A stretch of DNA of 64,000 nt from Proales similis (lineage: Eukaryota > Rotifera > Eurotatoria > Ploima > Proalidae), in the NCBI GenBank assembly GCA_019059635.1, contig JAGVRJ010000005.1, positions 1,488,001 through 1,552,000 of the forward strand. Direction: 5' to 3'. Within the stretch, counting starts at the first letter, position 1, and every line of letters starts with the position of its first letter. A model generated the notes under the pieces. It had not been told where the DNA came from. It saw only the letters and a program-made list of their open reading frames with translations, and searched no databases. The position numbers and the translations under genes are program-made. Shown here piece by piece: positions 1 to 64,000 of the stretch.

Positions 1-64
1 TCAATGGCCGCTGAGAATCAGCCTCGTTTTGCTCAAAAGCACGGTTACCCTCTTGCTCGCTCAT
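1..64 (-). CDS. Possible N-terminus of a gene running off the left edge
   Basis: On the minus strand an ATG at 64-62 opens a frame of 21 codons, beginning MSEQEGNRAFEQNE, that reaches the window edge without a stop. The bases before the ATG (AAATA) suit a eukaryotic start. The peptide is hydrophilic and resembles the disordered leader of many proteins. No family can be recognised from so few residues. It could equally be a chance open frame, so treat it as a hint only. Confidence 0.25.
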   Translation of the reverse strand, partial: MSEQEGNRAFEQNEADSQRPL

Positions 65-492
65 TATTTCTTTTGGCGTCAGTTCGATTCAGACAACGAA
101 TAGACTTTGGTCTAAATAGAAAAAAAAGAGCAAATTCTTATCACACAAGTCTCTAGGAATGAACACGGATCGGTTTGATGCCTCAATCACGCGCTGGTTA
201 AAAGTGAAACTCGCTGAAAGATCGCTGGCAGCTCAAGTAGAGTAGATTGACGCTTAATGCTTTTTTCTTTTCTTTGAACGAATGAATAAGCGTAGGCTCA
301 GCAAAGCCATGATGATTAAGCTAACTAAATAACACGTATGCATTTGAACGAGACTAATGGAGCCGACTGTGTCTTCGGCCGTACAAATCAAAATACGAAG
401 TGAGCTAATCGGCGTGCAAGCTCAACCAGCTGTTTGTTTTGCAAGCCGAATAGACGATAATACAAGGCCGAGCCTTGTCCGATTTGCGGTTT

Positions 493-506
493 GCGCGCGC
501 GCGCGC
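493..506. repeat. (GC)n dinucleotide run
   Basis: Alternating G and C for about 14 bases inside intergenic DNA. No gene context is attached to it. Confidence 0.8.
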
Positions 507-1007
507 ACTAAGTGGCAGTAAAGTTTGATGCTCTAAACTACGCTCTACTAAAATTGAATCTTCTGCGGAGCTGAGTGAGCAACATATTATTATTAGCATT
601 TATGTTATTTCGTAATTGCGTCTCACCAATCGCCAGGAACAGAGCAGTTCGCCTTTTAATTCGAACCCATAGACTGAAAGGAGAACGATGATCGTTGTAA
701 AGATATGAACAAGTCTCTTCACGAGCCAATGATGGAGTGAATCATAAACAGGCGGCCGACAAACAAATGCTCGTCAATTTTTTCAAGCAGATACTCAATG
801 CTGCAAATTATGCCATAATAAATTTGCATTTAAAACATGAACAGCGACTGAGCAGAAGACTGGCCTGCCTTGCAGGCACTCTTCAGGCTCTAATGAATAT
901 TTATGAGCAGGCTGGAGTTCAATCATGCGATTTCCAAGGGATTTGCTGCAATATCCGCTTGAATCGGTCACAGCTAAATTCGTCTTACTTTAATTCGTTC
1001 GATAAAT

Positions 1008-1058
1008 GAATGAATGAGCGAGCGAGCGGGCCAGTCAGGACAAATGAATCAATGAATG
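1008..1058. repeat. Degenerate ATGA/GCGA tetranucleotide tract
   Basis: Tandem ATGA units give way to GCGA units and then return to ATGA/ATCA units. This is a decayed microsatellite. Confidence 0.7.
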
Positions 1059-1617
1059 AATGCACATACTCGTCTGTGTTTAGCCCAAAGCCTCCAAGCC
1101 CATGCTTGTCTAGGGCCGGATGTTTGACGAACAACAAAATATTCAGACAGACGCTTGGGAATGAATAGTTCATTTTCAGTTGACATTGCTCATTGCCTTA
1201 GAGCCCTTGTTTCCGAGCCGCCTTTTCTGACTGCTTGCATACTGGTTAGGCGGCTGGTCGGGCGTAGTCGTCAATCAGATTCAATTTTCTCTTATCGACC
1301 TCTTCCTCTGAATATCCGAAATTGTTCTGCTCAAAGATCGGCAATTGTATTCCAAAATGATAATAAACAAAAGGTCGATTATGGTGCTTGCCTCCGACCT
1401 CCTGCCGACCACTAAGTCGGACTCTATCAACAACGCACTCAATTAACGCACTTGCTCTATCTCCCTGTTCCTCTCGCACGCGTTCTATTCATCTGAGGCA
1501 TTTAACTCGCTCAAGCCTCCCATACTAAGTTGCTTTGAGTTTATTATAAGATCGGGCACCATTTGTATGGTGCAAATTGTACAAAAGTTCTGATCATAAG
1601 AGTTTTTAAATAAGAGC

Positions 1618-2529
1618 TCAAATCCTTTCGGCCATCCAGACAGCCGCTCGACAGCCGGCTTTAATTACCTCGACCAAAGGCCGATAGAGAATAGCCTTTA
1701 GAGTTTAGAGTTGAGAATACTTGGCCGGTCTGAATTTTAAAAATTGTTCAAAAACCTTTTCTGCGTCGTTTTCAAGACCAACATCATGATGCTCTTGCTC
1801 GTCATCTCGAAACTTTTTAATCACTTGGAGAAGCTCGCCGTGCTTTTCGGGATGATTTTCCAGAAGCTCCCTTAGCTGACTGTTTCGTTCGTTATTTAAG
1901 TTGAACTAAAAATAATTTCTGAGGCTAAATTCGGCAGTTATTACTCGTTATAATGCTGGGTGATGACATCCTCGACTGCCACGGTGCAAGCCATAGCGGC
2001 CTCTTTTCCTAATAAAGCAGTGCTCGCGCCTACAAGTTTGAATGCTTTATTCAACTTGGATATAGAATTTTAGGATTTTTCGGCTACTTACCGAGCACAA
2101 AGCCTGCTACGTTCCAAAAGGGCAGCAGCATGCTTGGCCTCACTCTGTACTTGGGAATAAGTTCTTCGAATTTGCTCAGATGCTCTTTCTCTTGGTCCCA
2201 CATGTGCTTTATTAAACATAGTTAAAGTATTTTAAACGCAACTGGCTAAGGAGAAAATTACCTTGATAAGGGGCCCAACAGAGGTCTTGCCTAAAACAGC
2301 CATTTGACCAGCATAAATTCGATCGGCTCCGAATTCGCCTACATAAACAAGCAAGTTTTTTGGGTTTGCGGAATTAATAGAAAAGATTAATTCTCTAAAA
2401 TAAACAACCTGCATGATCGACTCGAATTATACGGTCGTAGAGTCTTTGCGTTTCTCTCGGCCAAGATTTGACACTCAAGTTAGAATTTGAACGAGTGACA
2501 GCTCGCACAGGGTTGTAAATTCTCAACAT
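1618..2529 (-). CDS. COQ7: 5-demethoxyubiquinone hydroxylase, mitochondrial
   Basis: COQ7/CLK-1 is the di-iron enzyme that hydroxylates demethoxyubiquinone, the penultimate step of ubiquinone synthesis, on the matrix side of the mitochondrial inner membrane. Six exons (minus, 5' to 3'): 2529-2409, 2338-2262, 2206-2092, 2029-1945, 1879-1756, 1695-1618. They sum to 600 nt, giving 199 residues, close to the family length. The start [11 protein letters not shown] gives a basic leader fit for mitochondrial import. Family motifs follow in order: [41 protein letters not shown] and [13 protein letters not shown], supplying the E and ExxH iron ligands of both repeats, then the end [16 protein letters not shown]. 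Introns are 55-70 nt. The last donor, GTTTTT, is weak but required by the frame. Start and exon junctions are well fixed by homology. Confidence 0.93.
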
Positions 2530-4024
2530 TTTTATCCAAACTCAATTTGCAATATTGAGCATTGTACAACAATTTAACTATATTTGGAGTTATATAAGCC
2601 GTCGATTGCAAAACAAAGTTAACAGGGGTCCTTTCAAACCCAAGAAAGTAAGAGCGCCAACACAACAAAGCGAAATAGTCGCGAATAGTTCGAAATTTGC
2701 CATTACAATCTTGCCGTTTCGAATCAAAATTATCCCAAATCCTTAATTTTTCATTTTTAGGCGTTAAACAGAAGTCGACCAATAGAACATTTCAATTTAT
2801 TGGATTATTTCAAAATAACGATTCAAAAAGCAATAATCTGCCGACTTAGAAGAGAAACAGAAGAAAAACAGAGAGTGGCAAGTTCGTTCATTTCGGACGC
2901 TTATGCTATTTATGATGTTCGTTGCAAATCACATGAGGGCTTTGCCGGATGAAAAACGTTGTTTAAATTAAACTGCGTAGTCCGAAATTCAATTTTTAGA
3001 CAGCATAAATTGAGACTAGACGAGAAATTATGCAAACTAGCCACGTTTGTTGTCAGAATAAAAATAGTCTCTTTGAATTCTTGAATTAAATGAGATAGTT
3101 ATTCTAGATGTTTATTTTTAGCAAAAAGACTAAGCGCCAGTTTGAGTTTCTTTGGGGTTAGAAATAAAATTAAAAAAAGCTGAAAACTGATTGAATTCCA
3201 CAATGGAGCAAAGGCCTGGACTTGAAAAACGTGCTTGCTTGAAGATGGTCTTGAAAATAATCGAATTAAACATCTGAGAGCACGCGTCCGTAGGTAGACG
3301 ATACGTTCACCGTCGACTAGCGCTCAAATTACTATAAGAAAGCGATAAGCATCGTTGCGGTGAATTACACATGTGCTGCCAGGAGCATAATTTCAATCTC
3401 GTTTCATGGTACATTGAGCAATTAGCTCCGGCTCGGTTAAATCTGATTCATAGAAGGTCAAGGCGTAAGCAAACCCGGACGACGCCATAGATGCTTGCGC
3501 CAATTGCGCCGAACGTTTACAGGGTTGTCATGGTGGCTCTGTGATGATTGCTTGCTCGCTATGCAGGACTAAACTCTGTCTACATGTAGCTTGGGATAAT
3601 TTCGCAATAACCTATGCATGCATTAGCCGAATGCGTGAGCATATAAATTAAGGCAAGCGTTCATACAGATACGAAATAAAATGGTGGAAGGCCTCCTCTC
3701 GTGCTAGACTCAATATTCGTTTGCTGGTTCCTTACATTTGTCTATTGACTAAGAACGATACCCAAATCGCCATCAGACAACAAACAAAACATTCAAGTGA
3801 ACCAGCCAAGCAACTAGAGCAAGCAATATAAAGCTAAAGCAGCGAGCAAGGCACCCCGCAACACCCGCTTCAACTCTTCGTATTCACACACAGCTTTCTA
3901 CTTTATTGAGCAATTCATCTCAGTAAAAGTGGAATTACTAACCAATGATCATTGCTTAATAACATCAAATTACTTCATTTAAAAGCACATAAATACCCCA
4001 AAAACAAGAAAAACCGCAGCCGAA
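2530..4024. other. Divergent intergenic region between COQ7 and the DUSP gene
   Basis: About 1.5 kb lies between two divergently transcribed genes and must hold both promoters. Short open frames near 2480-2782 are not credible. A TATAAA at 3642-3647 sits at a plausible promoter position for the plus-strand gene. Nothing else was recognised. Confidence 0.5.
3642..3647 (+). promoter_or_regulatory. Candidate TATA box for the DUSP gene
   Basis: GCATATAAATTAAG lies 378-383 nt before the ATG of the plus-strand phosphatase. Initiation about 30 nt downstream would give a 5' leader of roughly 350 nt. This rests on motif and position only. Confidence 0.3.
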
Positions 4025-5458
4025 ATGTTAAAACAAACAGTGATGAGCCAATTGGTGCGGCCGACAAGCAACCTGATCGAGCGCAAGGCAGATCCGACAT
4101 GCGTGGCAAACGAGTCCAACAAAGAGAATTTGCCGGTGGCAACCGAATCAGTCGCTTGTCCTGCCCGAGTTGAGTTTATCGATCCAGTCGAGCTCAAGAG
4201 CCGTTTGTACGACAACGTATCGAACCTACTGCTCATTCTTTTAGACTGCCGCACTTTCAACGAGTTCAACTCAAGACGCATCAAGGCATCTGTTTATGTT
4301 CATTGCCGCGACAATTTAACCAAAAGGCGCCTCAAGTCGAACAAGTTGAGCGTCAAAGATTTGATCAAGTGCGATAAAGTTAAAAACCAGATCGAGATGC
4401 AGTCCAAGCTGGCGGGCGGCAACGAGTCTGAAAATCTGATTGTTCTCTACGATAATACAACTCAGGACGTGAGCGAGCTTCAGTCAGACTCCAACCCGTT
4501 GCGACTGGTCAAAGAAAGCTTCGGCAAATCGGGACTGGATCGAGTGTGTCGAATATTACGAGGCGGCTTCGCTCGATTTTCTCAACTCTGTCCCGAGTTT
4601 TGCGTTCGTAACGAAGAAGCCAAGCGACCGCTGCTGCATCTCAATCTACGCCAGTCATACGAGACCTATTTAGACCAGGATCAGGCACATATGGAAAATG
4701 CTCGTATGAATTGCATTTTACCCCACCTCTATCTGGGTAAGCACGCTTGTTTGGTCAAACAGGGTTCATTCACTTTTAACGCTTGTCTCGTCGTCACAGG
4801 CAATGAACTTGATGCGCAAGATGTGCAGAATTTGAAGAAAAATGGCATCACGCATGTACTGAATGCCACCCAGAACGTGCCGTTTTACGAGCCAACCGAT
4901 AATCAAGGGCCGAGCTTAGTTTACATGCGCATAAGCGTCAATGATAAGCTAAATGAAAATCTGGCCATGCATTTTGACGATGCGTTTAACTTTATCGGTA
5001 AGTGGCCAAGATGAGAGCAGCTCGCCGGCCGCGGTAATTAAAACCACGTTTCTAAATCAGACGAGGCTCACAAAAAAGGCGGCAAAGTGCTTGTTCACTG
5101 CCAGGCTGGCATATCGCGTTCGCCGACCTTGGTGATTGCCTACCTTATGAAAAGGCTCTCAATGAACATGAACGAGGCGTACCAAAAAGTGCGCCAAGAG
5201 CGCGACATCATATCGCCCAATATTGTGTTCATGAACCAGCTTATGGACTTCGAGAATCAACTTCGAGAAACCAATCGACCAGCAAAACTGCAGACCAGCT
5301 CGTGCGCGCAGGATGCAAATTTAAACAAGTCAAGTCCAGCCAATCCGAACAACGGCAACTATTCGTCAAATCAGCTCGACTGCTCGGTTCAAGTCAACTC
5401 AAGCGAGTCAAGTTTAATGCGCAACACTGAATGTGATAAAGTGATCGAGTGCAACTAA
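4025..5458 (+). CDS. Dual-specificity MAP kinase phosphatase, DUSP10/MKP-5-like
   Basis: MAP kinase phosphatases dephosphorylate the Thr and Tyr of activated MAPKs (DUSP10 prefers JNK/p38). Three exons: 4025-4736, 4800-4997, 5061-5458, giving 435 residues. Residues about 55-190 form a rhodanese-like MAPK-binding domain (LLLILLDCRTFNEFNSRRIK) with the basic docking stretch KRRLKSNK. The catalytic domain begins ILPHLYLGNELDAQD and carries the active-site loop HCQAGISRS (Cys nucleophile, Arg) followed by YLMKRLSMNMNEAY. The tail after about residue 360 is Ser/Asn-rich and disordered. The first intron (63 nt) is a multiple of three and free of stops, so a naive reading keeps 21 extra residues between LYLG and NELDAQD; family alignment shows these are intronic. 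Best match by eye is the DUSP10 subgroup, but DUSP8/16 is possible. Confidence 0.9.
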
Positions 5459-5812
5459 GAACTTGAGAAAAAGAGAGAAATTGTTTTGTGCTCTTGCATA
5501 AGCTCGGCTCGCCAACTTTCGTTCCCTATTTAAGCTGTTCACAACATTAGAATTCTAAATTGTATTTTCCCTTTGGCTAAACATCAAAGCGGCTCCATTT
5601 TTATCAAGCAAAATCATCGCTTCTCCTCTTGTAGCTGTTGACATTCTTGCTCTCACTTGATCTTTGAGTTCTTCTAGTATTCACCACAGTCACTCGCGCC
5701 TAAATTTGATTATTTAGACGCACAACTTCAACGCCACCTACTTTCTCTTCATATCCAAATCATTATTTATTAGCTTTCTCATGTCGCATTATTTACCTGC
5801 CTATAAATATCT

Positions 5813-5834
5813 TTATATATATATATATATATAT
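5813..5834. repeat. (AT)n microsatellite
   Basis: Alternating T and A for about 22 bases in the 3' flank of the phosphatase gene. Confidence 0.85.
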
Positions 5835-6047
5835 GAAAGTATCGCTGTTTACTCGCTCCATTACCCGTCAAAAAACTTTGGCATTTTCCACCCCAGCCAA
5901 TTTCCTAACTTTACTATTTAACTCAGCTTTCAATTTCATTGCTCTTCTCTTCATGGTTCAGATTTGAGTTTGGATGTAAATTAATTTTTTATAATATTTT
6001 TTTTTCGTTTATTTTCTTCTATGGCTCTCCACGTTTGCTGAGAATGG

Positions 6048-6053
6048 AATAAA
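6048..6053 (+). terminator. Poly(A) signal, DUSP gene
   Basis: AATAAA, 590 nt past the DUSP stop on the same strand, followed by a T-rich stretch. It implies a long 3' untranslated region. Confidence 0.45.
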
Positions 6054-6736
6054 GACGCATAAAAACAAGAAAACCCGCCCCTTTTCATGTTCAGATCATT
6101 TTAACATTCAAACATATTGCGTAATTCGTTTTCGTTCTTATCAGATATAATGGCTTCCAAAACTCTATCGCTTATCTTCGAGTTACGCCACAAATTTGTT
6201 ACGAAATTCGAATGTTGACAGACTTGTCCGGATAAAAAGAAACACTTTCCTACTTTGGCAAAATAGAAAAAAGAGCCTCATTGGGTTGGTTTAGTTTATT
6301 GCTAAATGAAGGACGAAGAGACCTTAAGAGGAATGTAAACGATTTCGCTCTCTTTGGGCTTTGGGGCTGGTGAATGTCTATTTTAAAGGGCGATCTCAAA
6401 GCGCTTTCTTTCTGCTCAGTCTATCCATCTGTACAATCGATTTGAATACGATGAAGGTAGATGGGAGGAAGTGGCTTCCCGCGTTGCGTTACAAATTCGA
6501 ACGCGTTTTAATTAATAGAAACTAAGCAATAAAAGGTGAAAAGGAGACGAAACCGAACAAGTTGATGCGTCAGATATTTTACGGTTTAAATGTAAATTTG
6601 CAGGTTATATGAGTGAAATGTTAATAGAGTGTCTAAATTAATTAAAATTGTTCAAAAGTAGGCGACGAGTGACCTTCTTGTCGGCTTTTTTTTTAAATTG
6701 GTTCAGAATTTGCTCTCGATTGTCGAAAAAAGTTGG

Positions 6737-15787
<9,051 letters not shown>

Positions 15788-16028
15788 CTAAAAGTTGAAA
15801 GTTTTGGTGTTAAAAAAGCAGACCGCAGTGGCGCATACAAACGCATACAAATACAACAGCCTCTGTTCGAGCTATAAATAAGCGATTGGAGGCGGCCGAT
15901 TAGCGGTCAGCGAGATTAGTCAGCTAAGCTTGAAAAGTAAAAAAGAAATTGGGAGAAAGAGATGAAGAGAAAGTGTGGGCTGCGCATCTTGAATTATTGA
16001 CGGATTATTTGCATCTATTTGTTGGCAA

Positions 16029-16094
16029 ATGAAGCGACTGGACATTGTGGCAATTAGCCTTTTATTTATACTACATCTTCGTCTCTCTGGCTTT
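16029..16094 (+). CDS. Candidate signal-peptide exon of an unassigned gene
   Basis: An ATG opens 22 codons, MKRLDIVAISLLFILHLRLS plus GF, with the basic head and hydrophobic core of a signal peptide. They end exactly at a consensus donor (GTGAGT) in phase 0. The frame stops five codons later if unspliced. This is what a first exon of a secreted-peptide gene looks like, but no downstream exon is assured. Possible partners lie at 17.4-17.7 kb or 19.17-19.29 kb; the second matches in phase only if the acceptor is GCAGAG. Could be chance. Confidence 0.25.
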
Positions 16095-16168
16095 GTGAGT
16101 TCTCACTAATCTTGGGAGGAAAGAACGAGCCTAGCTTGAAATTGCTCATCTTGCGTTCCCTATCTCTC

Positions 16169-16184
16169 GCTCTCTCTCTCTCTT
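16169..16184. repeat. (CT)n microsatellite
   Basis: About eight CT units within the intergenic gap. Confidence 0.8.
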
Positions 16185-16700
16185 TAAATATCTTAGTCTC
16201 TGCCTCAAATCTTATTTGCTTGCTCTCCTTCACTCACTTCCGCTTCCTATTTCCATTCGAGATTTCGACAAACGCTCGGCCGCAAATGCCTAACGTTTGT
16301 TCATTCTTTTTAAACCCCGCAGAAATGATTATCTAACCATTTTACGAGGCGCGATCGAGTCCAGTCGGCTCGGCTTAGCTTGAAAAATATTTTCACTGAC
16401 AGAAAAGAAAGAAAGCGAGAGACAAAGAACACAAGAGGTCTCGTACATACGCGTGCAAGCACACACACACGCTCACATATCCGCTATATCCAACTTGTTT
16501 AATCGCATATACACTTTTTTTTTCTACTTTAGTCTCTCTTTTCTATACGCTCGTACATATGCCGGGTGCTAATAGCCCTAATCCGGCTGATTTCACTCGG
16601 CCCCATGTTATTGTTGTATGCATACGTCACGATTAACACGAAAGCCACGATTTACTTGAGCATACATATGAGAAGCATTGGAGGAAAAAATGGCCTACTC

Positions 16701-16750
16701 AACGTTGGTAATGATCATGGATGGCGATGATGATGATCATGATGATGATT
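16701..16750. repeat. ATG/GAT-rich imperfect trinucleotide repeat
   Basis: Repeated GATGAT and ATGATC units over about 50 bases. Intergenic microsatellite. Confidence 0.75.
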
Positions 16751-19700
16751 ACGACGAAAGAAACTAGAGAGAGAAGGAGAAAAAAGGAGAATAAGGATGA
16801 AGAGGACAACGAACACGTATAATAAAACCGAGACGGCCATTTCAACGGCCCAGTCGACCAGCTGAAGAAGGGAGAGCGAGAACTTTTTCAATTTGTTGGG
16901 ATTAGCCGGGTTAATCAAAGAATTTGAGAGATGTGATCCAAAATTCCTAACGAGTTGACTAACAAAAAGCTCGAAACTCTAGCGTTAAGCCCAGCGCTTG
17001 CTTTCTTTTTCAAATAAAATGGCCGCGCGTGGGCCGTGAATAAACAAGGCGCAGGCCGACAAATGTCACCTCTAATCCGCTTTCTTAAACACGTCACTTC
17101 TGAATAAATCGAAAAAGCTTCTAAGACACCGGACCTGATGCAAGGCCTTGTTCTAAGCCGGTCAACAAGCGTCTGACTTGTTTCGCTCTAATTTGATTCC
17201 TTAATGCAATTTAAGATAAACAATCATCTTTTTAATGACATTTGCCTTTTTTTCTTTATTGTCTATCTCTTTTACTAATCACGGCTGCAAGTAAAAAGCC
17301 AGGCCACCTACTCTTTGCCATGCGCCCCAAGACCAATCGTTGATATTTGATGCAGGAAAGAGAAGAAAAAGTTGGCGTCCCCACGTTCACCATTGACTTG
17401 AATGTCTTACTCGACTTTAAAACCTGATTTAGGTAGAGCTTTTCTTATTTTTCAGATTTCTCTTTTTAAATGCGTCATTTGAACTTGAGTAAATTCCATA
17501 TTTACTCATATGATCATTTTCTCTATCCCAGTTATCACCGTGGCTTTAAAAAAGCGTCAAGCGAAGAAATAGAAAGCCGAATTTTTAATTCAAAAATAAT
17601 TGCGTGCAAACGAGAAAGAAAAAACTTTTGCCGGGAATTTCAAGACAACAAAAAATGGCGGGGAAGAATAAATCCGATGGGCGTATATTGGGAGCTGGTT
17701 GATTTGTGTGAACAAGAAAACAACTCAACGTTTGGATAGCATGGGCAGCGGTTAACAAAACAGGTCCAAACCTATGGCGATCGTCCTGCTTGACTATAAT
17801 TAAGATCTAATGCTGACCTGATTCGGCACTTGTTGCGAGCTGATTAATAGTTAAGCCTAAAACCCATAAAGAAAATAGTCGAGCGCTGAACTGAGAATCT
17901 GGCGCTGACCAAACGGCTATTTTCTTTAATATTTAAGTGAACGAAAAAGGGTCAAAAGGACGATTTAGAGTGGTGGACACGGTCCCCTATCATGGGCAGA
18001 TAAGGGTTTTATCGGCACCGTTAAGATAACCGACGTTAAGTGGACAATTGATAGGAGGTAGATGCTTCTGCATCTGAGACGGTCTGTTTCGATTCCTTCA
18101 TTTCATACTTTTTTCTACTTTTTTTTCTTGTTTTTCTTATTTAATCAAAAACAAATTTCTTCGGGCGTTCGATAAACAACATTTGTGTGCGGGTGTGCTT
18201 GTGTGCTCGAGACATAAAAAGCAACTTGATTTTTAGGTTTCTCATTTAAGTTCGGCATGCGCTAGATCTATTTAATGCATTTTATCGCCTAGTCCCATTC
18301 AATATGACTATAAAAATGTGACTAAATTAAAAGCGCAACTTGACAACAACCAATTTATGTATGTACGAAAGTGAACGTTCTTATCGATTCAGCGTAAAAT
18401 TTCCATTGTTGTGCTGAGCAGCAAGTTAAAAGCATGAAAAAACTGAGCAGAGTATTATATGAATGAATGAGCGACAAGCGCTAGGTGGCGGCGCTCGCCT
18501 GGCGTCTAAATCGGTCGATGCAAGAAAGCGAGCATTCGGTATTTTGAGAGCAAATATGAGTATTCTTAGACAATAGAGATGAAACAGAGAGCAATCGAGC
18601 ATGCTCGTTCGTCTCACCCGCCAGTCGTCAATCTCGCTCGGAGTTTTGTTATTGAAAGCTCTCCGAGTTGCGAAATTTCTCTCTACAAATCGCAACTAGG
18701 CGTAAGGAAAATGAAAAGGAAAAATTGTTCACCTTGCTGCTTTGCGAGTAGCAAAGTTTATTGGACTGAGACTCGCCGAGCGTCCTCCTAGTCCAAGAGA
18801 GTCTGAGCCTAGAGCCATTGTGAGGAGAACGAAAGCACAAGGTAGACGCCGACCGTGTTGTGTAAACAATCCACTTGAGGCCGTTTGCAAAGCAGCAAGT
18901 TTGCGGCCAATTAGTTCACTCTTTCTTACACCGCTAGAACTCACCGATTCTCGTGTGTTGTCTGCCAATACAGTGCCAAGCAGCCATGAAAGTGCTTCCA
19001 AGCTCTAATTAGATTTAATTATTATGTTTACATGATCGCCTCCAAACTAATTAAAACTAAATAAAGCCGTTTTGTATATTTATTTATTTTTCCTTTCGCT
19101 CGCCTGAGCTCCAAGTTCGCTCGTATGTTTTGGTGAGTGTTTATACATATTTTTCTTTACTTTTTTTTGCAGAGATTGCTGGTCTCGGTCTAAGGCCATT
19201 CTTGGCCGCCTGCTTCGAAAAAGGGGTCGTTCGACAATGCAATGTATTACTGGCCCGGCGGCAAGTGTGTTCGGTTGACTTGACGCTATGAGCGCTTGCT
19301 ATTCGTCTCATTGTCGAGCTGGCGCGCGTGTCACTTAGATTTTGTTTTGAGGGCATAGGTGAGTAGGACGCGGTCGTATCGAGCGATTAAGACATGAATC
19401 AGATACGTAGAGCCGCGTAGCGTAGAAGAGAAAGTGTTAATTTCTGACGCGTCAATTTATGCGATCGAATAAATGTTAAATGGATCAAGCGAGTCTTGTT
19501 AAGCCAAAAAGTGAAAGCCAAATACAGTGGTTGCTCGCCTCAATTAAGACTGTAAGAGAGCGCATAGCAGCTAATGGCATTAAGCCATGTGTTCGAGCTG
19601 TCCAAAGCACCTCGGCTGCTCATGAGCTTTCTGAACCGCATTTATTTGACATCTCGTGACCGCTCCAACTTGAGTCTGGAGATGAAGTAAATGAGACTCG

Positions 19701-20315
19701 GTCACTTCATTTCGTTTGTTTGCGTTTCGAGCTCTACGCCTCTTGAAAAGAAAAAAAATTGTTCTAGCTTGCAGAATAGAGAGCCGTAAAGTACCTGGAT
19801 GGCACTCATTTCAAATTCGGATATTAATTTATTAATTCGAGCCCATGCTCCTAATGACACACTTCACTCGCATATTCATTGGCGCCGGTCGGCCGGCCGG
19901 TCAGCAGCAGTTGCTTTTAGAAGACTTATGCGTCCACTTTGAAGCACTTTTATATTCGACCGCAGAAAAAAAAATTCAAGAAAGAGAGCGAAAAGAGATG
20001 GATAGAAAAGCCTAAAAGAAAAGAGAGACGCAGTCGTCGAATAAGGCGGCAAGCTTGAACTTGTGTGCCTTTTTTATTCGCGCCTGCCTTTTTTTTTCTC
20101 ATTTTTACTTTGTTTGGACAAAGTCTCAGATTGCATTTCATTCTCTCAAACACTTATTTGGGCTTTAGAAACAAGCTATCATTAAAAGGAGATTGTATAT
20201 TGAATAGCGCCGTTCAATAAAGCGCGCGCGCCTAGCGATTGTTAAGACGAATAAATTCACACAAAGGTCGTCAGTCTGAATAGATTTGAAGAACTTGGGA
20301 GCGACTCGAGTCGAA

Positions 20316-23117
20316 ATGTTCTCGACTACAAGCTCAAGCTATCTAAGCCAGAGCGATTCAATATACAGTCGACCGAATAGAAAAGAGCGCAGCAGACGTA
20401 ATGAGCAGCGCGATTCAAAACGGCGCCAGGCTACTGACAGACGCCGAGTTCACCAGCGACCTAGAAAATACCAAACTAGCGAAGTATCCTCGTCGAACAG
20501 TGCAACTATTTCTGAGCTTGAGAGTCTCAGCAGCAGTTCGCTAGCTGACTCTCGTGCTCTACGCCGTCGACTCATCAAATGTGTTCTTAAAGAAGACACT
20601 GACTCCATGGTGAGCCAATCTCTTCGTCATTCATTTTCAAATTTAATTGTCATTTAATCTCGCCGAACCAGAAAAAGCTTCTGTGCCATACTGACGTGCG
20701 AACTATTCGAGACCGGCATGAAAATACTTTACTTCACATTGCGTGTGGCTTTGGCCGATTGAAGTCGATACAAGCACTGATGAAACTGTGCCCCGAGCTG
20801 GACCATTGCACGGATGACAAAGGACACAACCCGACAGATGTCGCCATCAAGGTAGCCTTCACTTAAGAGGCTCACTTACATGAATGACTACTAAATAGAA
20901 ACATTCAAAATAGCATGGCCAACTGGCGGCTTTTAAATGGATGGCTAGCCACACCGATCTATTGGAGCGAGAAATTTTGAAAAATTCAACGCCATCCAGG
21001 CGTACTTGCCTTCATCTTGCGGCCAAACACGGAGAGAATGAAATATTGCGCTTTATTCTGGCAGAAATGTTCAAAAGACAATACTCGATTGACTCGCAGG
21101 ACGTGAGCGGAAATACCGCCGTTCACTTGGCCGCTAAATACAATCATCTTGATTGTGTGCAAGTAAGAGAGCCCATTTTTCGAAACCCCTTCCTTTGGTC
21201 CCTAAGTTATTTACGATCGACTTATGAAGAGTTTAGTCGAGTTCAACTGCGACGTGACACTCACAAACAAAAGTGGCTACACCGCCTGTATGGTCGCTGA
21301 ATACTTTGGCCATTCAGAATGTGTTCATTATCTCATGATTGTGGAGACTTGCATCAACTTGTCAATCAAGTTGGTGAAAATTGGACGACGCCTTCGCGAA
21401 ACGAAAACCAACAACGAGATTTTAAAAATCCAGATGGACGAGGTAAGTGAACACAACGTGAGCGATTCGCACGAGTCAATTTTTGTTGAAATTTTCCCTT
21501 CCGCTCAGGCAATCGCAATAAACAACGACTTCATAAATCAACGAGAGAATGCAATGAACATAAGTCTAAGTCTAATGCAGAAACAAATCGACGAGCTTGA
21601 AGGCGGCATGCTAGCCGAAGTAAGACGGGCACACGAGGAAAATGCAAAATTGAGAAATGAGCTCCACGAGCTCAAAGCGAGCAGATCCATTCAGAATTCT
21701 TCTTTAACAATCAGTGCACAAGAACAGGCCAGATACGCTCAAATCGAGTCAGATCTCAGTCGTTGTAAACAAGAGATACACAACACAAATAAGAACTGTG
21801 CCAAGCTCATGCAGATGGATCACCAGCGTTTGAGCCTGGTCAAAAGCCGGCTGAATGAAATAAAAACAAATTTAGAAAATGACAGTCAAAGCAGCATTTC
21901 TGCGTCGGAATCGGGCGAGCTAGTCGACTCCAAAGAGCACTTGGAACTTTTAAGGTTTGTTTTAAACGCCTGCATTTGACTGTTTGCGAAAAGTAAAAGC
22001 CTTTTTGAGCAGAAAAATGTATCAGGAGACCACACACAAGTTGATGATATTCAGAAACGCGTTGAAAAACCGGTCGGCAAATAGCTCGAGACTTGACCTG
22101 TTCAAAATGTCCACAACCGATAATTCCTCGCAAAACTCAATCTCGTCGGGCTGTTCCTCGCCTTCAGTCAATATAGCGAATTTCTATTCGAATCTAAATC
22201 GTGACAATTGCATTCAGCAGTTGAGCAGTCCGTCTGTAACATGCTCGTCGGCCTCTATTTCATCGTCGTCCAATTCAGGTGATCGCCGAGAGCAGATTCG
22301 TAGAATGAGCGACTTGGACGAAGTGACTGAGGAAGACTACAGTAGCAATGTGAGCGACGAGAGAGCCGGCCATCTGGACTATTTAGCCTCTTTACCACCC
22401 AGACCGCAAACCGCTGTTGGAATGCGACCGACTAAAGCTAAAAGTCCACACGCGAAGCTAAACGAGATAATATCGAGTCAGAGCGATGAGTTTGCAGGTG
22501 GTGACTATGAGTACAGCGACAATGAATCGCTCAGCGACGGTGACTACCAGCTGTTGGACGAAGATGATGAAGAACAAGTGGAAGATGTTGACGATTTACC
22601 CGTTCATGATTTGAACAGCTCGCCCTCAAGTGGATCAGATCAGGCAGTCAATGAAGAAGGAAATGCCAGCGACGATCAGTCCGATCACACCGTAATCGCC
22701 AATCCGAATGAGTAAGTGGTCGTCTATTTCTAAACCTAAACACTTTGCTCTTGATGATTGATCGCCAAATCCACTAGTGAGAACGATTACGAGTCAAACA
22801 TGTCCTACGGATACGAAAACCATCGGAGCAGTAGTCAAATAACACGACAGGGCTTGAACGGCCAAACGATTGTGGAAGAAATAAATCACAACTACGAGCG
22901 ACATTACAACCGATCTACCTCGCGCCATCGCTCCAGCTCTATACCTCGTAGACTAGAAATTGTGAACGAGCCGCAAGAAGGGCGACGCGCTCAAAAAGGC
23001 TCACGTGCACAAAGGGACGATTTATATTCACTGCAAAATGCCAACAATTTCATTCTAATCAATGATGAAGACGAAGAATTTAATGTCGACTGTCTTGGCT
23101 CCGTCCCGGCTTATTAG
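20316..23117 (+). CDS. Ankyrin-repeat, coiled-coil protein with acidic tail
   Basis: Unnamed protein of 806 residues. Exons: 20316-20609, 20672-20851, 20914-21162, 21230-21442, 21509-21954, 22013-22711, 22778-23117. Residues 1-98 are Ser/Arg-rich and disordered. Residues about 100-245 hold around four ankyrin repeats (NTLLHIACGFGRLKSIQALM, TCLHLAAKHGENEILRFIL, NTAVHLAAKYNHLDCVQSLV, GYTACMVAEYFGHSECVHYL). Residues about 250-390 form a coiled coil. The remainder is Ser-rich with acidic clusters (DEDDEEQVEDVDD) and a basic Arg/Ser patch near the C-terminus. Ankyrin plus coiled coil suggests a cytoskeletal or centrosomal scaffold, which is inference. The first ATG with suitable context (CGAAATG) was taken as start. 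Its 3' end faces the CCDC170-like gene A across only 168 bp. Confidence 0.75.
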
Positions 23118-23183
23118 CCAAGAGAGAGAGAAGCCGGTCAACCTGAGACCACGTTTACATGTTTTTTATTTTTATTTATGAAA

Positions 23184-23189
23184 AATAAA
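23184..23189 (+). terminator. Poly(A) signal, ankyrin gene
   Basis: AATAAA, 67 nt after the stop. The minus strand of the same short A/T tract (TTTATT near 23165) serves as the likely signal for the converging gene, so the two transcripts probably overlap at their 3' ends. Confidence 0.6.
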
Positions 23190-23285
23190 CTTTCAAAAGT
23201 AGAAAGACACGCACACAAACAAACAGGTTTTAAAGGCTATTATCGAGTGAATGAGGCCAGTCGAATGGGAACAAGTTAAAGAGGA

Positions 23286-26200
23286 TCACTTTTTGTAGTT
23301 CGACAAGTCAGTGGCGGCGGCAGGTAAGAGATGAGAACACTGTCCACCAGGCATGAGGTAGAAGCTGGAAGCCAAGGCCGGAACGCCGTGGTTCATAAAC
23401 TGTTCGATTTGAGTGAATATTTGACAATCGCTAAGACTCACTGTGCACAAGTCGATGCCGAACTTTTTCGCGATCGTATACCGAAAGTCAAGAAGCTTAG
23501 TTAGGCGAGGCAATTGAGACAGAAGCTTGAGCGGATTCGAGATTGAAATTTGCTTACTTGGCGTTCTCTGACCTGGGTCTTTTCAAGCTCACATCTTGTC
23601 GAACGAAGTTCGTTGCTCAGCTCGGTAATCGACTTTTCTGACGAACAAGTCAAACGAGAGAGCTCATCTTCCAGAAAATCGACCTTCTCTCGTAAGCTGG
23701 CTATTTTCACCATGCACTTGTCGTTTTCGGCTTGCAGTTCACCAATTATTGCATTAAGTTCAACAAGCTTTTGTTCACGATCGGTGAGTTTTGTCTGAAA
23801 AGATTTTAGTCATCGGCAGAACGTTGAATTGATTTGTTTTGCTCAATTATGAATGAAGTTTTGCAGTAGTTACCTTTAGCTCACCACTGTCAAGGCGGTT
23901 GGCTTTTAATTCGACGTTTTCTTCTTTAAGCGATTTCAACTGAGCTCGTAGCCTGTCGATTTTTATGCAGAGTTTTTTGTTGAGTGCAAACTGGTTGTCA
24001 CTTTGCTTTTGCGAATCGCTGCAGTTGAACAGTCGCTCCTCCAGTTCGGTAATTTTCTTCCTTAGCAAGTTCAGGTGAAGGTCTTTGTTCGATAGCTGTT
24101 CGTTAACAAGTTTGGTCTTTTCCTCCAGCTCTTCAACTCGACTCTTGGTTCTTTTCTCTCGATTTAGACATTCGCCTTGATAGGCTGCTTCGATGCGGTT
24201 GTAGATCGAACTCAAATCATCGAATTCGGAAATTTCAAACAGCGCTCCCAGACGACGATAGAACTCAGCCGTCTAAGCGAAAATTCGCAGCTTACAATCA
24301 CATGTTTCGGAGTAGATTTGACCTTGAAAACCTACTCTTAATCGTTCCATGTGAACTTCTTCGCTTTGAATTGTCATGGTTGAATGCAACGAGTTCAATT
24401 CCGTTTTTAAATTTTCCGTTCTGCTCTCCAGCTCGAGCATGCGTTCATCATCGTTTTGTTTTTGGCGAATTTTCATCTCCAGCTCTTGATTCAATGCGAC
24501 CAGTCTCTCGTCCATCGAAGCTAACATCTGATTTAAGCCTGAGTTGAAATGATAAATAACGAACGAGCTAAGCTATTCAAAATTACCAGTCCTCGTTCTT
24601 TGCTTGATTTTACCAATAGCTTCAAGTTTTCCACAATATTCTCTTCTCGAGCAAACACGTGCACATAATCGTCTGTGAGCAGTTCGGACAGTGTTTTAAG
24701 GAATTTCTTTCGTTTCTCCCTATGCTCTGTCAGTGCTGCATTCGCTGCCTCCAACTTGCCGGTAGTTTCATTCAGTTTGCCATGGTTAACTTCAAGCTGA
24801 GTTTTCATTTCGAGAATCTCCTGATAAAATCGACTATTTTTTTCGCGAATGGCGTCAAGCTCTTCGCAAAGCACATTTTGGCCAGCATTTGATCCCTCAA
24901 GTTGCTAGGAAAGAGACAGCATTACAAATTGATACCCGAACTGGTGTATATTCGCCACTTGGCTTACTCCTTTGAGCAGACTGCATTCATGCTGCAGACC
25001 AGCGATCTGCTTGTCTCTGTCGTTGAGCTCAGTAATCAACCGATCGACTTTGCTCTTTTCCACAAGCTTCTCATTCTCTGCCTCGGCCAGTTGCTTCGAA
25101 ACGCTTTGTAAGCTTTCTTTCAGCAGCATGCATTCGAATTTGATCTGCTCAAGCTTCGATGAAAACTAAGTCAGACCGTTTGAACAAATCACAACAATTT
25201 GCCAATCAAGCCAACCTTTTCAAGTTCTTTTTCCGAATCTGACTCGACAAATTCACATTCCCAATCTATTTCCCAGCCGAAAACGTCCACAAATATCCGC
25301 GTAAGCTTGATAAATCTTTCCCTCAGAACAGTAACTGTCTTGGTGTTTTCATCTTGCTCTGCCGAACTGAGACTGTTTTAAGCATTCAATTGAAAATTTC
25401 CATCCCGTCTCGAGTCAAACTTACCTCTTTTCTTCATCGACTTTCAATTTCGACTCGAGTTCAGTGACATTAGTCTCCAGCGATTGAATTTTAATGTTCG
25501 CTTGCTCAATTTTAGATAGGCAATTTTGCGCACTCGTGTTTGACTCTTCAAGATCAGCCAGGAGCTGTCCGTTTTTTGCTGTCAATCGATTATTTTCAGA
25601 TTGAAGCTCGTCGATTTGTCGGTTAAGTTTATCGATTTTCAGCGCGTTTCCTTTGTTTTGTTCCTTTTCTTCGCTTAGCTTAAACAAACAAGCAAAACTG
25701 AAGGGAGAAAATCGAACAAAAGTCAATTTCGCTTTACCTCAGCCTCGAGCGACTCGCATTTTGCTCTAATTGATGCTAATTGCTTTTTTGTACTCTCGGC
25801 TTGTATCCGTTCTCTACTACTCCACACCTCATCCTTTAACAAGCCAAAATAGTCAATTTATCGTCTCGTTTGCTATTGCGGAGTATTCAGTTTACCTTTG
25901 TCAGCTCTTCATATCGCCTGGACGACTGCTGGTGCTCTCTGCAAGACGATAATGCCATTTTAGAGCATTTTAAAGAAATTTAAAAATAAAACGAAAGTAA
26001 ATTACGAATAACGATTCAACTCAACAATTTGCTTATCACGTTTTTCAATCTGCTGCCTCAGAGCTTTGTTCTCCTCGGTGAGCTTGAATTCGTCTCGTTC
26101 AGGATTGACCAAATGAAAAGAAAGAGACGAGAAATGTTTTACATCGATGAGAATTCGTCGAGCTTCAAGTTCGTTTGGGCGATTGTAGGCACTGGCAGAC

Positions 26201-26829
26201 CCAAAAATAAATGAATTTGACCGGACATCGATTAGTTGCGAGCGACTCGACGTTTTCTCGTTAAAAGCAGACGCAATCAAGGGCAGATAGGGTGTTCTTT
26301 CCGGCTCTCTCTGACTGATCCGACTCGACGAGGCATGTCCGACGTGAAATACTTGTTTGACGAGTCTTTTGATCACTTGGGCGACCTGTTCGCTTTCGCT
26401 CAAACGCATTGATGAGCATAAAAACCCTTTTGCTTCGCAAATAGCGGCCAAGATTGCTTCTTCTGCTCGACCAGTCTGACCCTCTTGCCGGTTGGCCAGC
26501 AACAGGGCTGGAGTAAAGCCAATCTCTGCCAAGTTTATGAACTTTTTCAGGCTATCAGCCGAAGACTCCACTGATTCATTGTGTACGCAGACTATTGCCA
26601 CGCCTTCGCGGCTACAGTTCCGAATCAAGAAACTTGCTTGCTCGATGTCGTTAAGCTCACAAAATTGACATGAAACTGTCCTATCATCGACTTCAAGCTG
26701 GCATGTAAAATGCTCGACCGCGGAATCCTCACCAGTTGACTCGGATTTTTGCCCAGTGAGCATCGATATCAAAGTCGACTTGCCCACACCTGATACACCG
26801 ACCACATAAACTTTAACTTCGCTCGCCAT
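23286..26829 (-). CDS. CCDC170-like coiled-coil protein A with N-terminal GTPase-like domain
   Basis: About 975 residues. Exons (minus): 26829-26006, 25938-25896, 25833-25738, 25678-25425, 25372-25216, 25165-24968, 24904-24587, 24527-24336, 24272-23874, 23794-23558, 23495-23286. Residues 1-175 are a Ras-like P-loop fold: YVVGVSGVGKST is the P-loop, then AIVCVHNES and LLLANRQEG, where the NKxD base-binding motif is degenerate (NRQE). After a short linker the rest is nearly continuous coiled coil, ending in a C-terminal globular segment LLDFRYTIAKKFGID. That segment, and motifs such as LHLNLLRKK and ELEKTQVRERQ, recur in the neighbouring gene B (27416-30361). CCDC170 binds microtubules and is found at Golgi or ciliary doublets; the assignment is by eye. 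The first in-frame ATG was chosen; the upstream TTG was ignored. Donor GTTGGC at 25215 is unusual. Confidence 0.75.
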
Positions 26830-27415
26830 GCTGAATGTGATCTGCAAGAGAAAAGATGTGAAATTACATAAAATTGAATTTTTGTTATTAGCCGTCGTGG
26901 GCAGAGTATTTTCACTTCAAAGCGCTTCGCATAATCGGACACAATCCGAGAGTCATATGCTCCAACCTACTTTTCTGCAAGTCGGTGTTGTTTGGCTATG
27001 GACAGATAGGCAATGAAAATAGCAACGATTAACCAAAATAACTTATAATAATTGCCTGGCAATAGAGTTTGGTTGACAACCGGACTGAAAGCTTCTGGGG
27101 GACCCACTGGGACCCGTCTCTGGGACCCATTCATAATATTTTGTATCCATGACTACAAGCAAACACCCTTTCGGGTCTTGGCCACACGAACGCATTTAAT
27201 CAAAACGTAATAAGTCGGCAACCGAAAATTATTTTCGCCTCGTAGAGAATCGGTTGCCGCCGACTAGCCTGGGCAAACATTGAGGCTAGTCAGTCTAGCC
27301 GCGTTCAAAGCCGTTCGTTCTAACGGTCAGGAGCCAACACCCAAACAATAAATTTCTTCTGGACTTTTAGATTAGTACGTGGTCAATCTTCGAGTACAGG
27401 AAAGCACAGTTCTAA
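26830..27415. promoter_or_regulatory. Bidirectional promoter region of the CCDC170-like pair
   Basis: 586 bp separate the start codons of two head-to-head paralogues, so both promoters must lie here. A short run of GGGACCC units occurs near 27097-27131. No further motif was recognised. Shared regulation of the two genes is an inference from arrangement. Confidence 0.5.
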
Positions 27416-30361
27416 ATGTCAAGCTACATTGTGGACCGTGACCAACTGCTCAATTCGCTGAGCAACTCTGCCCGAGCCATTCAAACGACGGCTTGGATCG
27501 ATGTAAACTCAAACACCGGTCTGGTCGGCTCATACAACCGTTCGTGTGATTCCGAGCTACGAAAACAGTTGGCTGAGGTGATTTTTTACTTGCTAACTGT
27601 ATGGAGATAATTTTTCTAATCAAATCGACTTTGTTTGACTCATTTTAAGCTTAAAGATCAAGTGAATCTACTTAAAACAGATGTTGATAAAAAAGACAAG
27701 CTAATCTGTGAGCTGTCGAGCGTACGGTATGTAAAATACTTGAGTCCGTGTGGCACTTTTGCTCATCGCAGTCTAAAACAGGGACACAGAGAAAGTTCGC
27801 TTTGTTGAAACTACACGAGTAAGTCTGATGCCATCAAAACGAGAGCTTCCAATAAGCGAATGAATTAAAAAAAATCAAGTATGAAAATGTCTACGGCATG
27901 GAGCGAACGCACGTGGAAAACATGAGACGCGAGTTGACCACAATGACGACCAAGTACGAAAGCGTGAGCTCGGAGGTAAGCCAAGTTGTGGCATGCATGA
28001 AATTGTTAATCGCTAATGCAATCTGGTTTCGAAGCTGTGCGAATACAAAGCCAAAGTTCAGGCAAAAGAAGAGAGAATAAATGAGCTGCGTCGAGAGATT
28101 GAGACAATGCGCAGCGAGAATGAGACCATGAATTCAATGATTGTGACCCTGCGCGGTAAACTGCGTGAAGTGGAAGGAAATCTCGGCGGATTCGAGACTG
28201 TGGCCAGTAAATCGGAAATCACCATCACCACTTTGCAAAAAGACAATCGTGAGCTCCAGCAGCTCATACTTGAGCTTGAATCGCGTATTCGAACACACAT
28301 GAACGAGCGAGAGGAAGCCGAGAGACGAGTGAGCTCTGTGCTCGTTAAAATCAACGAGCTTGCCACCAAGATAACCACAATCACGGGCGAAGATATTGAA
28401 TATGGAATCGGTGGCCTTGAGAAGATAATCGAAAAGATCACTGCCATTACGGAGGAGAACACGACTTTGAAAGGAAAGTTAGTGACCGCCACTGACAGTC
28501 TGGGTGCCAATGAAGCTGAGAATAAAGCGAATCGCGAGACCATTCAACGCCTTGTAAACGAAATAAACAAATTCGAAAAAGACGTCACAAACAATCGACT
28601 GGCGATGGACACTCTTCGAGCGGTAAGAGATAATCAATCGAAATTGAGAGTAATTAAAAGAGAAATATTGGCGTTTAGGAACGAGATGCGGCGCTCAATT
28701 CCCATTCGACTGCCGAGAAAGAGATCGAAGTGCTGAAAGAACGCATCACCTCAATTCAGACCGCATGGCAATCGTGCAAGGCTGAGCTTGAAGGCAGAGA
28801 GAATCAGTTCAACTTGAACATTCTCAACCTGAAACAGCACGAAAACGACGCTCTGTTTTACAAGAGCTGCTTGGACTCGTTCAAGGAGCAGATCGCCACA
28901 CTACTAAGCGACGGATTTGTCAAAGTGGACCCGAACGAGGATCAGATTAAAGAGAAACTGAAGCATTTGATGACCTCGAGCAAAGACCGTGGACTTGTAA
29001 TTTCTTTTTTATTTCCAATTCAGCCCGGCCTACAGCTTCTGAGATTTTTTTCATTGCAACTAGATCATTACCAACATGGAAGGTAAAGTAAAACAGTTGG
29101 CCGATCAGCTAGCCGAGCAAATCGAATTGTACAAAACAATGGAGGAAAAGTACAGACGAAGTGAATCGCACATATTTGAACTAGAGAGCCGAATAAAAAG
29201 CTTGGACAGTGAATACTGTGCAACCGAAGCCCTGAGAGACAACTTGAGATGTGACCGAGTCAAAGTGAGTATTCGCTGTCCACAAACACTTGGCACCATC
29301 CAATTTAAAACCTTTCTTTTGCCTTGAAGTATTTGACGTTCTTGGAGAAAGTGGGCAACATTTTGAAACTGGAGGAGATATCGGCCGATGTGGGACTCGA
29401 CATGAACGTTGATCTCATCCTTAGTCGAATTGAGCAGCTCGCTCGAATGGAAAATGATAGCCTGCATGACAAGCAGACAAGCATTTATAGCTTGCAGAGA
29501 AAAGTCAAGTCTCTAAAAGAGCAGCTGGATAACAAAGAGCTGCATTTGGATTTGCTGCGGAAAAAAGTCTCGTCGCTGGAAGAAGAGCGCTCGACTAAAA
29601 AATCGCTCGAGAAAGAAATCGACGAGCATATTTCAGTGAGCAAGAAATTCAAAGTCAGAGTTGAAAAGCTCACCGAACAACTCAACAGCCTCAAGTGCGA
29701 GAACAGCAAGCTGAAGGCCGATCTTTCCGATCTGCACTGCGTAAAGGGACACAGCAGCGATCAAGAGAAAGAGATGTGTCGTCTGAGATGTCGAATTGAA
29801 GAGCTCGAAACAGTCAAAGAGAAGCAAGCGGTGAAGATCGCTCGTCTGAGTGAAGAGCTTCATTTACTAAAGAGTGAACACCATGAAGACAGACATTCAA
29901 GTGAGAGCACTGTACATGAGCTAAGCGAAGAGCTGCGCTCGTTGAGACGCGAGCTGGAGAAAACTCAGGAAAGAGAACGTCAGCTTCTCGACTTCCGCTG
30001 TGTGATTGCGCGCATGCTCGGACTAGACGCCACAGGACTTGCTGTTGCCGACTATGAGCTCATCTCAAGAATCGAAAGAATCATAACATCTTACAACGGT
30101 GGCATTCTACCAGTTCACATTCAGCCAATCGCGGGCACTACATGCACGCCCGTATCCTACAACCAGGTCTACGAGTTCTCCTCAGGCAACTCGTCGTCGG
30201 CCAACGAGTATATTCGCTCGTCAAGCGCTACAAGACACACTTCTCATCGCACCCGAAGTCCCAGTCCGCGTAGACACCTTCATCATCACCATGTGGAAAC
30301 TTCGACCGTGGTCAGATCCAAGTCACCACGCAAAGTTAGAATCGATCCCAATTCATACTGA
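27416..30361 (+). CDS. CCDC170-like coiled-coil protein B
   Basis: About 836 residues, almost wholly coiled coil. Exons: 27416-27577, 27650-27726, 27782-27818, 27880-27975, 28035-28622, 28679-28996, 29064-29264, 29330-30361. The N-terminus lacks the GTPase-like domain of gene A. The C-terminal part contains LHLDLLRKK, ELEKTQERERQLLDFRCVI and ARMLGLDATGLAVADYELIS, the segment typical of CCDC170, then a Ser/His/Arg-rich tail ending SPRKVRIDPNSY. The 318-nt exon ending in SSKDRGL has an exact-length counterpart in gene A (318 nt, ending SSKERGL), so the two are duplicates. Gene B joins three of A's C-terminal exons into one. Likely role is a microtubule- or cilium-associated scaffold, inferred from the family. 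Confidence 0.78.
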
Positions 30362-30756
30362 GTCAACTCCGCCTTCAATTATCAGTTCGCCGACATTTCC
30401 TTGACTGCGTTGGCTTAGACGTTCACTCCTAGACGAACTGTGTGTGCAAGCAAGCCGGGACTTGGCACTCAAACAATAAAAAGCTTTATGTTCCGATTTG
30501 ATGAGCTGCCTTGACCGCTCTTAATCAGCTCTATATCTTTCTCTCACTCTCTGTCTGTTTATTAAACACTCAATCTTTCACCTTATGAAAGCGTTTCGCC
30601 TTTTAAGAGGTGAAGATTCAAAAACAGCATGAAACATTCTTTTTTTTGCTTGAATGCTAAACGAGCAAATAATAAAATTTGTGCAAACTAGATTTATTTG
30701 TTTTTTGCGTGAAGAAAATTACATTTGCCTACAGAAAAGTACTCTCAGTGGCTGGA
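30362..30756. other. Convergent 3' flanks
   Basis: About 395 bp between gene B and the small membrane-protein gene. It contains AATAAA at 30475-30480 for gene B and A/T-rich DNA. No coding region was seen. Confidence 0.55.
30475..30480 (+). terminator. Poly(A) signal, CCDC170-like gene B
   Basis: AATAAA, 114 nt beyond the stop codon on the same strand. Confidence 0.55.
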
Positions 30757-31050
30757 TCATGAGCTTTCTTTGATAGCTCGGCCGCGGGAAAAGCTTTCTC
30801 CAACGAGTTGATATTGCCCAAATCGGCCACTTTTTTCTTCTCGCTTGACCTGTTTCATGCTGAATGTGAGTAAGCCAAAGATTTTAATTTGAAAATTTTC
30901 AACTTGCCTTTTGCTGCCATTTAACTTACAGCATAGGAGTGAAAATATGGTGATGAAGACAATGCAGAGCACAAACGAGGGTATAATCAGTAGTAGAAGT
31001 TGAAGATCGTAGCCTTTGAGGTATTCGCTTATTTGGGTTTTGATGTCCAT
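30757..31050 (-). CDS. Small single-pass membrane protein (hypothetical)
   Basis: A 97-residue frame from MDIKTQISEYLKG with one strong membrane segment near residues 17-42 (LLLLIIPSFVLCIVFITIFS, then LLCC) and a basic, Ser-containing tail. No family was recognised. A good donor (GCT|GTAAGT) just after the membrane segment and an acceptor near 30848-30858 suggest the tail may be spliced; the 70-nt option leads to an immediate stop and the 80-nt option gives a different basic tail. The unspliced frame is reported, so the C-terminal half is uncertain. Another in-frame ATG lies upstream at 31125, but the chosen one is closer to the hydrophobic domain. Confidence 0.45.
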   Translation of the reverse strand: MDIKTQISEYLKGYDLQLLLLIIPSFVLCIVFITIFSLLCCKLNGSKRQVENFQIKIFGLLTFSMKQVKREEKSGRFGQYQLVGESFSRGRAIKESS

Positions 31051-31914
31051 TTTGCGACTATTTTGTTGAATTTTTACTGGACGCTTGTATTGGCTTTCTA
31101 ATTTTTTTTTTAAACGGTAAATCAAGTCGAGTGCGATGAAATTGCGCCTCTTTTTAAAAGAGAGATTCGAGTCGGCTACACTAATTCGTTGTCGCTTAAA
31201 TTGAGATTAGCCTTACATGCGGGTCAAGTAAAACTCGATCTAATTTAAAAGTACAATTAAAAGCGGTCATCGAAAAATATTGTAATTCGAACAACTCATG
31301 CTTCAACAGAATGAAAACCAAAATAGAAAGCAAGGGCCAGCTGCTCTGCGGCTATGAATCAAGTGTGTGCGCGTGTGTTGTGCTCTTTTCTATTTGCTTA
31401 TTTATCGGATCAAACTCAATCTGGACGTTCAGAACCGTTCGAATAGAGCGCGTTGGACGCTTTTTCTTTTTGAGGCCAAAGCACTTGACTCGCATGGAGC
31501 CATGAAAAGAAGCGACACAGCCTTTGATGTCTTGCTTGCCGTCATCGTCCTAAATTAGAGTGGCAGTCAGTTTTCGGACACGCTTTTGTTGACGGAAAAT
31601 TTTATGCCAACATTGTATAGTGGTTAGCCGACCTATTTATTTATGAGCTTCTCGCTAATAAAAATTGCTCTCATTCTATTAATAATTTAATGTTTATTCC
31701 TTTTCAATCGTTTTTGACACTTTTAGAAAAAGTAGAGGCCGTCTGATAAGTGCGAGTTATTTGTGTTTTTTTTTTCGAGTGACTTGAGAACAAATTGAGT
31801 TTGATTGTCAGATTTATTACAGACTCTGTCAATGAGGAATTCGAGAAACAACTGTTTGTTCACTTGGGAAACGATTAATATGTATACGGGTGCACTTTTG
31901 GCGATAAAATTAAC
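31051..31914. other. Intergenic, no gene recognised
   Basis: About 860 bp that includes the promoter of the small membrane-protein gene and the 3' flank of PCNX4. TTTATT at 31693-31698 reads AATAAA on the minus strand and could end the PCNX4 transcript. Open frames near 31311-31558 (+) look non-coding. Confidence 0.5.
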
Positions 31915-34900
31915 CTAAAAAGGTGTGGCTATGGGCAAGAATATATTTCCCGAGTTGAATATGCAGTAGCCAAGGGGCGGATCGCTGCTTTGAATCGTTA
32001 AATTCCTCAATATGTTTGGATGCGCTTGTATAGAGTAGCGCTCGTCGTCGTCATTGGTTATGTAAAGAAGTTCTAGATTCAAATTGGACCAAATCGATTT
32101 GATCATTTCACTGTTGAGCTTTGCGATCGGCGAGCGAATGCGCTGCACGCTCAGTATGCGGCTTCCAATTGTTTTCTTTTTTGTTTTTTGTTTGTAGTGA
32201 ATCGATTAAAACAACAAGTCAAAGCAACTAGTGAATAACTTACGGTTCGTGAATCCCTGCTGAGCATGAATATCGACTTTTTGGCATCGAGAATTTCTTC
32301 GCCAAGAGACTGAGACGAGTCACTGCTTATGATCCAGTCTCTGCACAGCTCATCGATCGAGTCGAAAAACTCACTATCGTCGGTGATTGGACTGAGAGTG
32401 ATGTGATCGATAGCAAGCTTGAGCGTATGCCTTTAAATTCATCAAGTTAAAATGCTTATCATTTCGTACATTCATTTTAGTTCTCTACCTGAACGATTGA
32501 ATGAGAAGATTCTTGAGATCTGGATGCTCTTTGCTGACCCGCTCAGTGTCCAACGACCAAGGAAGCTCGCCAGAATAGAACCGGAACAAAGTCTGCGGAT
32601 TGTGCTCGCTCCTTATTTGCTTCGCGTTTATTGAAACCAGATGAGCGCATTTGTTCAAAAACTTGAAATGCTTTATCCACATCTCTGTGCTGTACTGCGC
32701 CTTAAGCCCATCAATGTCGTCGATGCTTAGCTCTTGATTGTGCTTTTTAATCACTGCGACCATTGATTCTAGCCATGCGCCTTTTTTAAGACTGACTTTC
32801 AGTTCCTCATCCTCGTGCAATCGCGAGCTGCTTGAATCGTTCAGAATTTCATCCCATTCAGGAATAATTGCCAACGGTCCGATCGGTTCCCTTCGATAAG
32901 AACGCTTTCCAAGACTCGTATTCTGAATTCTCGGAAGAGCGAAATTTTCTTTCTCGTCATGATCTTCTGGAGATTGCTTTTTCTTGCTGAAGTTCTCCGC
33001 CAAGCCAAAAAAACTATCAAAATCGTCCTCAATGGTTGAGGCCTGATGAGGACTAGGCACTCTGTCCACTTTGCTTTCTTGCTTCGGCTTTGAATTTTGT
33101 GTGGCATCGTCAAGCGACCAGTTCGACATGTTGTCTTCAAACGAGCTTATCGAAAGCTCGCCCAGTTGCGTATCTAATTTCTTCTTTTCTGCTTCGGTTA
33201 AAGGCGCCTTAACAATCGGCATAGGCGTTTCCTTTTTTAGAACGTCTTCATCTGAATTCTGTTCTTCTGATTTCGGTTCTTCCAAATTTGCGCTAGAATC
33301 TGGGCAATCTTCTTCAGGCAGCTCGGTCTTCTCTGCACGATTTTTTAAAAGATGGGTCAACAGGAAGAAGTGCAACACTTTGGGAAAGAAGCTTGCAATT
33401 GTGTCTAGACTGTCCGGATTGTCAATTATTCCGGTGAGACTGTTTTTTGCATCCGAATACGCTTCAAATACAAGCAAGTCTCGTTGGAGGAAGCAGTCGA
33501 ACGGAATCGGGTTAAAACGGGGCCTTATGGTGTTTAGCTTTGAGTGGTTGGAGTTGGCTTCTGCCCCGTCGGGATTCTCAAATGCTCGTTCGATCGAGTC
33601 ATCAAAATGCTGGGCCTCTAGTGTGTGGCAAGAGGTTTCTTGTAACTCAAGTCCTTTGACATTCACCACCAAATGTGAGTGGCACGATTCCAGAATTTGA
33701 ATCCAAATGATTCGGTCTTGAAATCTCGATACAAAATGAGAATCAGTGCGAAGTGTAGAGCTGAGCGAGCCACTCAATGCAAGTTGCTTGAAAGATTCCA
33801 GTAGACTTGGCATCAGCTGAGCATAGAAGGCGGCGTCTTTGTTTTGATTAATTCTGGAAAATTCTTTCGATCCTGGACAGCTGAAACTTTTTGAGAAAAG
33901 CGGCTCTTTGCGTGACCAGAAGCGGTGCGTTCGAGGGAAGGATACCAGAAAGATGGGGAATGTAAACAGAGGAAGAAGTGGGGCGCTGATAATTGAAGCA
34001 AAACAGAGCAGTAAGAAGCCGAAAGGGAGAAATGTAACCGCATTGAGAACGAGGAAGACAAGGGCCAAAGGCCTTCGTTGCTTTTTCAATGTCCAGGACG
34101 AGATTGATATAATTGTGAATGAATAAAATTTGCCGACAAGTTGAATCAAACGGTCATGGACAAACGAAGCGGCCAACGCTGCGCTTAGCAAGTTCTCAAT
34201 TAGCCCTTGCTTCACCTGGGTATCAGAAGTCGAATTGTAAATAATCACAAATAACAGCAAATGAGCCATCCAGCTCATTTCGATCAAGCTCTGCATTGGC
34301 GACTGCCATATCTAAATGCCCAAATAAAAGCCTTCGACTAGAATTATTTGCAAAATTGGTGTTACCCATCTATAGGCTCGTAGAACGCACAAAGTTCTCC
34401 AGTAGCTTCTGGACGAGTATGAGTAGACTTTGTTAAGGCTGCAGTCGATTGTGATTATTACACAGAGGAGCAGTGGCCCAAGAATACGTAAAAGTGTGTA
34501 GCGGATAAGCTTCACCGTTCGGAGAGGAATGCTCGAATCGTGTATGGTCCATTTGCTTTTTGACTCATTTTGGCTCAAACTGCCGATCGGGTAAAAGGGA
34601 TTTCTCAACAGACCGAAAAATACGTACACTGAAGGAAGTTCGCCCATCAGTTTGATTAGCAAGCAAATGGCCATCGCAACATAGAGCAGCCCGTACTCTA
34701 CGTTGAATTTTGTTTCATTACTGAAATTTGACGAAGAGAATACCAAGAAAATGACAATGACGCAAACGAGCACCAAAGAGAACATGATTGCATGAAAAAG
34801 CCAGTCTATCGGAGCGAGTGAGAACTGCCGAGCCGTGTGGGCATGTGAAGATCCGGGCGAAACCCTCTTAACCGATCTTAGTTTTTGCCACGACCACTCG

Positions 34901-36143
34901 ATCAAATAGAATAGGTCAAATGAGCCAAATAGGTATCCAAATGCTGCCAATAGAATGACGATGGCCACGTCGCTCGGAATAAAGTACACCAGACTGAGTA
35001 GGCCGGCCATTAAAAATTGTACCACAAGTCTTTAGTTAAATAACGATTTAAGCGAGACCAAGATAATCTTTTATCAATTTCCTACTTCAAATCTGTGCAG
35101 GCAGCGCTTCCTCCCAGAATGAAAATGTAAATCTGCTCGATGACAAACAAAAACAGTGCATCTAGTGGGGCTAGTGTTCCAAAAAAGCAAGGTACAGGTA
35201 GAATGGCCAAGACAATTTTGATTGAGATCGATGTCGCAGATAAGGCTTGAAGATCGCTAACTGAATGTCTATTTTTGAATTTTAACTTCAATTTGACATT
35301 TTAGAAAAGAAAAATGATCCAACAGTACCTGATGGCAAGCTCAGTGGCGAGCAGAATGGCACAGTAAATCGATCGAGTGTAATGGATCATGCCAATATGA
35401 TCGATCGGCTGGTAAATTGCAACTTCGGTCGGCTCTCGAAAGCAAAGGCCATAGAATGCCAACAAAAGCGTGATCCAATTCAAGAGGAACAAAATTATCG
35501 CTGCAGCCAATGGCATCACAGTTTGAAGGTAAACAAACGAGTACAAGTAAACACCGCAGAACATGAGAAATCCGGCCAGTGCTGAGTCGAGCGAAAGAAG
35601 CACAAGTGCATGCACAAGTCGTTTAGGCTTGAAGCCATTCTGACCGAACGGAAGCGGAATCTTGGGAACTACAACGTATTCAAGAATAGAAATGAATGTA
35701 TCAAACTGGATAACTTCATCGTCATTTGCTAGACTTGAGATGGTGTTTGTTCTTTTCTTTTTCTTGTTGCTGCTACTCTTGGCACTGTAGCTCACCAGCA
35801 TTAAGCAAACCATTTTGAAAATAAAGATGAAGAAAGCGTAGAATAAACCGGCAATCAGTGAGAGGAATACGTCCTCAAAAGTGCTCAAGTCCTCGGCCAA
35901 GATGAATATTGCTGCATATATGGGAGGCAGGCAGAACAATAAGATTTGTATCAAGTAGACTGTGATTGGGATTCTGGTTTCTGAATTGAAATAAAATACG
36001 AGGCCGCCGGTCAGAGTCTGCAATATTCGCTTGAGCATGAACTTTTGCTTGTATTCATTGAGAAGAGGAGCTGAAGAAGAGATCCGATTCGGACCCCCTC
36101 TCGCTCCTTCCGCGCCATCTGTTCTTCGCTGTTCCTCTTGCAT
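31915..36143 (-). CDS. PCNX4: Pecanex-like protein 4
   Basis: A multi-pass membrane protein of 1299 residues (human PCNX4 is about 1170). Exons (minus): 36143-35329, 35268-35086, 35029-34366, 34311-32489, 32430-32244, 32142-31915. The N-terminus carries the PCNX4 signature APLLNEYKQKFMLKRILQTL. More than ten hydrophobic segments follow up to about residue 660, separated by short loops. The cytosolic C-terminal Pecanex domain contains VKGLELQETSCHTLEAQ and SGELPWSLDTERVSKEHPDL. A Ser/Asp/Glu-rich disordered insert of about 200 residues splits this domain and explains the extra length. Pecanex proteins act in the ER or secretory system and affect Notch signalling in flies; the biochemical activity of PCNX4 is unknown. 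The start chosen is the ATG nearest the conserved N-terminus. Confidence 0.9.
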
Positions 36144-36475
36144 TCGAATGCGAATGAACACAAACCGCACTTTTCACTTTGCTTTGTAATATTTACTTGA
36201 AACCGGTTTCTATGGAAACCTAGACATAGCCAGTAGGCCATTAGACGGCAAATTAACCACCGCACAGCACTCGTCTCAATTACCCGGCTAAAAATTAAAC
36301 ATTGAACATTAAAACTAACTGTGTGCAAATTGGGAGTGGCTGTTTGGATAAAATAAATTTGCTTTTATTGTCACGATCGCAAAGAATAAGAAAATAAAAA
36401 GTTGTTTATTTGATTTCGATTATTGTTCACGCTTTCATGGTTAATTTTGTTCGCAAGTTAATCTTAGAGTCGGAT
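36144..36475. other. Short intergenic, PCNX4 promoter and UBXN1 3' flank
   Basis: 332 bp between two minus-strand genes. TTTATT at 36405-36410 reads as AATAAA for UBXN1. No coding region was seen. Confidence 0.55.
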
Positions 36476-37550
36476 CTAAACTTTGCTGAGCATCAGAGTG
36501 GTGGCCGGTACTAGATTGAGATCTTTGAGAGTCCTCATCATGTCGTCTTCATCGTAGACTTTGCGTGGAAATGGTTGAATCAACTTGAACGGTTCGTTTC
36601 CATCCGTGCGATTCATTTCAATCCAGAGTCTGACTGCTGCTAGTTGCTCACCGGCCTTGAACGTCTCCAAGATTGATTGACCATTTAATAGTCGAACTTG
36701 AATCTTGCACTCGCTGTAATCAGGTTTCTCCCGCTGCTCCACAGTTTGAACTACCGCTGGATTTGATGCGCCTTCTCTCTCTTTTTTCATCATTTCTCTA
36801 TCCTTGGCAATCTGCTCTTTGAGCTTTCGTCTTGAGAGAATGTAGCAATTTTAGTTGCTGTTTGAATGTGAAAGTTAAGAAAAAGACATTTTACTTGTAC
36901 TCAGCATCGGCGAGCTTTTCACGACGCCTCTCCTCGGCCAAGCGACGCATCTCATCTTCTTGAAATTTTTGCTTTATCTCAGTCAACTCTCTGCCTTGTT
37001 TTCGGCGATTCTTTTCGGACTCGATCATATCCTGTTTCTCTTTTTCTTCTCTCTCTTGTCTCAATCGAGCCATCTTTTCCTGAAGTATTTTGCTCTGCTC
37101 CTCGATTTCTTCTTTGGTTTTCGGCTTTGTCGACTCGGCCGATTGGCTGATGTTCAGGTGGTCAGATTTCTGCGCATCTGAAGCCGCAAAATCATCGTCC
37201 TGAAGCAATGAGTTGGGCTGAGCAGTTTCAGCAGATTGACTTTCTTCATCAGTCATTGCTTTGTTAACCTTACTCGCAGTCTTTAGACTAGATGCAGAAA
37301 GTTTTAAAGTTTTGGTCTCGCTGTTTGAGTTCGATTCGCCTGGATCAGACATTTGACTCGCGTGTGCAATAAGCCACTCGACTGCTTCTGGATAATTGTT
37401 ATTGCTCATCTCAAGAGCCTTTTTTCTGTTGAAGATTTTTTTGAGGATCATTCTTTTTACTGCCTTCAAGGTTCGCTCGGGCATTAAATAGACTTACGCT
37501 AGATGCTCATTAAAGCCCATCTCCATAAGGGCGTCAAGATTTTCGTCCAT
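36476..37550 (-). CDS. UBXN1: UBX domain-containing protein 1 (SAKS1)
   Basis: UBXN1 is a p97/VCP cofactor that binds ubiquitin chains through a UBA domain and p97 through a UBX domain, acting in proteasomal and ER-associated degradation. Exons (minus): 37550-37498, 37425-36895, 36830-36476; 312 residues against about 297 in human. Residues 1-42 are the UBA domain (MDENLDALMEMGFNEHLAKK, then PEAVEWLIAHA). The middle is a charged, helical coiled coil rich in Glu, Lys and Arg. Residues about 225-312 form the UBX domain, with IQVRLLNGQSILETFKAGEQ and LIQPFPRKVYDEDD; this has the FPR-type p97-contact loop (QPFPRKVY). The 52-62-nt phase-2 introns fix the joins. The plus-strand cornichon gene lies divergently upstream. 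Confidence 0.95.
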
Positions 37551-38132
37551 TGTTGAATATTCTTGGCCAAGATGTTCTAAGAAAGGGAGAAATATTTTTA
37601 ACACATTTATATTTTCTAAAAAGAAAATACTTTGTGTACCCGGACCGGGTCGTTGCATTCTCAACTTCGTGAGCGGTGGTTGATTTAAGCAATCAACAGA
37701 AAACAGTGAACAACCAGATCAATAACACTATCTATGATATTTCGATTCATTTTTTGATGAATCTTTCACCCGACGCAGGAGTCGATAAATTCGCTGCGTT
37801 TCGCTCCAGTTCTCAAACGTGAATTTCAACGCAGAGAAAGCTTGAAGCAATTCATGGTTCACTTTCAAGGGTCTTAAGAGCCGCAGTCAATTTGTGCTCT
37901 TCTAATTATTTAGTCAAAGATTAAAGCTCGAATTGAGTGCTTTGTTTAGCATTTTAATTTTTTGTTCAAATAGCGAAGAGTTAAGAAAAAGCAAATCGGA
38001 CAAAAGTCGTTGCAAGTGAGCAAAACACGCTCAACTGGTCGCCGTGTAATCTACTCTCGACAAGACATAATAAAACGTAGCGGCAGAAAATCCATAATTT
38101 AAACGAAACTCAATCGATTTCAATCTACCCGG
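37551..38132. promoter_or_regulatory. Divergent promoter region, UBXN1 and cornichon
   Basis: 582 bp between divergently transcribed genes. It is A/T-rich with no recognisable coding or motif beyond that. Both promoters are expected here. Confidence 0.45.
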
Positions 38133-38800
38133 ATGGCGTTCACCTATTTGGCATTCGCATACATTGTGGCGTTGGTCATCAGCGCCCTGCTGATATTCTT
38201 CGCCATTTGGCATGTACGCACTATAGGCTTAACCAAATTAATTTTGAATAAAATCAAACTCGATTCGAACAGGTTATTGCGTTTGACGAGCTCAAAAACG
38301 AGCAAAAAAATCCAATCGATCAGTGCAAGACTCTAAATCCGGTAATTCCAAGTCGCAGAGGAGAACTCAGTTTCTATGATTAACTTTCTTTCATGTTGAA
38401 GCTTGTGCTGCCAGAGTACTTCATTCACGCCCTTATTATTGTGTTGGTTCTCCTCGGTGGCGATTGGATCACGGCTTTGATAAATGGACCGCTTCTCGCT
38501 TATCACATTCGAAAGTAAGAATTGAGAAGATGCCAGCTGCTTTTGACTTATTCGATCAAATGCAGATTTAAAAATCGTCGAGTCTTGTCCGGCTTTGGTC
38601 TTTACGATCCAACTTTCGTCATGCATGGCGATGTACTCAGTGCTGAAATGAAGGAGGGCTGGATCAAACTCGGCTTCTACATGATTACTTTTTTCTACTA
38701 TCTCTACTGGTAAGTGGACTTGAATTGACTCATTACTCTCAAATTGATACAAAATTTGCACGATTTCAGTTTCATTTCAACGCTTATTTCGTCCAATTAA
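38133..38800 (+). CDS. Cornichon family ER cargo receptor
   Basis: Cornichon proteins are small three- or four-helix membrane receptors that package cargo (EGF-family ligands, AMPA receptors) into COPII vesicles. Exons: 38133-38213, 38273-38341, 38402-38514, 38566-38709, 38770-38800; 145 residues, the usual length. Family hallmarks: MAFTYLAFAYIVALV at the start, IFFAIWHVIAFDELK, NPIDQCKTLNP, LVLPEYFIHAL, LLAYHIRKF, SGFGLYDPTFVM, KEGWIKLGFYM and the end FFYYLYCFISTLISSN. The DELK-NPIDQC-LNPLVLPE block places it with CNIH1/2/3 rather than CNIH4. Each of its four introns is 50-60 nt. No truncation is seen. Confidence 0.95.
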
Positions 38801-39185
38801 AGAAACTGGAGCAAATCAACAAGATGCAAAGCAGCTCCTGGCCTCGCTTGACAACATTCGCAGCACAAATCAACAGAGTCATTTCATCATTTTCATTCTA
38901 ATCAAATTTATATTTTGCTTGAATTCAACCGAGGATAGTGAAGCTATTTCTTTTGACAATAAATACTCGAGCCATTCGCCAATGCATTTTGAACTTTTTT
39001 TTCTTTATTTCTGTTGTGGCCGACCAAACAACGCCGAGAAGACAAAATAGAAAGCATGCACAAGCGCAAAAAACTTTTGAGCTGTGTATAGAGCTCATGC
39101 GACTTGAAAGCCCATTAAGCATGTGGACCAAGTCAAGGTGCTCGATGTGCTATAAATTGAAATTCAATTTTCTTCCAAGTTTAAG
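38801..39185. other. Spacer between cornichon and NOP53
   Basis: 385 bp between two same-strand genes. It contains the cornichon 3' end and the NOP53 promoter. A frame at 38938-39321 that overlaps the NOP53 start is in the wrong phase and was not used. Confidence 0.5.
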
Positions 39186-40844
39186 ATGCTCAAGTTTGTC
39201 GACGGCGAGTCAGGCAATGGCCAGAATGGGACTAAGCAGCAGAAAAAAAAACAGAAATTGGTCAAGCACAGGCGAAAAAATTGGGCAAAAACCGACATAT
39301 CTGAGGTCGAACAGGGCATAGAAGCGCTTCGACAAGAGGAAAGAACTGGGTAAAAGGGTTTGAAAGGCATTTTCAATCAGTCCTATCTAGTCACATTTCC
39401 TCAAAGTGGTGTTCGCTCGGAGAAAAAGGACGAAGAATTGTTCTTCATATCAAAGTCTGCTGATGCCCTCGAAGAGCCCGAGCGCAAAAAGAGAAAGTTA
39501 ACTCTAAAAGAAAAAATGGAAAACCTTCGATGCTACCAGAATCTCAAGCCAGACCCGTGCAGTGCCACACTTGCCGCTGATAGCAGCAAAACGCCGCCGA
39601 CTATCAACTCGAAAAGACAACAGAAACGCGTTGAGAAGCAAGAGAAAACCGCACAGAAATTTAAAAGAGCTGGAAAGGAGAAGAATGCTGACAGGCCGGC
39701 CCCTGAAACCGACCGAGGCACGGAGAAAAACTCTAGCGAAAAGAATGACGTCACTTTGAAAGCAGATTTCAATCGCGATATTTGGCAAAGTAGGTTTTTT
39801 CAATCATTGGCCATTTTCATCAGTAAAAGCCTTGACGAGCGCCTGTGACTTCAAAAGGCTCAGATTTGCCACCTATCAGCGAAGTTAACGAACACTATTT
39901 GAGGGGCAAAAAGTTGATTCCGATCAAAAGACCCAAGAATCCGTTGGCTGTAGAATCAAAGATTCCGAGCGTTGAAACACCACATCCGGGCGCCTCGTAT
40001 AATCCGGACTTTGACGACCACCAGGAACTGCTACTCAAGGCTCACTTGGTTGAATTGAAGAAGCTGCAAGCTGAGCAAAAACTTATTAAGAAACTGACTG
40101 AGAACACGAGGAAACTGAACTGGGAACAGATTGAGGTATAAGCGGATGAACTTTCACCAAATTCGAAAAGCTCTTGTATTTCTAAGAACATTTTGTTCAA
40201 CAGGAGCTTTGGTTGAGTGAAATGAAAATCGACAATATGCTGGAAGACATAAATAGGGAAGAGGAAGACGAGGCCGCAGAAGAAAACGAGAGTAAAGTTG
40301 CTAAAGTCAGCAAGCGAGCTCAGAAGAAAAAGAAAGAGTCGAAGGAGAAGCGCAAGAAACGAAAGTTGACCGAAAAAATTAAACTGAGGGAGAAGGAGAA
40401 CGAGAAGAAAATTCGAATTCAACAGAACGAAATTTACCGTCTCAAGTCGATCAAGAAAGAAATTGCCAAAGTCGAACAAGAGGCGGCAGACAGGAAACTC
40501 AAGAAAGAAATCGAAGAAGAGCACCGCAAGTTGTTCGGAACCCAGCGACTTGGCTCGCTTAAATACCAAGAACCTGAGCTTGAGCTAAAGCTTAGCAGTG
40601 AAATAACCGGCAATCTGCGAACGCTCAAGCCCGAAGGCGATATCCTAGCAGATCGCTACAAGAGCTTACAGAAGCGTAACATCATTGAGCCTCGCACACG
40701 AGCCAAGTAAGTTGAACTTAAACTTCCACTGCCTCAAAGCCATTCGATTATTAACCAATTCTCATTAAAAGAAAACACCGAAAATATTCAAAAAAAGTAT
40801 TCGACAAGAGAAACGCCTACGAAGTAACGCACTATATAAAATAA
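39186..40844 (+). CDS. NOP53: Ribosome biogenesis protein NOP53
   Basis: NOP53 (GLTSCR2/PICT1) is a nucleolar 60S assembly factor that recruits the exosome helicase MTR4 for 7S/5.8S rRNA processing. Exons: 39186-39349, 39407-39789, 39858-40135, 40204-40706, 40772-40844; 466 residues (human 478). The N-terminus reads KLVKHRRKNWAKTDISEVEQ and EERTGG, aligning with the human start. Later markers are DEELFFISK, PHPGASYNPDFDDHQELLL and the C-terminal GSLKYQEPELELKLSSE, then SLRTLKPEGDI-type sequence (here NLRTLKPEGDILADRYKSLQ) and KRNIIEPRTRAK. Lys/Glu-rich coiled segments lie between. The start ATG at 39186 is set by homology; longer frames in other phases here are not coding. An AATAAA overlaps the stop codon. 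Confidence 0.93.
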
Positions 40845-41363
40845 AAAAATCGAGAAATCGACGCTTCATGTTTCGTTCTTTTTGAATAATTTATCAATGG
40901 GAACCTGCCGAGGGGCTCAATTTGTCATATCTGAGTGGTTAATTGTTTAGTTTCAGTTTTATTAATTCAGTAAAATCTTGATGGCTGCTTTGGAAATCTT
41001 TTGCAGCTCTGCTTTGGCGTTTCGATAATTGGCAAACTCTCAGCCAAGTCAATCAGATGAGTCAAAGATCAAAGATTGATTTTCTCGAAGGCCTCCCCCA
41101 GTTATTTCAACTCGCGATACCAACACATTTAAAAGCAAATATGCTTATGTTAAAATTTCGTATTACCTTTCGAGAAGAGCAAAAGCAAAATAAGTAATAA
41201 AGAGCATTTTTCTTGCAAGTCAGACTGCTTGAACTAGTTTAAGTCTTGAATCTCTTTAATTGATGTAATCTTGAAGCAATCTTTAATTGGCAAATATCCA
41301 ATCACTGATCGAAGCCAAGTATCCAACAAGATTTAAGTTAATTAGATAAAAACAGAATAAAGT
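40845..41363. other. Convergent 3' flanks of NOP53 and the ankyrin gene
   Basis: 519 bp of A/T-rich DNA between converging genes. TTTATT at 40958-40963 is a possible minus-strand poly(A) signal. No WGR or PARP catalytic coding sequence was found on either strand here, which matters for the truncated PME-5-like gene next to it. Confidence 0.55.
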
Positions 41364-44300
41364 TTAATGAAAAATTTCTGGAAGGGGTCCATTAGTGTCA
41401 CTTGTTGTCTTGATAAGATCCACAGGTTCTCGAGCTGTCAAAAGAACTTGAGCAGCCATTTCTGAGTTGTTTGACTTGCTCATTGCTTCTAATGCATTCG
41501 ACAAGGTCAAATGATAGGCGGTCAGATTGTCGACGATGAAATATGCCACATTCGACCAGCCATTCTTAAGGATGAGCTCGAATAGGGGCACTTGTTCTTG
41601 GATGGTGCTTATCAGATCCTCATGTTCCTTGCCAGACATTCTCTCGGCGAATGGCTCGCTTATTAAATTGTGCGTCCGTCTTAAGCATTCTTTGGCCGCT
41701 TCTGACTCGATCCAAAGGCTGAGACAAGTGGACCGCTTGAAGAAAATGGCACTGGATAGGGGTGTGTTGCGAATGAGATTGGACGAGGAAATATCGGCAC
41801 CGTGCGCGATCAGCATGGACGCGCAGACACTGGCACCATCGATGGCTGCGTAATGAAGAGGAGTGAATCCGAACAAGTCATGAATGTCTATCTGACTCTT
41901 GTCCATCAGCTTGATAAGAAGACTGAGCTTACAAACAGGATCTGCCATTTTCAGATCCTGAGCTGACTGAAGATGAAAGAGGAACTGTGCCGCGTTCGGT
42001 TGTAAGAACTGTGATTCGAGATCCATAAAGCGCGCCGATTCGAATAATAGATGTAACGCGCCTCTTCCGAGCTTGTCTCTCGTCTCCAATACTGTTTGTC
42101 GCGCCGGACCGCACAGATCAAGTAAAAAGCAAAGGTTGTCGACCTTGGAGACAACAGAACTAAGGCAAACATGAATTGGCGTCTGTTTCTTTTGGTCGGA
42201 CTGCTGAATGAGATTTGAAAAAAGCTCGGGCCCACTGGAAAATGCAGAGTCTATACAAGATTTAATCGAGTCCAGTTCTTTCCGGCTCAAATGACTGGCA
42301 GCAATCAGGTGCAGGAAATTCGAACCGTGTACCGGATGAGGGCATGCAAAAACTCTTTCCAAGCTTTTCATCTTTTGAGATTTGACGGCCGTATCGATAA
42401 GCTTTCGCAAAAAGTCAAGACCAATGTAAGAAATGGTCTGTAGCAAGACCCAGCTCTCTGTCGGATTGGAGGCGATCTCTTCAAGTATAGACGGGTCCAG
42501 CTCAATCAAACTCGCAGCAATTCTCGTCTGGCCAGATTTCAAGGCGGAAACCACCAGAGAGTCTGAGTTTTCATTTCGGCATTTGAGATCAATCCGAGCA
42601 TTATCTGGATGACTACTTAGCTTCCATAGCTCTTCCACAACTCCGATTGCGTCGTTGTGCATGAGAGCAAACAGAGACGCACCCGAGGATTGGTTCGGAT
42701 CACATTTGCACTTTTCGTACAAGAAACCGATAAACTCGATCATGTGGGGTTCGAGCTTGCAATCACCACTTTCAAGCCCAGCTCTCAGGGTTTCGCAAGC
42801 GATCTGAAATGGCGTTCTATTCGATTGATCTCTTAGTTGGCCCAGTTGGACGAGTGTCTCGAGCATTTGCTCCGATTGCGAACTCTTCTGCAAGCATCTG
42901 CTCAGAAAGTGGGCACAATCGCTTCTCAATAAATGACTGGCTGTCAACGATAGGATCGTTTTACCATCTGATGAAGGCTTGCTGCTGAATTGGCAGTCAA
43001 ACTCGGTGCATAAATAATACGCCAGCTCATAGTTCTTCGACTCTACAGCTTTGAGCAAAGGGGTCTCACCAGCCTGGTCTTCTTGGTTGGGATCGCAATA
43101 GGCACTGATGAGTATTCGGGTCATTTTCTTTCTGATCTCAAACTGCTCTTTGATCTGCTCCGCTTTGCTCGGCTCGGAATTTGGCGTATTTGAAGCCAAG
43201 TAATGAAGAGCATTTTGTCCATTCGCGTCAACTAAACGGCAGTCAGCCCTCACCTTGAGGACCAAATATTCTAGCTGTTTCAGATTGACTGCAGTCAGCC
43301 AGCTCTGTGACCACACGCACAGCATTACCAAGGTCCGGCCTTGCTCCACGCGTTGGTTCACGTCGACTTTGCTCTGCTTTAGTAGAAGGTCACAAATACC
43401 AAGGTGTCCCTTGAGAAACGCAGCTCCGAACGGAGTTAACTTGTTCTCGTTGGTCGCAAGAGGATTTGCTCCAGCCTCTAGTAGCAGACTGACGCAGTGG
43501 TACCAGCCATAAGCAGACGCCAAGTGAAGACTCGTGTTCCCTCCTGGATCCGAAGCGTTTGGGTTGGCACCCATACGGAGAAGATAGCTGAGAGCCCGAG
43601 CATGCCCACACATACTGGCATGCATTGCTGCAGTCCTTCGGTTTTTGTCTCTGACTTCTATTCTTGCGTTGTTCTCAATCAAAACTTTCACTATTTTGTT
43701 GCGACCTAGTTGGCACGCATACATCAGCGGAGAGATGCGGTCCATCGAGTTGGGTAAGGGATAGTCCAAGTCACATCCGTATTTGCACAGAAGCTTCACA
43801 CAATCGTGATGGTTGCGAGCTATGGAGAGGTGAAGAGGCAGTTTACCGGCCTTGTTCGGCCGATTTATCCCACCCAAACCGAATTTGTGGTCATTGAGAG
43901 AATCAACCGTAGAAATGGACTGGTCGCTCGACTTTTGACGAGCGTGGTAGAGAAGCGCCTCTACGTTCATTGCACGTCCAGCTAAGCAGGCATAGTGCAG
44001 TGGCGTGTTTCCAGCCTCGTCCAGAGTATGTGCTGAGACTCGACCGATCAAATACTCCAGTGGATCTGGGCCCTCGCAAACAGCCGCGTAATGAATCGGC
44101 TGCCGGTCCCGCTCGTCTTTTACTTCCAAGTCTTGCGTGACCGAGAGAAGGGTCTTGAGATACTTTACATTCGGGTTTATGCTGGCACAATGAACTGGTG
44201 TGATTCGGTTGTTGGCGCTCGACACTTGACTGCATCGTCTGGCGTTCAGCTTGCACTCTAGCTCATCGTTTTCTTCAGCTCGCAGCATTTCGCAGTGAAC

Positions 44301-46052
44301 GCTGTTGAATTCGTATGTGGCTGGCGCCTTGGCCACTGCATGTGATGCGAGAAATCGGTGCCCGTAGACGATCGCTTTGCAAACTTTTGCAAACACGTCG
44401 ATCTTCTGCCCTGAGAACATTTCCGGATTTGTCTTAAGTAGCTTCTCGTGTTTATCGAGCAAATAATCGAATATTTGTATGCTCGAGCCGTATTCGAATG
44501 CCAGATCGAAAAGACGATGGAAAAGACTGTTGAGGAAAGAAGCATGAGCGAGCTCGGTGCTCTCAACCAGGTCCCGACTTAGAGGCTCGCCCAACACGTC
44601 GCGTTTGCCCAGTTTAGAATTTGGACTCTTCTTTTCATTTTTGTCGTTGGTTGAAGGCATCACGTGATAACTTCGCGCAAGGCGCATTTCCTTGGTTGCA
44701 ACGTAGTCGTCAATGAGTAAATCGAGCGCTTCTTGATTCTCCATGTAAAGAGCATATTCGCATGGTGTCCATTTGTTGCCGACTGCTTTACTCAAATGCA
44801 CACACGGGACACGTTCATGGTCGCTGACCAGGGTCTTGAGCAAACGCATGTCGGCCAGATAAATTGCCCTGAAAGCGAGTTTGCTGTGTGCGAACGCGGA
44901 TACGAACGGCACCAAGTTGGCCTCTTCAAAGAATGGATCTTTTAGATAGATTTCTATTTTTGTGTTTTCAACCAGTTTTTGGCTGTTGACCGGCTGTTGA
45001 AGGCGCCGGCTGATTGCTTTCTGCTGCTTCAACTTCTTATCAGCTCGATCCTTTTCACTGGGACCAGCCACATTGTTTGTATTAACGGCCTCTTTTACAT
45101 TTTCATCCTTAGTTTTCCCTTCTCTACTCTTCTCTCGTTCCTTTAAGTGTTTCTTCTTTTCTCTATGCTCATTTTCTGATTTCTCTTTTGATTTGTTCAC
45201 TTCTGTTTTGATCTGTACGGCATGCGAGTCGGCTGACAACTCGGGATTATCGACGACCACAACCTTAATTCCTTTGTCTTGATCTCTTTTCGGTTTTTTC
45301 TTTGCTACCTCCTTCACTTCCGTGTCCTCCTCTTCTTGTTCGCTACTGCTTTTCTCGCTGCCGAAACTGCACACTATTCCGCCTTCTTCCAGTGCTTTCT
45401 TTAGAAGCTCGTTCACTCGGACCTTTTCTTCTTCGGGAAGTTGGTAATGGTTTCGCTCTTTTTTGAGGCTCACTGGCGTTATGACCGCGTGTGTATCGAG
45501 CCAGTCAACCATCCCAGGATCGTAGCGGTTGGGTATGTGCGGATCGTCTTCAAGCCATCGAATCTTGCACCTCATCGTATCTTCGTATATTGTGTGAAGC
45601 GTTTGACACAAAAAGAAGCCTCCGCTTTCATTGCGAACCGCTACGAATGAATGAGACTTGAAAAGCGCGAAGCGTTCCTTGGCCTGTTGCTTGGCGGCTT
45701 TCTCTGCTGGTGGTAAAGATGATCGTCTTTCATCGCGTGGTTTCGAAGTTGCAGGCTCCTTGGACGCTTCATCGTCGAAATCCTCGCTGAAAAGCGATGA
45801 GTTTTCGAAGGTGCTCAGATCGAGTCGATCCAGAGTGTGCCTAGTTCTCTTGCGCCTTCCAGCTGCCTCACTCTCGATTTTTGCAGTTGACCAGTAGCCT
45901 CCGTCCAAACCAGTGTATCGAGCTTGTTTTGATCGTTTTGAGGATTCTTGGCTTCCATTGAACTCGCTCGAATCGTCACCCTTGAGACGATCGGATGAAT
46001 TGTTCGAGTCCACAGACTCGTCAACTTCCATATGAGTTCCGTTGGCCGACAT
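41364..46052 (-). CDS. Large ankyrin-repeat protein, PME-5/tankyrase-like N-terminal architecture without PARP domain
   Basis: One uninterrupted 1562-residue frame. Residues 1-130 are acidic and basic disordered sequence with RRKRTR (likely nuclear). Residues about 135-200 form a small conserved module (FVAVRNESGGFFLCQTLHTI, MRCKIRWLEDD) that I associate with PME-5-type invertebrate PARPs. Residues 245-345 are a Lys/Glu-rich tract. From about 390 to 1500 run 20 or so ankyrin units (ITPVHCASINPNVKYLKTLL, RQPIHYAAVCEGPDPLEYLI, TPLHYACLAGRAMNVEALLY, TSLHLASAYGWYHCVSLLLE). In PME-5 a WGR, regulatory and ADP-ribosyl-transferase domain follow; here the protein ends GPLPEIFH with none. It may bind partners or poly(ADP-ribose) targets without catalysis, which is inference. 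Absence of introns over 4.7 kb is unusual in this window. Confidence 0.75.
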   Translation of the reverse strand: MSANGTHMEVDESVDSNNSSDRLKGDDSSEFNGSQESSKRSKQARYTGLDGGYWSTAKIESEAAGRRKRTRHTLDRLDLSTFENSSLFSEDFDDEASKEPATSKPRDERRSSLPPAEKAAKQQAKERFALFKSHSFVAVRNESGGFFLCQTLHTIYEDTMRCKIRWLEDDPHIPNRYDPGMVDWLDTHAVITPVSLKKERNHYQLPEEEKVRVNELLKKALEEGGIVCSFGSEKSSSEQEEEDTEVKEVAKKKPKRDQDKGIKVVVVDNPELSADSHAVQIKTEVNKSKEKSENEHREKKKHLKEREKSREGKTKDENVKEAVNTNNVAGPSEKDRADKKLKQQKAISRRLQQPVNSQKLVENTKIEIYLKDPFFEEANLVPFVSAFAHSKLAFRAIYLADMRLLKTLVSDHERVPCVHLSKAVGNKWTPCEYALYMENQEALDLLIDDYVATKEMRLARSYHVMPSTNDKNEKKSPNSKLGKRDVLGEPLSRDLVESTELAHASFLNSLFHRLFDLAFEYGSSIQIFDYLLDKHEKLLKTNPEMFSGQKIDVFAKVCKAIVYGHRFLASHAVAKAPATYEFNSVHCEMLRAEENDELECKLNARRCSQVSSANNRITPVHCASINPNVKYLKTLLSVTQDLEVKDERDRQPIHYAAVCEGPDPLEYLIGRVSAHTLDEAGNTPLHYACLAGRAMNVEALLYHARQKSSDQSISTVDSLNDHKFGLGGINRPNKAGKLPLHLSIARNHHDCVKLLCKYGCDLDYPLPNSMDRISPLMYACQLGRNKIVKVLIENNARIEVRDKNRRTAAMHASMCGHARALSYLLRMGANPNASDPGGNTSLHLASAYGWYHCVSLLLEAGANPLATNENKLTPFGAAFLKGHLGICDLLLKQSKVDVNQRVEQGRTLVMLCVWSQSWLTAVNLKQLEYLVLKVRADCRLVDANGQNALHYLASNTPNSEPSKAEQIKEQFEIRKKMTRILISAYCDPNQEDQAGETPLLKAVESKNYELAYYLCTEFDCQFSSKPSSDGKTILSLTASHLLRSDCAHFLSRCLQKSSQSEQMLETLVQLGQLRDQSNRTPFQIACETLRAGLESGDCKLEPHMIEFIGFLYEKCKCDPNQSSGASLFALMHNDAIGVVEELWKLSSHPDNARIDLKCRNENSDSLVVSALKSGQTRIAASLIELDPSILEEIASNPTESWVLLQTISYIGLDFLRKLIDTAVKSQKMKSLERVFACPHPVHGSNFLHLIAASHLSRKELDSIKSCIDSAFSSGPELFSNLIQQSDQKKQTPIHVCLSSVVSKVDNLCFLLDLCGPARQTVLETRDKLGRGALHLLFESARFMDLESQFLQPNAAQFLFHLQSAQDLKMADPVCKLSLLIKLMDKSQIDIHDLFGFTPLHYAAIDGASVCASMLIAHGADISSSNLIRNTPLSSAIFFKRSTCLSLWIESEAAKECLRRTHNLISEPFAERMSGKEHEDLISTIQEQVPLFELILKNGWSNVAYFIVDNLTAYHLTLSNALEAMSKSNNSEMAAQVLLTAREPVDLIKTTSDTNGPLPEIFH

Positions 46053-47709
46053 GATCGTTTGTTTCGACTGGCCTTCTAGAAGTCCAAATCAATCATTTGA
46101 TTAGAGCCTAGGATACTTAAATGTCATCAATTCTGAAAATTATGGATCAAGTTACTTATTGTAGAGTGAAGTTTGTTTCTTCTTCTGAGATAGAGCTCGC
46201 CCTTGACATTCCCAGGCCATCCACGTTTTTCTTATTATGAATAATTATTTTGCTATCGCGAATAATTTAAAGGAGGAGTGATATAGGGGGACTATCAATT
46301 GACTTTGGTCTTTGAACCAGAAATCATTTCTCTCCCTTACTCCTGCCACAATAACTAGAGACAGAAAGCAAGAGATTGGAAGACATCGCGTTGTAAGCCA
46401 ATCAGTTCTCATATATGATATAAACTTGCATCAAAGACTCACCACTTAGAGAAGCTTAATGAGTTTTAAGTTAAATTAAGCTAAATGAACATAATTAAAC
46501 TGGCTTATCTCCTCTCTTCTTGGGATCTAGCAACTATTGCAGGAGAGGGCCGACGATAGTGGTCAGTATTCGACAAACGAATCGATCCACCTTATCTCCC
46601 AAATCTAGGCAGAGAGTTTTAAAAAACGAACTGGTGATTAAGAAATAAAACAAACCTACCATCAGTTCAGCGCCCAATACCAATAGTGTCACATTCATGG
46701 AAGAATGCTCGTTAAGCTAAGACAGTGCCAAGATTCGACCGGCTTCCAGTTTCGCAGTTTTTAAAGGTTTGTGAAACAAAAATCGCAGGATTTGGTGGTA
46801 CTTGAACCATGTTTTGGACATATTCCTCGATGTAAAAGATAATGTGTGAAATAGTTTGCATGGTTTCGACTTGAGAGATTAGTAGTTATCAAAATTGGAT
46901 GCCATCATTTGTGGCCGATAACCCAAAAGTATTAGATGGAAAAAATCAAATTTTTCTATTCTTGATCTATGAAATAGAAGGATTATTTTGGGCAACAAAG
47001 TTCTTCCATGACGGAATGGACTGCCAGACGCGGCCAAAAAAGCGAACAGCCTCTATTTTTTCAAAAAAGAATACAATTGCGATTCTGCCAATCGACAGAG
47101 GTTGAAGTGATATACCTCGGCTGCCTAATCAGATTCTGCGATCAAGCGTTTCTAGTGACATCTTTATGAGATCACTGAATTTAAAATACTGGAAAAAAAT
47201 TCAGATGCTTTGATTTGGAGCTCTAGCATCGAGTTTAACAAATCTTAATTCCTCAGACACGGTTTCTTTTTTATTTTTTGATATGCTAAATAAAAAAGTT
47301 GAAGCTACGAATCCTTAAGTCCAGAGTAGCTCAAAAAATCTTAAGTTAACAATTCTATCTTAACCAACGGCTAAGCCTAGCAGAGGCTTAATCGTAAACT
47401 AATTGACCTGCTCGCTTCTTTATTTTAATTATCGAGGGCGTGGAAGTGAGGCTCGAAGGCAGACCATCTTTTATTTATTTTATATGACTAGATTTATACA
47501 GTTCTTTACTAGCGATACGAAAACTTCGATAAAAATATTAGGAATATGATAGTAGAGATTGATGACCGTTGGTTAGATTTCGTTGAGCTTTTGATTAAGC
47601 TGAAGACTTAGATCGACAACTTTTCGCAATTTTCCAAACAAATAGCACATTTCTGGTCCAAATCGCAACTTTTTTCATAATTACATTTCAGCCTCAATAG
47701 AAATTAATT
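46053..47709. other. Intergenic, no gene recognised
   Basis: About 1.66 kb between two minus-strand genes, A/T-rich. It must hold the promoter of the large ankyrin gene. A 68-codon frame at 46899-47105 (+) has no family resemblance and no splice context. I see no repeat family or RNA gene. Confidence 0.5.
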
Positions 47710-48380
47710 TTAAAGTCCACTCACTAGTTCGTCCACATCGACATCTTTCATTAACGAGCTGAGCTTTTCGAGTTTAGCTGCTTCTTCTTCAATTTCTATA
47801 AGCTCTCGTTTTACACACTTCAAAAGTTGCGCAGCATTTCTGTATAAAGCAGCGGTTAAGGGATCAAATGAGCCTCAAGATCTTAAGCTTTTACTTGTGA
47901 TGCTCAGCACTTAAAAAGATGTGATCAAACAAATTTTGGTTCTCTATTTCACTTTTCAACAGATCTCTCATCGAGCTGAGCCCTTTGAGGGATTCATTCA
48001 TTTGATTTATCTCTGATAGGTATTGCTCAACATCCTGCGATACCGATGCCTCTAATATTTGTTCTGAGGCAGTCCATTGTTGTTGGTCTCTCTCTCGCTT
48101 AACCTACAGCAACAGCTATCTCTTAATTACCTAATTCTTTTGACACTGGCTTCATGCTACCTTTAAAAGCTGCTCAATCTCCTGCTGAACTTTGACAAGC
48201 CTTACTGCCAGACCCTTCGACTCCCCATTCAAATGGATCGGCTGTTTTTCACAAGATTTAACTCATTTAATTACAAAGGCAAAAGTTGTTTTCCTCTTCA
48301 ATTACCTCAAAACAGAAAGATTCGGTCGATTGGATGAGAAATTGCAGAGGAGCATTTGAATTAGGACCCGGACAGCTCAT
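47710..48380 (-). CDS. Small coiled-coil protein, unknown
   Basis: Not recognised. Four exons (minus): 48380-48306, 48241-48161, 48064-47895, 47839-47710, giving 151 residues with consistent phase. The start MSCPGPNSNAPLQFLIQSTE is followed by heptad-like helices (LAVRLVKVQQEIEQLLK, SEINQMNESLKGLSSMRDLL, CVKRELIEIEEEAAKLEKLS) and an acidic end DVDVDELVSGL. Size and helical make-up resemble small subunits of Mediator, kinetochore or BLOC-type complexes, but no signature decides between them. The third exon's acceptor (CTGCCTCAG at 48065) was chosen because the more obvious upstream acceptor (48105) leads to a stop. A GTGAGT after DEL could hide another 3' exon. Confidence 0.55.
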
Positions 48381-48843
48381 TTTCAATCCTTAATATTTAT
48401 GAAAAAGGTTATCGTAATTTCCGCTGCTAGTATTACGAGTGTTATTATCTAAAGATTTTTGCTGTCAATAATCGAATCTAAAATTACTTGTCAAAAGTTT
48501 AAATTAGCGACGAATTGAACAAACATGGATGCTGGTTCGTTAGCCTTGAGACCACTGTGTATTGAAAATAGGAGGAAATTATAAAAACGCTGCTTTTTTT
48601 ATTACACAGATGCTTCAACGTCGATTTTGTTCTTAGTTTGTATGCAGAGCAAATACAGTCTTTTCTATGAAAAATGAATGAGGAAAAATAGAGAGAAACA
48701 CGATGGATCGGATGAAGAATAGAAGCATAGGCTATTCTGCATTAGCAAAGTCTGCATTCATTTCAAATGAAACGGACCGAAACGTGTGATCTTGTAAAGA
48801 GAATGTAGATCATGAGTGGCTGGTTGTTGAGCAGACGAGTCTA
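48381..48843. other. Intergenic, upstream of the coiled-coil gene and downstream of TFIIA
   Basis: 463 bp. TTTATT near 48598 reads AATAAA on the minus strand and probably ends the TFIIA transcript. Nothing else was recognised. Confidence 0.5.
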
Positions 48844-49554
48844 TCACCATTCGGCATCTCCACTAGCCTTGCTGAACAGATAATCCTTGCCATTTATGTT
48901 CATTATGCCTTCTTTGAGATGAAACTTCCATTTTGTTTTGATTCGGGTAATTTTATCGTACTGGCAGACGATCACATTTTCAGTGTCAAACAAGTCACTG
49001 GCCGAGCCGGGTGATCCTGGTTCGGTAAGATCGTCGCCCGAGTTGAGTGGATCAGGGTCTTCTTTGCCTTCGTACTCGCTGCTATCATCGTTATTGCCTT
49101 TTATGCCCAGGTCATCATTGTCGTCATCATCGTTTGCTCCAACGCCCAGAACATCGTCATCGTCATCTTCTGAGCTAGTTCCGTCAATGCCACCGTCTAG
49201 CTGAGCCCCACCTAGGCTAGTTTTCTTCTGATTAGACGAACCGGCCATGGCTATTGGATGCTGCAGAGCCTGAAGCGCGGCCTTTGTTGGATCGTACTTG
49301 CTTTGTTGTTGTCTCATGTCGATTTGACTGCGATCGCTTGAGAAACGGGCGATCGGTTCCATTGAATCATCGTGTGTCTGCAGCGCCCGTGATGCATTCA
49401 ATTTTGCCTCCCACATTTGTTTCAACTCTTGTAAAAGCTGTTCGTCATAGCCATCGTCTAGGAATGCTTCGCGCACGTTCGACAATACTTCATCGATTAC
49501 AGTCTGATAGATCTTCTTGACCGAATTGTCACCGGTGACTGCTGATGCGGACAT
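48844..49554 (-). CDS. GTF2A1: Transcription initiation factor IIA alpha/beta (large) subunit
   Basis: TFIIA stabilises TBP on promoter DNA; the large precursor is cleaved by taspase into alpha and beta. Single exon, 236 residues. The N-terminal four-helix-bundle part reads KKIYQTVIDEVLSNVREAFL, then DDGYDEQLLQELKQMWEAKL. The acidic centre has DGGIDGTSSEDDDDD, which resembles the conserved QVDGxGDTSS-type taspase cleavage region. The C-terminal beta-barrel part is DLFDTENVIVCQYDKITRIK, then KWKFHLKEGIMNINGKDYLF and SKASGDAEW. The long Gln-rich linker of vertebrates (376 residues in human) is almost missing. CFAP206 lies divergently upstream. Confidence 0.95.
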   Translation of the reverse strand: MSASAVTGDNSVKKIYQTVIDEVLSNVREAFLDDGYDEQLLQELKQMWEAKLNASRALQTHDDSMEPIARFSSDRSQIDMRQQQSKYDPTKAALQALQHPIAMAGSSNQKKTSLGGAQLDGGIDGTSSEDDDDDVLGVGANDDDDNDDLGIKGNNDDSSEYEGKEDPDPLNSGDDLTEPGSPGSASDLFDTENVIVCQYDKITRIKTKWKFHLKEGIMNINGKDYLFSKASGDAEW

Positions 49555-50042
49555 TGTTTAAAAACTTTGATACTCTTTTCTAATTTTATTCAGCGTCGAC
49601 TAGTTTTCTTTGTGACCTGTTTCACAAAGATGCCAGTTTGGATCAAATTTTTTTCTTATTTATATGCCCGACGCGCTGGATGAATTCACTTTGGTTTTAA
49701 TCACCACTCGCCTATTCAAACACTCTGCATTAGTAGATTGCATTAGTAGACAGTATTACAGTTCATTTTGTCCGCTTTTTCAATTTGCCATTTCTGCTGT
49801 TTCGATTGAATCCGAAATGCTGCAAAAATATCAATCGTCATCGAAACCTAAACCATCCAAATTAGAATGTTTTTGAATATTTAGTTATCTCTGCTCATGC
49901 CTGAATATATTGACTTGACGCTCATGCCATGCATGTTGCCATGGCAACGAATATGTTTGCTCGTATTCGATCAGAGTCAAAACCGCTAGCTTAAATTCAA
50001 GCGAGCGAACAAGCAAGCTGTCTTAACAAAAATAAGGAAATA
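49555..50042. promoter_or_regulatory. Divergent promoter region, TFIIA and CFAP206
   Basis: 488 bp between divergent starts. The near-perfect inverted sequence GTTGCCATGGCAAC at 49934-49947 matches the consensus RFX/X-box (GTTGCCATGGCAAC) about 100 bp before the CFAP206 ATG. X-boxes bind RFX factors that switch on ciliary genes. A 70-codon frame at 49664-49876 was not accepted. Confidence 0.6.
49934..49947. promoter_or_regulatory. X-box (RFX binding site)
   Basis: GTTGCCATGGCAAC is a perfect 14-base palindromic X-box, the binding site of RFX factors that drive ciliary genes. It lies 95-110 bp upstream of the CFAP206 start codon, the normal distance for such sites. The match is exact, and the gene it precedes is ciliary, which makes function likely. 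Confidence 0.8.
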
Positions 50043-52690
50043 ATGTCGCGCAATCAAGCCGAAGCGGTCATAAAGAACATCATTCGGGATATCGTTCAGG
50101 AGTGCTCGGTTAGAGGTCAGGCGGTCTCCGAGACTCTTGTTGCTTTCACAGTGCGTTTATGACCTTCGACAATGTTTCAAATGCTCTTTTCATTCCATCC
50201 ATTTGTGCAGGTAAAAGCTGTGGTTCTGGATCCAAACAACCAGTTCAACGTCGACCGACAGCTGAACAAAGATGACGTTCAAAAGCTTATCAAGGTAAGT
50301 TACCGCCGTTTTCTCGCCGATCCATTCATATCTGAGGGGAATTGCATTTGAATCAGCTGTGTGTTGACCGTTTGCTTGATGTTCGTTCACCATCACTCGA
50401 TACAATCAAGATGCAAGTATACTTTGATATGAACTACACCTCTCGAGGTAGCTGCCCAAAATCGTGAATTTTGAACGAGCCATGTAACTGCATCAAGAAT
50501 TTAAAATTAAGACGAGTTTCTTGACGAACATCGACGCGTGCTCGAGTCCCGTCTTCAGCCGGTGATTAGAGAGATAACCGATTCGAGGGCCAAAAGTAAA
50601 GAGGACCTGGAGGCGTTGTACAGAAAAATAGTTTCTGCGATTTTGCTCCGCTCTGGCCTTGGAAGCCCCACGGACATATCAGTGGTTCGTGAGACTACAG
50701 GTAAATGAAATTTTGCTCTTTATAGCTTAGGGCACAAGATCAATAAAGTGGATCATGCAAAGCGGCCTTGCAGAGCGTGTTTCCTCCTTTAGAACTGGGC
50801 AGCTTCATTCAAATGAGCAAACGTGACAAAGAGCGTCAAATGTACGAGCTTGCACAGATCGTCACGGGCATAAGACTGTTCAATAAAGAAACTGGAAAGG
50901 GCGGTCAAGGAATTGACGACCGTAAACAACTTTCAAATAAAGCAAACTTGATGAAATATTTGAATTTTTGAATCAAGTTCCGGCCATCTTGAATCAGGCA
51001 ATACCTGCTGCAACCCAGGAGTTGGACAGAGCGGTAGAGAGGACGCTGAGCTTCGCATACAAGTACACTGGTAGTTAATGCGACAAATAAGCAAACTCTG
51101 ATCAAGTCTAAAGAATTTTGGTTAAGCGATTCTGGAAAAGCATGAAGGCGAACAAGTCGGGAAATATCCACGAAAGCTGGTTATCGACTCATTGGTCAAC
51201 ACTCGGCAGCATGAAGTCTGCTTGCGCACACTCTTGAACGACATGATAAATTGCGCCAAAACGGTCGAGAGACTTAAAGCAGAACTGGGCAATCAGCTTG
51301 ACAGGCTTCGAAGCAGCATTCAGTCGAAACAGGCAGTTCCGACCACTCAGGTTTATGTAAGATCCCTAAAATTATTTAAGTAGCTTGATCGAAGTGCGAA
51401 TCGCGCTTTTTTCAAAAGCCTTCCTTCATTCAACTAGCTTTGATCTGGATCGGCTTTCAGGACGAGCTGGTAATTACCAGTGTGCTGAGCAATATTCTCT
51501 ACAATCTGGAGCAGTTCACATTGGTAAGCCAAGATTTTAGAAGCCTTCAATCTATTTCAGTGTTAACTATTGTTACGGCTAAAATCAAGAATCATCAGCA
51601 AATTTTTACAGAAGAGACGCTCAGTCCTTTGCTGGCGGGCGCGACAGTATCGACGGACGAAGAACGACTAAAACGATTTGACAATGAAAGAATCGATCCG
51701 AACGAATTTCCCGACCTCGAATGGCTATTTCCCGACAACACAATCAACTTCGACAAGCTGATCATTTCGTTCAAAGGCTTTTGTGCTTACTCGCTCAGCG
51801 CCGATAATTTCATTCTTTACCCGTCCAATGTAAACATCGGCATTCTTCAGCACAACAACAACTTTTACGCTTTCTCGTCACGAAAAGCTGCCAAGCAGTT
51901 TGCAAGCAACATCCAAAAGTAAGAGAGAAGCTCGCCATCAAGCCACCATGTAACCGATCAACTAAAACTTTGCTTAAGCTGCCTGAACAAGATTGTTCAC
52001 ACGGCCAAATGCAATCCGGAGCTCATTCAGCTTCTTGAGATGCACAATCAATTCAAAACCATTCCTCACTACGGCGAGGTAAAACGAATGAAGCGATCAA
52101 TCATTCTCAATTATCTTGTTAAAACAAATTGTTTCTTTTTCTCGTTCTAATAGACAAAGCTCATTCAAAAGCCCATCATCAAAACTGACATGGGAACCCA
52201 AACAGACACTCATCTACTTGAGTACAACATAGTGAAAAGCTACGAGTGGAACGAGTGGGAGCTAAGGCGCAAGGCAATCAAATTGGTGAGCATCGTCGGC
52301 TACTTTCAAATCTTTTCGTGCATTCGCAATTTTATCTCTACACGTCAAATAGACCAATTTGCGTCAAAAGCTTACACACGCAGTTCAAACAGATTTCAGC
52401 AATTTCAGACGCGAGAACGTGACCCAGACCTGGCTGCCCAAGTGCGTAATCGTTTCTCTGATTTTTCTGTTTCGTACCCGTGCGTACGCGTTCTGTCGAC
52501 AAATGAATTAACATTTCTCTCTATTCGCAGGGATCAATTTTCTCAAACGAAAAAGGACAATTACACCAATGTGCCAAAGCCGAGCGTTTATTTGGCAGGC
52601 CTGCGGGGGCTCGATCGTGAACTGGATGGCTCGTTTAAACCGACTCAAATGCAGAAAATTGATTTAACCCTCGACGTTGATCAGAGTTAG
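50043..52690 (+). CDS. CFAP206: Cilia- and flagella-associated protein 206
   Basis: CFAP206 (FAP206) docks radial spoke 3 and dynein c on axonemal microtubules in motile cilia and sperm. Exons: 50043-50150, 50211-50294, 50357-50447, 50512-50700, 50763-50921, 50978-51070, 51127-51356, 51419-51523, 51590-51918, 51979-52078, 52154-52285, 52353-52441, 52531-52690. The product is 622 residues, the length I recall for the human protein. Conserved blocks include NQAEAVIKNIIRDIVQECS, PSLDTIKMQVYFDMNYTSR, LLRSGLGSPTDI, KDKERQMYELAQIVTGIRLF, LEWLFPDNTINFDKL, FKGFCAYSLSADNF, KSYEWNEWELRRKAIKL, NLRQKLTHAVQTD and YLAGLRG. The intron at 51524-51589 is 66 nt, a multiple of three without stops. AATAAA at 52754 ends the gene, and a perfect X-box precedes it. 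Confidence 0.96.
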
Positions 52691-54147
52691 CTCGGGTCAC
52701 TGTTGTGGCGTAAAGCTAGCGCCTCGGCAGCAGCGGCACCAATCTGTCATTTAAATAAAGAGAATTTCGAATTTTACTATATTGGGTTACCGTTCGAGTT
52801 CGAGGTATTTGGAAACGTCAGCTCCATGCTCAATAGAAATTAAAAGGCTTATCTGGGTATTCACTTTTCAATTTCATTGATTTGATTGATTATTTAAGAA
52901 TTGTCATGGCCCATTTGAGTGCTTGTCTTTGAGATTTGCGCAATCTGCAGCACGCGGGTATTTAACGTCAAACGCTTCCGAATTATTCGCATTGCATTGA
53001 AGTCTCTATTCACTTTGCAAGAGCCAATTCGGACTTGTCGTGTTTGCTCGCTTGGCGATGAGTAGACAAAGCACTTGTGGCTTCCCCTTCCAAATTGTGA
53101 GTTACGCCTGTTTTCGGACGAGACGCATCGTTTAAGATGCAATTACGCAATCGAGATATTCTGCTCTCTAATTGTGCGAGTAAACACGGCCGAGTGATAA
53201 ATTGCAACGTTCAGACGAGCCCAAGTGTTGATTAGAACGTTCAGAAACGGACTTTGTTCCAATCGAAAGGCTCTTTCGTAATGGCTAGAGATTTGCCAGC
53301 GTGTGATGTGCTTAGCTAAATGAATTATTGAAAAGAAGAGCCTTTTGAAATCGTGCTTTACTAGATCTGCCTATGCCTTTTCTGCTCCTAATTTATATGC
53401 GCGAAACAATCTGAGCTAGCCGGCTATGGATCTATTGAGTTGAATCGACTATTCATTATGAGGCCAGTGCGAGGTGCCACTCTTGAATGGGCATCGCCAG
53501 GCACGATTCTACGCCTCGCCGGAGCTTGAATCGGATCTTTGTGCTTGTTGCACTTGTAATGGGTATTATAGCTCTTATTACTCAACACCGGTAACGCCAC
53601 ATGCCACTATTGGGCTCGTGCCATGTAGCATTAAGCCTAGCCGATATTAGTCCGATTGATTATTGCGTGTGGCACTTAGCGCCAGTGGATTTGTTTTGCG
53701 AGCCTCGCTTTGCTCTGCTCAGGATCATCTGGATTGGAATGAAAAAAAATAAAATAAAATAAATATTGTATGCTCGTGGGTGGGGTAAATATGCAATGGC
53801 CAAGTGTCTCCGGAGATAGGAAATTATCGATTCAACCACGGTGCGGTGCATGAGCTCCTGAGAGGGGCGTCAAAGTGCGTGAATGAATTTGAAATCACTT
53901 GGGCGCCACCAACACGGCCCGCATCGTCTTCTTCATCAAGTTTCTAAATGAATGTTCCGCTGTGTAGATATTGGAGTCAAGTGGCACATGATAATGAAGA
54001 AAAACAATGGCGAGCAGCGTTCAACTTAGCATGCAGCTCGCGTGAGAGCAAAATAGTAGAAGCAGCATCAAGTGCATCAATAGCGGCGTAAGTGCTTCCC
54101 CTAGTAAGCCAGCGAGTGGGCTTTAAGGATAGCAAGAGGAAGCCTAG
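52691..54147. other. Intergenic, CFAP206 3' flank and GPCR promoter
   Basis: About 1.46 kb. AATAAA at 52754-52759 lies 64 nt past the CFAP206 stop. The remainder has only short frames (52894-53207 and 53660-53851, both minus) judged non-coding. A short run of AAAAT units is near 53747-53765. The region probably carries the receptor gene's promoter and 5' leader. Confidence 0.5.
52754..52759 (+). terminator. Poly(A) signal, CFAP206
   Basis: AATAAA just downstream of the CFAP206 stop, on the same strand. Confidence 0.6.
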
Positions 54148-56193
54148 ATGGAATTAATGCAGCCTAGCGTGGCTGCGTCAAGTGCGCGCCACCAACTCAA
54201 TGATTCAGGCGCAGATTCAAATTTGCTCGACTCAATTAGCATTCTGAAAAACATCATAGATAAGCTTGGCAAAATACCGCTCGGCTATAATTACCAGCAA
54301 GATAAAGTTGAAGGAAGCGCGGTTGATAATTTATTTGCGTTGGCCAAAAATTCTGTAACCTTATCGTTCCAGGATTATTTATCGCTTCAGCGAGCGACTC
54401 TCTCTAGCCAAGATAGCGGCGGCGGCGGCGGCGCTGGTAGCAGCACTACAACTCATGTAAACATGCTCGCAACCCGACCAACTCTAAATAGTCCCGCATT
54501 CATCGGCGCACTATTCAATTTGAGCTTGAATTTAACAACTACCGATCTGGACGACTTAATTTCGCACCAAGACTTTAACACGGCCACAGATGCGAGTCAG
54601 CACTCTCAAAGCTATCTGCTCTTGGGCATCGCCTTTTTCTACACCATCTTGATTATCACCTCGCTTACAAGCAATCCGCTTTTGATATTCGTCCTTCTCT
54701 GGCGGCGCAAGTCCCAGCTTAAACTCATCGATGTGTTTGTCGCCAATTTATCTATATCTGATCTGTTCCTCACCATATTCAACATACCTCTCTGTTTGAT
54801 CATATTCTTTAGCCGACAATGGCCGTTCGGTTCGCTCATCTGCCAGTTCGGCACCTATTCGACAAGCTGCTCGATCTACGTCAACACCCTCACCATGGCT
54901 TATATATCGGTGGATCGCTATTTTGCAGTCACTCGGCCATGCATCAGCAACCCGAACGGTCACCTACGCAAGCAGTCTATTCTATTAGACAACGCGGCGA
55001 GGAAAAAGATCTACCGAAGTCTGGCATTGATTTGGCTCATTTCACTAGTGCTCTCGGTTCCTCAGTTCATGTTCTCACGCGTGTCCAAAGTTCACACCGA
55101 ACACGACCCCTTGTTGATTGACCACAACCTGGGAAAGTTAGCGTCCAATTCAAGCATTGGAATTGAACTCGAGGCTGCGTTTCTCGAGTCGAGCGAACTC
55201 AACGAGGATCCCTTTAAAAAGTGCATAGTCGCCTATCCGATCGGCTCAATGAAAATCTTCATGGTTCTAATCAACTTCTCCCTTCAATATCTAATTCCAT
55301 CTATAGTCATACTCTACTTTTACGGTAAAATAATCTACCATCTGTATTTGAATTTGAACGTCGAAGAGTTGATGGAGGCGCCAGTCCAGAGGCCGACTCG
55401 ACGTCAAACAAAAATGACCGGCTCGATTTCGGTTCAGGCGTTCAGCTCTGCTCAAGACGGCGAAAAGGTGAAAGCGCCGAGAGGCAAAAGTAGCTCGCTT
55501 GCCAATGCCAATCTAAGCGAAATAAACCCCGTGATCGAAACAAATCGAATGCGAATCGAAGGCCTCAATCGCACAAGAAATTTGAAAAAGTCGATCAAAA
55601 TCATGGTGATCATAATTGCCCTGTTTCTTCTCAGCTGGTTGCCTATTCACACTTATCGTTTGCTGACCACATTCTATCCGATAATATCGAGATACTTTCA
55701 GCCGTCACAGTCTCATCTAGCAAACATAGACTGGAACAGCCTGAGCGCTTGTGAGCCGAACAAATCGGCGTCCGATTGTATATCGCAGCTCTTGATCGAG
55801 CTTACTAAAGGCGAGTCTCATATCGGCCTTAACACCCTGCACAATCGTTATGTGTTCTTCTTCTGCTACATGCTGGCCATGAGCAGCGTCTGCTACAATC
55901 CGATTGTCTACTTTTGGATGCACAAGAAATTCAGGGCAGAAGTGAAACGAATATTTTTTCTGAAGCCTCGACTGAGCTCGCCCTCGGCAACCAACACTTA
56001 CCAGAGTGCCTACGATCGACGCTTCTCACGTACCACAACGTGTACATCAACCACTTACAAGACAAAATACAGTATCGTCTCGCTGAAGAACTCGTTGAAC
56101 GAAGAGCTGCGCCGCGACTCACAGCTCCCTGCAAACAACTCTCGTACAAGGGCGAGAGCTTTGCAGTCGTATTCATCAGATACGATCTCTTAG
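54148..56193 (+). CDS. Class A (rhodopsin-like) neuropeptide G protein-coupled receptor
   Basis: A seven-helix receptor of 681 residues in one exon. Helix 1 begins about residue 155 (LLLGIAFFYTILIITSL), helix 2 contains NLSISDLF, helix 3 ends DRYFAV (256-261), helix 6 has FLLSWLPIHTYRLL, helix 7 has CYNPIVYFWMHKKFR. C232 and C359 should form the extracellular disulphide. The helix 7 pattern AMSSVCYNPIVYFW and the helix 6 SWLP motif fit peptide receptors of the NPY/tachykinin/luqin-RYamide/leucokinin group; I cannot choose the ligand. Odd points: a 150-residue extracellular head with NLSLNLT glycosylation sites and a Gly run; long second and third extracellular loops, the third with two extra Cys (LSACEPN, ASDC); and a lengthened second intracellular loop. 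Tail is Ser/Thr/Arg-rich. Confidence 0.9.
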   Translation: MELMQPSVAASSARHQLNDSGADSNLLDSISILKNIIDKLGKIPLGYNYQQDKVEGSAVDNLFALAKNSVTLSFQDYLSLQRATLSSQDSGGGGGAGSSTTTHVNMLATRPTLNSPAFIGALFNLSLNLTTTDLDDLISHQDFNTATDASQHSQSYLLLGIAFFYTILIITSLTSNPLLIFVLLWRRKSQLKLIDVFVANLSISDLFLTIFNIPLCLIIFFSRQWPFGSLICQFGTYSTSCSIYVNTLTMAYISVDRYFAVTRPCISNPNGHLRKQSILLDNAARKKIYRSLALIWLISLVLSVPQFMFSRVSKVHTEHDPLLIDHNLGKLASNSSIGIELEAAFLESSELNEDPFKKCIVAYPIGSMKIFMVLINFSLQYLIPSIVILYFYGKIIYHLYLNLNVEELMEAPVQRPTRRQTKMTGSISVQAFSSAQDGEKVKAPRGKSSSLANANLSEINPVIETNRMRIEGLNRTRNLKKSIKIMVIIIALFLLSWLPIHTYRLLTTFYPIISRYFQPSQSHLANIDWNSLSACEPNKSASDCISQLLIELTKGESHIGLNTLHNRYVFFFCYMLAMSSVCYNPIVYFWMHKKFRAEVKRIFFLKPRLSSPSATNTYQSAYDRRFSRTTTCTSTTYKTKYSIVSLKNSLNEELRRDSQLPANNSRTRARALQSYSSDTIS

Positions 56194-56519
56194 CTATTCG
56201 TCGTGATGTTTGAATTATAGAAAAAGGCGAAAATAGGAAACAAAAAAAACAACAACATTCTCTTTGTTATCTGATTTAACTCAACTCGCACAGAAATGAA
56301 CTCAAAATTATGTTGTAAAATTCTTTGTGCTCTATTCTCTAGGTATTTAATCGTGTTTAGATATTGAACTTGGAAAAGTTAGCGTTCGAACTGTCAATAA
56401 ACAAGGGTTCAGAATAAAGAAAAAAATGCTTATGGGACCAAGAGAAATGAGCTCCATTTGGCCGGAGTTGGAAGAAACGGCGAGCAGCAGAGGTCAAAGG
56501 TGTCAAAAGAAAGTAAACC
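56194..56519. other. Convergent 3' flanks of the GPCR and Rab-like genes
   Basis: 326 bp with AATAAA at 56396-56401 and again at 56413-56418 for the receptor transcript. No coding region was seen. Confidence 0.55.
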
Positions 56520-57311
56520 TCAAAATGTAGAGGAAAATAAATCGAAAAAGCTTTTAGTTTGAAGATTGCGCCGCTTCGAGTTTGTAATATTGAACATCAA
56601 ATGGCGGCAGTTGGTCTTTTCAAGTTCACAGTTGTAGTAGACGCCCGATGTGCTGCGCAGCGCCGGCAGAGGGATGCCGCTCTTGCAGCAAATTTTTAAT
56701 TCGTTGAGCTGCTTTTCGTCGAGTCCCAGGCCTCTAATTGCATGCTCTATATAGTTGAGGTAGTTTTGGACCAACTCGTAAGCTAGCTCCTCAAATAGAT
56801 GTTCTAGTTTGTTCGTGTCCGACATGTCCAACTCTTCAAATAGGATGAAGCCGTTTTTCTTGGCAAACTCTCTGGCTTTCTTGGCCGATACCGGTTGCTG
56901 TTTTTCGTTCGCTTTTAAGCCTTCTTTGCGACACCCGATCAGCACTTTGATTAAATCAGTTGCCCTAGACAGGCGTGGTTGGCACACACTTTCTATTTGG
57001 TCCAGCCATCCTTCGCAACTGGTGAAACTGTCCGGGCATTGTACGTCGTAAACAATCACAAAGGCTTGTACGTTACTAAAATAGCTTTTGGTAATAGGCA
57101 AGTACTTTCGATCGCCGGACGTGTCGAAGATTTGCAATTTAATCGAAAGTTCACTCGGAGCCAAGACAATCAATTTTTGCTTAAAGTCAACGCCGATCGT
57201 GCGATTGGCCTGAGCCGGTTTCTGGCCTAAAAGACTCGACTTTCCAACTCCACTGTCGCCAAGTAAAGTAACTTTAAAGTTAAAATCGCTGTAAACACAT
57301 TCGGATGTCAT
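56520..57311 (-). CDS. Divergent Rab-like small GTPase
   Basis: A 263-residue Rab/Ras-fold protein in one exon. The P-loop is intact (VTLLGDSGVGKSSLL). The effector stretch keeps TIGVDFKQK, but about ten residues of switch I are missing between KSSLL and TIGVDF. Switch II reads FDTSGDRKYLPITKSYF, with Asp in place of the catalytic Gln of DTAGQE. The base-recognition motif NKxD is replaced (LIGCRKEG). The last 70 residues after the GTPase fold (LGLDEKQLNELKICCKSGIP onward) are Cys-containing and not a normal Rab tail; no terminal prenylation motif is present (ends FSSTF). It may bind nucleotide weakly or not hydrolyse it. Relation to Rab40-like or other atypical Rabs is possible but not shown. 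Confidence 0.7.
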   Translation of the reverse strand: MTSECVYSDFNFKVTLLGDSGVGKSSLLGQKPAQANRTIGVDFKQKLIVLAPSELSIKLQIFDTSGDRKYLPITKSYFSNVQAFVIVYDVQCPDSFTSCEGWLDQIESVCQPRLSRATDLIKVLIGCRKEGLKANEKQQPVSAKKAREFAKKNGFILFEELDMSDTNKLEHLFEELAYELVQNYLNYIEHAIRGLGLDEKQLNELKICCKSGIPLPALRSTSGVYYNCELEKTNCRHLMFNITNSKRRNLQTKSFFDLFSSTF

Positions 57312-57674
57312 GTCATCGCTTCATATCGCTTTGCCTCTGAGTGCTTACGGTAGCTCCTCTCCCTGTCAGAGCATGTGTGTGTGTGTGTTGGCGTATGCTG
57401 ATGCTTTAGGCTTCTAGGCGAATGGGCCAAATGTTGTAAAAATACCGATCGACTCGGCAATAAAATGTTGATTTATTTCACCGCATAAATTTAAAGCGAC
57501 TCTATCCTGTTCGTCGATAGGATAAGTCAAACATTAAACAGAGAGAGAGAGATAGAGAGAGATTCAAAGTGTGTGTGAGAGAGGGAGAAACAGACATAGA
57601 AAGAAGGGAAGATAGAAGGAGAGAAAAAATGCTGACACATCGACGCCAAAGTGAAAAGAAACTTGGCGCCTCTC
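57312..57674. other. Spacer with TG and GA microsatellites
   Basis: 363 bp between two minus-strand genes. A (TG)n run lies at 57373-57388 and a purine (GA)n tract at 57540-57600. TTTATT at 57472-57477 is a likely poly(A) signal (AATAAA on the minus strand) for the MAGE gene. Confidence 0.6.
57540..57600. repeat. (GA)n-rich purine tract with GT units
   Basis: Mostly GA dinucleotides with an inserted GT run, in the 3' flank of the MAGE gene. Microsatellite. Confidence 0.75.
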
Positions 57675-58439
57675 CTATGATTGCGTCGAGTTGACAGTAC
57701 TTTCGTCCAGTTGAAACGAATTATTTTTGTTTGCGTCAGCATGTTGCGCCACCCAGTCTTGGGGCTTGCAGACATCTGTGCCACCATACAGCTCACAGAC
57801 AAACTCTAATACGGCCCGTTTGCTAATCTCACTCTTGGCTCGACTGCCCCATTTGAACTTGTAGTTTGGCTGCTCTTGGTTTGCCCCAGTCGCCTGGTAG
57901 ACCAAAAAGCCGTCTTTGACTAAATCGATTGTGAAGAACTTTTGTATATCGCCCAAGTATTTGTGTCTCTTCTCTTCTCTGTTTATGTCGAGTTTTTTCA
58001 GCAGGTCCCAAAACTTCTCCGCCTCTAGTTCGTTTCCGTTCATGAATATTAGCGCCAAGCTTATCATCACCATCGAGTATTTGACCTGCTCTTGAAAGTC
58101 GGTGTCGTTCTCCAGTCGCGATTCGATTGACACGGCTTGTTTGTTGCGCAGCTTAAGCTCTGGATCGGCCTCGAATTTGCTTCTCAAGCAGAATTTCTCG
58201 TCACGCTCGATTCCGACCAGCTCGATGCCAAACACACTCTCAAGGCTTTCTCTCACGAGCTTAATTATCTCTTTGTAGTTGCGACTATGCTCGCTTGTGA
58301 TCACATTTTTGACGAGATCTATTTTGCGAAGCATGTACTTCCGCTCGGCCAAACAGCTGAACAGAATGTAATGAACGCATTCGTTTACTAATTTCTTGAT
58401 AAGTTTTCTCTCGACCTCAGGCTGGCTGCTGCTGCTCAT
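57675..58439 (-). CDS. NSMCE3: MAGE-domain protein, likely NSE3 of the SMC5/6 complex
   Basis: Single exon, 254 residues. The MAGE homology domain spans almost the whole protein: LIKKLVNECVHYILFSCLAE, KYMLRKIDLVKNVI, the winged-helix A segment ending VFGIELVGIERDEKF, then YSMVMISLALIFMNGNELEA, FWDLLKKLDINREEKRHKYL, DIQKFFTIDLVKDGFLVYQA and NYKFKWGSRAKSEISKRAVL. Invertebrates carry one ancestral MAGE, which is NSE3: with NSE1 and NSE4 it forms the DNA-binding subcomplex of SMC5/6 for DNA repair. The absence of other MAGE copies here fits that. The first in-frame ATG is used. The C-terminal 25 residues are Asn/Ser-rich and disordered. Confidence 0.88.
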   Translation of the reverse strand: MSSSSQPEVERKLIKKLVNECVHYILFSCLAERKYMLRKIDLVKNVITSEHSRNYKEIIKLVRESLESVFGIELVGIERDEKFCLRSKFEADPELKLRNKQAVSIESRLENDTDFQEQVKYSMVMISLALIFMNGNELEAEKFWDLLKKLDINREEKRHKYLGDIQKFFTIDLVKDGFLVYQATGANQEQPNYKFKWGSRAKSEISKRAVLEFVCELYGGTDVCKPQDWVAQHADANKNNSFQLDESTVNSTQS

Positions 58440-59127
58440 TCTCAAGCTGAAACGGCGACCCTTGAATCAGTGTTATGCTTCTTCGAGATTCAAGTCGAAC
58501 AAAAGAAGAGACGAATGAACAGAGTTATCATGCCCCTTACAAAAAGTGGATGCGCCGATCGCTCGGCTCGCTCTTTTCACCACATTTTCTCTAAGCTCTC
58601 ATTCGAATTTTATTTAATAAAATAGAATATAAAAAGAAGAAGAGCGTAGATGAAACAATAGAAGAAGGCTCTCGTCGAGTAATAGCTGAAGAGTTTGCTT
58701 GTGCTGTCTTGGTGGGTGGGTGTGTGTGTTTGAATGGGCGTTTTCTTCTTTCGCCTGTTGAATCGAGTTTGCTTGCAATTGTAATAAAATTATCTACACG
58801 CACGTGTGAAGCGAGTGGCCAAGAGACGAATTAGCACAGACTGGCCAAGTCTGTCAGGAAACGATGCTTTTCTATGATCGCAACTGCTGGTTGGCGGCCG
58901 ATTGTTGTTTCTTTCTGTTTCTTTCAAAATGTTTGCGTTTTTTTTTTCTCTCGTCGTATACTCCCAATCTAATGCAGAATCAGTGAACGAGTAAAAAACA
59001 AATGAAAAGAATAATCTGATCTCAGTATGAATAACAAGCAGGAGAGGGCTAGGACAGTGTATGTTGGACATGAGTGAGCGCAGACGATTAGGGGCGAAAA
59101 TGCACGATTGAATGAGGAGCGGGCGTC
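58440..59127. other. Intergenic, MAGE promoter and Rap1 3' flank
   Basis: 688 bp. A TTTATT near 58609 and A/T-rich DNA lie in the centre, with a short GT run near 58716. Open frames on the minus strand here have low-complexity content and were rejected. Confidence 0.5.
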
Positions 59128-59831
<704 letters not shown>

Positions 59832-60549
59832 TGTGACTGAGGCGTTCGCTCGCTTGTTCGCTTATGCCTTGCTCTAAATGAGATGTTGATGAATTGATTA
59901 TACACCGAGCCGAAGCAAGAGAGAAAGAGAGAAATAAAGAGCGCTAAAAAGAGAGCGGTGATTTCTGACGGGTCAACCGTGAGGTCAGGTCACATTAAAT
60001 GTATATAGATTTAATAATTTCTTCTTTTTATTTTTTGTATATATTGTGATTTTGATGGTTGTTGTTGTTGTAGAAGCAGATCATCACATCTGCTATCTTG
60101 AAATGATTAATTTATAGACTCGTCTAGGGGCAATAATGCAGCAATAAAGCAGCTTGTGTTTTTATTCTAGCCTTTGAAATTGAGCACTGTCTCATTAGAT
60201 TAGCCGACTGAGAAAAAAATGGAAAGAGAGAGAGAAAGGTCGACGCAAAGATTTCAATCGGAAGAGAGCAAGTGTGGAAAACAAGAAAGGAAGAGCGGCT
60301 GGCCGGCACTAGTCCGGCAGCCGTGTATGCACCAAGTAAATGCATTCAATTCTAAATCGTGCATCTAATCGCTTGCATCTTTTCGTTGGCATTCACATCG
60401 TTCACACACAACGCTCAATTAACTGGTCGTGTTTGCATTCATTCATGTGAATTGAGAGATCAAGCTTATCATCAGGTTAAAGAGAGTTGAGCTGTTTTAA
60501 ATGTCTAGCTCGAGAGTGCATGTGGCTTGGCTCTTGTTTCTGTGCGTGG
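59832..60549. other. Intergenic, Rap1 promoter and AMDHD2 3' flank
   Basis: 718 bp with purine-rich runs (59928-59955, 60222-60236) and a GTTGTT run near 60060. TTTATT at 60161-60166 is a plausible minus-strand poly(A) signal for AMDHD2. No coding region was seen. Confidence 0.5.
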
Positions 60550-61881
60550 CTATGCCGATTTTCTGTTCAAATTCACTTTTAAATTCAAATCAAATGAATT
60601 GCTTTTCCACGCCAAATTGCCTTGAACAAACGTAGCGCGTATATTCAATTTATCGTCTAAGAGAACTAAATCAGCATCAGCTCCGACTGCGAGCGAGCCC
60701 TTCTGCGGATAAATTCCAAGGAGGCGAGCCGGGTGTTCACTGGCGCATTTGAGTGCCTCGCTACGGCTGCATCCTGTAGCTGAAATTAAATTTTGCACAC
60801 AAACAGGAAGAGTGGCAACTGAGCCACATAATGTGTGCGTTCCTTCTATGTAGGCGCTCTTTACAGAAGGATGATGCGGATCACTAATGACCTCGACTCG
60901 CTTGTTGCCGAGATGATGCACGCGACCGCTCTCCAGGCCCATTGCGGACATGGCGTCTGTGACCAGGACAAGGCCGTTCGGGTGCGATTTGTACGAGATG
61001 TTCAACGCAGCCGGATGTGTATGTATGGCGTCGGCTATTATACCGTAATAAATCTGATCTTGTTTTATGAAATTGCGATCAGACAACAATCCGATTAGAT
61101 TCGGATCGCGATGATGGAATGAAGACATTGCGTTAAATAGATGCGTTATAAAACGAGCTCCGTGTCTGACAGCTGACTCGCCTTGTTGCAAGTTGGCTGC
61201 CGAATGGCCAATTGAAACCACGATTCCAGATCGGCTCAATGCCTCGATCACTGTTCCGTGAGGATCTAATTCGGGCGCCAGAGTTATAATTGAAACTTTT
61301 TGCGTGAGCTCATCCACTTCCATGCCATAAACTTGCCGAACAGCGTCTAGACCCTGGGAAAAGTCTCGAAGCACGTCTTTGTCATGGGCGCCCATTTTTT
61401 CCTGATTTATAAACGGCCCTTCCAAGTGAACGCCAATTATAGATGCCGCATGTCTAGACTGGGTTCGATTCATATGCGGCAAAAGCTTTTTATAGACATG
61501 AGAATCGGACGAGACCAAAGTTGGGCAGAATGCCGTGACTCCTTGTTCAAGTAGGCGCTTTGATACGAGCGCCAAGTTGGCCTCGATGTTCTCAACGTCA
61601 TAAGTAAAATCCTTTCCAAACGCTCCATTCAATTGCACGTCGATAAAGCCAGGCGCGATTATCGAACCCTGGCAGTCGATTACAACATCGGCTAAACTTT
61701 TCTCCTCGTAAAATACACGCTCAGCGCTTAATATGCGTCCATTTCTCACCCAGAGACTGTCAGATAATAGCGAGTCGCCTCTGACAAGTAGGCAATTTTC
61801 AAACTTAATTAAGAGAGATGCAGAGCTTGCACGGTTCAATATTGCTGCATCCTCACCGTGCGGCGCGCCTAATTCACTCAT
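60550..61881 (-). CDS. AMDHD2: N-acetylglucosamine-6-phosphate deacetylase
   Basis: This amidohydrolase removes acetate from GlcNAc-6-phosphate, feeding GlcN-6-P back to glycolysis or hexosamine synthesis in the cytosol. One exon, 443 residues (bacterial NagA about 380, human AMDHD2 about 409). Metal and substrate motifs: IAPGFIDVQLNGAFGKDF (family GxIDxHxNG, here with Gln in the His position), GVHLEGPFINQEKMGAHD (metal-binding Glu), IVVSIGHSAANLQQGESAV (metal His), ITHLFNAMSSFHHRDPNLIG (metal His), IIADAIHTHPAAL (substrate His), LVLVTDAMSAMGL (catalytic Asp) and the C-terminal ASEHPARLLGIYPQKGSLAV. The start is an ATG with a short hydrophilic leader. The absence of introns contrasts with neighbours. 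Confidence 0.94.
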   Translation of the reverse strand: MSELGAPHGEDAAILNRASSASLLIKFENCLLVRGDSLLSDSLWVRNGRILSAERVFYEEKSLADVVIDCQGSIIAPGFIDVQLNGAFGKDFTYDVENIEANLALVSKRLLEQGVTAFCPTLVSSDSHVYKKLLPHMNRTQSRHAASIIGVHLEGPFINQEKMGAHDKDVLRDFSQGLDAVRQVYGMEVDELTQKVSIITLAPELDPHGTVIEALSRSGIVVSIGHSAANLQQGESAVRHGARFITHLFNAMSSFHHRDPNLIGLLSDRNFIKQDQIYYGIIADAIHTHPAALNISYKSHPNGLVLVTDAMSAMGLESGRVHHLGNKRVEVISDPHHPSVKSAYIEGTHTLCGSVATLPVCVQNLISATGCSRSEALKCASEHPARLLGIYPQKGSLAVGADADLVLLDDKLNIRATFVQGNLAWKSNSFDLNLKVNLNRKSA

Positions 61882-63580
61882 CTATCTAAACGTGAATCGA
61901 GACCGGCATATAGAATAGAAGCAAACATGCGACTGAGGCATTTGGCCCAACTAAAAGGCAAATTGTTCGGCAGATCGGACTATCTTTGGCCCGAGTGGAT
62001 CGGCTTAGATAAATAAACAAATGTCTAGGATTATTCTAATTAAATATTCGCTCCGTTCGCCCATGTCTAGCTGGCGCGCATTCAACTTGAGGCCATAAAG
62101 ATGAACATGAAGACTAGATGGAGTGAGAGAGAGAAAAGATGAAGTCGATGAGTGACCCCGTGTCGTGTTGGCGGATAACAAGGTCGCACAAGCCAAGCAA
62201 CTGCTTGAATTTTATTCGCTTTCAGCTGCATAGTGCATGAACTTGCAAAAAAGCCATTGCTTGCTTGATTGTAAATAACAAAAATAAGCGCATCGGGCGG
62301 ATAGAAAAAGGACTGTAGAAAGGAAAGAGAAAAAATTGTTGTAATCAAAATTGAGCCGAGCTCAGGTAGTTCGAGCTGGTTTGAGAAAAAGAATACAACA
62401 AACGAGAGCGCAAGTAGACCAGCGCGACCGACAGATAAGCAGCTATAACTATCATTGACGGTGTAAATAAATACGTATGCGCATACGAATTGAGAAGGGC
62501 GCACAGAAGAATGGAGAGGATTCAGAGTAAAATAATTTAGGGCATAATTATTTGCCGAGCATGGCAATAAACGCTACCAAAAATTATCTATTCAGACAAA
62601 TAGAACATGCCGAATTATGTAGATTGACTATTACCGCTGAGAGGTGCTTAACTGTGAAATTTGAAGGCGAAACACCAAATCTAGGAGATGGAGGAGGCGA
62701 GTGACGACCGCCTATTGGGATTCGGTTTAATTTAATCGATGGCACACTTCTCCATTTTGAATTAACCATTTTTTCAGGCTTTAGCCGAGGGGATTAGTTC
62801 TTTGCCGAGCTGATTCAGCGTCGTCGGTGGACCAATGTTTTTTGAAGGGCCTCTCTTCTTCATTCGGCGCAATTTGCGATAAAATATAGAAAAGAAATAG
62901 ACGCAGAGAGTGAACTAGGGCTCAGAGAGGAGCAACTAGTGAGCGAGTTGGCCAGTCATAAAGAAAGAAGAGGGAGAGAGAAATAAAAAAGAAAAGAGGG
63001 CGAGGTTAGAAGAGGAAGGGCGAAAAAGAAAAGAGTAACGAGTCAAATAGGAGAGTGTGGCTATGGGCGAGCTCAGAAAACAAAGGTGAGCTCAGCACAA
63101 CTCGTAATCCGGCCTGACTCATTCGCGATTAGTTGCGTTGAATGACGAAAGGCGAGATGAAGCGCAAACGCCAAACGCGCTCAAGCACCCAATAAATTAA
63201 CTAGGCGTCTCGTCGATAACGATGATAAACGATCCACTGCGAACTCAGAAAAAGAATAAAATAAATATAGAGGCTAAAGAAAGCCCCGAGCGCTTGATGA
63301 ATGAATGAAGCCGATGATCCAATGATCGAATGTGGCGCCCAGATTAAGAAATAGCTCTTTTTTCCCGTCGATTAAATTAACCGTTATGACTGGCCAAGCA
63401 TCATTAAGAAAACTAGAACGACCGCAGAGGCAAAGTGAGCCATCTCAACAGCAGACGCCGTTTTGACAGTGGCAGAGAAAGATTTTTTCTGAGACATGAG
63501 TGACGGAGGCAGGCAAAATGGAGAATAAACTGCTTTTATCGATCACTTTCCATACTCATATGTAGGTTCGTTGTTTTCTT
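61882..63580. other. Intergenic, AMDHD2 promoter and IARS2 3' flank
   Basis: About 1.7 kb. It contains purine-rich AGAG/GAAA stretches near 62280-62340 and 62925-63050. A 161-codon frame at 62082-62567 (-) is hydrophobic and low in complexity with no family match, and was rejected. No RNA gene or mobile element was recognised. Confidence 0.5.
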
Positions 63581-64000
63581 TCACTCATTTATTCTGCTTG
63601 AAGAAATATGCGCGAGAACACGTTGGCAACGCGCGCACATTTGCCCGAGCCGAGTTGAGTCATACTTTCTACATCGTTCGCAAATATGCTTCGACGTTTT
63701 CTTTATGTCAATCTCGCATGAATGGTCCCCGATGCATATCGACTTGGAGAGCAACTTGGCCGAGTCGTTCGGCTCCAAATGAACGCCCGCGCACGATAAG
63801 CATTCAGTCAAATCGCTCAAATTGCTTTCAAGCGAATCGTACATGCTTCGATCACATTTTATATTGAGTTCAATTAGAGCCGGATTATTGGATCCGATCA
63901 GTTCGTTGAGCCGTTCCCTAAGCGCCAATATGATTTCGAATATATTATCCACTCTTTGTTTATCGGTCAATTTGATTCTATCGAACGTGAACTTGCTCCT
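63581..64000 (-). CDS. IARS2: Mitochondrial isoleucyl-tRNA synthetase, C-terminal end (partial)
   Basis: The gene enters from the right edge and ends at 63583-63581. About 139 codons are visible in one exon. The first part, FDRIKLTDKQRVDNIFEIIL and ALRERLNELIGSNNPALIEL, is the end of the tRNA-binding helical region. The last 30 residues are the zinc ribbon found at the C-terminus of bacterial-type IleRS: HICERCRKYDSTRLGQMCAR, then CQRVLA, with four Cys in two CxxC pairs. This type charges mitochondrial tRNA-Ile. The catalytic core (HIGH, KMSKS) is outside the window. Confidence 0.88.
   Translation of the reverse strand, partial: RSKFTFDRIKLTDKQRVDNIFEIILALRERLNELIGSNNPALIELNIKCDRSMYDSLESNLSDLTECLSCAGVHLEPNDSAKLLSKSICIGDHSCEIDIKKTSKHICERCRKYDSTRLGQMCARCQRVLAHISSSRINE

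Follow-up and report, generated by a model that had tools for sequence, protein, structure and literature searches.

A divergent CCDC170 paralogue with a Ras-like, probably pseudo-GTPase head, beside an ordinary CCDC170 gene in the rotifer Proales similis

CCDC170, also known as C6orf97, is an animal coiled-coil protein. It is recurrent in human breast-cancer and bone genetics, and the role of its rod is poorly known. The protein binds Golgi-associated microtubules (PMC8061906), and its expression has been described at sites where ciliated cells occur (PMC6163198). A coiled coil and a Ras-superfamily domain are joined in one polypeptide in the large Rab GTPases Rab44, Rab45/RASEF and Rab46/CRACR2A-L (PMC8303950). 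Here we describe a pair of adjacent rotifer genes, one of which combines features of both systems.

The window, i.e. the whole stretch of DNA that was analysed, comprises 64,000 nucleotides from the roughly 33 Mb assembly of P. similis. Two coiled-coil genes, A on the minus strand and B on the plus strand, lie head-to-head in it, and the start codons found at both sides bear out the initial annotation, which had them diverging from a 586-bp gap. The features are as follows, in window positions.

26829, minus strand: start ATG of gene A
27416, plus strand: start ATG of gene B
26830..27415: gap between both start codons, 586 bp
26143..26829, minus strand: gene A exon 1, with head, linker and N-terminal rotifer CCDC170 motif in a single reading frame
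26335..26829, minus strand: Ras-superfamily-like head of gene A, residues 1-165, from Pfam, PDB matches, AlphaFold2, fold searches and motifs
26083..26142, minus strand: probable intron 1 of gene A, 60 nt, GT..AG, open in frame
23286..26082, minus strand: gene A rod, exons 2-12, spliced, from the profile score
26082-26006, 25938-25896, 25833-25738, minus strand: gene A exons 2, 3, 4
25678-25425, 25372-25216, 25165-24968, minus strand: gene A exons 5, 6, 7
24904-24587, minus strand: gene A exon 8, 318 nt
24527-24336, 24272-23874, 23794-23558, 23495-23286, minus strand: gene A exons 9, 10, 11, 12
27416..30361, plus strand: gene B, CCDC170 orthologue, 836 aa, 8 exons
27416-27577, 27650-27726, 27782-27818, 27880-27975, plus strand: gene B exons 1, 2, 3, 4
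28035-28622; 28679-28996, plus strand: gene B exon 5; exon 6 (318 nt)
29064-29264, 29330-30361, plus strand: gene B exons 7, 8
30254..30361 (limits approximate), plus strand: C-terminal basic tail of gene B with RSKSPRK..DPNSY

One correction to the gene models was necessary. The first exon of gene A had initially been read as uninterrupted, but the 60-nt stretch 26142-26083 is most probably an in-frame intron, since it falls at the position of gene B intron 1, in the same alignment column and phase. It is also of a length usual for the other introns, which measure 50-79 nt. Codon usage lends this reading no support, as the stretch scores positive in frame 0. With the hidden intron removed, sequence-based splicing gives 12 exons and a product of 955 aa.

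Judged by homology, gene B is a CCDC170 orthologue of the ordinary kind. A protein search with its residues 380-760 listed 72 homologues at E <= 1e-3 (31-68% identity), many of which bear the name CCDC170, and the best of them, a protein of Brachionus calyciflorus, shares 68% identity over the searched region. Against PDB sequences, no CCDC170 structure was among the five matches listed for gene B (E 0.16 to 0.9). The C-terminus carries a basic tail of the kind found in rotifer and other invertebrate CCDC170. Within the last 80 residues, RxRSxSP is present in 37 of the 72 homologues; it was not found in 29 jawed-vertebrate records and six others, two of these six being truncated, whereas the lamprey record P0038 has it. 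This tail is not definitive of the CCDC170 family as a whole. Gene A, on the other hand, ends in ..DLSNYKK and has no RxRSxSP..DPxxY tail, nor was this stretch found in the three frames just downstream. The loss had been missing from the initial annotation.

In the case of gene A, the rod identifies a divergent, fast-evolving CCDC170 paralogue, as judged from several comparisons. Against a CCDC170 profile of 18 sequences the rod scored 308 bits, while the best of 200 heptad-preserving shuffles reached -14.1 and the head alone -1.9 bits; reversed homologues scored at most 26.6 bits, compared to 250 forward. BLASTP aligned gene A to an 840-aa model of gene B with an E-value of 3e-64 and 28% identity over 772 columns. 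All seven introns of gene B match gene A introns in alignment column and phase, with four further introns of gene A having no counterpart in B. The shuffle and reversal controls, together with these coincident introns, exclude a chance likeness and rule out two unrelated coiled coils. Homology and profile comparisons place both rods in the CCDC170 family, as had been proposed.

The homology spans the full-length rod of both genes. It includes the N-terminal IDxxSN..G..Y motif of rotifer CCDC170 and the LLDFR..LGLD C-terminal segment. The motifs noticed at the outset (LLDFR, LHL[ND]LLRKK, ELEKTQ[VE]RERQ and SSK[ED]RGL) are present in both, as is the 318-nt exon, whose end falls in one and the same column of the alignment. 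Gene A is nevertheless strongly diverged from the other members of the family: of 126 strongly conserved CCDC170 columns, 63 are kept and 63 are changed or lost.

Regarding its origin, gene A probably arose by inverted local duplication. This claim of the initial annotation agrees with the divergent orientation, with the introns common to both genes and with the lack of a third CCDC170 copy (all 10 matches to gene B in its own genome fell within A or B), and falls short in that the best trees do not pair A with B. A 38-row tree grouped gene A with bdelloids (support 89/39) on a very long branch of 2.81. A second tree was built from 17 rows hand-chosen from the 72 homologues of gene B, and here the rotifers without A were grouped with support 62/51. 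AU tests on these rows gave p-AU values of 0.099 for A with B, 0.163 for A with monogononts and 0.333 for A with bdelloids. The grouping of A with B is thus neither favoured nor rejected at p-AU 0.099, and an older duplication would also fit.

Such an older event, in which duplication and fusion would date to early monogononts or rotifers and the gene A orthologues of other rotifers would have been missed, is the strongest rival, although we consider it somewhat improbable. The tree placements, the long branch and the four introns absent from B are what it would predict. Moreover, the protein search with the gene A rod cannot be held against it: this search gave no matches among the 7988 candidates with most shared words, and it is uninformative because, in direct comparison with the rod, E-values down to 2e-44 would have been expected for known homologues. 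What speaks against an old event is that inverted copies lying next to each other tend to be recent, that a search with the head found no gene A orthologue at E <= 0.01 among 3839 candidates, and that no P-loop protein occurs among the 72 proteins found with B; very diverged orthologues could escape both searches.

The head is confined to the minus-strand copy, as first proposed, and GxxxxGK[ST] occurs in 0 of the 72 gene B homologues. The existence of an N-terminal P-loop GTPase-like domain was corroborated by Pfam PF00071, which scored 27.0 bits with residues 1-161 and 22.7 bits with the whole protein (cut-off 21.6), and by matches of the head to PDB sequences of Ras/Rab11 at E 3e-4 to 5e-4. 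Two AlphaFold2 models showed the Ras order of strands and helices at low confidence. The first (pLDDT 57) was made with an alignment containing real Ras-family rows, which could bias it; as a control, the second (pLDDT 45.5) was made from the single sequence without an alignment. The best Foldseek matches of these low-confidence models were Rab (6e-8) and Ras (4e-7). Since members of Ras, Rab, Rap and Rheb were near ties in Pfam, Foldseek and VIA-align, the head is given no subfamily.

At the motif level, the G1 P-loop is intact (GVSGVGKST, residues 11-19), fitting GxxxxGK[ST]. G3, the Mg/switch II motif, is broken, with ELND at residues 58-61 in place of DxxG, a loss beyond what had been seen before. 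The guanine recognition motif G4 is likewise broken, the degenerate NRQE noted initially being located at residues 113-116 in place of NKxD, and SSMRL (residues 139-143) replaces the SAK motif. Because two nucleotide-contacting motifs are broken, the head is better termed Ras-like and is probably a pseudo-GTPase rather than a switch.

The perfect P-loop argues against a complete loss of nucleotide binding. Gene A could also be a nucleotide-gated CCDC170, its head still binding guanine nucleotide, perhaps slowly or constitutively, much like a large Rab GTPase with the domain order reversed. Besides G1, this possibility draws on the replacement of Asp by Glu in G4, on the Pfam Ras alignment covering 159 of 162 positions, and on the precedent of the large Rabs, which unite a Rab domain with a coiled coil (PMC8303950). 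Set against the changes of DxxG to ELND, NKxD to NRQE and SAK to SMR, it appears unlikely.

No second copy of the head was found in its own genome, the single match among five candidates being the head itself. The best head match among 30 of the 145 PF00071-matching loci was a Rab-like ORF with 31.6 bits. The window holds another Ras-family gene (56742-57281), tempting as a donor because its G4 is degenerate as well (GCRKEG). It was absent from both BLASTP (E up to 10) and phmmer --max (E up to 1) and was rejected.

The fusion itself is seen in one genome, from genomic sequence. Being located upstream of the rod, the head might be skipped by use of another splice site; it could then be an optional 5' exon, or else a gene of its own, the fusion being an artefact of one open frame. 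Codon bias is lower in the head (0.12 bits per codon) than in the rod (0.36-0.43), and for the linker frame 2 slightly outscores frame 0, which does not support the fusion frame. Two observations nonetheless make a separate head very unlikely. Firstly, a single exon, stop-free over 229 codons while the other five frames hold 7-13 stops, spans the head, the linker and the conserved N-terminal rotifer CCDC170 motif (IDVRSNSF..., residues 200-229). Secondly, Met is absent from gene A from residue 141 to residue 451, so that a rod without the head would have no start near its own N-terminus. A decaying pseudogene copy, as the very long branch, the missing tail and the half of the conserved columns changed or lost might suggest, is the least credible reading, given 955 codons and 11 GT-AG introns that are all in frame, the other half of the columns being kept and a head that still matches the Ras family significantly.

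Altogether, we consider it on balance likely that gene A is a duplicated CCDC170 with a Ras-like pseudo-GTPase docking head and that B is of the ancestral type. A Ras-superfamily domain would have been added in front of the original N-terminus of gene A and the C-terminal tail lost, while gene B would keep the ancestral role together with the tail. With the P-loop kept and G3 and G4 lost, the head would most likely not cycle between GTP and GDP, and would probably provide a fixed docking site. The coiled-coil rod that bears it would be microtubule-associated and may form pairs, either with a second A rod or with B. Gene A could thereby serve as an adaptor bringing a partner to the microtubules served by CCDC170, be they Golgi-associated or ciliary. 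In a more specific version, gene A would be a novel type of microtubule adaptor whose head, with or without nucleotide, recognises or brings in a partner of Ras/Rab type at these microtubules, and A and B, driven from one divergent upstream region, would be partners in one complex; this is speculative and rather doubtful.

If so, the locus would offer a clean case of two neighbouring paralogues of which one has gained a domain and lost its tail, the other, gene B, being of ancestral type and serving as internal control. Gene A could also be used as a natural variant whose head allows tests of nucleotide and partner binding, and hence as a handle on the CCDC170 rod.

Compared to known systems, a Ras-like head on a CCDC170 rod is a domain combination not seen among the relatives retrieved, in keeping with the initial impression of an unfamiliar architecture. 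In the pseudoGTPase domains of p190RhoGAP, nucleotide motifs are degraded on a Ras-like fold within a larger cytoskeletal protein, and defective nucleotide binding was shown (PMC5593906). The gene A head, for which a Ras-like fold is predicted at low confidence, resembles them in general fold and keeps a perfect P-loop. The large Rab GTPases share with gene A the union of coiled coil and Ras-superfamily domain. They carry the GTPase at the C-terminus and an EF-hand at the N-terminus, while in gene A the Ras-like domain is N-terminal with degraded G motifs, and no EF-hand was among the nine Pfam families listed up to E 10. To this group of architectures gene A would thus add a probable pseudo-GTPase in head-first order, unlike the large Rabs.

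The two coiled-coil genes were modelled as spliced reading frames, as follows.

26829-23286, minus strand: gene A, 12 exons, 955 aa (spliced model), a Ras-like head and a linker followed by a CCDC170-type coiled-coil rod
27416-30361, plus strand: gene B, 8 exons, 836 aa (spliced model), a CCDC170 gene

The two genes lie head to head, as had been described in the initial annotation, with 586 bp separating the two ATGs. All 18 introns of the two models are GT..AG and 50-79 nt long. Exon 1 of gene A encodes the head and the linker together with the N-terminal motif that rotifers conserve. As originally proposed, this exon also included 60 nt of a probable GT-AG intron. Removal of these 60 nt brings intron 1 of gene A into register with intron 1 of gene B, in alignment column and in phase. 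Because codon usage gives no support for an intron here, this intron 1 is graded as probable. An ankyrin-repeat gene (20914-23117, plus strand), coiled-coil and acidic in its C-terminal part, runs convergently towards gene A, with under 200 bp between its end and the gene A stop codon.

Exon 1 of gene A is open over 229 codons, a stop-free run with a chance of about 1e-6 at its composition, and the remaining five frames contain 7 to 13 stops each. No Met lies between residues 141 and 451, which leaves the rod without a start close to its own N-terminus. By codon bias, frame 0 is preferred in the head (0.12 bits per codon), though less strongly than in the rod (0.36-0.43); over the short linker, frame 2 comes out slightly ahead of frame 0.

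In the case of gene B, a protein search with residues 380-760 returned at least 72 proteins at E <= 1e-3 among 7995 candidates scored. Rotifers stood at the top of the matches listed, the best being the monogonont Brachionus calyciflorus (68%). Judged by these matches, gene B is a CCDC170. Its C-terminus carries a basic tail with RSKSPRK..DPNSY. Among the 72 homologues listed (P0001-P0072), RxRSxSP occurs within the last 80 residues in 37, and 28 end in D[PA]xxY; the 35 without RxRSxSP comprise 29 jawed-vertebrate records, from which the basic RxRSxSP..DPxxY tail is absent, and 6 others (two truncated). Many CCDC170 proteins from outside the jawed vertebrates have this tail. Five CCDC170-type proteins of a bird and a lizard (P0045, P0055, P0061, P0070, P0071) are filed as 'damage-control phosphatase ARMT1' isoforms, which suggests read-through transcripts or misnamed neighbouring genes.

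The CCDC170-like paralogy proposed for the pair was borne out: A against B gave E 3e-64, and on a CCDC170 profile of 18 proteins (gene B and 17 of the 72 homologues listed) the rod of gene A scored 308 bits and its head -1.9. Heptad-preserving shuffles of the rod (n=200) reached at most -14.1, and reversed homologues at most 26.6 bits against 250 forward. All 7 introns of gene B coincide with gene A introns in column and phase, and gene A has 4 extra. Of the 126 columns that 17 or more of the 18 proteins conserve, gene A retains 63, and it is missing the C-terminal tail. On this sequence evidence, gene A is a divergent CCDC170.

A 38-row tree placed gene A among the rotifers, whose clade has 100/100 support; its branch is 2.81 long, and its position next to the bdelloids carries only 89/39. 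The split of the non-rotifer rows was again seen in a 17-row tree (100/99). Here p-AU left standing the groupings of A with B (0.099), with monogononts (0.163) and with bdelloids (0.333); local duplication as the source of the pair is therefore compatible with the trees, not shown by them. No third CCDC170 copy was found in the genome assembly (32,716,893 bases, 15 contigs).

Other Ras-like sequences were also seen. A single-exon Ras-family gene (56742-57281, minus strand; PF00071, 102 bits), 30 kb from gene A, has a degenerate G4 (GCRKEG) and DTSG as G3, making it a second atypical Ras-like protein in the window; pieces of a canonical Ras-like GTPase, in at least 2 exons, lie at 59203-59731 (minus strand). 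On a contig filed as viral (L040:601-1142), stops interrupt the straight reading of a Rab-like match as in an intron-bearing gene; this contig may be eukaryotic DNA.

The initial annotation had called the architecture of gene A unfamiliar. Among the 72 homologues listed, GxxxxGK[ST] was found in none and PF00071 was not among their precomputed domains; the head searched against 3839 candidates of comparable total length gave no match at E <= 0.01. Among the papers searched, none mentions CCDC170 together with 'GTPase domain', or rotifer together with CCDC170. The observation is confirmed and its interpretation supported in a sharpened form: a Ras-like head on a CCDC170 rod, seen in one genome, is a domain architecture that none of the retrieved relatives shows.

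Rotifers are ciliated animals. CCDC170 has been described (PMC8061906) as a binder of Golgi-associated microtubules; PMC6163198 places its expression at sites with ciliated cells and states that no publication had reported a motile-cilia function for it. The head of gene A may still bind nucleotide and gate the rod. On the simplest reading, gene A would have turned into an adaptor with the head as a fixed docking module, and gene B would retain the role of CCDC170.
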